The notes under the pieces are model-generated. The model worked only from the letters and a program-made list of their open reading frames with translations. It did not search any database and was not told where the DNA came from. The position numbers were made by a program, and so were the translations under genes. A stretch of DNA of 42,527 nucleotides from a virus, in IMG/VR virus record IMGVR_UViG_3300034073_000825, positions 1 through 42,527 of that record; one strand, written 5' to 3'. Numbering within the stretch: position 1 is the stretch's first letter; each line of letters opens with the position of its first letter. Positions 1 through 42,527 of the stretch are shown here, piece after piece.

Positions 1-127
1 AAGCAAAATGAATGGGTCTTTTTGAAAGAAAATAGGTTGATGGGTAAAATGAAAAAAGGGGGAAATATGCAGCGAACTGGAGGATTTCGTGAGGGTGGCG
101 TAAAAACTTTTAATTTTGAATTCAAAC
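1..127. repeat. terminal direct repeat, left copy
   Basis: These 127 bases are identical to 42401-42527. The reading frame of the ABC ATPase-acyltransferase gene continues correctly from the right end through this copy to a stop at 139-141. This fits one circular or circularly permuted molecule of 42,400 bp, with an assembler overlap of k-mer length at the ends. A real short terminal repeat is possible but less likely, because the repeat lies inside a gene. Confidence 0.95.
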
Positions 128-141
128 CACACACGACATGA
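1..141 (+). CDS. C-terminal end of the ABC ATPase-GNAT/Mom-like acyltransferase fusion
   Basis: This is the end of the gene that starts at 41417 and crosses the ends of the circular genome. Codon phase is kept: 42401 (equal to base 1) is the first base of a codon, and the frame ends at TGA 139-141 after the residues FKPHTT. The complete protein is 374 residues. This tail is basic and glycine rich (KMKKGGNMQRTGGFREGG), which would suit contact with nucleic acid. See the entry at 41417 for domains. Confidence 0.85.
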   Translation, partial: KQNEWVFLKENRLMGKMKKGGNMQRTGGFREGGVKTFNFEFKPHTT

Positions 142-347
142 AAAACACAGGAACGCATTTCACAGAATACTATCAACGAGGAAAATATTTAGGTTCAATA
201 AATTCTTATGGCGAACTAACGAACGAACAAATAGGTTACGTCAACAGGCAATATATGAAAGACGGATATGTTCGGCTGAAACGAAAGCACGTTGCAACAG
301 AATTAGACCCTATTATGATGGTTCGTTACAATATGCAAGGACGATAA
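138..347 (+). CDS. hypothetical protein, 69 aa
   Basis: The start ATG overlaps the stop of the ABC ATPase-acyltransferase gene (ATGA), which indicates translational coupling. The protein is basic and rich in Tyr and Arg, with no membrane segment or motif that I recognise. Its place, right after the putative modification genes and before the small-terminase-like gene, suggests late expression. Function unknown. Confidence 0.7.
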   Translation: MKNTGTHFTEYYQRGKYLGSINSYGELTNEQIGYVNRQYMKDGYVRLKRKHVATELDPIMMVRYNMQGR

Positions 348-373
348 ACAACGGATAAGCAACGGTGGACGAA

Positions 374-763
374 ATGATATCACAGCCACACGGTGGCAAG
401 CTAAAAAGACTTAAAAAAGGTCAAAGCGGAAACCCAAACGGGCGACCTAAAAAGCTGGAAAATATCCTGCACGATTATTTCTTTGCCGAGCATAACATGA
501 AATTATCAAAGTCACAGACACAGGATATGATTCAAGTTATATTGGGTAAAACCAAATCCGAACTTGTGGAAATGGCCAAGAACGAGCAACTTCCATTTTG
601 GATTAGTCTAATCGCAAAAAAAGCAACACGCGATTATGAGAAAGGAAGCATCCACATTCTCGATGTTCTATTTGACAGGGTTTATGGGAAACCCAAAGAA
701 GAACACGAGCACAACATCGAATCGAATCAAATTAAAATCAGTATTAAAGACTTTACGAAATGA
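374..763 (+). CDS. small-terminase-like protein (DUF5681-like N-terminus)
   Basis: The N-terminal part carries GQSGNPNGRPKK (about residues 17-28), the hallmark of the DUF5681 family often found near phage packaging genes. A helical region follows. The family is thought to contribute DNA recognition in packaging; that role is inferred here from motif and context, since the large terminase lies about 2.1 kb upstream on the circle. A GTG at 365 would add three residues; I prefer the ATG at 374. The end overlaps the next gene by ATGA. Confidence 0.65.
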   Translation: MISQPHGGKLKRLKKGQSGNPNGRPKKLENILHDYFFAEHNMKLSKSQTQDMIQVILGKTKSELVEMAKNEQLPFWISLIAKKATRDYEKGSIHILDVLFDRVYGKPKEEHEHNIESNQIKISIKDFTK

Positions 764-1095
764 GTTGTTACAACTGTGGTGGCTGCGAACAGACGGCTAC
801 AATGAATATCTGTTTCGAGAACTTCATCGTAACGGGGTTACCGAATAACACTTTGGTAAACCTTACGTTTGAATCAAAGGCAGACGGGGCTATCCTGACG
901 GCATCAGGAACCACATCGGGAACCACACTTACAATCGCATTCGATGATATGCCACCGTTCATTCCTATGGTAAGCTACAAGTTGACATTCGACAAGACTT
1001 GGACGGGTGGCGACTGTGCAATCGTTACATTTGCCATCATGAAGAACGCTGACGGTATCGCTTCGGAAACCAACGTGACATTGACCGTTTGTTAG
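760..1095 (+). CDS. putative small virion protein, 111 aa
   Basis: Coupled to the previous gene by ATGA. The N-terminus has four cysteines (CYNCGGCEQTATMNIC). The rest is Thr, Ser and Val rich with alternating hydrophobic residues, suggesting a beta-sandwich. It sits in the tail operon before the tail chaperone. I do not recognise the family; a tail or decoration protein is the most likely class, by context only. Confidence 0.6.
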   Translation: MSCYNCGGCEQTATMNICFENFIVTGLPNNTLVNLTFESKADGAILTASGTTSGTTLTIAFDDMPPFIPMVSYKLTFDKTWTGGDCAIVTFAIMKNADGIASETNVTLTVC

Positions 1096-1136
1096 TGTTT
1101 CTTCGGGAAATCGCTTAATAACTAAAACTTTAGTTG

Positions 1137-1445
1137 ATGGAAATAGCTATAATCATTCTCACATCGGTAGTAACAGTAGGGGCGCATATCGCAATCAAAG
1201 AGCTATATTGGAACTACCTACTAACAAAAGGCTTTACACCGTTCACGGCAGACGCTGAATTGGAACGTATCTACTCAGAAGCACCTTGGTATTTTAAGCC
1301 GTTATTCGTTTGCGTAACGTGCATGGCCTCAGTTTGGGGTTTTACTTTGCACTTCTACCTACATGGTGAGCCTCACTTGTTCCCGATAACAATATTGGGG
1401 GCTGCATTCTTAAACACATTGTTCTATAAACTTGTTTCCAAATGA
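1137..1445 (+). CDS. small membrane protein with CxxC, 102 aa
   Basis: The first 20 residues form a transmembrane helix, and a second hydrophobic stretch lies near the C-terminus (about residues 73-98). Between them is VCVTCMASVWG, a Cys-x-x-Cys followed by a hydrophobic helix, as in DUF1360-type membrane proteins. The ATG at 1137 is preferred over an in-frame TTG just before it. It could act in the envelope as a holin-like protein, but it sits among tail genes far from the lysis candidates. Confidence 0.6.
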   Translation: MEIAIIILTSVVTVGAHIAIKELYWNYLLTKGFTPFTADAELERIYSEAPWYFKPLFVCVTCMASVWGFTLHFYLHGEPHLFPITILGAAFLNTLFYKLVSK

Positions 1446-1702
1446 TGAAGCCGATAGTAATACCATGCACGTTCTATTCAGCAAATGACGTTGAAAGGAT
1501 TGAGACATTTGAGAAAATGGACATCAAGATTGATGATGACGAATTGGAAATGGAAACGAGAAACGTAACGTTCTACACCGTTGACAATGTTTATCAGAAC
1601 ATGGACAAAGAGGAAACAATCATTTGGAGTGGTGGCAATCCTTTTTACACGAGAGTTGACATTGACCAAGTAAACGCGCTGATATGTGGGCAAGAATTAT
1701 AG
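1442..1702 (+). CDS. hypothetical protein, 86 aa
   Basis: The start overlaps the preceding stop, with two consecutive ATG codons at 1442 and 1445, and the end overlaps the tail chaperone gene by 19 bp. The protein is acidic with a predicted beta-strand pattern. Tight packing just before the tail assembly chaperone suggests a tail role. No recognisable motif. Confidence 0.65.
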   Translation: MMKPIVIPCTFYSANDVERIETFEKMDIKIDDDELEMETRNVTFYTVDNVYQNMDKEETIIWSGGNPFYTRVDIDQVNALICGQEL

Positions 1703-2301
1703 GCGAGAAGCGTCTATGCGAGGCATATAAGGAAATCGCTTCAAAGAAGGTCAAAGAAGGACTAAAGGCGGAATTTCAAGACGATAACGGACGTTGGTAC
1801 TATTCATTCCGCGATGAACAGGATGTGCCGATTGCACGACTGGCAGAGGCACATACTCATTTGCAGTACATGACGGCAGGATTAAGCGGTGAAACGTTTG
1901 ACAAGGTTTACACGACCCTTAATGAACTGTTCGCAAAAGGTGAAATAGTAAAAGCTGGCGCGGTCATTGCAGACCTTATCGACCTGAATAGAAAGATAAT
2001 CAACTTCGATGCTATTGTCAATCTATTGGCGGTTAACTACGTCCGTGAAGACGAGGATGCAAACGTTGTCAACCAATCCATTCACGCGGAGAAGTGCGAC
2101 TACTTGAAACGTGAAACCGAACAAGGCCGCTTTTTTTTTCAACTGCCGAAGTTCGCCAAGTTATTGAACGGGCAAATTCATTCCAAAGAAGAACTGGAGA
2201 ACTACTATCAAAGCTATCTAAGACACCAAAGAAACCTGTTGAAAAGGTGGTCTATACTGGCTTCCGAGAACTTCACTCAGCAATCCAACGCGAACGGTTA
2301 G
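1684..2301 (+). CDS. tail assembly chaperone, short (zero-frame) product
   Basis: A 205-residue, mainly helical protein located directly before the tape measure gene. This is the usual site of the lambda G/T-type tail assembly chaperone, which binds the tape measure and recruits the major tail protein. At 2131-2139 the frame crosses a run of nine T (codons TTT TTT TTT CAA), after which it continues 54 codons to TAG. The -1 frame is open from 2115 to 2507, so a longer fused product is likely. Sequence similarity to lambda G was not judged; the call rests on position and frameshift layout. Confidence 0.7.
   Translation: MWARIIGEKRLCEAYKEIASKKVKEGLKAEFQDDNGRWYYSFRDEQDVPIARLAEAHTHLQYMTAGLSGETFDKVYTTLNELFAKGEIVKAGAVIADLIDLNRKIINFDAIVNLLAVNYVREDEDANVVNQSIHAEKCDYLKRETEQGRFFFQLPKFAKLLNGQIHSKEELENYYQSYLRHQRNLLKRWSILASENFTQQSNANG
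2131..2139 (+). promoter_or_regulatory. candidate -1 ribosomal frameshift site (T9)
   Basis: Nine consecutive T bases read TTT TTT TTT in the zero frame and allow tandem slippage by -1 into CTT TTT TTT TCA. The site lies just after the last -1-frame stop (TGA at 2112-2114) and well before the zero-frame stop at 2301, exactly where a programmed shift must occur. Polymerase slippage, or a miscounted homopolymer in the assembly, would look the same. Confidence 0.65.
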
Positions 2302-2507
2302 AGTGGGTTCGGTTCTTGCGCGAAGTTATGTCCGAGGACGCGCATCATTACGAGTTGATACGGTCAATGTCACGCGGCGACTTTTTGTTAGAATTGGTTA
2401 ACTTTGTTAACTTAAAGTCCAAAGATGGCCGACCAAATAGTAGCACAGTACATACTGGAAACGGAAAAGACCCGAAAGGCGTTAGACGAGGTAATCGTCA
2501 GGCTTGA
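2139..2507 (+). CDS. tail assembly chaperone, frameshift extension (T-like domain)
   Basis: This is the -1-frame continuation of the tail chaperone gene after the T9 slip. It is open without a stop for about 120 codons and encodes a helical region with a PKKPVEK linker, followed by ELHSAIQRERLEWVRFLRE and LELVNFVNL. It overlaps the first 83 bp of the tape measure gene, as T domains often do. The only in-frame start in the extension is a GTG at 2247, which would make an unlikely independent gene, so a fused product is favoured. Confidence 0.65.
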   Translation, partial: STAEVRQVIERANSFQRRTGELLSKLSKTPKKPVEKVVYTGFRELHSAIQRERLEWVRFLREVMSEDAHHYELIRSMSRGDFLLELVNFVNLKSKDGRPNSSTVHTGNGKDPKGVRRGNRQA

Positions 2508-4653
2508 GAAGGTAGAATCCGAGGGAAAGAAAGCCGCTAACTCCACTAAGAAGGAATTTGAGAATATGTCCACCTCAGTTATCGGTGGGTTGAAGAACAT
2601 CGCGGCAGCCGCTGGAATAGCATTCGGAGCGCAACAGGTCATTTCTTTAGGCAAGGAAATGGTCACGCTGGCAGCACAGGCGGAAGGCGTGGAACGGGCG
2701 TTTAAGCGTGTTGGAAGTCCTCAACTGTTGGAAGGACTAAGGAAAGCAACCAGGGGAACTGTAAGCGACCTACAATTGATGCAGAACGCTGTTAAAGCGA
2801 GTAACTTCAAGATACCATTGGAGAACCTTGCAAGCCTATTCAAGTTCGCACAGGCACGGGCACGGGAAACGGGGGAAAGCGTTGATTACTTGGTTGATTC
2901 GATAATCTTGGGTATCGGGCGTAAATCGCCTTTGATATTGGATAACTTGGGCATCAGCGCGGTTGAACTTAGAAGCCGATTGAAGGGCGTAGGGGTTGAG
3001 GCTGCTAACGTTGGCGAGATTGCTCAGATAATAGGCGACATTGCAGAAGATGAACTTGCAAAGATGGGTGAACAGGCAGATACTACGGCTGATAAAATTG
3101 CTCAGATACAAGTAGCGTTTGAGAACTTCAAAATTGAGATTGGTAAAGACATAATAACGGGGCTTAATGAGTTCAATGAAGAACTTGAAACAACGGGGAT
3201 TCTTTTAGGTCAACAGGATTTAAGTGTTTTCAGTATAGCAGTAGGCGCAATTAAGAACGCGCTTGAGGCAGTACTGGAACCATTCAGAGAATTTAACAAT
3301 GTTGCACAGAAAAGTATAAGCGCATGGCGTTACTTTCTTGAAGCGGTCGGACTTTCCAAGCCTTTGTATGAGGAATTGATTGATAACCTTAAGCAGACGA
3401 CAGATAATACCGCATCAATGTCTGACGCTATTGGTGGGGCTTGGGCTTCATTGAAGAATCTTAACGGTGAATCAGAGGCTTCTGTAATCTCAATAAAATC
3501 ACTTAACGATGAAATAAAGGCTCTCAAAACACAGTTTGAAGAAACTCAGATAGGTTCTAAGGAGTGGATTGACCTAATAGGTAAAGCCGAATTAAAAACT
3601 CAGGAACTTGCAAAGGCATTACTAAAGGCTCAGGCACGGCTTGTAATGTTCAAACAGTCACAAAGAGGATTTGACCCATTTGCGCCAGATGAAGACACTC
3701 CACCAGAGTTTCTTGATGACATTAAATCTGACCTTGATGAAGCTGCTAAAATAATTGAGCAAAGACAGATTGATGCAAGCGCATTGGTATTTGGAACAGA
3801 AGGTTCCGATAAGATTCAAGCCGACCTTGATAGAGCCTTGAATGATGCTTTGGCTAAATACGAGGAGTTCAATAAGAAACGAGAGGAATCAACAAAACTT
3901 ACCGAAGATGAAATAGGTAGCCTAATTGCTACTACATTCAGCACCATTGCGCAATTATCAAGTACCGTATCTGAGATTATTCAAAACAACTATCAAACTG
4001 AATTGCAAGCGTTGGAAACGCAATTGGAGAAAGGTCAGATTACGCGTGAACGATACGAAACTGAAAAAGCCAATCTACAAAGAAAGGCAGCCGCAGATGA
4101 AAAGTCAGCGCGATTGTTCAGCGCGATACTTAACACAGCCGCAGCCGTAACCGCAGCATTGAACACTCAACCGTTCTTACCATTAGGCCCAGTAATGGCA
4201 GCGATTGCAGCAGCAAGTGGAGCGGCTCAGATTGCGGTAATAGCTTCACAACCTTTGCCATCATTCGCAGAAGGTGGTTTTGTTGGGGCTGACGGTCAAC
4301 TTCACGGACGTAAGCACTCAGGCGGGGGTATCAAGATTGAAGCGGAAGGCGGTGAGTTCATAACGGCCGCGAAGTACGCACAACCTAACCGAGACGTTCT
4401 AAAGGCTATCAATACGGGTAACTGGGAGCGGTTCAAAGCCGAAAACATCATCGCACCAGCTATCCAAGAGGTTTTGAAAGGCGGGTTTGAAGGTTTGGCT
4501 GGGTCGTATCAGCTTAATTCAATCTTTAACGACAAGAACATTCTGAAAACGTTGGATAGGAACAGACAAGCTGAACGTGACGGGTTCGTGTATTTGGCAA
4601 ACGAACTGAAAGGATATTTAAAACCATCTAAACGCGGAGGTTATGCTTCTTAG
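2425..4653 (+). CDS. tail tape measure protein, 742 aa
   Basis: A long helical protein. An N-terminal coiled coil is followed by hydrophobic Ala/Gly-rich segments (about residues 55-75 and 570-620), a second long coiled coil (about 500-560), and the glycine-rich motif FAEGGFVGADGQLHGRKHSGGG with IEAEGGEFI, typical of the C-terminal part of tape measure proteins in Bacteroidota phages. It sets tail length and is ejected with the DNA. It overlaps the chaperone upstream and the tail hub gene downstream, as in a compact tail operon. Confidence 0.9.
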   Translation: MADQIVAQYILETEKTRKALDEVIVRLEKVESEGKKAANSTKKEFENMSTSVIGGLKNIAAAAGIAFGAQQVISLGKEMVTLAAQAEGVERAFKRVGSPQLLEGLRKATRGTVSDLQLMQNAVKASNFKIPLENLASLFKFAQARARETGESVDYLVDSIILGIGRKSPLILDNLGISAVELRSRLKGVGVEAANVGEIAQIIGDIAEDELAKMGEQADTTADKIAQIQVAFENFKIEIGKDIITGLNEFNEELETTGILLGQQDLSVFSIAVGAIKNALEAVLEPFREFNNVAQKSISAWRYFLEAVGLSKPLYEELIDNLKQTTDNTASMSDAIGGAWASLKNLNGESEASVISIKSLNDEIKALKTQFEETQIGSKEWIDLIGKAELKTQELAKALLKAQARLVMFKQSQRGFDPFAPDEDTPPEFLDDIKSDLDEAAKIIEQRQIDASALVFGTEGSDKIQADLDRALNDALAKYEEFNKKREESTKLTEDEIGSLIATTFSTIAQLSSTVSEIIQNNYQTELQALETQLEKGQITRERYETEKANLQRKAAADEKSARLFSAILNTAAAVTAALNTQPFLPLGPVMAAIAAASGAAQIAVIASQPLPSFAEGGFVGADGQLHGRKHSGGGIKIEAEGGEFITAAKYAQPNRDVLKAINTGNWERFKAENIIAPAIQEVLKGGFEGLAGSYQLNSIFNDKNILKTLDRNRQAERDGFVYLANELKGYLKPSKRGGYAS

Positions 4654-6505
4654 AATGTACCTTGATGGGAATGAAGTAACGTGGGAACCAACGAACACCA
4701 CGCAGCTAAAGGAACGGATATACTTTGCCAAAGAGTTATACGGCTATCTGAAAGAGGTTCAAGGGTCAATCACTTTCACGGGTTCGGAATACAACTACCT
4801 GAGAAGCGTATTCGAGCAGAACGTTTGCGGTGACGTTTCCGTCTTGATACAATTGGACAACCGCGAAATAAGAGGACGGATATTGATTTCAGACATCAAA
4901 TGGATTCCGCCAAAGCGTCAATGTGAGTGCGAGATTGTTGACGATTCATACATATCAAGGATTGACAACAATAAGAAGATTAAAGCACTTTTGGACATTG
5001 GCAAATCAAAGAACGGTTTGGATATTGTCCCAGTAGTTCAAACAGATTGCGAGTTTCCAAACCCAACAGACACATCAAGCGCGACCAACAGAAGCGGGGT
5101 TCGTGTGTTCGATGCTTTCACGTTTCTACTATCTTTCATGTCAGACGGTGAAATAGGGTTCAAATCGGATTTCTTCGACCCTACCATTTCAACAGGCAAC
5201 GAACCGTATCTTACTTTGTTCCGAGGGGTTGAAATACGTAGCGGGTTAGGTTATTTCCCGTATCTGAGTTATTACGAACTACTGACCGACATCATAAGCC
5301 TTTACAACCTTCAATGGGGAATGGAAGTTGATTCGTCAGGGATATACCTCAGACTTGAACCATCGGACTACTTCAAACAACAGACATCAACCGTAACGTT
5401 CGACAACGTGAACGAGTTTGAGCAGTCAATTGATACATCTACATTCTATGCCCGTGTCAAGTTCGGTTCGGCACAATCTGACGATGAGAATTACACATAC
5501 CTGCAAGATATACGATTCCAATCATTCAATGAAGAGGAATATCACTTAGCGGGCCAATGTAACATCGACAACGAATTGAATCTTGTATGTGAAACGCTGA
5601 TAACGGACACGAACATCATTCAAGACATCATGCCTATTGCGCAAGGCGGCACGAATAACACAGGTTATGACGAAGATGTTTTCATTGTGCAGCTGGATTC
5701 AAATAACAAGGTAATGTTGACACCGAAACCAGCAACACCTACGGAGTTCTATTTCAACGAGAATTTGACAAATAGAGCGGTTGCATTGCGTTGGTTCGGG
5801 CAGATACCACAATCAATCTACGCATACTTGGGCGATGGTGGTGATTGGGCTTCAGCTTTGCTATCGGCAAATCAGATATTGCCAGTAGGTGGGGTTTATG
5901 GAACGGCAGCGTGTAACTACACAGGTTCATTTCCTTATGGCGACCCTAACGGTAACTATACGGTTGGCGTTGTGTCGAACGGTTATAACAGCACGTTGGC
6001 AGGGTATTACACCGCACCGAGTAACGCGGTTTACAACATCACGTTCTCGGGTCACTATACGGGCTTGGTTTCTCAGGTTTATATCCATCGCATGAACGGG
6101 TCAACAATCGTTTCCTCACAACAGATATACTACCCACAGGAGTACGTTGACAGTTTGAACTATTACCTTATCGAAGGCGGGGCAACATTCTACATGAACG
6201 CTGGTGAAAGAGCGTTGGTGGTTTTTGTTTTGGCACAAGGCACAATACACGAAGGCGCAACGTTTGAAGTAGCCGACCCACTTGGTGCGCGTTGGGCAAC
6301 ATACGATAGCAATTCCGTATATTTGCTTCAACAACAATTCAAGTACCCAATATCAGACCAAGACTGGGAAAGCATCATAAACAGCCCTTATGGAATAATG
6401 AGAATGACTTACAATGATGGGCAAATAGATAACTGGTTGGTTGACATTGAGCGCGATATATTGACGGGCGATGCGGAATTGAAAATGAGCGGAAAGAATG
6501 GCTGA
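4643..6505 (+). CDS. tail hub / distal tail-type protein, 620 aa
   Basis: Directly follows the tape measure with an 11-bp overlap, the position of Dit/Tal proteins at the tail tip. The N-terminal 120 residues have a beta-rich Dit-like look (LDGNEVTWEP, GSITFTGSEYNYL). The middle contains repeated Tyr and Asp-rich beta segments, and the C-terminus (NWLVDIERDILTGDAELKM) is short and polar. I infer a baseplate hub or distal tail function. The exact family was not confirmed. Confidence 0.7.
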   Translation: MLLRMYLDGNEVTWEPTNTTQLKERIYFAKELYGYLKEVQGSITFTGSEYNYLRSVFEQNVCGDVSVLIQLDNREIRGRILISDIKWIPPKRQCECEIVDDSYISRIDNNKKIKALLDIGKSKNGLDIVPVVQTDCEFPNPTDTSSATNRSGVRVFDAFTFLLSFMSDGEIGFKSDFFDPTISTGNEPYLTLFRGVEIRSGLGYFPYLSYYELLTDIISLYNLQWGMEVDSSGIYLRLEPSDYFKQQTSTVTFDNVNEFEQSIDTSTFYARVKFGSAQSDDENYTYLQDIRFQSFNEEEYHLAGQCNIDNELNLVCETLITDTNIIQDIMPIAQGGTNNTGYDEDVFIVQLDSNNKVMLTPKPATPTEFYFNENLTNRAVALRWFGQIPQSIYAYLGDGGDWASALLSANQILPVGGVYGTAACNYTGSFPYGDPNGNYTVGVVSNGYNSTLAGYYTAPSNAVYNITFSGHYTGLVSQVYIHRMNGSTIVSSQQIYYPQEYVDSLNYYLIEGGATFYMNAGERALVVFVLAQGTIHEGATFEVADPLGARWATYDSNSVYLLQQQFKYPISDQDWESIINSPYGIMRMTYNDGQIDNWLVDIERDILTGDAELKMSGKNG

Positions 6506-8060
6506 AATACTCCCAAATCAACCCGTAATATTCGATGAGGTCTTAGACTGCCATCTGTTGCCGTCCAATATAGTAATGTTGGCGCAATACGGTGACATCA
6601 CTCAGTTTCAAATGGCTTTAGAACCGTGTGGTTCTGACTTCGATGTTCTGAATAACGGGAACTTTGACGGTGAGGACGGTTGGACACTTGGAACAGGTTG
6701 GAGCATAGCAGACGGGCAGGCGTGTCACGAGGACGGGTTATATGGTACAATCTCACAGGTAGCACCAGCATCGAACGGAGTTTTAGTTCGTTTGACGTTC
6801 ACGCTTTCGGTATCTTCTTTAGGGTGTGTAATTCAGTACGGCACATGGATTGAGAACTTCACACAATCGGGAAGCTATACACGATGGATAGTAGCCGATT
6901 CAGCAAGCGTGTTCGGTATCGCAGCAACGGGCGCGGTTTGTATATCGAACCTTCAGATAATCACAGTCAACACGGACTTCTCAGTAACGATAGTCGATTC
7001 AACCAATACTCCAGTTATCACATTGGACACGGCAGACGGCTATTTCAATTTCGAGGACGGTTATTTCACGGCTTCAATAGACTGGGAAACATTGGCAATA
7101 GATGACGGCTGTTATACGTTGGTCGTGGTTGACCCGTGTCCATGTTCGCAAAGGGGAATCATAGCTTTGGACTTCGTTACATCTTTGACCGCGTGGGAGA
7201 TTCAAGATTCAGCTTGGACTATTGCGGGTGGTAACGCTGTATATTCAGGTTCAGCATCACGACAGGCGCGACTTGATAACGTGGTGTGTGATGAAGTTAC
7301 TTACATCGTTTCCTATACCCTTTCTGGAATGGGCGCGGGTGAGGAGTTCACGTTCAGACTGGGCGGTAATGACGGTGTTACGAGAAACGCAGACGGCACA
7401 TATACCGAACTTATCACATCGGGCGGAACTGACTTAGCGTTGATTGGAGATGGCAACGGTTCGCCACAGACATTCACTTTAAGCGGTGTGTCTATTGAAG
7501 CACAGACACCATACGAGTACATTCAATCGAACGTCATTAAAGTATCTTCTACTGACTTCGGATGCAAGACCTATCTTTTATCCTTGTGCAACGATTCGGA
7601 TGGTTTAGGTTTCGGGTTTGATAACACGGGCTTTGCCCCTAATTTTCGCATTGAAGCGAGTTTAGTACGCGGAACCTATCCAAGTGTAAGAAACGCTTAC
7701 GATTTCAGCAACGGGCGCAAATCGACAACCTACGGACGTATGCGCGTGGCGAGGGAGTTAGGCTTAGACCTTCCGCCTCACTTAGTGGACTTCATGGCAT
7801 TGACACCATTGGCCGACCACTTTTATATTGACGGTGAGGAGTATTTCGTTGAGGACGATGAGTTCCCGTCTGTAAGTTGGGACGATAATGTAGCTCAGGG
7901 CGGCTTTGCTTTGAACGTCAGTAAGAAAACACAATTGATTGAGAATAGAAGATTGTCAAGTTCAATTAGAGGATGTTCCATAAATGGCAACCCGATATTG
8001 ACCGAACAAGGATTTGAAATAACAACAGAAACAGGAGTAACAATAACGACAGATGGCTAA
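6498..8060 (+). CDS. tail fibre / receptor-binding-type protein, 520 aa
   Basis: Overlaps the tail hub by 8 bp. Residues about 50-160 and 220-330 are two copies of a jelly-roll-like module, each starting with a similar pattern (NGNFDGEDGWTLGTGWSI; ITSLTAWEIQDSAWTIAGG near the second), like carbohydrate-binding domains. The C-terminal 150 residues (NGRKSTTYGRMRVARELGLD, DHFYIDGEEYFVEDDEF) look like a domain that packs on the tail tip. The likely role is host glycan binding, inferred from layout and composition. Confidence 0.65.
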   Translation: MAEILPNQPVIFDEVLDCHLLPSNIVMLAQYGDITQFQMALEPCGSDFDVLNNGNFDGEDGWTLGTGWSIADGQACHEDGLYGTISQVAPASNGVLVRLTFTLSVSSLGCVIQYGTWIENFTQSGSYTRWIVADSASVFGIAATGAVCISNLQIITVNTDFSVTIVDSTNTPVITLDTADGYFNFEDGYFTASIDWETLAIDDGCYTLVVVDPCPCSQRGIIALDFVTSLTAWEIQDSAWTIAGGNAVYSGSASRQARLDNVVCDEVTYIVSYTLSGMGAGEEFTFRLGGNDGVTRNADGTYTELITSGGTDLALIGDGNGSPQTFTLSGVSIEAQTPYEYIQSNVIKVSSTDFGCKTYLLSLCNDSDGLGFGFDNTGFAPNFRIEASLVRGTYPSVRNAYDFSNGRKSTTYGRMRVARELGLDLPPHLVDFMALTPLADHFYIDGEEYFVEDDEFPSVSWDDNVAQGGFALNVSKKTQLIENRRLSSSIRGCSINGNPILTEQGFEITTETGVTITTDG

Positions 8061-8571
8061 GATTTCACAACTTCCAGCAGCGAGTTCAACCGATTATGTA
8101 GATGGAACGGTGTTCCCGATAACAAGCGGTAACGATGCGACAACAAAGAAAGCAAGTTTGCAAGGCTTGGCAGACTATTACTTCTGCGGTATCAAGTGCG
8201 CATCATTGACAATTCCGAGCGCGGATGTTCTGCAACTAAATTCAACTCCATTAACGATTGTTCCAGCGGTTGCAGGTAAGGCCATATCTGTTATTGATTT
8301 TTCGAGGTCGGTTGACTATGGCACTACGCCATACGCCACAAACACGCACCTACAAATAAAGACGGCAGGTGCTGACGTTGGTCAGGTTCAACAGTCCAAT
8401 TCACTTGCAGCAACAACATCTTCACATTGGAATGACTTTGACAGAGTAACCCCAACAGCAGGGCAGACGCAACTACTTGCAAACGCTGATTTGCAGGTAT
8501 TCGTACCTACTGGCGACCCGACAGCAGGAGATTCAGATATTGAGGTGTTCGTACTATACCGTGAAATTTGA
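8053..8571 (+). CDS. small tail fibre protein, 172 aa
   Basis: The N-terminus MAKISQLPAASSTDYVDGTV followed by TKKASLQGLADYY is typical of short fibre or collar-attached proteins in Bacteroidota phages. The remainder is a predicted beta-sandwich rich in Thr and Ala. It overlaps the fibre gene upstream by 8 bp and is coupled to the next gene by a TTGA overlap. A head or tail fibre role is inferred from the N-terminal pattern. Confidence 0.6.
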   Translation: MAKISQLPAASSTDYVDGTVFPITSGNDATTKKASLQGLADYYFCGIKCASLTIPSADVLQLNSTPLTIVPAVAGKAISVIDFSRSVDYGTTPYATNTHLQIKTAGADVGQVQQSNSLAATTSSHWNDFDRVTPTAGQTQLLANADLQVFVPTGDPTAGDSDIEVFVLYREI

Positions 8572-9455
8572 GCATTCTAACCGATAAGATAGAGGCTTTA
8601 ACCCTTGTGCCTGACGCATGGGCGGAACAGATAATGAAGTTCCAACCAAGCCTTTATCAACGGCTTTCTTTGTTGGCTTCTGAACTTACAACGGTCGGGG
8701 GTGCTTTAGAATTGACAACCGAGAACTTAGTAAAGGTCGATGAGATAATGACCGCGTTACGTGGTTACATGACCACAGGCGAATACCTTGAGATTGTGCA
8801 AGAGCTGGACGCTCAATTTGTGGCACAACAGGCGAACACGATAGCCTACTTTGAGTCAACGTTCGGTGAGGCTCCAGTCACTTCTTTTGCATCTACACTA
8901 TACAACATCAAACGGGCGGAAATGCTCAACTATGTGATAGGTGACGGGCTTAATGATATTCTTTACAACCCTGTAAGAAGCACCTTGATTGAAGGCATCG
9001 CAAGCGGTTCAAGTTACTCAGACCTATTGACCAACCTAAGAACAATAAGCGTAGGCGATGAAACGTTGGACGGGTATCTTCTAAGGTATTCACGGCAGAT
9101 TGTTTCAGATACGTTAGCCACTACTGATAGGCAATTCACCAACATAATCGGAAACGAATTAGGTCTTGAATGGTATCGTTACGTAGGCGGTAGGATGCAA
9201 ACGACACGCTGTTTCTGCAATGAAAGGAACGGTAAATGGTATCACCGAAAGGAGATTGAAGCATGGGGTCGAATGGAAGATTTGGGTCAATGCAGAACTA
9301 AGGACGGTTGGGCTGGAATGTATCGGGGTACTAATTCCGAAACCATCTTTTCCTACGTTGGAGGTTACAATTGCCAACATTCACTTCTGCCAGTTTCAGA
9401 GGCGGCAGTTCCGAAAGAATATGTTGCACAGGCCAAAGCAAAGGGGTATATTTGA
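8568..9455 (+). CDS. MuF-like / minor head protein, 295 aa
   Basis: The start is a TTG overlapping the previous TGA (TTGA). The C-terminal half has TTRCFCNERNGKWYH, a glycine-rich stretch and GYNCQHSLLPVS, resembling the Cys/His motif (NCRH/NCRC) near the end of SPP1 gp7/MuF-type minor head proteins. The N-terminal half is helical. Such proteins sit inside the head and may leave with the DNA. The location next to fibre genes rather than the portal is unusual, so the call is moderate. Confidence 0.55.
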   Translation: MSILTDKIEALTLVPDAWAEQIMKFQPSLYQRLSLLASELTTVGGALELTTENLVKVDEIMTALRGYMTTGEYLEIVQELDAQFVAQQANTIAYFESTFGEAPVTSFASTLYNIKRAEMLNYVIGDGLNDILYNPVRSTLIEGIASGSSYSDLLTNLRTISVGDETLDGYLLRYSRQIVSDTLATTDRQFTNIIGNELGLEWYRYVGGRMQTTRCFCNERNGKWYHRKEIEAWGRMEDLGQCRTKDGWAGMYRGTNSETIFSYVGGYNCQHSLLPVSEAAVPKEYVAQAKAKGYI

Positions 9456-9473
9456 GGCTTAAACAACACTCAA

Positions 9474-9788
9474 ATGAGCATAAACGAACTAACATCACTA
9501 TACCCAAAGTGCGACTATTTAGAGGTTGGCTACGACCGTCAACATTTCACCCATGTCCGAGCGCGTTGGAAAACAGCCGTTGACCGTGAACCGATTGATA
9601 GGCATGATGAACATCACATATACCACGAAACACCCGAAAAGTTCTTTTCATACGTTCCGAACCGTTACGATGTTATAATGCTACGTGACGAATCTTTGAT
9701 TGAACTTGCCAAAAGTAAACTATCTAAAAAAGGGGTCATATGCAATTCAGAGTCAACCGTCCTATATTCATCCGAGAAGGAAAACTGA
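9474..9788 (+). CDS. shrunken class I methyltransferase-like protein, 104 aa
   Basis: The sequence keeps the order of a Rossmann methyltransferase: a first strand (YLEVGYDR), a second strand and acidic region (AVDREPIDRHD), then a YHETPEKFFSY helix and strand NRYDVIMLRDE. It is about half the size of a normal enzyme, and the glycine-rich SAM loop is weak. It could be a degenerate relative with a binding role. It overlaps the next gene, a glycosyltransferase, by 49 bp. Confidence 0.45.
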   Translation: MSINELTSLYPKCDYLEVGYDRQHFTHVRARWKTAVDREPIDRHDEHHIYHETPEKFFSYVPNRYDVIMLRDESLIELAKSKLSKKGVICNSESTVLYSSEKEN

Positions 9789-10564
9789 AGGTTGGCGATA
9801 TAATCACAGCTAACCGCTTCACAAAGTCACAGATTGACACGTGGTACAAGTTAGGGCGGATAAGCCGAATTGAGTACACACTTGAACCGCGAACCGTTCG
9901 ACCCGTTATCGTTACGGGAATGTGGAAACGACCCGATGTTTGGAAACTGTTTTACAGACATTATAAGGCAATTGGAATAGATGTGATAGTTGCAGGTAGC
10001 GAAGGCGAAACATCACGCAAGCTGGCAAATGATTTCATCTACATTGAAGTGCCTAATCAACCTTTGGCAACTAAGATGAACGCCACAACGATAAAGGCGA
10101 TTGAGTTAGGATATACCCATGTTATCTGCGTAGGTTCTGACGATTTACTTTCTCAGGAGTTGATTGATAGGCTTATCGAGTTAGCAGAACAAGGCTACGA
10201 CTTTATAGGAGTTACAGACTTCTACTTTTACGACACCACGACAAAAAAAGCCGCGTATTGGGGTGGGTATAGAGAAAGATACCGTCAAGGTCATACGTGC
10301 GGGGCTGCGCGTGTTATAAGCGACCGTATGCTACTGGAATGGGACTGTTGCCCGTGGACTGACGACCTATCAAACTACCTTGACACGGCGATGCAGAACA
10401 AGATAGACCGTAGCATATTACCAAAGTTCACATTCTCAATTAAAGAAGAAGGTCTTTACGCGGTTGACATTAAGAGTTCAGAGAACATGACACCGTTCCA
10501 ATTGTGGGACAATACGCAGTACATCGACCCGAAAGAGATTGAGGAAAGGTTCAACATAAGCTAA
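9740..10564 (+). CDS. glycosyltransferase-like protein (GT-A type), 274 aa
   Basis: After a 50-residue N-terminal extension the protein reads RPVIVTGMWKRPDVWKLFYR, then THVICVGSDDLLSQELIDRL, where SDD fits the metal and nucleotide-sugar binding DxD position of GT-A enzymes. Further on are YWGGYRERYRQGHTCGAARV and the acidic WTDDLSNYLD. It likely transfers a sugar to a virion or host glycan; donor and acceptor are unknown. It ends inside hairpin element A, just before the operator of the amidotransferase operon. Confidence 0.6.
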   Translation: MQFRVNRPIFIREGKLKVGDIITANRFTKSQIDTWYKLGRISRIEYTLEPRTVRPVIVTGMWKRPDVWKLFYRHYKAIGIDVIVAGSEGETSRKLANDFIYIEVPNQPLATKMNATTIKAIELGYTHVICVGSDDLLSQELIDRLIELAEQGYDFIGVTDFYFYDTTTKKAAYWGGYRERYRQGHTCGAARVISDRMLLEWDCCPWTDDLSNYLDTAMQNKIDRSILPKFTFSIKEEGLYAVDIKSSENMTPFQLWDNTQYIDPKEIEERFNIS

Positions 10565-10600
10565 ACAACATTGAAGCGTTGTTTAGTATGTCGTTAAACC
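10548..10600. repeat. AAC-hairpin-GTT element A
   Basis: Outer arms GGTTCAAC (10548-10555) and GTTAAACC (10593-10600) pair with one mismatch. The inner arms CTAAACAAC and GTTGTTTAG (10561-10569, 10578-10586) pair perfectly around the loop ATTGAAGC. It lies at the end of the glycosyltransferase gene, with its GTT 51 bp upstream of operator O1. It lacks the T run of an intrinsic terminator. It is one of seven related elements. Confidence 0.75.
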
Positions 10601-10643
10601 ACAAACATAAACCCAATTATTCACATATTCAAATTTTGCCGTA

Positions 10644-10662
10644 ATTTAGAACCGTTCTAAAT
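10644..10662. promoter_or_regulatory. operator O1
   Basis: The palindrome ATTTAGAACCGTTCTAAAT ends one base before the start codon of the amidotransferase gene. Eight dispersed copies of this 8-3-8 palindrome exist in the genome. TTTTGCC occurs just upstream (10634-10640), as in the early promoters, but no good -7 box follows at the usual distance, so promoter activity here may depend on the bound protein. Confidence 0.8.
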
Positions 10663-10663
10663 A

Positions 10664-11983
10664 ATGTGCGGAATCGCTGCGATAATAGGTAAGCTATCCA
10701 CCTTGAAAGAGTTGGACACTATGGGCGCGGCTATCAAACGTAGGGGCGTAAAGGAATCATATCACCGCGTTAAAGACCTTCAAGTTTGGTTCACGCACTT
10801 ACCAATAACTAACGATACCTATTCTCAACCATGTACCTATTCCAACATCACCCTTTGGCTCAATGGTTACATATCCAACTGGAAAGAACTCGCCAAAGAG
10901 GAAAACCTGATTGCAGAAAGTGATACTGAACTACTAACTTGGTGGATAGCACACAAAAGACCTTTGGAGCGTTTAAACGGTTTCTTTGCTGTGCTTTACC
11001 ATGATGGTGAACAAGTACACTATTTCACGGATAGATACGGAATCAAACAGCTTTACATCTACGAACACAAAGGGCGTACTTACATCTGCTCAGAGTTAAA
11101 AGGAATCAAATCCGTTTGTCCTTTGGAGATTGACCGCGATGCTATTGCAGATTGGGAGTACTCACTTGGAGTAATGACCGACACTATCTATAAAGGTGTT
11201 CGACTTGCACCGCGATTGGATTTTAAAGTACCTGAGAAAATTGAGGTCGATTATCAAACGGCAAAAGACACGCTGACAATGCTATGGATGCGTTCGGTAA
11301 GGAGAAACAAGTACGAAGGCGCGGGGTGTTATTTGAGTGGTGGAGTCGATTCGGGAATAATAGCCAAATGGCTAAAGCCGACTTACTCGTTTTCAGTTGA
11401 CTATCTGAACGACCTATCCGAAACTGATAACATCAAGAAGAACTCAACTGGTCATCATTTGACGTTGATATGCAATAACGACCTACGCGACAGATACGTT
11501 CAAAAGACATTTGACGCTTTGGACGATTTGAAAGTTGGTTCCTGTTACACGAACTATGCAATAGCAGAACTTGCTTCAAAGTATTGCAAGGTGGTCTATT
11601 CTGGTGCGGGTGGCGATGAAGTATTTAATGGCTATTCGCACCGATACGCAAAGCCTATCAATGAAGTTATCAAAAGAACATCAGCAAGAGGCAAACAATA
11701 CGACATAACCCACAAAGAATACGACTGGTTATACTTGCGCGGAATCCTGATTGTAGAAGATAGAATGGGCGGTTGGCATACGATGGAAACACGTTACCCT
11801 TTGCTCGATAATGACTTTGTTGATTATGCCATATCTTTACCTGACGAATACCTTAAAGATAAAAGAATACTAAAGGACATTTCGGGATTGCCGGACGAAG
11901 TGATAAACGGCAAGAAGAAAGGATTTAGCAACCCCCACTATACGAACGACCAATGGACAGAAATCGCACTATGGATGATATAG
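10664..11983 (+). CDS. asparagine-synthase-like glutamine amidotransferase, 439 aa
   Basis: It begins MCGIAAI: after Met removal, Cys2 becomes the N-terminal nucleophile of class II glutamine amidotransferases. LNGYISN (about 67-73) and FTDRYGIKQLY (121-131) follow in the glutaminase domain. The synthetase half has the PP-loop SGGVDS (225-230), which binds ATP, and GAGGDEVFNGY (314-324). Both active sites look intact, although at 439 residues it is shorter than AsnB (about 550). In glycan loci such enzymes amidate sugar acids. Here it is followed by an acyltransferase and a glycosyltransferase, so a glycan substrate is more likely than free aspartate. Confidence 0.85.
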   Translation: MCGIAAIIGKLSTLKELDTMGAAIKRRGVKESYHRVKDLQVWFTHLPITNDTYSQPCTYSNITLWLNGYISNWKELAKEENLIAESDTELLTWWIAHKRPLERLNGFFAVLYHDGEQVHYFTDRYGIKQLYIYEHKGRTYICSELKGIKSVCPLEIDRDAIADWEYSLGVMTDTIYKGVRLAPRLDFKVPEKIEVDYQTAKDTLTMLWMRSVRRNKYEGAGCYLSGGVDSGIIAKWLKPTYSFSVDYLNDLSETDNIKKNSTGHHLTLICNNDLRDRYVQKTFDALDDLKVGSCYTNYAIAELASKYCKVVYSGAGGDEVFNGYSHRYAKPINEVIKRTSARGKQYDITHKEYDWLYLRGILIVEDRMGGWHTMETRYPLLDNDFVDYAISLPDEYLKDKRILKDISGLPDEVINGKKKGFSNPHYTNDQWTEIALWMI

Positions 11984-12495
11984 GTTACAACGCTGAATGG
12001 ATTGAAGTTGACGGCAATCACATACATCGCACGGCTATTATTTCGCCTTATGTAAAGATGGGAAGCGGAAACTGGATAGGTGCTTATTCGGTAATAGGTT
12101 CAAACGGTGAAATTCGCGGCAAAGACCCTAAAGGATTCAAGGGGGTTGTTTTTATAGGCGACAACAATGTAATAAGCGAACACGTCACCATTCAGCGACC
12201 TTTTGAGGAAAACCAAGCGACTGTAATAGGTTCAAACAACATTATAATGGCTCATGCTCACATCGGCCATGATGTTCAGATATGCGACAACTGCGAAATC
12301 TGTACGGGTGTTATTCTTGGTGGTTATTCCAAAATCGGGAACAACGTTAAAATCAAGTTGGGCGCAACGGTCAGAAACCGAATGTCGATATACGATAACG
12401 CTTTGGTCGGCTTGGGGTCTGCGGTGGTGAAACCTGTTCAACATGGTTCGATTGTGTACGGGAATCCTGCGCGCCCAAAAGATAAGCCTCTTTGA
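11953..12495 (+). CDS. LpxA-like hexapeptide-repeat acyltransferase, 180 aa
   Basis: Residues about 20-165 show the hexapeptide pattern of a left-handed beta-helix (IHRTAIISPYVKMGSGNWIG, HIGHDVQICDNCEI, GGYSKIGNNVKIKLGATV), with IMAHAHIGHD matching the region of the LpxA catalytic histidine. It ends with VYGNPARPK, common in sugar acetyltransferases. It should transfer an acyl or acetyl group to a nucleotide sugar or glycan. It overlaps the amidotransferase gene by 31 bp; a second ATG at 11971 is possible. Confidence 0.8.
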   Translation: MDRNRTMDDIGYNAEWIEVDGNHIHRTAIISPYVKMGSGNWIGAYSVIGSNGEIRGKDPKGFKGVVFIGDNNVISEHVTIQRPFEENQATVIGSNNIIMAHAHIGHDVQICDNCEICTGVILGGYSKIGNNVKIKLGATVRNRMSIYDNALVGLGSAVVKPVQHGSIVYGNPARPKDKPL

Positions 12496-12539
12496 CAAGT
12501 GACAGAATCCAAACGTGCTTATCAATACCGTTCTTTTTG

Positions 12540-13178
12540 ATGAATGCTTCTAAATTATCCATAGGTGTAAGGTGGTTTCCACGCAGAAAGGAAACCTTTA
12601 CAAAGATGGCAAAAACCATTCAATTGCCGTTTGTCGTTTATCCTGATGGCAAAGAGTTCAGACTTCCAACGGATGCACCTGTTAAATACTTGGGCGAAAC
12701 GAAAGGATGTTTCAGACATTGGTATCGTGTACTGCAAGATTTGACCGAACAAGGAACGGAGTATGTAGCGGCTTTAGAGGACGATATTATTTACTCCCCC
12801 AAGTGGTTTGAAGTAATAGAGGAAAAACTATCTTTGTCAGAAACGGGAACGGTTGCGTTGTTCACTCCGACTGGAATCGCTAAAAGATACGGTTGGTCGG
12901 ACGGATGGCACGAGGTGAACGAAGGTTGGGCAAGTACTTGGGGTGGCAGTTATATAATGAAAACAGAGGTAGCAAAACAGATTTTAGAATCGGATTACTT
13001 GAGGAACCATTACGACAATTACAAGCTGAATCAACAGATTGACCACGCGATACCTGAGGCTGTACATCGGTTGGGATTGAAGCAATGGTTACGGGTTCCG
13101 AGTTTAGTGAATCACATAGGATATACGTCAACGATAGGTCACAGACACAGACCTGAGGACGAAGGTTATAAGTTTTAG
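12540..13178 (+). CDS. glycosyltransferase-like protein, 212 aa
   Basis: Reads KLSIGVRWFPRRKETFTKM, then CFRHWYRVLQDLTEQG and VAALEDDIIYSPKWFEVIEE, where LEDDI is the DxD-type motif of GT-A glycosyltransferases. GWASTWGGSYIMKTEVA is a typical acceptor-side segment. The ATG at 12540 starts at the conserved region. A TTG at 12492 overlapping the previous stop (TTGA) would add 16 residues and couple the genes as elsewhere in this genome. It is the last gene of the amidotransferase operon. Confidence 0.7.
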   Translation: MNASKLSIGVRWFPRRKETFTKMAKTIQLPFVVYPDGKEFRLPTDAPVKYLGETKGCFRHWYRVLQDLTEQGTEYVAALEDDIIYSPKWFEVIEEKLSLSETGTVALFTPTGIAKRYGWSDGWHEVNEGWASTWGGSYIMKTEVAKQILESDYLRNHYDNYKLNQQIDHAIPEAVHRLGLKQWLRVPSLVNHIGYTSTIGHRHRPEDEGYKF

Positions 13179-13245
13179 GTGCATGGTGTCACGGGAGAGC
13201 CGTGAACAGGGTTTAGTAGTTTTTCCTTCATGAAACACACCTAAT
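13179..13245 (+). other. structured intergenic segment after the glycan operon
   Basis: A short perfect hairpin, TCACGG-gaga-g-CCGTGA, lies about 13190-13206. Around it GGTGCATG near the start can pair with CATG and CACC at about 13230-13241, so the whole 67-bp segment can fold before the terminator. It has no open frame of note. It may be part of a 3' UTR or a small RNA. Confidence 0.4.
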
Positions 13246-13270
13246 GGGGTTGCTTCGGCAGCCCCTTCTT
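13246..13270 (+). terminator. intrinsic terminator with TTCG loop
   Basis: GGGGTTGC and GCAGCCCC (13246-13253, 13258-13265) form an 8-bp stem with one G-T pair, closed by a TTCG tetraloop and followed by TTCTTATTT. It ends the amidotransferase/acyltransferase/glycosyltransferase operon directly before operator O2. Confidence 0.8.
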
Positions 13271-13289
13271 ATTTAGAATGATTCTAAAT
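13271..13289. promoter_or_regulatory. operator O2
   Basis: The palindrome ATTTAGAATGATTCTAAAT is followed after 21 bp by the TTTTGCC promoter at 13311. The same spacing is found at O6 and O7, and O8 is one helical turn closer, so the protein bound here would face the polymerase from the same side. That suggests an activator, or a repressor acting from upstream. Confidence 0.8.
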
Positions 13290-13310
13290 TACAAAAAAGT
13301 GCAGGAATTA

Positions 13311-13342
13311 TTTTGCCATGTCAAAAACACGCACTACATTTG
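13311..13342 (+). promoter_or_regulatory. early-type Bacteroidota promoter
   Basis: TTTTGCCATGTCAAAAA starts at 13311 and supplies the -33 TTTG. The -7 box TACATTTG is at 13335-13342, followed by ACCCATCG. The start-to-start distance is 24 bp, identical in the four copies of this promoter (13311, 29092, 31242, 36237). It drives the small genes that begin at 13368. Confidence 0.85.
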
Positions 13343-13367
13343 ACCCATCGAAACAAAAAAAAACGAC

Positions 13368-13568
13368 ATGAGAAACAAGACAACTAACAAGGGCAGATTT
13401 GACAAGGGGGTCGTCAAACACGAAGTAATTTCAGACGTGAGTAAGGCAATCGAACTACTTTCAAAAGGTTTTTACCCAGTTGAAAACAATACAGCATTGC
13501 AGCACTCTTGTGGTGGATACATAAAAGTATCAAAGCGCGTAACTAACTACTTGAATAAACAACAATGA
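13368..13568 (+). CDS. hypothetical early-type protein, 66 aa
   Basis: The first gene behind the promoter at 13311; the ATG lies 25 bp after the -7 box. A basic N-terminus precedes SDVSKAIELLSKGFYPVENN and CGGYIKVSKRVTNYL. The Lys/Ser pattern is typical of small phage host-interaction proteins, but no family is recognised. It is coupled to the interrupted gene downstream by ATGA. Confidence 0.6.
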   Translation: MRNKTTNKGRFDKGVVKHEVISDVSKAIELLSKGFYPVENNTALQHSCGGYIKVSKRVTNYLNKQQ

Positions 13569-13783
13569 AAACAGCAAGACAATGGTTTGCCCAACTGCCT
13601 GAGCCGATAAGGTCATAGGCGATTGAGAATGCGGAAAACTTAAATGCACATCATTTGTCATTGAGAGAAGCAATTAATAATCAGTTTTGGTGGATTGAAA
13701 CAAATCAAGGATTTGATTATTGGCAAGGAATATACATCAACGCTGCAAAAGGAGACTACGACAAACCAACACATGAGACTTGA
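13565..13783 (+). pseudogene. small conserved-type gene interrupted by an in-frame TAG
   Basis: The frame starts at ATG 13565 (ATGA overlap with the previous stop) and reads MKTARQWFAQLPEPIRS, then TAG at 13616-13618, then AIENAENLNAHHLSLREAIN and continues to TGA at 13781-13783. The sequence on both sides of TAG looks coding and of one family; a Gln codon CAG would need only one change. TAG closes many other genes here, so general recoding is unlikely. Either a nonsense mutation or occasional amber suppression. Confidence 0.6.
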
Positions 13784-13799
13784 CATTAACAACCTTCCA

Positions 13800-13891
13800 A
13801 GTTAACGCATACGGTGTAAGCAGCACCCGTTGACCACTGCTGCAATAAAAACAAAGCTACGCTTGAAGAATGGCAACCGTAGCAAGCCTCC
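13800..13891 (+). ncRNA. candidate structured RNA
   Basis: No convincing gene covers this segment. It contains two perfect 6-bp stems, GCAGCA/TGCTGC (13820-13825, 13838-13843) and GCTACG/CGTAGC (13856-13861, 13878-13883), followed at once by a terminator. The shape suits a small RNA or an attenuator leader. I see no clear -7 box for it, so it may be processed from the operon transcript. Confidence 0.4.
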
Positions 13892-13907
13892 GAAAGGGGG
13901 CTTTTTT
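13885..13907 (+). terminator. intrinsic terminator with GAAA loop
   Basis: AGCCTCC and GGGGGCT pair around a GAAA tetraloop (13885-13891, 13896-13902), followed by a run of seven T. It is a strong, classical terminator, and the T run merges directly into the -7 box of the next gene. Confidence 0.85.
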
Positions 13908-13915
13908 TATCTTTG
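13908..13915 (+). promoter_or_regulatory. -7 box TATCTTTG next to a start codon
   Basis: TATCTTTG matches TAnnTTTG and ends only 4 bp before the ATG at 13920, so the transcript would be nearly or fully leaderless. No TTTG -33 box is evident, because the preceding terminator occupies that space. Confidence 0.55.
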
Positions 13916-13919
13916 CAAT

Positions 13920-14117
13920 ATGACAGTTTACGTATCAGGATTAATCGAAACGTTCGACAACGAAACCAAGGAGGCTATAAGGATTCACGACCTTAAGGTT
14001 TACGAGGTTGATGATATCACAGACGCAATGAAGGAATTTTTATATGAGTGTCATTTTGACGGTTACAACGTTCTTGATATGCTTTGTGCCGTTGATGGAA
14101 AAGTGATTACACCATGA
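13920..14117 (+). CDS. hypothetical protein, 65 aa
   Basis: Begins MTVYVSGLIETFDNETKEAI right after the TATCTTTG box. It is acidic, with HDLKVYEVDDITDAMKEFLY in the middle and YNVLDMLCAVDGKV at the end, and is probably a small alpha/beta protein. An upstream in-frame TTG at 13830 would run the gene through the terminator, so I reject it. It is coupled to the lipoprotein gene by ATGA. Confidence 0.6.
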   Translation: MTVYVSGLIETFDNETKEAIRIHDLKVYEVDDITDAMKEFLYECHFDGYNVLDMLCAVDGKVITP

Positions 14118-14317
14118 AACGCATGTTACTCCTATCACTTCTATTCACAAGCTGCCAAAAGGAAGAACGCCTAACGTGTCTGCAATGCTTCAAGGATGGT
14201 CAAATAATGATTGACGATTGCGAGGCTACGTTTCCACAGAGTATGCAAGGGCTAACAGCTGAGGAAGTGAAAAAGCACATGGAGCAGAATTACCATTTGG
14301 ATTGTCATTTATACTAA
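14114..14317 (+). CDS. small lipoprotein, 67 aa
   Basis: The N-terminus MKRMLLLSLLFTSCQKEERL is a lipoprotein signal with Cys14 as the lipidation site. The residues after Cys, QKEE, resemble the lipoprotein export signal that sends Bacteroidota lipoproteins to the outer face of the outer membrane. The mature part is about 54 residues with three more Cys (CLQC, CEAT) and a CHLY end. A phage-made surface lipoprotein would suit superinfection exclusion by receptor masking; this is inference. Confidence 0.6.
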   Translation: MKRMLLLSLLFTSCQKEERLTCLQCFKDGQIMIDDCEATFPQSMQGLTAEEVKKHMEQNYHLDCHLY

Positions 14318-14375
14318 CTTTGTAAACCGTTTCGTTGCCGAACATTAAGCCGTTGTAGTTATACGCGGCTTTTTG
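14315..14375 (+). ncRNA. candidate short RNA between a -7 box and a terminator
   Basis: The -7 box TAACTTTG (14315-14322) lies on the stop codon of the lipoprotein gene. About 25 bp later AAGCCG/CGGCTT (14347-14352, 14366-14371) plus a short T run makes an intrinsic terminator. A transcript of about 45-50 nt would contain no gene. It could be a small RNA, or a weak promoter next to the operon terminator by chance. Confidence 0.4.
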
Positions 14376-14400
14376 CTTTATTAGGCACGTTGTTTTTGCG

Positions 14401-14408
14401 TATATTTG
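14401..14408 (+). promoter_or_regulatory. -7 box TATATTTG of the head operon
   Basis: TATATTTG with CG directly upstream (CGTATATTTG), 4 bp before the ATG of a 37-residue gene and followed by the portal gene. The same ten bases occur at 34342-34351 and 37899-37908. None has a TTTG -33 box at the expected 24-bp offset, so these may form a second promoter class. Confidence 0.6.
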
Positions 14409-14412
14409 TCAC

Positions 14413-14526
14413 ATGGCACAGAAGATAATCAGAATAAGACCGCAAGACGACCCGCGTAACAGATGCGGGGGAAAGAAAAGCGGTTGCACATTGACTGACT
14501 TCTACATCGTGGCAAAGGCGGCATGA
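14413..14526 (+). CDS. hypothetical small basic protein, 37 aa
   Basis: ATG follows the -7 box by 4 bp. The protein is basic with two cysteines (NRCGGKKSGCTLTDFY) and ends coupled to the portal gene by ATGA. Position and start context support a real gene, but with 37 residues it remains uncertain. Confidence 0.5.
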   Translation: MAQKIIRIRPQDDPRNRCGGKKSGCTLTDFYIVAKAA

Positions 14527-16331
14527 CAGCAGAAGAAGCATTGGTAAAAGTCCAAGAGGCATTGGACACCGAACGAGAAACGAAAGGGAAGAAACGATAC
14601 GACCTTCCACGTTATTCGTATTCGTATATCGATGCTGTTAAACAACGTGACCGAATCAGGGTTCACGCTGACCCCGACTATTTTCCTGACCTTATTTTTA
14701 ACAAGCGTTCACCGAACCAAACGGACGAACAATTCCGATATGTAAAGGAGAACTATCAATGTACCACTAATCCCGTGTGGCAGGACTTTCTGAACATCAT
14801 TGGTAAGTGTTTTATTGATACCAACTGGCAGATAATCTGGGATGAGGAGGGCGATGAGGCAGACTTTAAAAAGTACGTTACCGATGATCTACCTATCTAT
14901 GGAAGTTTGGAGACTTTCATCAAGGACGTTCTACCCCCTCTGAAAGAACAGGATGCAAATGGTGTGATTGCGGTCAGACCTTACAGATTTTCTTTCATCG
15001 AAACGGAGGAAGGTATCAAGATTGACGACCAAGAGCGTTTAAGTCCTACGGTATATTATCACCCATGCGAGAATGTCATATACTATCATGACGACTGGGC
15101 TTTGTGCATTGACGATGAGAAGTCAGAGGTCTTAGTTGCGGATAAGAAAAAGAAGGACGGGCGCGTGTATTATATGTACACGACCGAATCAATTTACAAG
15201 ATTATCCAAGTAGGCAAAAAAGAGGATAACAAGTACGCGGTTGCATGGCAATATGACCACAACGAAGGCAAAAAACCATGTACCAAGTTGAGGGGCGTTC
15301 CAATAATTAATTCACGTGGTGAGTTATACTGGGTTTCCCGTTTTTACTACGCTGTTCCTTTGCTCGATTTGGCATTGGCCAACAGGAATATCTTACAGGT
15401 TTCAATCAACAATTCGGTCTTTCCATTCCGCGTAATGATGGCAATGGATTGTGATTTCAAAGACCGTCAAGGATATTGCAACAAAGGGCGTTATACTTCA
15501 TACGAAGATGGTCACGAAATAGGGGCTTGTTCACATTGCAATGGAAGTGGAAACGCAATACCCGTTTCACCGTTGGGGGTTTACCTTTGGCAGCAACCGA
15601 GCGCGTTAGATAACAAAGGATTTCCAGCGAAACCAGTTGAGTATATTTCACCCGCTAACGACCCGTTGATTTTTGTCCGTGAACAGGTCGAAATAGACAC
15701 ACAAAAGGCACGGGCAATACTACACCTTCAAACGTCCAATTCAGATGTCAAAGGTTCAGAGAATCTTACGGCAACAGGGATGGCTTTGGACATGACCAAC
15801 CAATATTCGTTCATACGTTCGGAATCCGAGCAGATATTCGACCTATACGATTGGACACTTGATAGGATTGCATGGCAACGTTACGAAACATACGATGTTG
15901 TGCCTACTCTTATATATCCACAGTCTTTTGATTTTAGAACCGAGTTGGATATTTGGAATGAAATAAAAACAGCCCGTGAAAGCGAAGCGGCTCCGTATGT
16001 TATTTCTGAACTTTACTATAAGCTATTTAATAGCAGATTCGCATCAGACCCCGAAGCGCAGGCGAAGTTTGAAACGTTGATGGCAGCCGACCAACTATTT
16101 GCATTGTCTGACCAACAGATTGCACTTAGAAAAGCGGGTAATTCAATAGAAAACTGGCAGCTTACTTTACACCACTCAGGACTGCAATTGATAAACCAAA
16201 TCATTGAAGGTGATAATCAGTACTTGAAAAAAGAACTTGGCGACAGAACTAAATTGTTAGTTGACTTCGCTAAAAATAGTACATTTGTCAAAACTGAAAA
16301 CGTAATCCAATCTATACTTAATGGCCAATAA
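14523..16331 (+). CDS. portal protein, 602 aa
   Basis: Size, position before scaffold and capsid genes, and a helical C-terminal half with a long segment of repeated Asp, Gln and Leu (about 430-590) fit a portal, the dodecameric DNA gate of the head. About residues 309-343 contain four cysteines in CDFKDRQGYC and CSHCNGSG, a probable zinc-binding insertion. The start is the ATGA overlap at 14523. It overlaps the next gene by 11 bp. Confidence 0.75.
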   Translation: MTAEEALVKVQEALDTERETKGKKRYDLPRYSYSYIDAVKQRDRIRVHADPDYFPDLIFNKRSPNQTDEQFRYVKENYQCTTNPVWQDFLNIIGKCFIDTNWQIIWDEEGDEADFKKYVTDDLPIYGSLETFIKDVLPPLKEQDANGVIAVRPYRFSFIETEEGIKIDDQERLSPTVYYHPCENVIYYHDDWALCIDDEKSEVLVADKKKKDGRVYYMYTTESIYKIIQVGKKEDNKYAVAWQYDHNEGKKPCTKLRGVPIINSRGELYWVSRFYYAVPLLDLALANRNILQVSINNSVFPFRVMMAMDCDFKDRQGYCNKGRYTSYEDGHEIGACSHCNGSGNAIPVSPLGVYLWQQPSALDNKGFPAKPVEYISPANDPLIFVREQVEIDTQKARAILHLQTSNSDVKGSENLTATGMALDMTNQYSFIRSESEQIFDLYDWTLDRIAWQRYETYDVVPTLIYPQSFDFRTELDIWNEIKTARESEAAPYVISELYYKLFNSRFASDPEAQAKFETLMAADQLFALSDQQIALRKAGNSIENWQLTLHHSGLQLINQIIEGDNQYLKKELGDRTKLLVDFAKNSTFVKTENVIQSILNGQ

Positions 16332-16620
16332 CACTCTGATCAGAGTTCTAACGGGCAAAAGAGCACATCCAAGATTCTTCACGTATCAAGCCATAATCGG
16401 GACTTATTTTTCCCGTTTGGAGAAGATACACGGAGTTGTGGAAATTGCCGACCCCGAACTTGAAACAAAACTAACCAAAGAACAATTGAACGAGGTGTAT
16501 AACAGGTTTCCGCATTTGAAACCGATAACAAACCTGCCACCCGAACCCGAATCACTTGGAGATGTTGATATAACACCGAAACGCAAAAGAAAAACAAAAA
16601 CAGAAGAAGATGGAAATTAA
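16321..16620 (+). CDS. hypothetical head-operon protein, 99 aa
   Basis: Lies between portal and scaffold and overlaps both by 11 bp. The N-terminus is basic (LIRVLTGKRAHPRFF), and the C-terminus has a Pro/Glu linker and ends in PKRKRKTKTEEDGN. It may bind portal or DNA. No family is recognised. Confidence 0.6.
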   Translation: MANNTLIRVLTGKRAHPRFFTYQAIIGTYFSRLEKIHGVVEIADPELETKLTKEQLNEVYNRFPHLKPITNLPPEPESLGDVDITPKRKRKTKTEEDGN

Positions 16621-17365
16621 AGACCTAAAGGAATTTTTGGGAGTTGATGCCGATAACATTGATTCATTCAAAGAAGCATTCAACAAGAAGTATGTACCAA
16701 CCGAAACCCACTCAAAGACGTTGGGCGAGATAAACGGCAAAGTAACGCACGAGATAAAAAAGGCGTTCAAGGGAATAGGCGTAGAGGTCACTTCTGACGA
16801 ACTAAAGGACAAGTCACTAACTGAAATTCCTGCACTCGTTTCTGAAAAGGTAAAGGCGCGGTTTGAGGAACTTGAATCAGCTACCAAACTGACCAAAGAG
16901 CAGATTGAGGAAAAGGTAGGTAAAGACCTATCCAAGTACAAGCAGCAACTGGCAGACCTTACGACCATTCACGAAACGACCAAACACGAATATGAAAGTT
17001 TCAAACAGAATGTCGAAACCGAAAAGCGCAACTTCGTAATAAACTCGAAGAAATCAAGCGTTATCGGTGGTCTGAAATTCTCAGAGGCCGCTAACGAGTT
17101 TTCCCGCAAAGGATGGGAGGTGTCATTGAATGAGAAGTACGCATTTGACATTGACGGAGAGAACTACGTTGTAAGAGATGCCAAAGGAAACATCGTACCT
17201 TCAACTATCAAAGCTGGTGAAGCTGCCACTTATGAGGAGATTATCGAAAAGGAATTTAAACAAAGTGGACTTGGCGCGGTTGTAAATCCAAATAAAGTTA
17301 CTACATTTGTAACGCCTACTGTTCAACAACCTGCAAACGGCAGAAAGTTAGCACCAAGGCATTAG
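16610..17365 (+). CDS. scaffold protein, 251 aa
   Basis: A highly charged, mostly helical protein located directly before the major capsid gene, the usual place of a scaffold. Coiled coil is predicted for about residues 80-140 (ATKLTKEQIEEKV, KYKQQLADLTTIHE). A short globular region with DGENYVVRDAKGNIVP precedes an unstructured Pro/Gln end and a basic terminus (GRKLAPRH) that could bind the capsid shell. No protease motif was seen. Confidence 0.7.
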   Translation: MEIKDLKEFLGVDADNIDSFKEAFNKKYVPTETHSKTLGEINGKVTHEIKKAFKGIGVEVTSDELKDKSLTEIPALVSEKVKARFEELESATKLTKEQIEEKVGKDLSKYKQQLADLTTIHETTKHEYESFKQNVETEKRNFVINSKKSSVIGGLKFSEAANEFSRKGWEVSLNEKYAFDIDGENYVVRDAKGNIVPSTIKAGEAATYEEIIEKEFKQSGLGAVVNPNKVTTFVTPTVQQPANGRKLAPRH

Positions 17366-17380
17366 GGCGTGACTTCCCGT

Positions 17381-17437
17381 AAAAGGTCTTGAGGCGCATC
17401 TTTCGGCCAACTGGAAGAATCAAATCACAGACCTTTT
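17381..17437 (+). promoter_or_regulatory. stem-loop leader of the major capsid gene
   Basis: AAAAGGTCT (17381-17389) and AGACCTTTT (17429-17437) are perfect inverted 9-mers. The 3' arm ends 3 bp before the capsid ATG at 17441, so folding of the mRNA would place the start codon at the foot of the stem. It may set translation rate or stability of the most abundant virion protein. Confidence 0.5.
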
Positions 17438-17440
17438 ATC

Positions 17441-18520
17441 ATGTCTTACGGACTTTGTGAAATCGTAGATTGCGCGGTCGTGCAAAAGAAGCTCGATGAG
17501 GCTTTCCTGACCGCCAACAATATGCAGCCTGAAAACCTGCCTTTCCTTAATTATGTGATGTCAGCCGAAAACCGCGCTGCATCAAACATCGAACTGACAA
17601 CCAATCGCTCTAAGAAGCATACGGTACAGGTTATCTATGACCAACCTCTTTTGACCTCTCAGGTTAAAACGAACGGATCAGGATGTACTGCCACCCGCGA
17701 AGAGTGCGACACGTATCAGACCTACACATTCGATGAGAACGAGAACATCTATCTTGACCTGACTCTAAGCCCTTCCGACCTTGTCGGAACTTGCGAAGAG
17801 AACTCAGCGTTTATCGCGCGTAAGGTTCAGAAGATGATAACTGCGCTCAAAGAAACGCTGTCTGAAAACCTTGCCGCTTCTGTTGCTGGTCAATTGGGTG
17901 GATGGTCAGCCGACACCGCGAACATTGACGGTACTAACCTTACTGCTGGTGGAATCCTTCAAGTGAACACTACTTTGGACGGCACTCCAAGAATCCCTAA
18001 TACTGCCTTGTTTGAGCAGATTTCAAGGGCTTTGGAAATGTCACGTATCTACCAAGCTGGTGTATTTGGTGGTAACGACCTTGTTTCTTTCATGCGTAGA
18101 GCAATGGCGGGTGGTACTGATTACCTCGGATATGACTTGATGCAAATGTTGGCTAAGTTCGGTGTTGGCACAGCCTACGACCGTCATTTGGCTGCTGAAC
18201 TTGCATCTGTGAAGGCCACTAACCTTGCGGTTGGTATCGGCGCAATTGCTCCAGTAGGTTTCTCACTTTACGAGAACGAAGCAAACAAGATGGCGGATAG
18301 CACTAATATTGCTGACACCATTTATGACCCTGCAACTGGAATCAAGTTCGATTACCGTATGCAGCGTTTGTGTGACGATTGGAACATTCAGATACGTGCC
18401 ACGTATCAGTTCTACACATGGCCTGATGACCTTTACCAAGTAGGTTCTAACTTCTACGGAGTTAAATCACTTGCAGGAATCGAGGTAACTTGTAACGACT
18501 TGCAGCCTTGCGCATCGTAA
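17441..18520 (+). CDS. major capsid protein, 359 aa
   Basis: Follows the scaffold gene, has its own leader stem and is followed by a strong terminator, as expected for the most highly expressed gene. Size fits an HK97-fold capsid protein. The middle has QKMITALKETLSENLAASVA, a long spine-like helix, then a glycine/threonine-rich beta region and DYRMQRLCDDWNIQIRATYQ near the end. Cysteines are frequent at the N-terminus. The call rests on position and size. Confidence 0.75.
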   Translation: MSYGLCEIVDCAVVQKKLDEAFLTANNMQPENLPFLNYVMSAENRAASNIELTTNRSKKHTVQVIYDQPLLTSQVKTNGSGCTATREECDTYQTYTFDENENIYLDLTLSPSDLVGTCEENSAFIARKVQKMITALKETLSENLAASVAGQLGGWSADTANIDGTNLTAGGILQVNTTLDGTPRIPNTALFEQISRALEMSRIYQAGVFGGNDLVSFMRRAMAGGTDYLGYDLMQMLAKFGVGTAYDRHLAAELASVKATNLAVGIGAIAPVGFSLYENEANKMADSTNIADTIYDPATGIKFDYRMQRLCDDWNIQIRATYQFYTWPDDLYQVGSNFYGVKSLAGIEVTCNDLQPCAS

Positions 18521-18540
18521 GTTAACGCAACATTAAAAGA

Positions 18541-18568
18541 AAGCCCTGCCTAACGGTGGGGCTTTTTT
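18541..18568 (+). terminator. intrinsic terminator of the capsid operon
   Basis: AAGCCC and GGGCTT pair, with an inner CC/GG pair around TAAC (18541-18546, 18559-18564), followed by TTTTAT. It lies 20 bp after the capsid stop and overlaps the 3' end of the convergent HTH gene. Confidence 0.85.
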
Positions 18569-18756
18569 ATTTGGTATTGTCCATAGATTTCACCGTTGCG
18601 CTCAATCATTGTCGTTTCGATGTTGTGCTTCTTGCGTAGCCTGTTAATGACCGAACTGAGGCGGTAAACACCGTAAAGTTCAATCGCCTGTAAACCAGTC
18701 AAAGGCTTACCGCTCAATAGGTGGTTTTCAATCTGCTTGTGTTTTGAATCTGTCAT
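18550..18756 (-). CDS. helix-turn-helix protein, 68 aa
   Basis: Read leftward from ATG at 18756: MTDSKHKQIENHLLSGKPLT, then GLQAIELYGVYRLSSVINRL, a winged-helix or HTH-like pattern with a probable recognition helix, and a beta hairpin (NGEIYGQYQI). It is the only leftward gene in the head region. It could be a DNA-binding regulator and is one candidate for binding the O1-O8 palindromes. An upstream ATG at 18792 would run through hairpin element B, so I prefer 18756. Confidence 0.65.
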   Translation of the reverse strand: MTDSKHKQIENHLLSGKPLTGLQAIELYGVYRLSSVINRLRKKHNIETTMIERNGEIYGQYQIKKPHR

Positions 18757-18766
18757 GGTTGTAGTT

Positions 18767-18824
18767 TTTATCCAACTGAGGATATATGCCATTGAAACGT
18801 CACATATCCGATATGTTGGATAAA
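18767..18824. repeat. AAC-hairpin-GTT element B
   Basis: Outer arms TTTATCCAAC and GTTGGATAAA (18767-18776, 18815-18824) pair perfectly over 10 bp. The inner arms GGATATATGCC and GTCACATATCC pair with few mismatches around the loop ATTGAAAC. Its GTT is 48 bp upstream of operator O3. It also lies in the upstream region of the leftward HTH gene. Confidence 0.8.
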
Positions 18825-18862
18825 GTTAAACCACCTTTTCATAACCACCAAATTTTACACTA

Positions 18863-18881
18863 ATTTAGAACGATTCTAAAT
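18863..18881. promoter_or_regulatory. operator O3 with -7-like box
   Basis: ATTTAGAACGATTCTAAAT is followed after 2 bp by TATCTTTA (18884-18891), close to the TAnnTTTG box, and then the ATG at 18896. The palindrome occupies the place where a -33 box would be, so a bound protein would either replace or block sigma contact. Confidence 0.8.
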
Positions 18882-18895
18882 AGTATCTTTACATC

Positions 18896-19876
18896 ATGGA
18901 GTGCTTGGCAAATACAATCGGACTGCGCGGAGGTTGTGAGGACATCTCAACTACTGCCGACCTTTATTTAGATACTAAGGTTACTTACCGTGAACTATCC
19001 GCGTTCATCGACCAGAACGACCATCTATCGGTTTCCGATTTGTTCTCGAAACTACGTACACAGGCATCAAAAGAGGTTGTTAATGAAGTGAACGCACACA
19101 TGAGGGGTTCATACGTTGCTAAGACCATAATTGACAATCAAAAGGTAGGCGACACCAATACCACGTTGACCGCAAGCCCTGCCGTTGCTAAACTGAAGGG
19201 AATCAGGTTCGAGCAATACCGAGGCGAGTACGAACTTCTTTACAGAATAACCAAAATCGGTTTCATTGGAAGCTACACGGGAAACGTGACCGTAACGTAT
19301 TACGATGGTATTACGGGTCAATCGTTAGCTACTGACACCATTGCTGCCGTATCGGGTCAACTCGTTGAAACAGTCGTTAACAGGGTATTCAGAAAAGAGG
19401 TTATTACAATCGCTTACGATGCCACCGCTATAAACGCCTATCAGACCTATCCAAGCTATTACCGAGCGTGTTATACGTGTCCACCTAACCGTGTCAATTC
19501 CTATTGTTCGGCTATTCCTATCACGGCTCCAGTAGGTTCACCATTGAGTTATACATCTACAAACGAAATGGGCGGCCTGTACATTTGGCTCAACATGGAA
19601 TGTGACCACGAAACTTGGATGTGCGAGATTAAGCAACATTTGGGAATGCCTATGTTGTATAAAGTAGCGGAGTTGGCAATTGAATACGCATTGCATACGG
19701 GAAGGGCAAATACTAACGTTGTGCGTGACTACGACCGATTGAAAGAAAGGCAATCAATGTACCATGAACAGTATCAAAGTTCAATGAAACGGGCTTTGAG
19801 CGCAATCAGTTTACCGAACGATAATCTTTGTTTCGTATGCAGAAGGACAAACAGGATAGGGGTTCAGATACCTTAA
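18896..19876 (+). CDS. putative virion protein, head-tail region, 326 aa
   Basis: First gene behind operator O3, after the capsid gene and before a neck-type gene. The N-terminal 60 residues are helical, the middle is a beta-rich domain (RITKIGFIGSYTGNVTVTYY), then CYTCPPNRVNSYC and a helical C-terminal part (LKERQSMYHEQYQSSMKRAL). I infer a head-tail connector or capsid-associated protein from the position; no family is recognised. Confidence 0.6.
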   Translation: MECLANTIGLRGGCEDISTTADLYLDTKVTYRELSAFIDQNDHLSVSDLFSKLRTQASKEVVNEVNAHMRGSYVAKTIIDNQKVGDTNTTLTASPAVAKLKGIRFEQYRGEYELLYRITKIGFIGSYTGNVTVTYYDGITGQSLATDTIAAVSGQLVETVVNRVFRKEVITIAYDATAINAYQTYPSYYRACYTCPPNRVNSYCSAIPITAPVGSPLSYTSTNEMGGLYIWLNMECDHETWMCEIKQHLGMPMLYKVAELAIEYALHTGRANTNVVRDYDRLKERQSMYHEQYQSSMKRALSAISLPNDNLCFVCRRTNRIGVQIP

Positions 19877-19974
19877 GAGTTAGGAATAAGAGTTGTGAGT
19901 ACATCACATCTTTGGCCTTCTGTCCTATTGTCGGTGGGTTTCACAATCGTGTGTTCGTGCTATGGCTCAATTGA
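19837..19974 (+). CDS. possible small gene, 45 aa
   Basis: An open frame starting MQKDKQDRGSDTLRVRNKSC fills the 85-bp gap between its two neighbours and overlaps both ends. A hydrophobic C-terminal part (FHNRVFVLWLN) is visible. It is out of frame with both neighbours. There is no supporting motif, so it may be chance. Confidence 0.3.
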   Translation: MQKDKQDRGSDTLRVRNKSCEYITSLAFCPIVGGFHNRVFVLWLN

Positions 19975-20507
19975 CCACTCAGCAGTTCATTGCTAAACTA
20001 AGGGAGCAACAAAAGCAACTCTACAAACCGTTGGCTATTGCGGCTCAGTCAGTACACGCTGACCGAATGTTTAGGATATTCGATACTGGAACCGTTGCCC
20101 GTGGTTACGATAAGACTCAGGAACTTTGGGTGGCTGACGACAAGCTACGGAAACAAGGTAGTCACATCGGTAAGACTGGGAAACGCATCAAAACCACGTA
20201 CTTCAAATCTTACTACGACCTCAAACAGAAGCAAGGCTTTGACCCGAACGAGGTTAATTTCCGACTTACGAACGACCTTCAATCTGACTTAGCAAACAGT
20301 CAAAAGACCAACTCAACAGCGTTGAATGTAGGTCAGGTTATCAAGGTGTCAAACAGACTTTACCAAGAAGCATTGAGGCGACCTAAGAACGCTGAAAAAC
20401 TTGAAGGACTTGAAAGCCGATTTGGGCCATTTACCAAGTTCACGCAAGCCGAACGCAAGAAGTTCAATGATATTATTGAATTTGAAATGCGGAAGTTGCT
20501 AACGTAG
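19962..20507 (+). CDS. putative neck / head-tail joining protein, 181 aa
   Basis: A basic, helical protein lying between a connector-type gene and the large fibre gene. FIAKLREQQKQLYKPLAIAA at the N-terminus and the segment TALNVGQVIKVSNRLYQEAL suit head-closure or neck proteins of the HK97 gp10 class, but the assignment is by context. Its stop lies inside hairpin element C. Confidence 0.5.
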   Translation: MAQLTTQQFIAKLREQQKQLYKPLAIAAQSVHADRMFRIFDTGTVARGYDKTQELWVADDKLRKQGSHIGKTGKRIKTTYFKSYYDLKQKQGFDPNEVNFRLTNDLQSDLANSQKTNSTALNVGQVIKVSNRLYQEALRRPKNAEKLEGLESRFGPFTKFTQAERKKFNDIIEFEMRKLLT

Positions 20508-20548
20508 GCTATGTGCCATTGAAACGGCACATAGCCAATAGTTAGCAA
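20496..20548. repeat. AAC-hairpin-GTT element C
   Basis: Outer arms TTGCTAAC and GTTAGCAA (20496-20503, 20541-20548) are perfect 8-mers. The inner arms GGCTATGTGCC and GGCACATAGCC are perfect 11-mers around the loop ATTGAAAC. Its GTT lies 48 bp upstream of operator O4. This is the clearest member of the family. Confidence 0.85.
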
Positions 20549-20588
20549 AATTAAATCACGCCTATCACATATCCTAATTTTTACCGTT

Positions 20589-20617
20589 ATTTAGAACGAT
20601 TCTAAATAGTATCTTTG
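20589..20617 (+). promoter_or_regulatory. operator O4 with -7 box
   Basis: ATTTAGAACGATTCTAAAT (20589-20607) is followed after 2 bp by a perfect TATCTTTG -7 box (20610-20617); the ATG of the giant fibre gene is at 20623. The layout equals O3. The transcript leader would be a few bases at most. Confidence 0.85.
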
Positions 20618-20622
20618 TTGTT

Positions 20623-23445
20623 ATGGTTCAAGGTATCATTGACATTCTTAACGCAAAGTTACAAGCCAACGGACGTATCGAAACGCGTTACTGTTTGGCG
20701 GAAAACCGCGAATCAGGCGATGGACTTTCAGTGCCTTATACCTATGGTGGAAAAGGCGAATATCGACCCGTTGACATTGGCAATCCGTCATTGAGTTGGT
20801 GGAAGTTGACCGACCGACCAAGCTACGACACGACCGTTGGAAAGTACACGGTAAGCCGAAGAACAGCGACCTATCCTCTTCGTTTGGTGGCAATGTTCAA
20901 ACGTTTGGAATCAACACAAGATGACACCTTCACGCCTTCGTGGTTTGCTGACGATGTTTCAAACCTTCTGACATTCGATAATGGAGACCTGAAGACTGCG
21001 CTAAAAGCAATACGCACCAAGTCAAGAGTAACATCGGTTGACGTTGATTCAACACGGATTTGGAAAGATGAATTTTCAACTCCTGTAAAAGATTTGGATT
21101 ATCGTTACGCTTTGGTGGCGTTCGATATTTCCGTTGAGGTTGAGGCGAACTTGGACTGCTGGGAGAATGAGTGTGACTACGACCCCGATATTCTTCACAT
21201 ATTCGATTTCTGCGATGACGGTACTTTCAACCGATTGACTGAAACACAAAGAGATTGTTTAGAGGCTCGTTTGTGCGAATGTGCTGACGTTACCATTGAA
21301 GTCAACGGAACACAGGTTGATACGGCTGCGACGGGAACGACTTACGATCTGTTGATTGAAGATAGCGCAGGCAACCCCGTAGGAACTTCTGCTAACCCTT
21401 CTGTCATTGGAGATTCTACCATCACAATCAACGGCTCGTCTTTAGGTGCAGGTGGGCAGATACTGGCGCAAGGAAGTCGAGACATTTCTGTTAAGCAGGG
21501 CGGAGTTCTAACAGGCGCGTGGAACGGAGTTGAGTGGGAGATTCCCGAAGCAGAATTCCAAATTGTGCTTACCATATCAAACCATACCCCCGTATTCGGG
21601 GATTCCATCACCCTTGAGGTCACCTCCCCAAGTGCAACCCTCACAGGAGCCGAATGGTATGTTGATGGTATTTTGGTAGCTAGTGGCCTATCAGTCTCTT
21701 GGAGCACAGATTATCTGTATGGGGAGTTTGAGGTTAAGTGTGTCGCCACCGATGGTTCTATTTATGTGGAGGAGACAGATACCATCGAGATAGTAGTCCG
21801 TCCGTATGAACGCCCCGAAGATTGGTTGGATATTGATAGTTTGGTATCTTCAGGAGATGAGAAAATAGTTGGATTGTTTGCGGTCTTTGATTCTGTTTCC
21901 AACTATGTTGCGTTTAGATGCCAAGGTAATTATACCGTTGATTGGGGTGATGGAACGGTAACTAACCATACATCGAACACAACGGCAGAACATTCCTACT
22001 CTTATGCATCATTCAGTTCTTCTACTGATTGTTCAAGAGGTTATAGACAAGCCATCATCACCATCACCCCGCAGGTAGGTCAGAATCTAACGACCTTTAA
22101 CGTTAATTCTTACCGACATTCAGCGATTACTTGGTTGTATAACGAGCAGTGGCTGGACGTAAAAATCTCAGGTTCTAATCTATCAACCATTGCAATGTCG
22201 TCTAACACGACAAAGTATTTCATGATGTTGGAGAAGTTTGTGTACGTGGGTTCAACAGCATCAACAGTTTATCAGGGCTTGATTTCGGGTAATCAAAGTC
22301 TTAGACACCTAGAAATACCACCAATAACTGGTTCCTATTATGGGATTCTACAAAATTGCACGAATCTTGAGTATTTCAACCACGATTTTAGTGGGGCTAC
22401 TACTGTTAGATTGGCTTTTAGTTCTTCGGGATTAAGATACTTAAACGCTGATTTATACAATGTTGGAGCTAATGGTTTCATATCCGCATTCCAACAAGCA
22501 AATTCATTGTTGAATTGTGACCTAATAGCCCCAGTAAACACCAGCTACAGTTCCTCTTTTGATAGGTGTTATTCGCTTAGAAAGGCAGTTCTCACAGGCG
22601 GAAAACCTACCAGTGCCGATAGGTTATTCTATAGTTGTTCTTCGTTAGAAATACCGCCTGACGGACTTGATTGTACTGCGATTACTGATGCCAATGCTAT
22701 GTTCAGTCTTTGTACTGCATTGAAGAGAAATTTAGCAGGCACATTTTCAGTGTGTACGAATATGTCAGCAATGTATAGTGACTGTAGGAATATTATAGAG
22801 ATAGAGATGTTCGATATGAGTGCCTGTCAAAATGCATCCACAATGTTTGCCTTTTGTTATGGATTAAAAATAGTTCCTACATTAGATACGTCAAGTGTGA
22901 CTAACACCTATGCAATGTTTGCGTATTGCTATTCATTGGTTGAGGTAGGTAACTTTGACTTTTCATCAGTTACTAGATGGGGTCAACCGAACTCAGGCGC
23001 ATTCTTTAGTTGTTTATCATTAACTGAATTACCTACACTTGATTGTTCAGGTACATCTACAGATGCATATGGGTTATTCAGGGCGTTTCAAAATATGGTC
23101 TCACTTAGGAAGTTGAATCTTTCCAACACAGGAGCAATTACAGGCTGGCGAGAGTTCTGCCGAGGTAATTTTGCCCTACAAGAAATAGGTCCTTGTGATA
23201 TGGGTGCCGCAACCGAACTGTCATTAGCATTCAATGCTTGTTACAACCTCAGAAGAATGCAGGGCACGGGCATAAAAGTAACTGTATCTTTTCAAGGATG
23301 TGCATTGGATGCTACTGCAATAGATGAGATTTTTACAAATCTTGCTGTTGTAGTTGGCCAAACGATCACTGTATCGCAAACTCCGGGGGCGGCTACGTGC
23401 AATACGGCAATCGCCACAGGAAAAGGTTGGACAGTAGTAACCTAA
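20623..23445 (+). CDS. giant virion fibre with PKD-like and leucine-rich repeat domains, 940 aa
   Basis: Residues 1-210 form a compact head-tail or tail-completion-like domain. About 220-315 is a short fibre module ending WNGVEWEIPE. About 315-395 is an Ig/PKD-like domain, and YTVDWGDGTVTNHTSN (about 425-440) carries the WGDGT signature. From about 540 to 900 the protein consists of BspA-type (DUF285) leucine-rich repeats of roughly 22-25 residues with CxxL and MFxxCxxL units. These repeats are known from adhesins. The gene has its own operator O4. The repeat part looks more AT-rich than the 5' part, which may point to a transferred segment. Confidence 0.75.
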   Translation: MVQGIIDILNAKLQANGRIETRYCLAENRESGDGLSVPYTYGGKGEYRPVDIGNPSLSWWKLTDRPSYDTTVGKYTVSRRTATYPLRLVAMFKRLESTQDDTFTPSWFADDVSNLLTFDNGDLKTALKAIRTKSRVTSVDVDSTRIWKDEFSTPVKDLDYRYALVAFDISVEVEANLDCWENECDYDPDILHIFDFCDDGTFNRLTETQRDCLEARLCECADVTIEVNGTQVDTAATGTTYDLLIEDSAGNPVGTSANPSVIGDSTITINGSSLGAGGQILAQGSRDISVKQGGVLTGAWNGVEWEIPEAEFQIVLTISNHTPVFGDSITLEVTSPSATLTGAEWYVDGILVASGLSVSWSTDYLYGEFEVKCVATDGSIYVEETDTIEIVVRPYERPEDWLDIDSLVSSGDEKIVGLFAVFDSVSNYVAFRCQGNYTVDWGDGTVTNHTSNTTAEHSYSYASFSSSTDCSRGYRQAIITITPQVGQNLTTFNVNSYRHSAITWLYNEQWLDVKISGSNLSTIAMSSNTTKYFMMLEKFVYVGSTASTVYQGLISGNQSLRHLEIPPITGSYYGILQNCTNLEYFNHDFSGATTVRLAFSSSGLRYLNADLYNVGANGFISAFQQANSLLNCDLIAPVNTSYSSSFDRCYSLRKAVLTGGKPTSADRLFYSCSSLEIPPDGLDCTAITDANAMFSLCTALKRNLAGTFSVCTNMSAMYSDCRNIIEIEMFDMSACQNASTMFAFCYGLKIVPTLDTSSVTNTYAMFAYCYSLVEVGNFDFSSVTRWGQPNSGAFFSCLSLTELPTLDCSGTSTDAYGLFRAFQNMVSLRKLNLSNTGAITGWREFCRGNFALQEIGPCDMGAATELSLAFNACYNLRRMQGTGIKVTVSFQGCALDATAIDEIFTNLAVVVGQTITVSQTPGAATCNTAIATGKGWTVVT

Positions 23446-23452
23446 GAGTAAC

Positions 23453-23713
23453 ATGGACACATCAGGATTTTACAAGCAGTTAGAAGACGGCTCTTGGCTA
23501 TTTGGAGAGACAGTTAGAGGAGCTTATGGTGCTTGGGTACTATCTAGGGATAATCATACAGAGTTTGAGTATCCTTACGAAGGTTGGACGTGGTTTGACG
23601 AAGCCCCGCAGGAGTATTTGGAATGGCAAATATTCACTCGTATTCTTTCTGACGCAGAAATAGGCGTTGAAGCAGAAAAATTATTGTGGAAATGGAAAGG
23701 TCAAATTGCATGA
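23453..23713 (+). CDS. hypothetical protein after the fibre gene, 86 aa
   Basis: Begins MDTSGFYKQLEDGSWLFGE and is rich in Trp, Tyr and Glu. It lies 7 bp behind the giant fibre gene and is coupled to the next gene by ATGA. The position suits a fibre assembly chaperone or cap, but no family is recognised. Confidence 0.6.
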   Translation: MDTSGFYKQLEDGSWLFGETVRGAYGAWVLSRDNHTEFEYPYEGWTWFDEAPQEYLEWQIFTRILSDAEIGVEAEKLLWKWKGQIA

Positions 23714-23877
23714 AGCTCTATTTTGATAGTTGGGAGGAGGTGGAAGAACTCAATCAGAAGCTGACTGAGATTGACCGCGCGGAAAGACCTGAGATGTACG
23801 AATACGAAGGTTCGGTCTGGTGCGCCCCTGAGTTTGATGAGGAGCAGCAGAAGTGGTATGTATTAACATGGATATAG
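23710..23877 (+). CDS. hypothetical acidic protein, 55 aa
   Basis: MKLYFDSWEEVEELNQKLTE begins at the ATGA overlap with the preceding stop. It is acidic with a probable helix followed by EYEGSVWCAPEFDEEQQKWYV. An upstream in-frame ATG at 23686 would extend into the previous gene; I prefer 23710. It is part of the fibre-to-lysis gene string. Function unknown. Confidence 0.6.
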   Translation: MKLYFDSWEEVEELNQKLTEIDRAERPEMYEYEGSVWCAPEFDEEQQKWYVLTWI

Positions 23878-24230
23878 GTTCAAACATAGATGCAATGATA
23901 ACAGCAATCGGAGGTGCTGCCGCTTCCATATTGGCATGGAAGCAAGGTCAAAAGAACGCGAAGTCAACAGAGATTGACAACGTGGTAAAGGTCATTGGTA
24001 TTTGGGAGGAAACCGCCAATAAACTGAAAGACCAAGTTAAAGAAGTTCAGAATGAAATGGTAACGTTAAAGAAGAACCACGAGGACTGCGAAGAATCAAA
24101 GAAGAAACTGGAAGAACTGGTAAAATCATTGGATGGGAAGGTATGCGAGTTGACGGAAGCGATGCACAATGTGATTCAGACCCCAAAGCCAAAAAGAAAA
24201 GGGTACAATTCTGCGAAATCCGCCCAATAG
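23868..24230 (+). CDS. membrane-anchored coiled-coil protein, holin/spanin-like, 120 aa
   Basis: Starts MDIGSNIDAMITAIGGAAAS: a short hydrophobic N-terminal helix, then a long charged coiled coil (about residues 40-95, ETANKLKDQVKEVQNEMVTL). This plan suits a small holin-like or spanin-type lysis protein. The ATG at 23868 is preferred over a GTG at 23853. The end overlaps an out-of-frame gene at 24143. Confidence 0.6.
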   Translation: MDIGSNIDAMITAIGGAAASILAWKQGQKNAKSTEIDNVVKVIGIWEETANKLKDQVKEVQNEMVTLKKNHEDCEESKKKLEELVKSLDGKVCELTEAMHNVIQTPKPKRKGYNSAKSAQ

Positions 24231-24313
24231 AATGCGACTGTGAAGGGAGGTGTCAATACATATCGGCCAAAGACCAAGAAGAAGTTAGGTCGGCACGTAA
24301 AAAGCGCAAATAA
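24143..24313 (+). CDS. possible out-of-frame overlapping gene, 56 aa
   Basis: From ATG 24143 this frame reads MRVDGSDAQCDSDPKAKKKR, then FCEIRPIECDCEGRCQYIS and a basic tail (RSARKKRK) to TAA. It overlaps the last 88 bp of the previous gene and extends 83 bp beyond it. Five cysteines in order and a coding look outside the overlap support it. It recalls nested Rz1-type genes in layout only; there is no lipobox. Confidence 0.5.
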   Translation: MRVDGSDAQCDSDPKAKKKRVQFCEIRPIECDCEGRCQYISAKDQEEVRSARKKRK

Positions 24314-24348
24314 GCGTAGTAAAAAGAAACGTTATCGCGGTCAGGGTC

Positions 24349-24405
24349 GCTAACTGTGGCTTTCTAAAAGTCTGAAATTAGACCTTCAGAAAGCCCTTAG
24401 TTATG
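24349..24405. repeat. AAC-hairpin-GTT element G
   Basis: GCTAAC (24349-24354) and GTTATG (24400-24405) pair over TAAC/GTTA. Inner arms GGCTTTCT and AGAAAGCC (24358-24365, 24388-24395) are perfect, with a small inner GTCT/AGAC stem in place of the ATTGAAAC loop. It lies between the end of the rightward fibre/lysis genes and the leftward small genes. Confidence 0.6.
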
Positions 24406-24410
24406 TGCCA

Positions 24411-24614
24411 TTAATCCCATTCCTCCTTATCGGCTTGACTTTGTGCCATAACAGCAATAATTTGACGTTCACGTTCTGTAAACTGCTCCCAATTCTTTTG
24501 CCAATCATAAGGAACATAGTTTCTCCAATTGTGGACTTTTGATGTGTTTTTAAAATCAGGGTTGTTAATATCAATCATTGATAACTCTGCGGTGTAATCT
24601 TGAAATAAGTTCAT
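24411..24614 (-). CDS. hypothetical protein, 67 aa
   Basis: Leftward from ATG 24614: MNLFQDYTAELSMIDINNPD, then HNWRNYVPYDWQKNWEQFTE and a helix RERQIIAVMAQSQADKEEW. The NYVPxxWQKNWEQFTERE pattern looks like a conserved small family of Bacteroidota mobile elements. A half-site of the operator (ATTCTAAAT at 24616-24624 on the plus strand) lies directly upstream of the start. Function unknown. Confidence 0.65.
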   Translation of the reverse strand: MNLFQDYTAELSMIDINNPDFKNTSKVHNWRNYVPYDWQKNWEQFTERERQIIAVMAQSQADKEEWD

Positions 24615-24648
24615 AATTCTAAATTTAACGGCACATAATGCTTGAACG

Positions 24649-24963
24649 TTATAGGGCATTTAAGTCCTTCGCTAACCGTTCTATAAAACTTTCCTCTCCG
24701 TCATCCCCTGAAAGAAACCAATCTACTCGTTGTGCATAAACAGCAGCTATTTTTAATTGCTTTACAGCCTCTCTCATTTTTTCTTGTACTATTTCAGGAT
24801 ATGTATAATAGAACTTTTCTTCGGGATATTTTTCAAAGTATTCTTTATCTCCGTAAAGTTCGCCTTTTGGCTTTTCCTTACCTTGTCTGTTTAGTTCTCT
24901 TTCGATACTATCTGCAATATCGTTTATTCGATATTGGTTATAATCAAAATGTCCACCGCTCAT
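24649..24963 (-). CDS. hypothetical protein of the MSGGHFDYNQ type, 104 aa
   Basis: Leftward from ATG 24963: MSGGHFDYNQYRINDIADSI, a start I recognise from small proteins common in phages and mobile elements, followed by PEEKFYYTYPEIVQEKMREA and a helical end. The acidic helices suggest an all-alpha fold. It lies between elements F and G. Function unknown. Confidence 0.7.
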   Translation of the reverse strand: MSGGHFDYNQYRINDIADSIERELNRQGKEKPKGELYGDKEYFEKYPEEKFYYTYPEIVQEKMREAVKQLKIAAVYAQRVDWFLSGDDGEESFIERLAKDLNAL

Positions 24964-24978
24964 GATTTAAAATATAAA

Positions 24979-25112
24979 CGCCCTATAACAAAGGCTAAAA
25001 ATAAGCAGGACGTATGTGCCTAATTAAGCCTGTGAGCTTCGTTTTGTCATTTGTGTAGGCTGAAAGGGTGTCGCTCGTTATCCCTGCCTATTCTTAGCCT
25101 CGACCGTTAGCG
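24979..25112. repeat. AAC-hairpin-GTT element F (long form)
   Basis: GGCTAAAAATAAGCAGG (24993-25009) pairs with CCTGCCTATTCTTAGCC (25083-25099), 15 of 17 positions, around a 73-base loop. The flanks CTATAAC (ending 24989) and GTTAGCG (25106-25112) pair over TAAC/GTTA. Its GTT is 47 bp upstream of operator O5. Length and shape recall long integron attC sites. No gene is seen in it. Confidence 0.6.
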
Positions 25113-25152
25113 AAGTTATCAAACACCTTTCGCATATCCAAACATTTCCGTA

Positions 25153-25171
25153 ATTTAGACCGATTCTAAAT
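25153..25171. promoter_or_regulatory. operator O5
   Basis: ATTTAGACCGATTCTAAAT, with one change (C for A) in the left arm, ends 3 bp before the ATG at 25175. As at O1 there is no clear -7 box between palindrome and start codon. Confidence 0.75.
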
Positions 25172-25174
25172 AAG

Positions 25175-25609
25175 ATGAGAGCAACCATTGTGCGCCAATA
25201 CTACCCAAAGCAGACCCTCGGAACGCTTACCGTTTACGATGAAGATACGGGGAAAGAGTTATTTCAATGTCGGTCTTTAGAGTTGCCGTGGAAGAACAAC
25301 CAAAGGAACGTAAGTTGCATACCCGAAGGGGTCTATGTGGTAGATGTTCATAATTCGCCCACGTTCGGAAAATGCTACTGGATAAAAGATGTTAAAGACC
25401 GTTCAGAAGTGCTTATCCATCGAGGCAATTACGCGGGTTCACTCAATCCAAAAACGGGCAAACCTGACATTCGAGGTTGCGTGTTGGTCGGGAAAACATT
25501 TGTCGATTTGAACGGTGACGGCATCGCTGATATTACTGAATCACAGAAGACCCTTGACAAACTACTGTTGGCAGCTCCTGACGGGTTTGTGCTGACGGTT
25601 ACGCAATAA
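25175..25609 (+). CDS. DUF5675-family protein, lysis candidate, 144 aa
   Basis: Contains IPEGVYVVDVHNSPTFGKCY, then VLIHRGNYAGSLNPKTGKPD and IRGCVLVGKTF, matching DUF5675, a family found near phage lysis genes. HRGN and RGC recall the His/Cys pattern of L,D-transpeptidase-like folds, so action on peptidoglycan is plausible. No other endolysin is visible in the genome. It is the only gene between elements F and D and has its own operator O5. Confidence 0.7.
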   Translation: MRATIVRQYYPKQTLGTLTVYDEDTGKELFQCRSLELPWKNNQRNVSCIPEGVYVVDVHNSPTFGKCYWIKDVKDRSEVLIHRGNYAGSLNPKTGKPDIRGCVLVGKTFVDLNGDGIADITESQKTLDKLLLAAPDGFVLTVTQ

Positions 25610-25653
25610 CCCGACCTATGCGGCATTGAAACGACCGCATAGCTGATTGTTGT
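25606..25653. repeat. AAC-hairpin-GTT element D
   Basis: Inner arms CTATGCGGC and GACCGCATAG pair over CTATGCGG/CCGCATAG around the loop ATTGAAAC. The outer ATAAC/GTTGT pair includes one G-T. It covers the stop of the DUF5675 gene, so this gene with its operator is bounded by F and D. It also lies at the end of the leftward operon. Confidence 0.7.
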
Positions 25654-25659
25654 AAAACA

Positions 25660-25902
25660 TTACCACTTATCATGACACCTGCAATCTGTCTTACCACACA
25701 TGAAGCACTTCTTTTGACTTCTTGGCCCCGGTTCAGATGGTAACGATTTTACAACATCATCTAAATCAACAGAATTAACTTGTTGTTTGCTCAATGCGTA
25801 GGCTTCAATTTTTTCTGCAAGCTCTTGTTTAATTTCGTCCCAGCTTCCGTTAGGTGTTGGAATAAGTCCGATAAATTCATCTGCAATTTCTTCTGCTGTC
25901 AT
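25660..25902 (-). CDS. small protein with C-terminal zinc-binding motif, 80 aa
   Basis: MTAEEIADEFIGLIPTPNGS opens a helical part, and the C-terminus is CFMCGKTDCRCHDKW with four Cys and one His, a likely zinc site. It is the last gene of the leftward operon. Possibly nucleic-acid binding, by the zinc motif only. Confidence 0.6.
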   Translation of the reverse strand: MTAEEIADEFIGLIPTPNGSWDEIKQELAEKIEAYALSKQQVNSVDLDDVVKSLPSEPGPRSQKKCFMCGKTDCRCHDKW

Positions 25903-26014
25903 GGCATCTATGTTTGTGGGTATCTACCCGTTAATTCCGTTGTTTAGCTGTGGTCGTTATTGCCTCAACTCCTTACGTTTATCGTCTTCCAACTTAGCCA
26001 TGTAGTCCGAGTAA

Positions 26015-27019
26015 CTACCTTATTTTCCCTTCAACTATCCGAAGGTTATCAACTTCGTATTCTCCCGTTTCGGGGTCAACCTCCACGAAAGCAAAGCCGT
26101 GATTCCATTTGTTGATAGGCATATACGCTGGGTGCATTTCACATAGACAACCAGTTGACCAAGTTGTGACTACTTTGCCTTCCAAGTTGTTCTCCGTGTG
26201 TTCAGAGGTTTGGTGGTTGTGTCCACATATAACAGAAGCCTTAGCCCTCATGTAATAACCTCTCGCTGGGTTTACAGGAGAGAACACCGAACGTCCGAAC
26301 TCGTGACCATGTAAGATATTCAACTGACCTGCTTTGGTTATCTGCATATCTTGAATCAAGGTAATACCCAATTCTCCGAACCTTAACAATGTATCTAAAG
26401 TAAAATCAGCACACCCAAGTAGTTCAGGGGCTTTGGTTCTCATGTATGCTTCAAAACGCATCTCGTGGTTGCCAAGTTTGAAATACATCGGGCAGTCAAG
26501 TTCACGTTTGAACACGCCTAAAAGTTGTCGGCAATCCTCCAGTTCTTCCGCAAATTTACGTTTGCGAGGGTCTTTTTCGTAACGTGAAAGAGCGTAACAG
26601 TCCAACGTATCGCCATTGAACACTACGGTGTTTGCACCGCGTTTCTTAGCGTAGTTGATAGCCAACGTCAACGATTGGATATTGTGGTACGGGACATGAA
26701 TATCCGAAAGCAAAAGAATCTTTGTCGCGCCCTTTGGCAGAATGAACGGCTCCCATTCTGTTTCATCGGTATCAGGTAGCCCGAACGGGTTGGCAATGCC
26801 TAACGCCTTTGCGTGTTCTGCGGGTTCGGTCGGGTGTGTTGCCACGTGTTTTCTGTATGCCCCACGTTGACCGCGATAATATCGAATCTTGTTGCGTGTG
26901 TCCTCAACATCTTTGAACACCTCCACGTTATCCTTGTAAATCAAACGCGCAAGTGTAAGGCTTGGTAACTTTCCCCACTCAGGATGCTGCAAGTATTCCT
27001 TTACGATTTCTCCTTTCAT
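26015..27019 (-). CDS. calcineurin-like metallophosphoesterase, 334 aa
   Basis: The full set of metal-binding motifs is present: DIH (106-108), GDTLD (136-140), GNHE (183-186), HGHE (237-240) and GHNH (266-269). The N-terminal 60 residues look like a small basic helical domain (NKIRYYRGQRGAYRKHV), perhaps for nucleic-acid binding. It likely cleaves phosphodiesters of nucleotides or nucleic acid ends. It is coupled to the gene upstream by ATGA. Confidence 0.85.
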   Translation of the reverse strand: MKGEIVKEYLQHPEWGKLPSLTLARLIYKDNVEVFKDVEDTRNKIRYYRGQRGAYRKHVATHPTEPAEHAKALGIANPFGLPDTDETEWEPFILPKGATKILLLSDIHVPYHNIQSLTLAINYAKKRGANTVVFNGDTLDCYALSRYEKDPRKRKFAEELEDCRQLLGVFKRELDCPMYFKLGNHEMRFEAYMRTKAPELLGCADFTLDTLLRFGELGITLIQDMQITKAGQLNILHGHEFGRSVFSPVNPARGYYMRAKASVICGHNHQTSEHTENNLEGKVVTTWSTGCLCEMHPAYMPINKWNHGFAFVEVDPETGEYEVDNLRIVEGKIR

Positions 27020-27219
27020 TTGGTTGGTTCTAAGACCTTAGCAAATTCGCAATCTATAAGGGCAATCTTATGAAGTATCGACTTCCATCCGAGGTCTGCC
27101 ATGAATCGTTCAGATTCGGTCGATTCCTTGCCTAAGTTCGACTGTATTACAGCGTTCTCGTGAAGTAGTTCGTCAATCTTCTGACGGGCGTTCGGGTCGG
27201 TGTAGTATGGCGTGTCCAT
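27016..27219 (-). CDS. hypothetical protein, 67 aa
   Basis: MDTPYYTDPNARQKIDELLH starts at ATG 27219, whose last base on the minus strand overlaps the preceding TGA (TGATG). All-helical and acidic. It sits between the SSB-like gene and the phosphoesterase, coupled to both. An upstream TTG adds one residue. Function unknown. Confidence 0.6.
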   Translation of the reverse strand: MDTPYYTDPNARQKIDELLHENAVIQSNLGKESTESERFMADLGWKSILHKIALIDCEFAKVLEPTK

Positions 27220-27533
27220 CAAAAAGGCAGAATTTCGTCCTCCAAATCAAATGTATCAACAGCCGCCTTCGTTGTCGGGTGGTTTCTGATTGCATCCGTA
27301 GATGGCTTAGTGGGCTTGAAATCGTCAACAGAAGCATATAGCTTGCCGTCCTTTGACCTCTTTACCTGCATACGTAGAACCTTGCCGTTCTTACCGTCAA
27401 CAAGTAGGTTCTGATTCTTGTTCGCCCAGTCTCTTAATCGGGCAATGTCGATGTTTAGGTCTGCGATGATGAACTCAGGCGCGCCTGTTCTTGGGGCATA
27501 GACGCTGACCCCGTCTGCGAATTTTGTTTCCAT
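27219..27533 (-). CDS. putative single-stranded DNA-binding protein, 104 aa
   Basis: The N-terminal 75 residues (KFADGVSVYAPRTGAPEFII, LRMQVKRSKDGKLYASVDDF) look like a small OB-type or beta-barrel domain. The C-terminus, FDLEDEILPF, closely resembles the acidic tip of bacterial SSB (DDDIPF) that recruits partners. I infer ssDNA binding for replication or recombination. No other SSB is evident in the genome. Confidence 0.55.
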   Translation of the reverse strand: METKFADGVSVYAPRTGAPEFIIADLNIDIARLRDWANKNQNLLVDGKNGKVLRMQVKRSKDGKLYASVDDFKPTKPSTDAIRNHPTTKAAVDTFDLEDEILPF

Positions 27534-27535
27534 TG

Positions 27536-27850
27536 TTATTGTTTGATTGTTATTTCTGTTCCAGTAAGCGCAAAGTAAAGATTCTGTGCCTGATGCCTGT
27601 ATTTGATGTGGTCTAATTCAATCCACCCCTCACCGTATTGTTCAAGATATATTTTGTTCCCACCAACCAAAATGGTGAAACACAATTCAGACCCGAAACA
27701 AGTTCCATGAATGTCAGTTGATTTCAACCATTCCTCAGTCAACGGTATCGGCTCAAATTCAACGCCTTCGCAAAAATCCAATGCGCTCCAAGTATGTTCA
27801 TCTTCCCAATGAACCTTTACAATGTTTCCTAATCGTAGTTCTGATCTCAT
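27536..27850 (-). CDS. hypothetical protein of the RxGNIV/IPLTEEWL type, 104 aa
   Basis: MRSELRLGNIVKVHWEDEHT opens a small beta domain; IPLTEEWLKS follows, a combination I recognise from a common small protein of Bacteroidota phages and conjugative elements. The end is KYRHQAQNLYFALTGTEI. It overlaps the spanin-like gene by ATGA. Function unknown. Confidence 0.65.
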   Translation of the reverse strand: MRSELRLGNIVKVHWEDEHTWSALDFCEGVEFEPIPLTEEWLKSTDIHGTCFGSELCFTILVGGNKIYLEQYGEGWIELDHIKYRHQAQNLYFALTGTEITIKQ

Positions 27851-28434
27851 TTCTCAAGAAAGTTTTTTCCGACCCTTATTCCAACGTAATGTTGACCATT
27901 GAACCCGTAATCGGCTGCAATATAGGTCTTTTTGATTGTAGTTTGTAGCCCAATCCCGAACATTGGAACGGCTTGTGTTTTAAAATCGCTTATTACTCCG
28001 ATGTTCCCGTGAACACCTAACGCGAACTTCGTAACCTTTACTTTTGGCGTGTAGTCAATCCTTAGATTTTCAGTCAGGTTCTGATAGTTCTGCCACTGCA
28101 AGCGAACGTCTTTAACCGTTGTGTCATAGTGAACCACCTCGGTTAGCCAAGTGTCCACTATCTTCAATGTGTCAATCAAGAACAATGTATCTAAAACGAT
28201 GCGTTCGGTGTTGTTTTCCGTGTGTATTGTATCGTATTTGATACGTGTCCTAACGAATCTAACCGTGTCTGTTTTCCATCGGTCAACGTACTGGACTTTG
28301 ACGGGCTGCGGCTTCTCAATAACCGTTGTGGTAGTTGGGTTGCCGCAACCTTTCCAAGCGACTATCACGCCCAAGATAAAGGCAATGACAATCGGTAGGT
28401 ATTCTTTCAAAAGGTGCTTAGTTATGTCGTTCAT
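27847..28434 (-). CDS. membrane-anchored spanin-like protein, 195 aa
   Basis: From ATG 28434 the N-terminus MNDITKHLLKEYLPIVIAFI leads into a transmembrane helix (FILGVIVAWKGCG), then a long charged region with repeated DT and RT pairs and a beta-rich C-terminus ending in GIRVGKNF, as in small outer-membrane-like strands. A protein that spans the envelope and joins the membranes at lysis is plausible. A TTG at 28443 would add three residues. Confidence 0.55.
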   Translation of the reverse strand: MNDITKHLLKEYLPIVIAFILGVIVAWKGCGNPTTTTVIEKPQPVKVQYVDRWKTDTVRFVRTRIKYDTIHTENNTERIVLDTLFLIDTLKIVDTWLTEVVHYDTTVKDVRLQWQNYQNLTENLRIDYTPKVKVTKFALGVHGNIGVISDFKTQAVPMFGIGLQTTIKKTYIAADYGFNGQHYVGIRVGKNFLEK

Positions 28435-28573
28435 TTTGCCCAAATGCTTTACGTATAAATATCCAATTAAGGCCGCATATTATGCCATATTCAGGTGAAA
28501 CGCATATTGTAGTCACGCCCATTGCTATGGCAGCACACACATAATACCAATCAATATTTTTCATGTCGTTCAT
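28418..28573 (-). CDS. small membrane protein, 51 aa
   Basis: MNDMKNIDWYYVCAAIAMGV begins at ATG 28573. Two hydrophobic helices (about 9-26 and 30-42) with a short turn between them, then a polar end (RKAFGQNERHN). The size suits a holin-type protein or small envelope toxin. The end overlaps the start of the spanin-like gene by 17 bp, which supports a lysis role. Confidence 0.55.
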   Translation of the reverse strand: MNDMKNIDWYYVCAAIAMGVTTICVSPEYGIICGLNWIFIRKAFGQNERHN

Positions 28574-28581
28574 TTTATCGG

Positions 28582-28630
28582 TTTAACAGTACCTAAACAA
28601 CATTGAAACGTTGTTTAGCGAGTCGTTATG
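28582..28630. repeat. AAC-hairpin-GTT element E
   Basis: The inner arms CTAAACAAC and GTTGTTTAG (28593-28601, 28610-28618) are identical to those of element A and enclose ATTGAAAC. The outer TAAC/GTTA pair is short. It lies between the two halves of the leftward operon and is not followed by an operator. Confidence 0.75.
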
Positions 28631-28637
28631 TTAAATG

Positions 28638-28832
28638 CTAAACGACATCGTGTTGAAGATTACACTCTTGACATATAAACCAATCTTTTGTTTCATTTTC
28701 AAACCTACCAAGCCAATAACCTTGCTCAACGGATTTGCGTTTTTTACACCAATCACATTTTCGAGTTTTAGGAAGCACCTCACATAACACATTATTTGCG
28801 TCAGTGAGGGTGTCGCACTTCTTTTTTTCCAT
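28638..28832 (-). CDS. small zinc-ribbon-like protein, 64 aa
   Basis: Contains CDWCKKRKSVEQGYW and FICQECNLQHDVV, two CxxC pairs that form a probable zinc ribbon. It starts at ATG 28832, overlapping the stop of the gene upstream (TAATG). Possibly a nucleic-acid or protein binding adaptor. Confidence 0.65.
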   Translation of the reverse strand: MEKKKCDTLTDANNVLCEVLPKTRKCDWCKKRKSVEQGYWLGRFENETKDWFICQECNLQHDVV

Positions 28833-28990
28833 TACTCAACCTTTTTATCAATGATTATTTGCAGTTCAACTACGTCATCCACGGCCTTTTTAAATTCCTC
28901 AATAGCCTTTTCTAATGCGGACACCTTTTCTTTGAACTCCTCGATATTGTCAATTGAAATCGTTAATACTGTTTTACCTGAATCCATCAT
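28832..28990 (-). CDS. hypothetical coiled-coil protein, 52 aa
   Basis: MMDSGKTVLTISIDNIEEFK leads into a charged heptad-like helix with repeated Glu, Lys and Val (KEKVSALEKAIEEF, KKAVDDVVEL). First gene of the leftward operon, facing away from the early promoter at 29092. Codons and tight coupling to the next gene support it. Function unknown. Confidence 0.6.
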   Translation of the reverse strand: MMDSGKTVLTISIDNIEEFKEKVSALEKAIEEFKKAVDDVVELQIIIDKKVE

Positions 28991-29051
28991 GTGAAAAATA
29001 TATGTGACACAAATTTAACCATACGACACTACATTACAAGTAGATATGCTA

Positions 29052-29070
29052 ATTTAGAACGATTCTAAAT
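29052..29070. promoter_or_regulatory. operator O6
   Basis: ATTTAGAACGATTCTAAAT stands in the divergent intergenic region between the leftward operon (first start codon at 28990) and the rightward early region. It is 21 bp upstream of the TTTTGCC promoter at 29092. It could influence both directions. Confidence 0.85.
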
Positions 29071-29091
29071 AAGCGTTGTAACGTTGTTTTA

Positions 29092-29123
29092 TTTTGCCAT
29101 GTCAAAAACTATACCGATATTTG
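29092..29123 (+). promoter_or_regulatory. early-type promoter of the recombination operon
   Basis: TTTTGCCATGTCAAAAA begins at 29092. The -7 box GATATTTG (29116-29123) starts 24 bp later and is followed by ACCCATCG, as at 13311. It drives the genes from 29145, including the ERF and exonuclease genes. Confidence 0.8.
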
Positions 29124-29144
29124 ACCCATCGAAAAACAAACGAC

Positions 29145-29351
29145 ATGACAACTGAACAACTGATTAACTTAGACAACCAAACACTTGTAGAGGCTTTCCA
29201 CATTCTATTTGGCGTGGATTTCAAAAGAACGTTTCCCGATAATTACAAGGTAGCCGAAATGCGTTCAATCTTCAATGACGGAACGCAACCATGCGTACCT
29301 TTCACAAATTGGGTCAAGTGCATCGAATTCCTTTCAAGTAAATTATCATAA
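29145..29351 (+). CDS. hypothetical early protein, 68 aa
   Basis: First gene behind the promoter at 29092; the ATG at 29145 lies 21 bp after the -7 box. MTTEQLINLDNQTLVEAFHI begins a helical fold, with FGVDFKRTFPDNYKVAEMRS in the middle. A longer frame from 29094 would include the promoter and is rejected. No family is recognised. Confidence 0.65.
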   Translation: MTTEQLINLDNQTLVEAFHILFGVDFKRTFPDNYKVAEMRSIFNDGTQPCVPFTNWVKCIEFLSSKLS

Positions 29352-29361
29352 TACTAATCAA

Positions 29362-29643
29362 ATGAAAATCGACAAACTATTTCGCATCATGGAATCGCCA
29401 CAGGTTCCTACCATCGTCAGGAACATAGTCCAAAAAGCGGTTTCCAAACTACGTGTTGACTACGGTGGAAGCATCCAAGTTGACAGACTGGAATTGGACA
29501 TGGTAGCACGGGCTTTAGGCGTAGCACCTATCAAAGCACCAATGGCTACCTTCATTCGGATTTACGATGAAGACGACAATGCTGTGGACATTGAAACGAG
29601 AAATTACGATTGGATTTTTGAACCTTTAAAACAAACCTTTTAA
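29362..29643 (+). CDS. hypothetical early protein, 93 aa
   Basis: MKIDKLFRIMESPQVPTIVR starts at ATG 29362, 10 bp after the previous stop and 3 bp before the ERF gene region. Mostly helical, with RLELDMVARALGVAPI and a beta end (IRIYDEDDNAVDIETR). It may assist the recombination proteins, by position only. Confidence 0.6.
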   Translation: MKIDKLFRIMESPQVPTIVRNIVQKAVSKLRVDYGGSIQVDRLELDMVARALGVAPIKAPMATFIRIYDEDDNAVDIETRNYDWIFEPLKQTF

Positions 29644-29646
29644 ACA

Positions 29647-30177
29647 ATGAAAACACTATTTAAATCACTCGCAGCATTCCAACAAGAAGTGCCAGTAATT
29701 ATAAAAAACTCGCAAGGTTACGGCTATCAGTTCGCAGACCTTCCCGCTATCTTCGAGGTTATCAACCCGCTAATGAAGAAGCACGGACTTGGATTCACTC
29801 AGACCGTCAACGATAGCCAACTGGTCACAACTATATTCCACGTTGAATCGGGCGAATCAATCACGGGTTCTGCCAACATTCCGCAAGGTGTGCAACTAAA
29901 AGGAATGAACGACTTTCAAGTTCTTGGGTCGGCAATAACTTACATGAGGCGTTACCACCTTTCCGCAATGCTTGGACTTGTAACGGACAAGGACACGGAC
30001 GCATCAGGAGAACAGGTCAAGAAGCAATCTACTAAACCCGAACTGAAACCGAACACGCCTAAATGGACTGAGGCAGTCAAGTACTTGGCGAATGGTGGCG
30101 TAATGTCGAACATTGAGAACAAGTACGCACTCACGGACGAGAACAAGGAGAAACTAATGGACGAGGTATTAGGATGA
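29647..30177 (+). CDS. ERF-family single-strand annealing protein, 176 aa
   Basis: Carries the ERF pattern: KSLAAFQQEVPVIIKNSQGY, then YQFADLPAIFEVINPLMKKH, LGFTQTV, GSANIPQG and GSAITYMRRYHLSAMLGLVT. ERF proteins anneal complementary single strands in phage recombination and replication. The C-terminal 60 residues form a charged linker and a small helical end. It is coupled by ATGA to the exonuclease gene, the usual partner. Confidence 0.9.
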   Translation: MKTLFKSLAAFQQEVPVIIKNSQGYGYQFADLPAIFEVINPLMKKHGLGFTQTVNDSQLVTTIFHVESGESITGSANIPQGVQLKGMNDFQVLGSAITYMRRYHLSAMLGLVTDKDTDASGEQVKKQSTKPELKPNTPKWTEAVKYLANGGVMSNIENKYALTDENKEKLMDEVLG

Positions 30178-30875
30178 GAACGAACTTCGACAATTATCGT
30201 TTTCGGTGTTCATCGCTTGGTAAGTTGATGACCAACCCGCAAAAGAAAACGGAAACGCTTTCGCAGACAACCAAAAGCTACCTACTTGAAATCTTCAACG
30301 AGGAAATCTTCAACAAGTCCAACGAAATAGTTTCAAAGTACTTGGACAAGGGCATACAGGTCGAAGAGGACTCTATTCAGCTTTACGAGCGGGTCAAGGG
30401 TACTTTGGTCATTAAGAACGAAGAACGCAAATTCAATGACTTCATTATTGGAACCCCTGATAGTGTCGGGTCGGTTGTCCGTGACTTTAAATCTTCGTGG
30501 AACATCAACACGTTTCCGATGTTTGACACCGAAATACCGAACAAACAGTATTACTGGCAGCTTCAAGGGTATATGGAACTTTGGAACATCGACCATGCAG
30601 AACTGATTTACTGCCTTGTGGACACGCCCGAAATGTTGATTGAGGACGAAAAAAGGCGAACAAGTTGGAAGTTGGGAATGATTGAACTACCAATCGACCT
30701 TGAGGCGGAAATCGACAACAACATGAGATTCCAAACGATACCCGAATACCTACGTGTTAAGGTCTTTAACGTTGAACGGAACAAAGAGGACATCGAACAA
30801 CTCTATTCAAGAATCGCTGATTGCAAGGCGTATCTGAACGGGCTACTTGACAACTTGGCGAATGGTATTTTATAG
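30174..30875 (+). CDS. YqaJ-type recombination exonuclease, 233 aa
   Basis: A PD-(D/E)xK nuclease: the N-terminal RCSSLGKLMT, a middle helix with EEDSIQLYER, IIGTPDSVGS (catalytic Asp), VRDFKSSW (DxK) and YYWQLQGYMELW (the QxxxY helix). It would chew one strand of double-stranded ends and pair with the ERF protein. A DUF1064 nuclease gene overlaps its end. Confidence 0.85.
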   Translation: MRTNFDNYRFRCSSLGKLMTNPQKKTETLSQTTKSYLLEIFNEEIFNKSNEIVSKYLDKGIQVEEDSIQLYERVKGTLVIKNEERKFNDFIIGTPDSVGSVVRDFKSSWNINTFPMFDTEIPNKQYYWQLQGYMELWNIDHAELIYCLVDTPEMLIEDEKRRTSWKLGMIELPIDLEAEIDNNMRFQTIPEYLRVKVFNVERNKEDIEQLYSRIADCKAYLNGLLDNLANGIL

Positions 30876-31197
30876 AAAGTCACCGTCAAAGTTCGGGTCA
30901 ATCAAACAGACCTACAACGGCTACAACTATGATTCAAAGAAAGAGGCCGAATACGCTGCCGAATTGGACTGGAGAATAAAGGCAGGTGAAATAACGGCTT
31001 GGACACGGCAGCACAAGTTGGAACTACGTGTGAACGGTCAATTGATATGCAAGTACTACGTTGACTTTGCCGTTGAACTACCTGATGGAACGATTGAATT
31101 TCACGAGGTCAAGGGTTATGAAACTGACGTTTGGAGAATCAAGTGGAAGCTATCACAGGCGTTATTTCCTGATTCAAAGTTTGTACTTGTCAAGTAG
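30862..31197 (+). CDS. DUF1064 PD-(D/E)xK nuclease, 111 aa
   Basis: YDSKKEAEYAAELDWRIKAG, then YYVDFAVELPDGTIEFHEVK form the E, D and ExK positions of the restriction-enzyme fold seen in DUF1064. Such proteins are thought to act as Holliday-junction or flap nucleases in phage recombination. The start is ATG 30862, inside the exonuclease gene; an upstream TTG at 30847 is less likely. Confidence 0.8.
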   Translation: MVFYRKSPSKFGSIKQTYNGYNYDSKKEAEYAAELDWRIKAGEITAWTRQHKLELRVNGQLICKYYVDFAVELPDGTIEFHEVKGYETDVWRIKWKLSQALFPDSKFVLVK

Positions 31198-31201
31198 GCT
31201 T

Positions 31202-31220
31202 ATTTAGAATCATTCTAAAT
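31202..31220. promoter_or_regulatory. operator O7
   Basis: ATTTAGAATCATTCTAAAT lies 4 bp after the DUF1064 stop and 21 bp upstream of the TTTTGCC promoter at 31242. Confidence 0.85.
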
Positions 31221-31241
31221 TAGAGAAAAACGCTTGTAGAA

Positions 31242-31273
31242 TTTTGCCATGTCAAAAACACGCCATACATTTA
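31242..31273 (+). promoter_or_regulatory. early-type promoter of the helicase operon
   Basis: TTTTGCCATGTCAAAAA at 31242 with TACATTTA at 31266-31273 (offset 24 bp), followed by CACCATCG. It precedes the small genes from 31308 and probably the helicase-methyltransferase gene. Confidence 0.8.
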
Positions 31274-31307
31274 CACCATCGAAAAACAAAACAAAAAACA
31301 CAAAGCC

Positions 31308-31514
31308 ATGAAAACAGAAATGAGAACTCAAGTAACAATCGAAAGCGAACTAAAAAGAAGAATGGATTTGGTTGAAAACCCTGACTTCAGAAAGTCATGT
31401 GTTGAAATAGCCAAGAAACTTGGAATTAGCGCAAAGGACTGGAACGAGAACAAAGGTTTGCTTCTTATGATGTGGGCTAATGAAGTTTGCAGAATAGAGA
31501 ACGGGAATAACTGA
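31308..31514 (+). CDS. hypothetical early protein, 68 aa
   Basis: MKTEMRTQVTIESELKRRMD begins at ATG 31308. A charged helical protein with SCVEIAKKLGISAKDWNENK, which resembles a short HTH (AKKLGIS). First gene behind operator O7. The gene is followed by the 36-base repeat that it shares with 36491. Confidence 0.6.
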   Translation: MKTEMRTQVTIESELKRRMDLVENPDFRKSCVEIAKKLGISAKDWNENKGLLLMMWANEVCRIENGNN

Positions 31515-31522
31515 AATCAAAC

Positions 31523-31558
31523 ACGGGGCGAGGCATCCTACACCTCATCAAAATGAAA
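31523..31558 (+). repeat. 36-base leader repeat, copy 1
   Basis: An exact 36-base match to 36491-36526. It starts ACGGGGCGAGGCATCC, contains GAGG/CCTC arms around a 9-base loop, and ends in the first six bases (ATGAAA) of the following gene. In both copies it lies between the first and second gene behind an operator-promoter pair, so it may control translation or processing of the second gene. Confidence 0.85.
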
Positions 31559-31732
31559 CAACCAACACTCGAAGAAGTAATCCAACTGGCGAACGAGAAA
31601 GGCATCAAGCCTAATCACATCGCCAAAGAATTGAAGAAGTCAACTGAAACGGTTTACCGCTATTTCTCAGGACAGGACGTAAGCCACAGAACAGCGACAG
31701 ACATTATAAACTACGTAATAAACAAGAAATGA
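31553..31732 (+). CDS. small helix-turn-helix protein, 59 aa
   Basis: MKQPTLEEVIQLANEKGIKP, then NHIAKELKKSTETVYRYFSG is a clear HTH (IAKELKKSTETVYRY, with the second helix contacting DNA), of the Cro/XRE-like size class. The end is HRTATDIINYVINKK. It is coupled to the next gene by ATGA and expressed from operator O7, so it is a leading candidate for the protein that binds the palindromes. Confidence 0.75.
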   Translation: MKQPTLEEVIQLANEKGIKPNHIAKELKKSTETVYRYFSGQDVSHRTATDIINYVINKK

Positions 31733-31959
31733 AAGACAGCAAGACAATTCCATTGAACGACATAACCGTTGAAGCACACTTTGACATTGATTCAGACGAA
31801 TGCACCATTGACAAAGTAATCTACGCAGGTACGGACGTTACCCGACTGATTGAAGAAATCAACGTTGAATGGTTCAAGGAGCAGGAGGACGAAATCTTTG
31901 CAAACTACGGATATGAACCTGACATTGACGCAATCTATGAACGACTACGTGATAAATAG
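31729..31959 (+). CDS. hypothetical acidic protein, 76 aa
   Basis: MKDSKTIPLNDITVEAHFDI, with SDECTIDKVIYAGTDVTRLI and an acidic helical end (EDEIFANYGYEPDIDAIYER). A beta-then-helix plan. The high acidity recalls DNA-mimic or inhibitor proteins, but this is only composition. Coupled upstream by ATGA. Confidence 0.6.
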   Translation: MKDSKTIPLNDITVEAHFDIDSDECTIDKVIYAGTDVTRLIEEINVEWFKEQEDEIFANYGYEPDIDAIYERLRDK

Positions 31960-32068
31960 CTACCTCGAAGGCCGCGAAGCCCGAATGATAGGCGTTACCG
32001 AATGTCCTTACAGACGCGGTGAACGATGGGTGTGGTGGTGGAAGGGTTGGTTTTCTTTGGTAATGTAA
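31937..32068 (+). CDS. small RMF-like protein, 43 aa
   Basis: MNDYVINSYLEGREARMIGV, then CPYRRGERWVWWWKGWFSL. The pattern G-x-x-A, CPY-x-x-G and W-x-x-GW resembles ribosome modulation factor-like small proteins found in phages. It overlaps the previous gene by 23 bp in another frame. It might act on ribosomes; this is inference from a short motif. Confidence 0.5.
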   Translation: MNDYVINSYLEGREARMIGVTECPYRRGERWVWWWKGWFSLVM

Positions 32069-32089
32069 ACATGAAAAACAAAAACTACA

Positions 32090-34339
32090 ATGGAATATAC
32101 AAAGTTCTTAGAAACTAAGAAGAAGTCATTTATTGAAAGTGGATTCGAGCCTGATTCACTTAACCATAATCTGTTCGACTTTCAAGAATACATAGTGCGA
32201 ACCGCATTGAGGAAAGGTCGGTTTGCCATATTCGCTGACTGTGGACTTGGTAAAACGTTGATGCAGCTTGAATGGGCTAATAAGGTAGTTGAGAACACTG
32301 GAAAGCCAGTTTTGATATTAGCACCTTTGGCCGTGGTTGGTCAAACAATTTCCGAGGGAGTGAAGTTCGGAATCCGCGTGAATAGGATAGCGGGTTCAAT
32401 TACCGAAGCTGGCATCTACGCCACAAATTACGAGCAACTTGAGAATATAGATGCTTCTGTTTTCATAGGTGTCGTATTGGACGAATCCTCAATACTCAAG
32501 AATTTCACTGGCAAATACAAGAACCTGATAATTGACACGTTCAAAAGCACTCCTTACAAATTGGCGTGTACCGCTACGCCTTCACCGAACGACCTTAACG
32601 AAATCGGTAATCACTCCGAGTTCTTAAATGTATTGGATGCGCAGGATATGCGTTCAAAGTGGTTTGTTCGTGACGAGGGAATGAACAATTATAGGCTGAA
32701 AGGACACGCTAAAAAGGACTTCTACGGATGGATTTCATCATGGGCTACTATGCTGACTAAACCTTCAGATATTGGATTCACAAAGGACGGTTACGAATTG
32801 CCATCGCTGAACTACATCGAGCGTGAAATCTCAACAGATTCACGCGAGAATGGAATGTTGTTTAATCAGACGAACGTAAGTGCTACGGATTTCAATAGCG
32901 AGTTGAGGCTTACATTGATACCAAGAATTGAAGCGGTTGTTGACATTGTAAACAACTCAAATGAACCATTCATTGTGTGGGTCAATCAGAATGAGGAGGC
33001 TGACGAAGTCATTAAATTGATTCCAGATGCCGTTGATGTGAGGGGTTCTGAATCTCCTGACATTAAGACCAAAAAGCTACTTGGATTCGCAAATGGTGAC
33101 TTCCGTGTTTTGGTAACAAAAAAGAAGATAGCTCAATTCGGATTGAATTACCAGCATTGCCGCAACCAAGTATTTGCCGCGCTTGATTTTAGCTTCGAGG
33201 GTTTATATCAGGCAATAAGACGCTCGTACAGATTTGGGCAGAAAGAAACAGTTAACATTTACCTTATTACAACAGACACAATGGAGAACGTAGTAAAATC
33301 AATTGAAAAGAAACAACGCCAGTTTGAAGAAATGCAATCTGAAATGAACAGATACATAAATGGCGATTCATTTGGACTTCTTAACTCTTACGAGTTCCAA
33401 GAGGTTCGCAATGAAAATTACTGGCTAATGAAGGGAGACAGCTGCATTGAGATTTCGCGCATACCTGACAATTCAGTTGACCTGATAGTATTCTCACCGC
33501 CTTTCTCATCATTGTTTACTTACTCGAATTACATTCATGACATGGGCAACAATGACAACCACGATGAGTTCTTTAAACAGTACAAATACCTACTTCATGA
33601 ACTTTACAGGATATTGAAGAACGGACGTTTGATGTGTTGCCATACGAAAGACTTGGCTGTGTACAAAAACTCAAGCGGTTACACTGGTCTTTACGATTTT
33701 ACTGGCGACCACCATAAAGCAGTTGAAAATGTGGGTTTCAAGTATCATTCAAAGATTAACATTTGGACAGACCCCGTTCTTGAAATGCAGAGGACTAAAA
33801 CCCAGAGGCTACTTTACAAACAACTGCGTAAGGATTCAAGTTATACGGGTGTCGGATTGCCTGAGTACGTTACGGTGTTCAGAAAATGGGAAGGTGACGA
33901 ATCCGAATGGACACCGATAAACAATAAGAACGCTTCAAACTTTCCTTTGGACACATGGCAGCAATGGGCATCTCCAGTATGGAACGTTTCAAAAGAGGAC
34001 ATTGAACATTTGGCAGAAATTGAATCACAGTATTGCGTTCAATCTTGGATGGACATTAAACGTACTGACGTTCTTAACAATCGAGAGGGAACTGATTTAG
34101 GAGACGAAAAGCACATTGCACCGCTTCAGCTTTCTGTTATACGTAGATGTGTTCAGATGTGGTCGAATGTGGGTGAAACTGTTTTCACTCCTTTCTTGGG
34201 CATAGGCTCAGAGGTTTACGAATCTGTCAAATTGAAGCGTTACGGAATCGGAATAGAGCTGAAGGATAAGTACTTTGAAACTGCCGTTAAGAACGTGAAC
34301 AAGGCGATTGAATCACAATCGCAAATGGCATTGTTTTAA
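32090..34339 (+). CDS. SNF2-like helicase fused to a beta-class DNA methyltransferase, 749 aa
   Basis: The helicase part has Walker A ADCGLGKT (49-56), DESS (131-134, DExx box), CTATPSPND (160-168, motif III) and QAIRRSYRFGQ (374-384, motif VI). The methyltransferase part has SPPF (469-472, motif IV of an N4-cytosine or N6-adenine enzyme) and then FLGIGS (702-707, SAM loop) near the end, i.e. the beta order IV before I. The region between would recognise the target site. Both active sites look intact. It could unwind and methylate phage DNA during replication, protecting it from restriction. Confidence 0.9.
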   Translation: MEYTKFLETKKKSFIESGFEPDSLNHNLFDFQEYIVRTALRKGRFAIFADCGLGKTLMQLEWANKVVENTGKPVLILAPLAVVGQTISEGVKFGIRVNRIAGSITEAGIYATNYEQLENIDASVFIGVVLDESSILKNFTGKYKNLIIDTFKSTPYKLACTATPSPNDLNEIGNHSEFLNVLDAQDMRSKWFVRDEGMNNYRLKGHAKKDFYGWISSWATMLTKPSDIGFTKDGYELPSLNYIEREISTDSRENGMLFNQTNVSATDFNSELRLTLIPRIEAVVDIVNNSNEPFIVWVNQNEEADEVIKLIPDAVDVRGSESPDIKTKKLLGFANGDFRVLVTKKKIAQFGLNYQHCRNQVFAALDFSFEGLYQAIRRSYRFGQKETVNIYLITTDTMENVVKSIEKKQRQFEEMQSEMNRYINGDSFGLLNSYEFQEVRNENYWLMKGDSCIEISRIPDNSVDLIVFSPPFSSLFTYSNYIHDMGNNDNHDEFFKQYKYLLHELYRILKNGRLMCCHTKDLAVYKNSSGYTGLYDFTGDHHKAVENVGFKYHSKINIWTDPVLEMQRTKTQRLLYKQLRKDSSYTGVGLPEYVTVFRKWEGDESEWTPINNKNASNFPLDTWQQWASPVWNVSKEDIEHLAEIESQYCVQSWMDIKRTDVLNNREGTDLGDEKHIAPLQLSVIRRCVQMWSNVGETVFTPFLGIGSEVYESVKLKRYGIGIELKDKYFETAVKNVNKAIESQSQMALF

Positions 34340-34343
34340 TTCG

Positions 34344-34351
34344 TATATTTG
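34344..34351 (+). promoter_or_regulatory. -7 box TATATTTG of the replication genes
   Basis: CGTATATTTG lies 5 bp after the helicase stop, in front of the leader stem and the replication initiator gene. It has the same ten bases as the boxes at 14399 and 37899 and likewise no TTTG -33 box. Confidence 0.6.
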
Positions 34352-34355
34352 TGAT

Positions 34356-34431
34356 GCTAACTCACATTATGAACCTATTAAATCCCATCGTTCAGCATTG
34401 CCATTTAGACCGTTCGGTCGTGTGGGTTAGC
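34356..34431 (+). other. leader stem-loop before the replication initiator
   Basis: GCTAACTCACA (34356-34366) and TGTGGGTTAGC (34421-34431) pair over 11 bp with one G-T, around a 54-base loop that contains ACCGTTCGGT. The arms again carry GCTAAC/GTTAGC as in elements C and G, but without the spacer between core and stem. It starts right behind the -7 box, so it would be the 5' leader of the mRNA. Confidence 0.5.
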
Positions 34432-34460
34432 CTTTGCTGTTCGGTGGGTATTTTATTTCC

Positions 34461-35228
34461 ATGACACGCGATTCATTCATATTTTACCGTAGCTTCTATG
34501 AGGCTATGCAGGAATTGCCAATAGAGGCAAGATGCGCTGTTTACGATGCTATCGCTGCCTATTCCATGAACTTCACAGAACCCGAACTGACGGGACTTTC
34601 AAAGGCCATATTCACGTTGATTAAGCCCCAATTGGATGCGAACAACAAACGATACATGAACGGTTGCAAGGGTGCTGAACACGGTGATAAAGGCGGTAGG
34701 CCACCGATGGAAACCCCGAAAGAAACGGCTAAGAAAACCCCAAAGAAACCCCAAGAAAACCCCAAGCCAACCCCTAATGATAATGATAATGTAAATGATA
34801 ATGTTAATCATAAGGATAAATTAATTACTTGGATTGACACCCACGCTGCGCGTGTGAACAAAATGAAAGAACCATTGACGAATGATGAGGCTGCTAAACT
34901 TCGTTCCGAGTTCGACAAGGACTATCTGAAAGAACAGTTTGAAGCGATGCACAATTACGAACCGCTGATTAAGAAGAACGTAAGCACCTACAAGACATTC
35001 AGAAGCTGGGCGCGGAGAAACGGTCATTACAAGACTTGGCTCAAGAACAAGCCGACAGTTGAAACAGACGATGAAAGGGATGCTCGTATCTTCATGGAAA
35101 CGATGAAAGAGTACAACATACATAAAACACTACACGGAGAGGAATCCGCGAACGCTAAGTACTTTGAAAACGGTAACTTAATCTTAAACCATGTACGACC
35201 TAATAACAACAATAAGCGACTTGCCTAA
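34461..35228 (+). CDS. replication initiator-like protein, 255 aa
   Basis: MTRDSFIFYRSFYEAMQELP and IEARCAVYDAIAAYSMNFTE match the DUF6291-type N-terminal domain of phage replication proteins in Bacteroidota. A Lys/Pro/Asn linker (about residues 84-120) is encoded by a repeat-rich DNA stretch that looks like an origin. The C-terminal half is helical (YKTFRSWARRNGHYKTWLKN), as in DnaD/O-like initiators. The ATG at 34461 is preferred over a TTG-type start at 34434. It likely recruits the helicase to the origin. Confidence 0.7.
   Translation: MTRDSFIFYRSFYEAMQELPIEARCAVYDAIAAYSMNFTEPELTGLSKAIFTLIKPQLDANNKRYMNGCKGAEHGDKGGRPPMETPKETAKKTPKKPQENPKPTPNDNDNVNDNVNHKDKLITWIDTHAARVNKMKEPLTNDEAAKLRSEFDKDYLKEQFEAMHNYEPLIKKNVSTYKTFRSWARRNGHYKTWLKNKPTVETDDERDARIFMETMKEYNIHKTLHGEESANAKYFENGNLILNHVRPNNNNKRLA
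34711..34827. other. candidate replication origin: iterons plus AT-rich segment
   Basis: Five AACCCC repeats begin their CCCC at 34714, 34738, 34749, 34760 and 34771. The last four are exactly 11 bp apart, i.e. on one face of the helix. From 34775 to 34827 follows an almost GC-free stretch with repeated AATGAT units, suited to strand opening. Iterons plus AT-rich DNA inside the initiator gene is the lambda O layout. A low-complexity linker alone could also give such repeats. Confidence 0.55.
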
Positions 35229-35772
35229 GTTAGTCGGATGCCACGATTTCCCGAACAGTCCACAGGGTATGCAGCTGATTAAGATGATTTCAGACTTCAT
35301 CAACGAGGAGTACAAGTACAATGGCAAACAAGTAACCGAGGCTTTCAAAATGGCGGTGAAACGGGAGCTGTACTTGGACGGTAAAAGGGTAGACCCTTCC
35401 ACGTTCGGGCAACATCTTAGCGTTAACGTAGTGGGGCAGGTTCTGACTGCTTACAAAGAGCATTTGAGAGGCGTAAGGGTAAAAGCGGTTTACAACCCCA
35501 ACCAGTTACCTGCTTATGAATCAAAGCCGATAACGCCACAGGATGCACACGAAATGATTTTGAAGTGGGTCAAAGAAGAGGGCGAACTTCCAATGAACGC
35601 ACCTTACAAGCTAGCCTATAAACACCTGCTATCACTCGGAAAGGTCAAGGACGTAAGCGGTGAACAACCAACAACGAGAAGAACACGGTTTTTGAACAAA
35701 CCAACGGAAAGCATAATCAGCCCCGAAAGACGCGAAGCAGAACAATGGTACACTAAAAACGCAATGCAATGA
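35191..35772 (+). CDS. hypothetical replication-region protein, 193 aa
   Basis: MYDLITTISDLPKLVGCHDF begins inside the initiator gene (38-bp overlap). The protein is helical and basic, with YNGKQVTEAFKMAVKRELYL and FGQHLSVNVVGQVLTAYKEH, and a Lys/Arg-rich tail. Its place after the initiator suggests a helicase loader-like partner, but no ATPase motif is visible. Confidence 0.6.
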   Translation: MYDLITTISDLPKLVGCHDFPNSPQGMQLIKMISDFINEEYKYNGKQVTEAFKMAVKRELYLDGKRVDPSTFGQHLSVNVVGQVLTAYKEHLRGVRVKAVYNPNQLPAYESKPITPQDAHEMILKWVKEEGELPMNAPYKLAYKHLLSLGKVKDVSGEQPTTRRTRFLNKPTESIISPERREAEQWYTKNAMQ

Positions 35773-36218
35773 AACAGTCAGACTACACCACAATAGAGGT
35801 AAAATTCGCGAACTATGAATTGATTGAACTGCAATGGTTGGCTGCCAAGACACAAAAGGACGTTGATACGATCATACGCACGGCTGTAAGGCAAAGCATG
35901 ACAAGCGAACACCGTGACGAAATATCGTTAAGCCTTAACAACACGATTGAAAACGTGATGTACGCCTGTATGAGAACGTACAACGTAAGCCGTGAGCAAT
36001 TGACTGCGCGAGTTAGGTTTAAAGAATTTGTAGAGCCACGACACATGATGTATTACATATTACGCACCCGTTATCATTTGAAGTACGAGTACATGGGAAA
36101 GAAGTTTGGCTATAATTGCGCAACAATAATACAAGCTGTAAAGAAAATAGATGGGTACATAAAGGCTTACACGTTAGTTAGGTACAATTATGAAACCGCG
36201 ATTGCTTATTTAGAATGA
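35769..36218 (+). CDS. DnaA domain IV-like DNA-binding protein, 149 aa
   Basis: The C-terminal half reads YNVSREQLTARVRFKEFVEP, then RHMMYYILRTRYHLKYEYMG, KKFGYN, and ATIIQAVKKIDGYI. This follows the order of DnaA domain IV: the basic loop, the long helix, and the HTH with the (H/N)-x-T-(V/I)-I-x-A-V-K-K-I signature. There is no ATPase domain. It would bind DnaA-box-like DNA at the origin or at promoters. Its end overlaps operator O8. Confidence 0.75.
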   Translation: MKQSDYTTIEVKFANYELIELQWLAAKTQKDVDTIIRTAVRQSMTSEHRDEISLSLNNTIENVMYACMRTYNVSREQLTARVRFKEFVEPRHMMYYILRTRYHLKYEYMGKKFGYNCATIIQAVKKIDGYIKAYTLVRYNYETAIAYLE

Positions 36219-36226
36219 TTCTAAAT
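36208..36226. promoter_or_regulatory. operator O8
   Basis: ATTTAGAATGATTCTAAAT overlaps the stop codon of the DnaA-like gene. It is only 10 bp upstream of the promoter at 36237, where O2, O6 and O7 are at 21 bp; the difference of 11 bp is one helical turn. Confidence 0.85.
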
Positions 36227-36236
36227 TACGGTGAAA

Positions 36237-36268
36237 TTTTGCCATGTCAAAAATGTGATGTATGTTTG
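36237..36268 (+). promoter_or_regulatory. early-type promoter of the small-gene operon
   Basis: TTTTGCCATGTCAAAAA at 36237, with TATGTTTG at 36261-36268 (offset 24 bp) and ACCCAT after it. It drives the small genes from 36310 to 37875. Confidence 0.85.
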
Positions 36269-36309
36269 ACCCATAATTAACGGGGTAACACACTAAAAGC
36301 ATAGAAAAC

Positions 36310-36477
36310 ATGACAACTTTAACAATCACAGTAAACGGAAACAAAGCGGGAGAGCAAATATTTTTCATCCTTAATGTAGCTAAATCAAACTTCTTAAATG
36401 TAGTTGATATGACGTTTGAAACAGTAGAAGATGTTTTAAGAGGAGAAAAAGAAGGACAATACGAAATATCAAAATAA
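36310..36477 (+). CDS. hypothetical early protein, 55 aa
   Basis: MTTLTITVNGNKAGEQIFFI begins at ATG 36310, 41 bp behind the -7 box. A small beta-alpha-beta protein with SNFLNVVDMTFETVEDVLRG in the second half. It is the first gene behind operator O8 and is followed by the second copy of the 36-base repeat. Confidence 0.6.
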   Translation: MTTLTITVNGNKAGEQIFFILNVAKSNFLNVVDMTFETVEDVLRGEKEGQYEISK

Positions 36478-36490
36478 TAAACTGGAAAAA

Positions 36491-36526
36491 ACGGGGCGAG
36501 GCATCCTACACCTCATCAAAATGAAA
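36491..36526 (+). repeat. 36-base leader repeat, copy 2
   Basis: Identical to 31523-31558. It ends in the first six bases of the gene at 36521. The flanking sequences of the two copies are unrelated, so the identity is local and probably maintained by function or recent copying. Confidence 0.85.
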
Positions 36527-36712
36527 TACGCCTACGCCTACGTTCTAACCTGTGTCGTTTATCCTTTGTGGTTGATGGCAACTTGGCAAGAACCTAAGAA
36601 AGAAGAACCGAAGTACGTGCCTGAGTACGTTTGTGATTGCGGGGCGCGTGACTTGAAGAGATGGAACGACCCTGAGAGACTTACATTGATAACGATAAAC
36701 GGAACGTTATGA
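36521..36712 (+). CDS. small membrane-anchored protein, 63 aa
   Basis: MKYAYAYVLTCVVYPLWLMA is a signal-anchor-like hydrophobic helix, followed by a Lys/Glu/Pro stretch and CDCGARDLKRWNDPERL. It may sit in the inner membrane with the charged part in the cytoplasm. It starts within the end of the repeat at 36491 and ends in an ATGA overlap. Function unknown. Confidence 0.55.
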   Translation: MKYAYAYVLTCVVYPLWLMATWQEPKKEEPKYVPEYVCDCGARDLKRWNDPERLTLITINGTL

Positions 36713-37044
36713 CACTGACAGGAAAAGCAAAAGAATTGTTTAGGCAGTACTACGATAAGCTGCCACCTCACACACCTAATCACGTGCCTTACGCTACGTT
36801 TATGGGGCTAAACCCATCATTCAAGTGGGGAGTCTATCAGGAGTTCGCTGATTCGAGGAAGATTCTGATTAGTGTTGACGCAATAGACGATTGGACTTCA
36901 TGGGCATATCAAATACACATGGAAGATTGTTTAGCACCGTTCTTCTTGGCTTACAGTTCAGTTGATGATGGTTTTGAATTTGAAACCCGTGAACAAGCTC
37001 GCGAATCAGCGATTAAGAAACTTGATGAACTACTGAACCAATGA
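36709..37044 (+). CDS. hypothetical early protein, 111 aa
   Basis: MTLTGKAKELFRQYYDKLPP, then FMGLNPSFKWGVYQEFADSR and a helical end with QARESAIKKLDELLNQ. Alternating strands in the middle suggest an alpha/beta fold. Coupled to both neighbours by 4-bp overlaps, as usual for early small-gene strings. No family is recognised. Confidence 0.6.
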   Translation: MTLTGKAKELFRQYYDKLPPHTPNHVPYATFMGLNPSFKWGVYQEFADSRKILISVDAIDDWTSWAYQIHMEDCLAPFFLAYSSVDDGFEFETREQARESAIKKLDELLNQ

Positions 37045-37370
37045 GACCAACCCTACACGAATACCTACACGAACAATTCAACAAGCCGTTGAAGATGTCC
37101 GAGACTGTTTCAATGAAGTTCAAACGGTGCTATGACTACGGTGAACTGACTGGAAGAAAGCCGAAGATTGAGGACTTCATCGGGGAAAATGCTATCTTCA
37201 AAGGTGAGTGGGATATTGTTAAAAATGGTTATGATTACACTGTGTTGGAAAATGAATCATGTTTAATATGGTTTTGGAATAGCGGAAAAATTGAAGTGTT
37301 TGGAAAGACTATTGAACGAATCGAAGACCTACCCATCGAAATCGAATTTAAGGACGAGATATGTGGATAG
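37041..37370 (+). CDS. hypothetical early protein, 109 aa
   Basis: MRPTLHEYLHEQFNKPLKMS starts at the ATGA overlap. A basic helical N-terminus, then a beta-rich half (DIVKNGYDYTVLENESCLIW) and an acidic end. No known motif. A 30-residue gene overlaps its last 10 bp. Confidence 0.6.
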   Translation: MRPTLHEYLHEQFNKPLKMSETVSMKFKRCYDYGELTGRKPKIEDFIGENAIFKGEWDIVKNGYDYTVLENESCLIWFWNSGKIEVFGKTIERIEDLPIEIEFKDEICG

Positions 37371-37453
37371 ACTTCCAACCATTGATAGGCGGTAGCACAC
37401 TTGTATGGTACTACTGCGAAGAAACAGAAACGATAAAAACCAAAGTGATATGA
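37361..37453 (+). CDS. possible very small gene, 30 aa
   Basis: MWIDFQPLIGGSTLVWYYCE is read from ATG 37361 to TGA 37453. It overlaps the previous stop by 10 bp and the next start by ATGA, so the three genes tile without gaps. The MWIDFxP start is common in short Bacteroidota phage proteins. Length alone keeps confidence low. Confidence 0.4.
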   Translation: MWIDFQPLIGGSTLVWYYCEETETIKTKVI

Positions 37454-37875
37454 CCTACAAACTGAAACACCTTAGCAAGTACTGCTGCAAGCCCGAAACC
37501 GAAACAGAATTTGAAGCCGTCAAGATGGCTGCTGAATTGGGAGGGGTTGGATGGTTTGAAGAAAACTGTTATCCTGATGAGTTATTCCCGTATCTTTCTG
37601 CTTATGTTTTAGATGGGTTTGTTTCGGGTGATTCAAGTGGTGTAGTTAAGAGAAAGGACGAAATCCCCGTCCTCGAATTTTGCCGCAAACTCCGAATGAC
37701 CGAAGAAGAGGCGCAAGCGTTGGAAGCTGATATGGTTGAATTTGAAGCGTGTCATGTTGATAAAAAATGGCGCTGGAAAGACAATTTCACATTGGAAGCG
37801 ATGGATGGACATCATCTTAGATTGTCAGAAGATGCCAAAGAGTGCTACTTAGTTAAGGACAATCCAACAAAGTAA
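37450..37875 (+). CDS. hypothetical early protein, 141 aa
   Basis: MTYKLKHLSKYCCKPETETE starts at the ATGA overlap at 37450; a longer frame from 37405 is rejected because it crosses the small gene. Helical and acidic, with RKLRMTEEEAQALEADMVEF. Last gene of the early region, 25 bp before the -7 box of the tail/packaging operon. Function unknown. Confidence 0.6.
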   Translation: MTYKLKHLSKYCCKPETETEFEAVKMAAELGGVGWFEENCYPDELFPYLSAYVLDGFVSGDSSGVVKRKDEIPVLEFCRKLRMTEEEAQALEADMVEFEACHVDKKWRWKDNFTLEAMDGHHLRLSEDAKECYLVKDNPTK

Positions 37876-37900
37876 CGCCAACGTGTAACAAACTATTTCG

Positions 37901-37908
37901 TATATTTG
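37901..37908 (+). promoter_or_regulatory. -7 box TATATTTG of the tail and packaging operon
   Basis: CGTATATTTG, 21 bp before the ATG of the major tail protein gene; no TTTG -33 box at the usual distance. It is the only promoter-like site seen before a gene string that runs over the genome ends to 10564, about 15 kb. Confidence 0.6.
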
Positions 37909-37929
37909 CCATGAACTAATACTAAGAAC

Positions 37930-38499
37930 ATGGCTAATTGCGTTACATACGGGTGTACAGACGTACCCGAACAGGAGTTAAACGTTTGTGGGGCTACTAT
38001 TGCTGGTGGTGGTCAACAGGCTTTGATTTTCCTTTGCGGTGCTGCAACCGTTACGGCTGAGGATTGGGATAACGACACGCTCGTTTCTCAGGACATTGCC
38101 AACGGATTGGCCGCTTTGTTCAAGAACATCAAAGTGGGTATTGCTGCTGGTTCACCAGTAGACCAAGGCGCAACTTACATCGCGGGTCAACCACCCAAGA
38201 CCGTTACTTACGACTTCACAGGTACATGGATGGACGAGAACGTTAACGAGGTGAACGATGTGAGTTACGATGCTTTGAACGCTGCAAGTGGGTTCGTTGC
38301 CGAGGCGGTTTTTATTAAGTTGGCCGATGACGACACCAAAGGAGAGTTGATATACAACACTTCGGGAGGTATTCTTTTCAAAGGTTCTAAAGTAGTTCCT
38401 GACGACAACACGGATTCGGTTCACTACGAGTATAACCTTTCGTGGAGGTCTAAGGAATCAACCAAACGCACAACACTACCAAGCGGAATATTCTCTTGA
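37930..38499 (+). CDS. major tail protein, 189 aa
   Basis: A beta-rich protein of the right size for a siphovirus tail tube subunit: MANCVTYGCTDVPEQELNVC start, ALIFLCGAATVTAEDW, TYIAGQPPKTVTYDFTGTWM, then GFVAEAVFIKLADDDTKGEL and WRSKESTKRTTLPSG. It is the first gene of the tail/packaging operon, with the strongest-looking promoter of its class. On the circle the chaperone and tape measure genes follow after the packaging genes. The call rests on size, composition and position. Confidence 0.65.
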   Translation: MANCVTYGCTDVPEQELNVCGATIAGGGQQALIFLCGAATVTAEDWDNDTLVSQDIANGLAALFKNIKVGIAAGSPVDQGATYIAGQPPKTVTYDFTGTWMDENVNEVNDVSYDALNAASGFVAEAVFIKLADDDTKGELIYNTSGGILFKGSKVVPDDNTDSVHYEYNLSWRSKESTKRTTLPSGIFS

Positions 38500-39350
38500 T
38501 TTTACTGATAGCTTTTGGCAAGCGGGGTTATGGGTTGATGGCTCATAATCTCGCTTTGTCTATTAAAAAAAGGTCTGATATTCCGATACACCTTTACATA
38601 ACGGACGAACTTCGACCGTATGTAGATGTTTCGATGTTCGCTTCAATCAACCGACTGACTGACGATGACTATAAGACACGCGGAAGGATTGAACCAGCGA
38701 AAGTAAAGACACGAATTTACGAGTTAGGACGTAGAATAGGGCTTGAGAAGTTCCTATACTTGGACGTTGACGGGTTATGTCTGAACCCGTTTGACAAGGT
38801 ATTAGAGGAATTGGATGGCACGACAATCGCAACAGAGATAATCGGCAAAGGTGGAAAGAATGACGTTGTGAATTACTCAATTTGGGCATCAAACGAGGAC
38901 ATTTGGCGCGAGTTCGGACTGAAAGACGATGCTATTCTTTGCGGTGTTCAGTCCAGTTGGATGTACTTCGAGAAATCGACCGTATGCGACAAGTTACAGG
39001 AGTACTTGAATTGGTATATGCTCAAAGGTTTACCGCGTTCAATGGTTTCACATCTATGGGGTGGTGCATTGCCTGACGAATTGCTTTATCAGGGCATCTT
39101 CGCTAAAATGGGAATAGTGCCAAACACGGCTAAAGGGGTTATCTTCTTTGGGCACAAGAAAGCGTTGGACACACCTAAAGAGGTTTCCGAGAAGTACAAT
39201 ATTTTAAGCCTTTACGGTAATGGAGACGGTAATACATTGACCCGTCCAAAATGGTTCAAGCTATACGATTCTGAATTGCGTAAATTAGGAGGTCACTATT
39301 ACCCACATGACAGGGTAATGAAGGATAAGCACGTAAACCGTGGAAATTGA
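38496..39350 (+). CDS. glycosyltransferase-like protein (GT8/GT-A type), 284 aa
   Basis: Starts TTG overlapping the tail protein stop (TTGA). YGLMAHNLALSIKKRSDIPI, then FLYLDVDGLCLNPFDKVLEE, where DVD is the DxD metal site of GT8-like enzymes; later a conserved-looking Asp/Glu stretch (PDELLYQGIF) and a C-terminal GHxK-like GHKK. Fixed between the tail protein and the terminase, it may glycosylate the tail or another virion protein. Donor sugar unknown. Confidence 0.65.
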   Translation: MILLIAFGKRGYGLMAHNLALSIKKRSDIPIHLYITDELRPYVDVSMFASINRLTDDDYKTRGRIEPAKVKTRIYELGRRIGLEKFLYLDVDGLCLNPFDKVLEELDGTTIATEIIGKGGKNDVVNYSIWASNEDIWREFGLKDDAILCGVQSSWMYFEKSTVCDKLQEYLNWYMLKGLPRSMVSHLWGGALPDELLYQGIFAKMGIVPNTAKGVIFFGHKKALDTPKEVSEKYNILSLYGNGDGNTLTRPKWFKLYDSELRKLGGHYYPHDRVMKDKHVNRGN

Positions 39351-40653
39351 AGTAAATAAGGTCTTTTGGGAATGCCTTACCACCGATAAACGCTACGTTC
39401 ATTCCTACGGTGGAAGGGGTAGCGGTAAATCGCACCATGAAGCACTCAACTTTATATTGAGGATTCTTCAACCCGAATTTTTCAGAGGTGTTTTGGTTAG
39501 GGAGGTTTCCGATACTATTCGCGCTTCGCAGTTCCAACTTATCAAGGACTTGATTGAGAAATACGGACTTGGCAACCGTATCATTTCCAACGAAAGTAGG
39601 ATGGAGTTCTATTGCCCATCAACAGGTAATTCAATCATTTCAACTGGGTTAAAAAAGAGCGCGAAAACAGAAACGGCTAAATTCAAGTCAATAGCCGACC
39701 CTACACACGTGTGGATAGAAGAGGCAGAGGAAATCAGCGAGGACGATTTCAATAAGATAGACGGCTCAATAAGAAAGGTAGGCGTAAAATGTCAGATACG
39801 CTTCACGTATAACACGAACATCGAACCCGATCATTGGATTCGTCAGAAGTTCCACAAGATTAAAAGAGAAGATACATACTACATTCATTCCACTTACAGA
39901 GACAACCTTGCAAATCTGAACAAGGAGTATATTCTAAGCCGTGAACAACTGGCAACCTTAGACCCCGAACGATACGCTGTGGAGGTATTGGGCGAGTGGG
40001 GTTCAAAGAAGGTAATTGCACCGTTTGCAAACGCTTACAATCAGGATAAACATTGGAAAGAAACCGCGTACATTCCCGAGATACCTTTAGGCATAAGTTT
40101 TGACTTCAACATCGACCCGTTTGCGTTCATCTATTATCAATTTTGGCTCGATAAGGACGGCTATCATTTTCATGTGTTCGATGAAGAAACGATTGAAGGC
40201 GGAACAATATCCGAAGGCTGCGACCGTATCTTACAGAAGTTCGGGCGTAGGGCTTTGGTAACAGCTAAGATAACGGGTGACTACTCAGGAACGAATAGGA
40301 ACATGATGGAACCCGACAAAGCGAACATCTACCAAACAATACTGAATAGACTTGGTGTCAATAGGTCACAGTTAGACATAAGACCGAACCCGACACATCG
40401 AAATTCACGGGAACAGGTAAACTATCTACTAACTTACTTTCCAGACTTGCGTATCGGAAAAAATTGCCTAAATTTGGAACGTGACCTTCGGACGGTTGAA
40501 ATAAACCCCGATGGAACGATAAGAAAAACAGACCGAAAGAAAGACGAACAGAAGGCCGACCACTTGGACGCTTTCCGATACGCGATAAACACACACGAAA
40601 TTGCAACATGGGTCAAGAACCATCAGAGGTCAACGCCAAACTACGCAAGATAG
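39340..40653 (+). CDS. terL: terminase large subunit, 437 aa
   Basis: ATPase: Walker A GGRGSGKS (24-31) and Walker B VWIEEAEE (124-131). RNaseH-like nuclease: Asp255 in SFDFNID, Asp314 in GDYSG and Asp407/Asp410 in KADHLDAF. The layout is that of PBSX-type (Terminase_3) proteins. It drives DNA into the head and cuts it. The start is a GTG at 39340 that overlaps the glycosyltransferase by 11 bp. The end overlaps the next gene by 46 bp. Confidence 0.95.
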   Translation: MEIEVNKVFWECLTTDKRYVHSYGGRGSGKSHHEALNFILRILQPEFFRGVLVREVSDTIRASQFQLIKDLIEKYGLGNRIISNESRMEFYCPSTGNSIISTGLKKSAKTETAKFKSIADPTHVWIEEAEEISEDDFNKIDGSIRKVGVKCQIRFTYNTNIEPDHWIRQKFHKIKREDTYYIHSTYRDNLANLNKEYILSREQLATLDPERYAVEVLGEWGSKKVIAPFANAYNQDKHWKETAYIPEIPLGISFDFNIDPFAFIYYQFWLDKDGYHFHVFDEETIEGGTISEGCDRILQKFGRRALVTAKITGDYSGTNRNMMEPDKANIYQTILNRLGVNRSQLDIRPNPTHRNSREQVNYLLTYFPDLRIGKNCLNLERDLRTVEINPDGTIRKTDRKKDEQKADHLDAFRYAINTHEIATWVKNHQRSTPNYAR

Positions 40654-40802
40654 GAATCGCATTTAAAGACCTTGGACAGGCGTATATCAACCTTTCACGT
40701 TGGCCAGAGGACTATCGCCAATTCGAGAAGATAAAGGACTTGGAACAGGAACTAAAGAAACTGACAAATGCCACTACCGAAACCGAAACCACAGGAAACT
40801 AA
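40608..40802 (+). CDS. hypothetical helical protein, 64 aa
   Basis: MGQEPSEVNAKLRKIGIAFK begins inside the terminase gene. The protein is one or two amphipathic helices (EKIKDLEQELKKLTN) with a Thr/Glu-rich tail. It overlaps the 46-residue gene downstream by 35 bp. Possibly a packaging accessory, by position. Confidence 0.55.
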   Translation: MGQEPSEVNAKLRKIGIAFKDLGQAYINLSRWPEDYRQFEKIKDLEQELKKLTNATTETETTGN

Positions 40803-40908
40803 ACAGGAGTTCATCAACCGTTGTATGGCCGACCCTATAACGAATAAGGACTTTCCAACGGCAAATCAAAGGTTCGCGGTATGTAACTCGCAATGGAATA
40901 AGAAATGA
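40768..40908 (+). CDS. small phage protein of the FxxRCMxD type, 46 aa
   Basis: MPLPKPKPQETKQEFINRCM, then FPTANQRFAVCNSQWNKK. The pattern E-F-I-x-R-C-M, then N/K-x-F-P-x-x-x-Q-R-x-A-V-C-x-x-Q-W is one I recognise from a short segment found in phages near head maturation or ParB-type genes. Two Cys and the WNKK end are kept. It is coupled to the ParB-like gene by ATGA. Confidence 0.7.
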   Translation: MPLPKPKPQETKQEFINRCMADPITNKDFPTANQRFAVCNSQWNKK

Positions 40909-41420
40909 AAGTTTCGTTATTAAAACCAAACCCGAAGAACCCGCGTATAATTCGCGATGATAAGTTTAAAAAACTTGTTGAGTCATTGCGTTCATTTCCT
41001 GAAATGATGGAAAAGCGGCCTATGGTATGCGTTACGGACGTGGATGGAAAGCTGTACCCATTGGGCGGAAATATGCGCCTACGTGCCATTCAGGAGCTTG
41101 GCATGAAAGAGATACATGATTCATGGGTAGTGCTGGCCGATGATTGGACGGAGGAAAAGCGTTTAGAGTTCACCATCAAGGACAACGCTTCTTTTGGTGA
41201 ATGGAATTACGAGGACCTCGCGAATGAATGGGACGCGGAGCAGTTAAGTGATTGGGGTGTGGATGTGCCGCGATTTGCTGACGAAGATGAATCTATTGCA
41301 AAAAAAATAGAAGAAGTAGAGCGTTGGTATTTGAACATTGAATTTAAGAATGAATCAGACGTTAGCGAATGGTATGACAAGCTAATATCAGAGGGTCTAA
41401 TTTGTAAAATAGTGCAATGA
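40905..41420 (+). CDS. ParB/Srx-like domain protein, 171 aa
   Basis: LKPNPKNPRIIRDDKFKKLV and LYPLGGNMRLRAIQELGMKE carry the ParB N-terminal motifs (PNPxNPR; G-x-x-R-x-x-A). LEFTIKDNASFGEWNYEDLA follows, as in the phage ParB proteins that accompany DNA methylases. No DNA-binding HTH domain is attached. ParB-family domains hydrolyse nucleotides and load on DNA; here, the ATGA coupling to the ABC ATPase-acyltransferase suggests a joint role. Confidence 0.75.
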   Translation: MKVSLLKPNPKNPRIIRDDKFKKLVESLRSFPEMMEKRPMVCVTDVDGKLYPLGGNMRLRAIQELGMKEIHDSWVVLADDWTEEKRLEFTIKDNASFGEWNYEDLANEWDAEQLSDWGVDVPRFADEDESIAKKIEEVERWYLNIEFKNESDVSEWYDKLISEGLICKIVQ

Positions 41421-42527
41421 CATTTCCGAAAACAATAGACGTTAAACTTGAATCTGAAGTTTTCACTAATTTTAGATGTCAAGTAGCTGCGAACAGTTTG
41501 GATATAGACGCTAAGAAAAAATCAAAACATCATCTAAGAATTGAAAACGTCAACATACCGAATGAATGGAATATCGGTTTGATATATGGCGCAAGTGGTT
41601 CTGGTAAAACGACTACTGTAACTAAATTGTTCGGTTCGTCTGTATTTGAAACGATACTTGATGAAGAACAACCTATAATAAACCAATTGCCAAAAGAGTT
41701 CACTTATGAAGAATGTGCTGCGTTGCTAAACGGCATCGGATTAAATTCAGTGCCTTGTTGGATTCGTCCAGTTAAAACATTGTCAAACGGACAAAAAGCA
41801 AGGGCAGAAGCCGTTTTGTTAATGTGTCAAAATAAAGATGTGGTCTTTATTGATGAATGGACTTCTGTTGTTGATAGAACCGTGGCAAAGGCAATGAGTA
41901 TATGCTTGCACAAATACGCAAAGCGAACGAATAAAAAAATAGTTCTGCTGTCGTGTCATTATGATATAATCGAATGGCTTAAACCTGATTGGCTCATTGA
42001 TTGCAATACGCAAAAATTTGAACTTCCAAAGTCGAAGGATTTTTTTTTTACAGAACGCGAACAGCTCACATTCACGATACGAGAAATCGGCAGAGAAAGT
42101 TGGAAGTATTTTAGCAAGTATCACTATTTGAGCGAACTGTTGCCCGGAGGTAAAATATATCTATATGGGCTTTTTGACGGTGACAATCAAATAGGGTTTC
42201 AATGTTTTGCGAATTACACCCCTCACAAATCAGGCACAACGATTATATATCACTCAAACAGAACTGTTATCCATCCCGATTACAACGGACTTGGACTCGG
42301 GATAAAACTCATAAATGAAACGAGCAAATTGATGCAACAAAAATTGAAGTGCAGAATCATGGCCAAATTTTCGTCAATCCCTGTATATAAAGCAATGATA
42401 AAGCAAAATGAATGGGTCTTTTTGAAAGAAAATAGGTTGATGGGTAAAATGAAAAAAGGGGGAAATATGCAGCGAACTGGAGGATTTCGTGAGGGTGGCG
42501 TAAAAACTTTTAATTTTGAATTCAAAC
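41417..42527 (+). CDS. ABC ATPase fused to a GNAT/Mom-like acyltransferase (continues to 141)
   Basis: ABC ATPase part: Walker A GASGSGKT (58-65), signature LSNGQKAR (122-129), Walker B VVFIDEW (142-148) with D-loop SVVD, and H-loop SCHYD (179-183). From about 215 an acyltransferase follows: YFSKYHYLS (231-239) resembles the FxxxHY region of phage Mu Mom, VIHPDYNGLGLG (284-295) is the acetyl-CoA loop of GNAT enzymes, and VYKAMIKQNEW (323-333) a typical end. Mom attaches a carbamoylmethyl group to adenine in DNA, so a DNA-modifying enzyme with an energy-dependent module is plausible. Full length is 374 residues with the part at 1-141. The enzyme's real substrate is unknown. Confidence 0.85.
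   Translation, partial: MTFPKTIDVKLESEVFTNFRCQVAANSLDIDAKKKSKHHLRIENVNIPNEWNIGLIYGASGSGKTTTVTKLFGSSVFETILDEEQPIINQLPKEFTYEECAALLNGIGLNSVPCWIRPVKTLSNGQKARAEAVLLMCQNKDVVFIDEWTSVVDRTVAKAMSICLHKYAKRTNKKIVLLSCHYDIIEWLKPDWLIDCNTQKFELPKSKDFFFTEREQLTFTIREIGRESWKYFSKYHYLSELLPGGKIYLYGLFDGDNQIGFQCFANYTPHKSGTTIIYHSNRTVIHPDYNGLGLGIKLINETSKLMQQKLKCRIMAKFSSIPVYKAMIKQNEWVFLKENRLMGKMKKGGNMQRTGGFREGGVKTFNFEFK
42401..42527. repeat. terminal direct repeat, right copy
   Basis: Identical to bases 1-127. It is part of the coding sequence of the ABC ATPase-acyltransferase gene and marks the overlap by which the circular sequence was opened. Confidence 0.95.

What the first reader, a model, noticed from the sequence alone, without database searches (positions are those of the whole stretch)
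40768..42527. ParB-like protein coupled to an ABC ATPase-Mom-like acyltransferase fusion
Three genes tied by ATGA overlaps encode a 46-aa FxxRCM protein, a ParB/Srx-domain protein and a 374-aa protein that joins a complete ABC ATPase (Walker A, signature, Walker B, H-loop) to a GNAT-type domain with a Mom-like FSKYHY segment. Mom makes a hypermodified adenine in phage Mu. An ATP-driven acyltransferase plus a DNA-loading ParB would be a DNA hypermodification machine, possibly against restriction. The combination with a 46-aa partner is unusual.
Basis: partly seen in the sequence, partly recalled or inferred. Interest (0 to 1): 0.8.

Follow-up and report, generated by a model that had tools for sequence, protein, structure and literature searches.

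The report
ParB-guided ABC-GNAT DNA acyltransferase module
A phage carries a widespread but untested gene pair, a ParB-type DNA-binding protein and an ATPase fused to an acyltransferase, which most likely puts a chemical tag on phage DNA as Mom of phage Mu does, and which sits where Mom sits in at least two other groups of phages.

Summary
The window is a circular phage genome, and the 374-aa ABC ATPase–GNAT gene runs across its ends. It overlaps an upstream ParB/Srx gene (ATGA). The fusion belongs to phrog_11143 (function unknown), a family already predicted to acylate a DNA base (Iyer 2013, cited in PMC7824862), but I found no biochemical test.

New here: (1) nearly every ABC-GNAT has a partner bearing a conserved ~35-aa β-α-β tail. 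This is the C-terminus of ParB (window type), a free 41–75-aa protein (Mu-like phages), or part of one 611-aa ParB-tail-ABC-GNAT chain. (2) ABC-GNAT stands in Mom's place at two unrelated loci. In Arthrobacter phages Shade and EastWest the flanks and the ParB domain match, but Mom is exchanged for ABC-GNAT and the ParB tail is exchanged with it. In Mu-like Pseudomonas phages Com is followed by Mom or by tail-protein, ABC-GNAT and formyltransferase. (3) About 890 plasmid records, phage-plasmids in the two examined, carry ParB, ABC and a GNAT-like protein as separate genes.

The 46-aa protein is a passenger. The GNAT domain is only distantly Mom-like: it keeps Mom's HY pair and an ordinary acetyl-CoA site. 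DNA base acylation is likely but unproven.

The parts
40905..41420 (+). ParB/Srx-domain protein, 171 aa; ParB fold in residues 1 to about 125 (G55 invariant and R58 nearly invariant, ParB GxxR motif)
   Evidence: PHROG ParB families to 4e-16; AlphaFold pLDDT 89.5, Foldseek best hits CTP-binding ParB/Noc, then sulfiredoxin; alignment A3
41325..41420 (+). beta-alpha-beta tail of ParB (residues 141-171), the same module as the free small protein upstream of ABC-GNAT in Mu-like phages
   Evidence: profile-profile probability 98.4%, P 1e-14; best of 60 column shuffles 4.5%; tail-bearing ORF at 77 of 82 viral and 72 of 78 bacterial loci
41417..42527 (+). ABC ATPase-GNAT fusion, 374 aa in all; continues across the circular junction to the stop at window 138-140
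   Evidence: 127-bp terminal repeat, full translation; phrog_11143 E 4e-76
41588..41611 (+). Walker A GASGSGKT (G58-T65)
   Evidence: glycines, S60 and K64 invariant in 36 homologues
41780..41794 (+). ABC signature LSNGQ (122-126)
   Evidence: L122, S123, G125 invariant
41840..41857 (+). Walker B, ending in D146-E147
   Evidence: D146, E147 invariant
41957..41959 (+). H-loop histidine H181
   Evidence: 97% conserved
42023..42527 (+). GNAT domain (residue 203 to end; last four residues at window 128-137)
   Evidence: AlphaFold pLDDT 82; Foldseek hits acetyl-CoA GNATs; Pfam GNAT models match 36-38 of 39 members
42122..42127 (+). H236-Y237, aligned with the HY pair of the Mom family
   Evidence: invariant in the 39-member GNAT alignment; profile alignment with Mom probability 83% vs 1% for shuffled columns
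42275..42301 (+). acetyl-CoA loop PDYNGLGLG (287-295), absent from Mom
   Evidence: P287, G291, G293 invariant
40768..40908 (+). 46-aa FxxRCM protein, ATGA-coupled to ParB; judged a passenger
   Evidence: no family match; beside ParB in only three other close relatives
42401..42527 (.). 127-bp direct terminal repeat, identical to 1-127 (circular map)

Best explanation
The ParB protein and the ABC-GNAT fusion are the two halves of one ATP-dependent enzyme that acylates the exocyclic amino group of a base (most likely adenine) in phage DNA, doing the job that Mom does in phage Mu. ParB binds or clamps the DNA through its ParB/Srx domain and hands it over through its beta-alpha-beta tail to the ABC ATPase. 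ATP-driven dimerisation of the ABC domains opens or flips the base, and the GNAT domain transfers an acyl group from an acyl-CoA, with the conserved H236-Y237 pair at the acceptor site. The mark would protect phage DNA from restriction or mark it. Shown: the architecture, conserved catalytic motifs, near-obligate pairing with the tail, and exchange for Mom at equivalent loci. Inferred: that DNA is the substrate, which base, which acyl donor, the direct tail-ABC contact, and protection from restriction.
For: Mom exchange 1: Arthrobacter phages EastWest and Shade share both flanks (66%, 80%, 46% identity) and the ParB domain (55% over 132 aa), but one carries ABC-GNAT and the other Mom; the ParB tail is beta-alpha-beta in the first and a CPNCG knuckle in the second, and a CPSC knuckle ends ParB beside Mom of phage Appa. 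Mom exchange 2: in Mu-like phages Com (Pfam PF10122 E 9e-21), the translational activator of mom (PMC6483171), precedes either Mom (L139) or tail-protein, ABC-GNAT and formyltransferase; the two Com proteins are 64% identical over 39 aa. Pairing: tail at 77/82 viral and 72/78 bacterial loci; an HMM trained only on the free small proteins gave 36 hits at E<=1 among 6,820 ORFs, and those I could place lie on the gene upstream of ABC-GNAT. Single-chain ParB-tail-ABC-GNAT in a Gemmataceae MAG. GNAT-Mom profile match 83% vs at most 1% for shuffled columns. Often near terminase genes. Same prediction for the family by others (PMC7824862).
Against: No measurement of modified DNA was found for any carrier; the LE3/LE4 paper does not mention modified DNA. 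The GNAT fold is closest to ordinary small-molecule and protein N-acetyltransferases, and Mom 8bv8 is not in the top 50. The window GNAT does not pass the Pfam Mom cut-off. Aeromonas phage PX29 has both Mom and ABC-GNAT, so they are not strict alternatives. The pT24/P12024S/PX29/VmeM-32 branch lacks the tail-bearing gene.
Confidence: 0.62

Rival explanations
1. The fusion is a protein acetyltransferase with a regulatory ABC domain that modifies a host protein (as Rac of phiKMV-like phages acetylates RNA polymerase), recruited to DNA by ParB.
For: GNAT fold closest to protein and small-molecule N-acetyltransferases with a normal acetyl-CoA loop; phage Rac precedent (PMC7824862).
Against: Replaces Mom in two settings with a matched change of ParB tail; ParB partner; HY pair shared with Mom; an ABC ATPase is not needed for protein acetylation.
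Confidence: 0.15
2. Acylation is directed at RNA (tRNA or mRNA), as in TmcA, which also joins an ATPase to a GNAT domain to make N4-acetylcytidine.
For: TmcA is the closest functional analogue known to me of an ATP-driven nucleobase acetyltransferase (own knowledge, not tested here).
Against: ParB/Srx partner and Mom replacement point to DNA; the ATPase is of a different class (ABC versus helicase-like).
Confidence: 0.08
3. ParB is the working part (DNA nickase/NTPase, or a regulator like DndB) and ABC-GNAT protects or regulates it: a restriction or toxin-type conflict module rather than a modification enzyme.
For: ParB/Srx proteins can nick DNA and hydrolyse NTPs (reviewed in PMC12839542); bacterial chromosomes also carry the pair.
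Against: In Mu-like phages and in 19 of 78 bacterial loci ParB is absent and only the tail protein remains, so ParB is dispensable and ABC-GNAT with the tail is the core; no PADLOC system covers the pair.
Confidence: 0.1
4. ABC transporter subunit with an unrelated GNAT, as annotated in many phage records (iron siderophore transporter).
For: Annotation of records such as H8, H9, H14.
Against: No permease gene in the neighbourhoods examined; conserved fusion to GNAT; a ParB partner; NCBIfam transporter models score far below their cut-offs.
Confidence: 0.02

Closest known systems
ABC ATPase-coupled GNAT, predicted DNA base acyl-modification system (Iyer et al. 2013 gkt573, as cited in PMC7824862; Tenacibaculum phage pT24)
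   Same: Same family: pT24 is a direct hit of the window protein (39% identity).
   Different: The window and most relatives add ParB with a beta-alpha-beta tail, which was not found beside the pT24 gene. Whether the 2013 paper already noted ParB could not be read.
Mom of phage Mu (Pfam PF25680, PDB 8bv8)
   Same: GNAT-related; shared HY pair; follows Com in Mu-like phages or ParB in actinophages, as ABC-GNAT does.
   Different: Mom has no ABC domain and lacks the canonical PxxxGxGxG acyl-CoA loop; Pfam Mom does not pass its cut-off on the window GNAT domain.
TmcA / NAT10 (tRNA cytidine acetyltransferase)
   Same: An ATPase joined to a GNAT domain that acetylates an exocyclic base nitrogen at the cost of ATP (own knowledge).
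   Different: Helicase-type ATPase and RNA substrate; not compared by computation here.
Dpd and Dnd systems (DpdB, DndB ParB-superfamily proteins)
   Same: A ParB/Srx-superfamily protein works with a DNA modification enzyme (PMC12839542).
   Different: Different chemistry; no TGT, DpdC or Dnd genes were seen beside the pair.
Phage-plasmid ParB-ABC-GNAT cassette (Acinetobacter and E. coli ~105-110 kb plasmids)
   Same: ParB gene overlapping an ABC ATPase homologous to the window ABC (tblastn 3e-13; HMM 4.6e-33), then a protein with HY and YRGxG motifs.
   Different: ABC and GNAT-like protein are separate genes; ParB has a different C-terminus without the beta-alpha-beta tail.

Membership tests
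ABC ATPase-GNAT family (phrog_11143) | full-length match to the family profile | tested here: met
   E 4e-76 over residues 9-350
ABC ATPase superfamily | Walker A, LSGGQ-type signature, Walker B, H-loop | tested here: met
   near-invariant in 36 homologues; Pfam ABC_tran 2e-6
GNAT superfamily | GNAT fold and acyl-CoA loop | tested here: met
Mom family (PF25680) | match to the family model at the curated cut-off | tested here: not met
   13.2 bits vs cut-off 27.1 for the window; best E 0.0016 among 39 members
Mom family (PF25680) | Mom structure among the best fold matches | tested here: not met
   8bv8 absent from the top 50 PDB hits
Mom family (PF25680) | HY pair and distant profile similarity | tested here: met
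Mom family (PF25680) | modified adenine in virion DNA | not testable with these tools
   needs nucleoside LC-MS
ParB/Srx superfamily | ParB fold and GxxR motif | tested here: met
ParB/Srx superfamily | CTP or ATP hydrolysis, DNA clamp loading or nicking | not testable with these tools
   biochemistry needed

The most novel reading that the evidence does not exclude
ABC-GNAT is the core of a widespread class of ATP-driven DNA base acyltransferases that works with a 35-aa beta-alpha-beta adaptor; the adaptor links it either to a ParB DNA clamp or is a free small protein, and in Mu-like phages a formyltransferase adds a second step, giving a formylated, still unknown base. The adaptor is exchanged for a zinc-knuckle tail when the enzyme is Mom, so the ParB tails specify which modification enzyme is loaded.
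Probability: 0.4. Interest if true: 0.82.

Novelty: new variant of a known kind. Interest (0 to 1): 0.6.

Why it matters
If right, there is an unknown base in the DNA of many phages, prophages and phage-plasmids (including about 110-kb E. coli and Acinetobacter elements), made by an enzyme that spends ATP to acylate DNA. The natural Mom/ABC-GNAT exchange with matched ParB tails gives a direct test of how modification enzymes are loaded on phage DNA, and the formyltransferase found with the Mu-like type predicts a two-step chemistry.

Tried and rejected
FxxRCM protein as a partner: rejected, seen beside ParB only in the window and three close relatives of about 70 loci; no clear homologue in phage records.

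Mom family membership by Pfam and by fold: not met.

MADS Mad3 (PADLOC) match: confined to about 50-90 aa around the ABC signature and Walker B, so not taken as membership.

Formyltransferase as a general part: rejected; its motif follows ABC-GNAT in 55 of 59 Mu-like loci but only 2 of 90 loci of the other set, and none was found in the window.

L062 as a 700-aa ParB fusion: rejected; its extra N-terminus shows no ParB similarity and is probably a spurious upstream extension.

Literature on modified DNA in carriers: LE3/LE4, MetaGPA and fF4 gave nothing on ABC-GNAT. Iyer 2013 itself is not held, so its remarks on ParB are unread. Searching cellular relatives of the window itself was not possible (virus record).

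Full report
What is in the window. The record is a 42,527-base virus genome whose first and last 127 bases are identical, so the map is circular. After the large terminase (39340-40653; Pfam Terminase_3 E 3e-37) come a 64-aa ORF, the 46-aa FxxRCM ORF (40768-40908), a 171-aa ParB/Srx protein (40905-41420) and an ORF from 41417 that runs off the end and, once the circle is closed, stops at window position 140: 374 aa. ParB overlaps both neighbours by ATGA; the fusion is ATGA-coupled to the next ORF at 138. The next ORF but one (365-763) matches DUF5681.

The fusion protein. Residues 50-200 are a complete ABC ATPase: Walker A, LSNGQ signature, Walker B with catalytic E147, SVVDR D-loop and H181, all near-invariant in 36 diverse homologues. 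Residues 203-374 are a GNAT domain with the acyl-CoA loop PDYNGLGLG. AlphaFold gives mean pLDDT 82 and Foldseek finds ordinary acetyl-CoA GNATs; Mu Mom (8bv8, found) is not in the top 50. Pfam GNAT models match 36-38 of 39 family members; the Mom model matches 20 of 39 at E up to 1, best E 0.0016, the window at 13.2 bits against a cut-off of 27.1. A profile built here from 38 GNAT domains aligns to a profile of 11 Mom proteins at 83% probability, with Mom's conserved HY on H236-Y237; 60 column-shuffled Mom profiles reach 1% at most, the reversed profile 3%. So the domain is a canonical GNAT with a distant, real similarity to Mom, not a Mom family member.

The family. The protein is phrog_11143, function unknown. 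tblastn finds 81 phage records, 84 IMG/VR stretches, 432 bacterial or archaeal stretches and, mostly with the ABC half alone, 890 plasmid records. Others have predicted that a GNAT coupled to an ABC ATPase makes an uncharacterised acyl modification of a DNA base, with Tenacibaculum phage pT24 as example (PMC7824862); pT24 is a direct hit here (39% identity). I found no experiment on any member.

The ParB partner and its tail. In the viral loci the gene before ABC-GNAT is nearly always a ParB protein overlapping it by 4 or 19 bases. These ParB proteins end in a conserved stretch of about 32-35 residues with a beta-alpha-beta pattern (WFLNIEFENExECEKWYxxLIEEGLICKIVQ). In the window ParB model the helix 150-162 is confident; the flanking strands are not assigned in the monomer, so the beta-alpha-beta reading rests on the sequence pattern. 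In tblastn against phages the ParB proteins whose match reaches this tail (LE3, LE4, P335, P335ev, Javan420) are those beside ABC-GNAT, while the other ParB proteins stop at about residue 111-137. In 80 Mu-like loci the ParB domain is missing and the tail is a free small protein next to ABC-GNAT (72 of 78). Tail profile and free-protein profile match at 98.4% probability (P 1e-14; best shuffle 4.5%). An HMM from the free proteins alone gave 36 hits at E up to 1 among 6,820 ORFs of the other loci; those I could place lie on the gene upstream of ABC-GNAT. Overall 77 of 82 viral loci and 72 of 78 bacterial loci (53 on proteins of 150 aa or more, 19 free; 63 adjacent, 9 further off) have the tail. 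The viral count uses a model trained partly on the same sequences; the cross-test above and the bacterial count do not. A Gemmataceae MAG (L248) has ParB, tail, ABC and GNAT in one 611-aa chain. The exceptions are the pT24, P12024S, PX29 and VmeM-32 branch and L062. Direct contact of the tail with the ABC domain is inference.

Exchange with Mom. Arthrobacter phages EastWest and Shade have homologous flanks (66%, 80% and 46% identity) and homologous ParB domains (55% over 132 aa), but EastWest has ABC-GNAT and Shade has Mom. EastWest ParB ends in the beta-alpha-beta tail, Shade ParB in a CPNCG knuckle, and the ParB that overlaps Mom in Microbacterium phage Appa in a CPSC knuckle. In Mu-like Pseudomonas phages Com is followed by Mom (L139) or by tail protein, ABC-GNAT and formyltransferase (Komp_PAO1_1); the Com proteins are 64% identical over 39 aa. 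A Com-like zinc ribbon was recognised by motif in 64 of 78 Mu-like ABC-GNAT loci (Pfam check on one). Com activates translation of mom mRNA (PMC6483171, abstract). This exchange is the strongest evidence that ABC-GNAT does Mom's job. PX29 has both, so the two are not strict alternatives.

Two chemistries? A formyltransferase motif (HPSLL) lies within 1.2 kb downstream of ABC-GNAT in 55 of 59 Mu-like loci and in 2 of 90 of the other set; I expect those two to be the Mu-like type records included there (Porphyromonas and Komp_PAO1_1), but did not print them. The window has none. Formylation of the transferred group is a possibility, not a result.

Phage-plasmids. In an Acinetobacter and an E. 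coli ~105-110 kb plasmid with terminase genes, ParB overlaps an ABC ATPase (recognised by the fusion HMM, 5e-33 and 1e-28) and a further gene encodes a protein with HY and YRGxG motifs (profile match to the GNAT domain 86%, two sequences only). Their ParB lacks the tail. Only these two of the 890 records were opened.

Mechanism. Best reading: the ParB domain binds or clamps DNA, the tail recruits ABC-GNAT, ATP-driven ABC closure exposes the base, and the GNAT domain acylates its amino group from acyl-CoA. Architecture, pairing and exchange with Mom are shown; substrate, donor, base and protection from restriction are inferred.

The 46-aa protein occurs beside ParB in three other close relatives only and is best seen as a neighbour, not a component.

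Noticed in passing
window 32090-34339 (+): 749-aa protein joining a DEAD/SNF2-type helicase region to an N6/N4 DNA methyltransferase domain (Pfam N6_N4_Mtase 6e-19, Helicase_C 9e-6), a second possible DNA modification gene in the same phage.
   Followed up: partly
window 38496-39350 (+): 284-aa protein with a glycosyltransferase-like DVDG motif by eye but no match in Pfam, PHROGs or NCBIfam.
   Followed up: partly
L090 6107-6724, L089 6140-6613 and Mu-like loci L141-L220: PurN/Fmt-like formyltransferase follows ABC-GNAT in the Mu-like type (55 of 59 with enough sequence) but hardly ever in the ParB type.
   Followed up: partly
L301, L302 and about 890 plasmid records: Phage-plasmid version of the cassette with ParB, ABC and GNAT-like protein as three genes near terminase.
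   Followed up: partly
L131, L135: Actinophage ParB proteins beside Mom end in a CPxC knuckle instead of the beta-alpha-beta tail.
   Followed up: partly
L248 3281-5116: Gemmataceae MAG with a 611-aa single-chain ParB-tail-ABC-GNAT.
   Followed up: yes
L089 4885-5013: The free tail protein is annotated 'acr candidate' in Porphyromonas phage records; this looks like a misannotation.
   Followed up: partly
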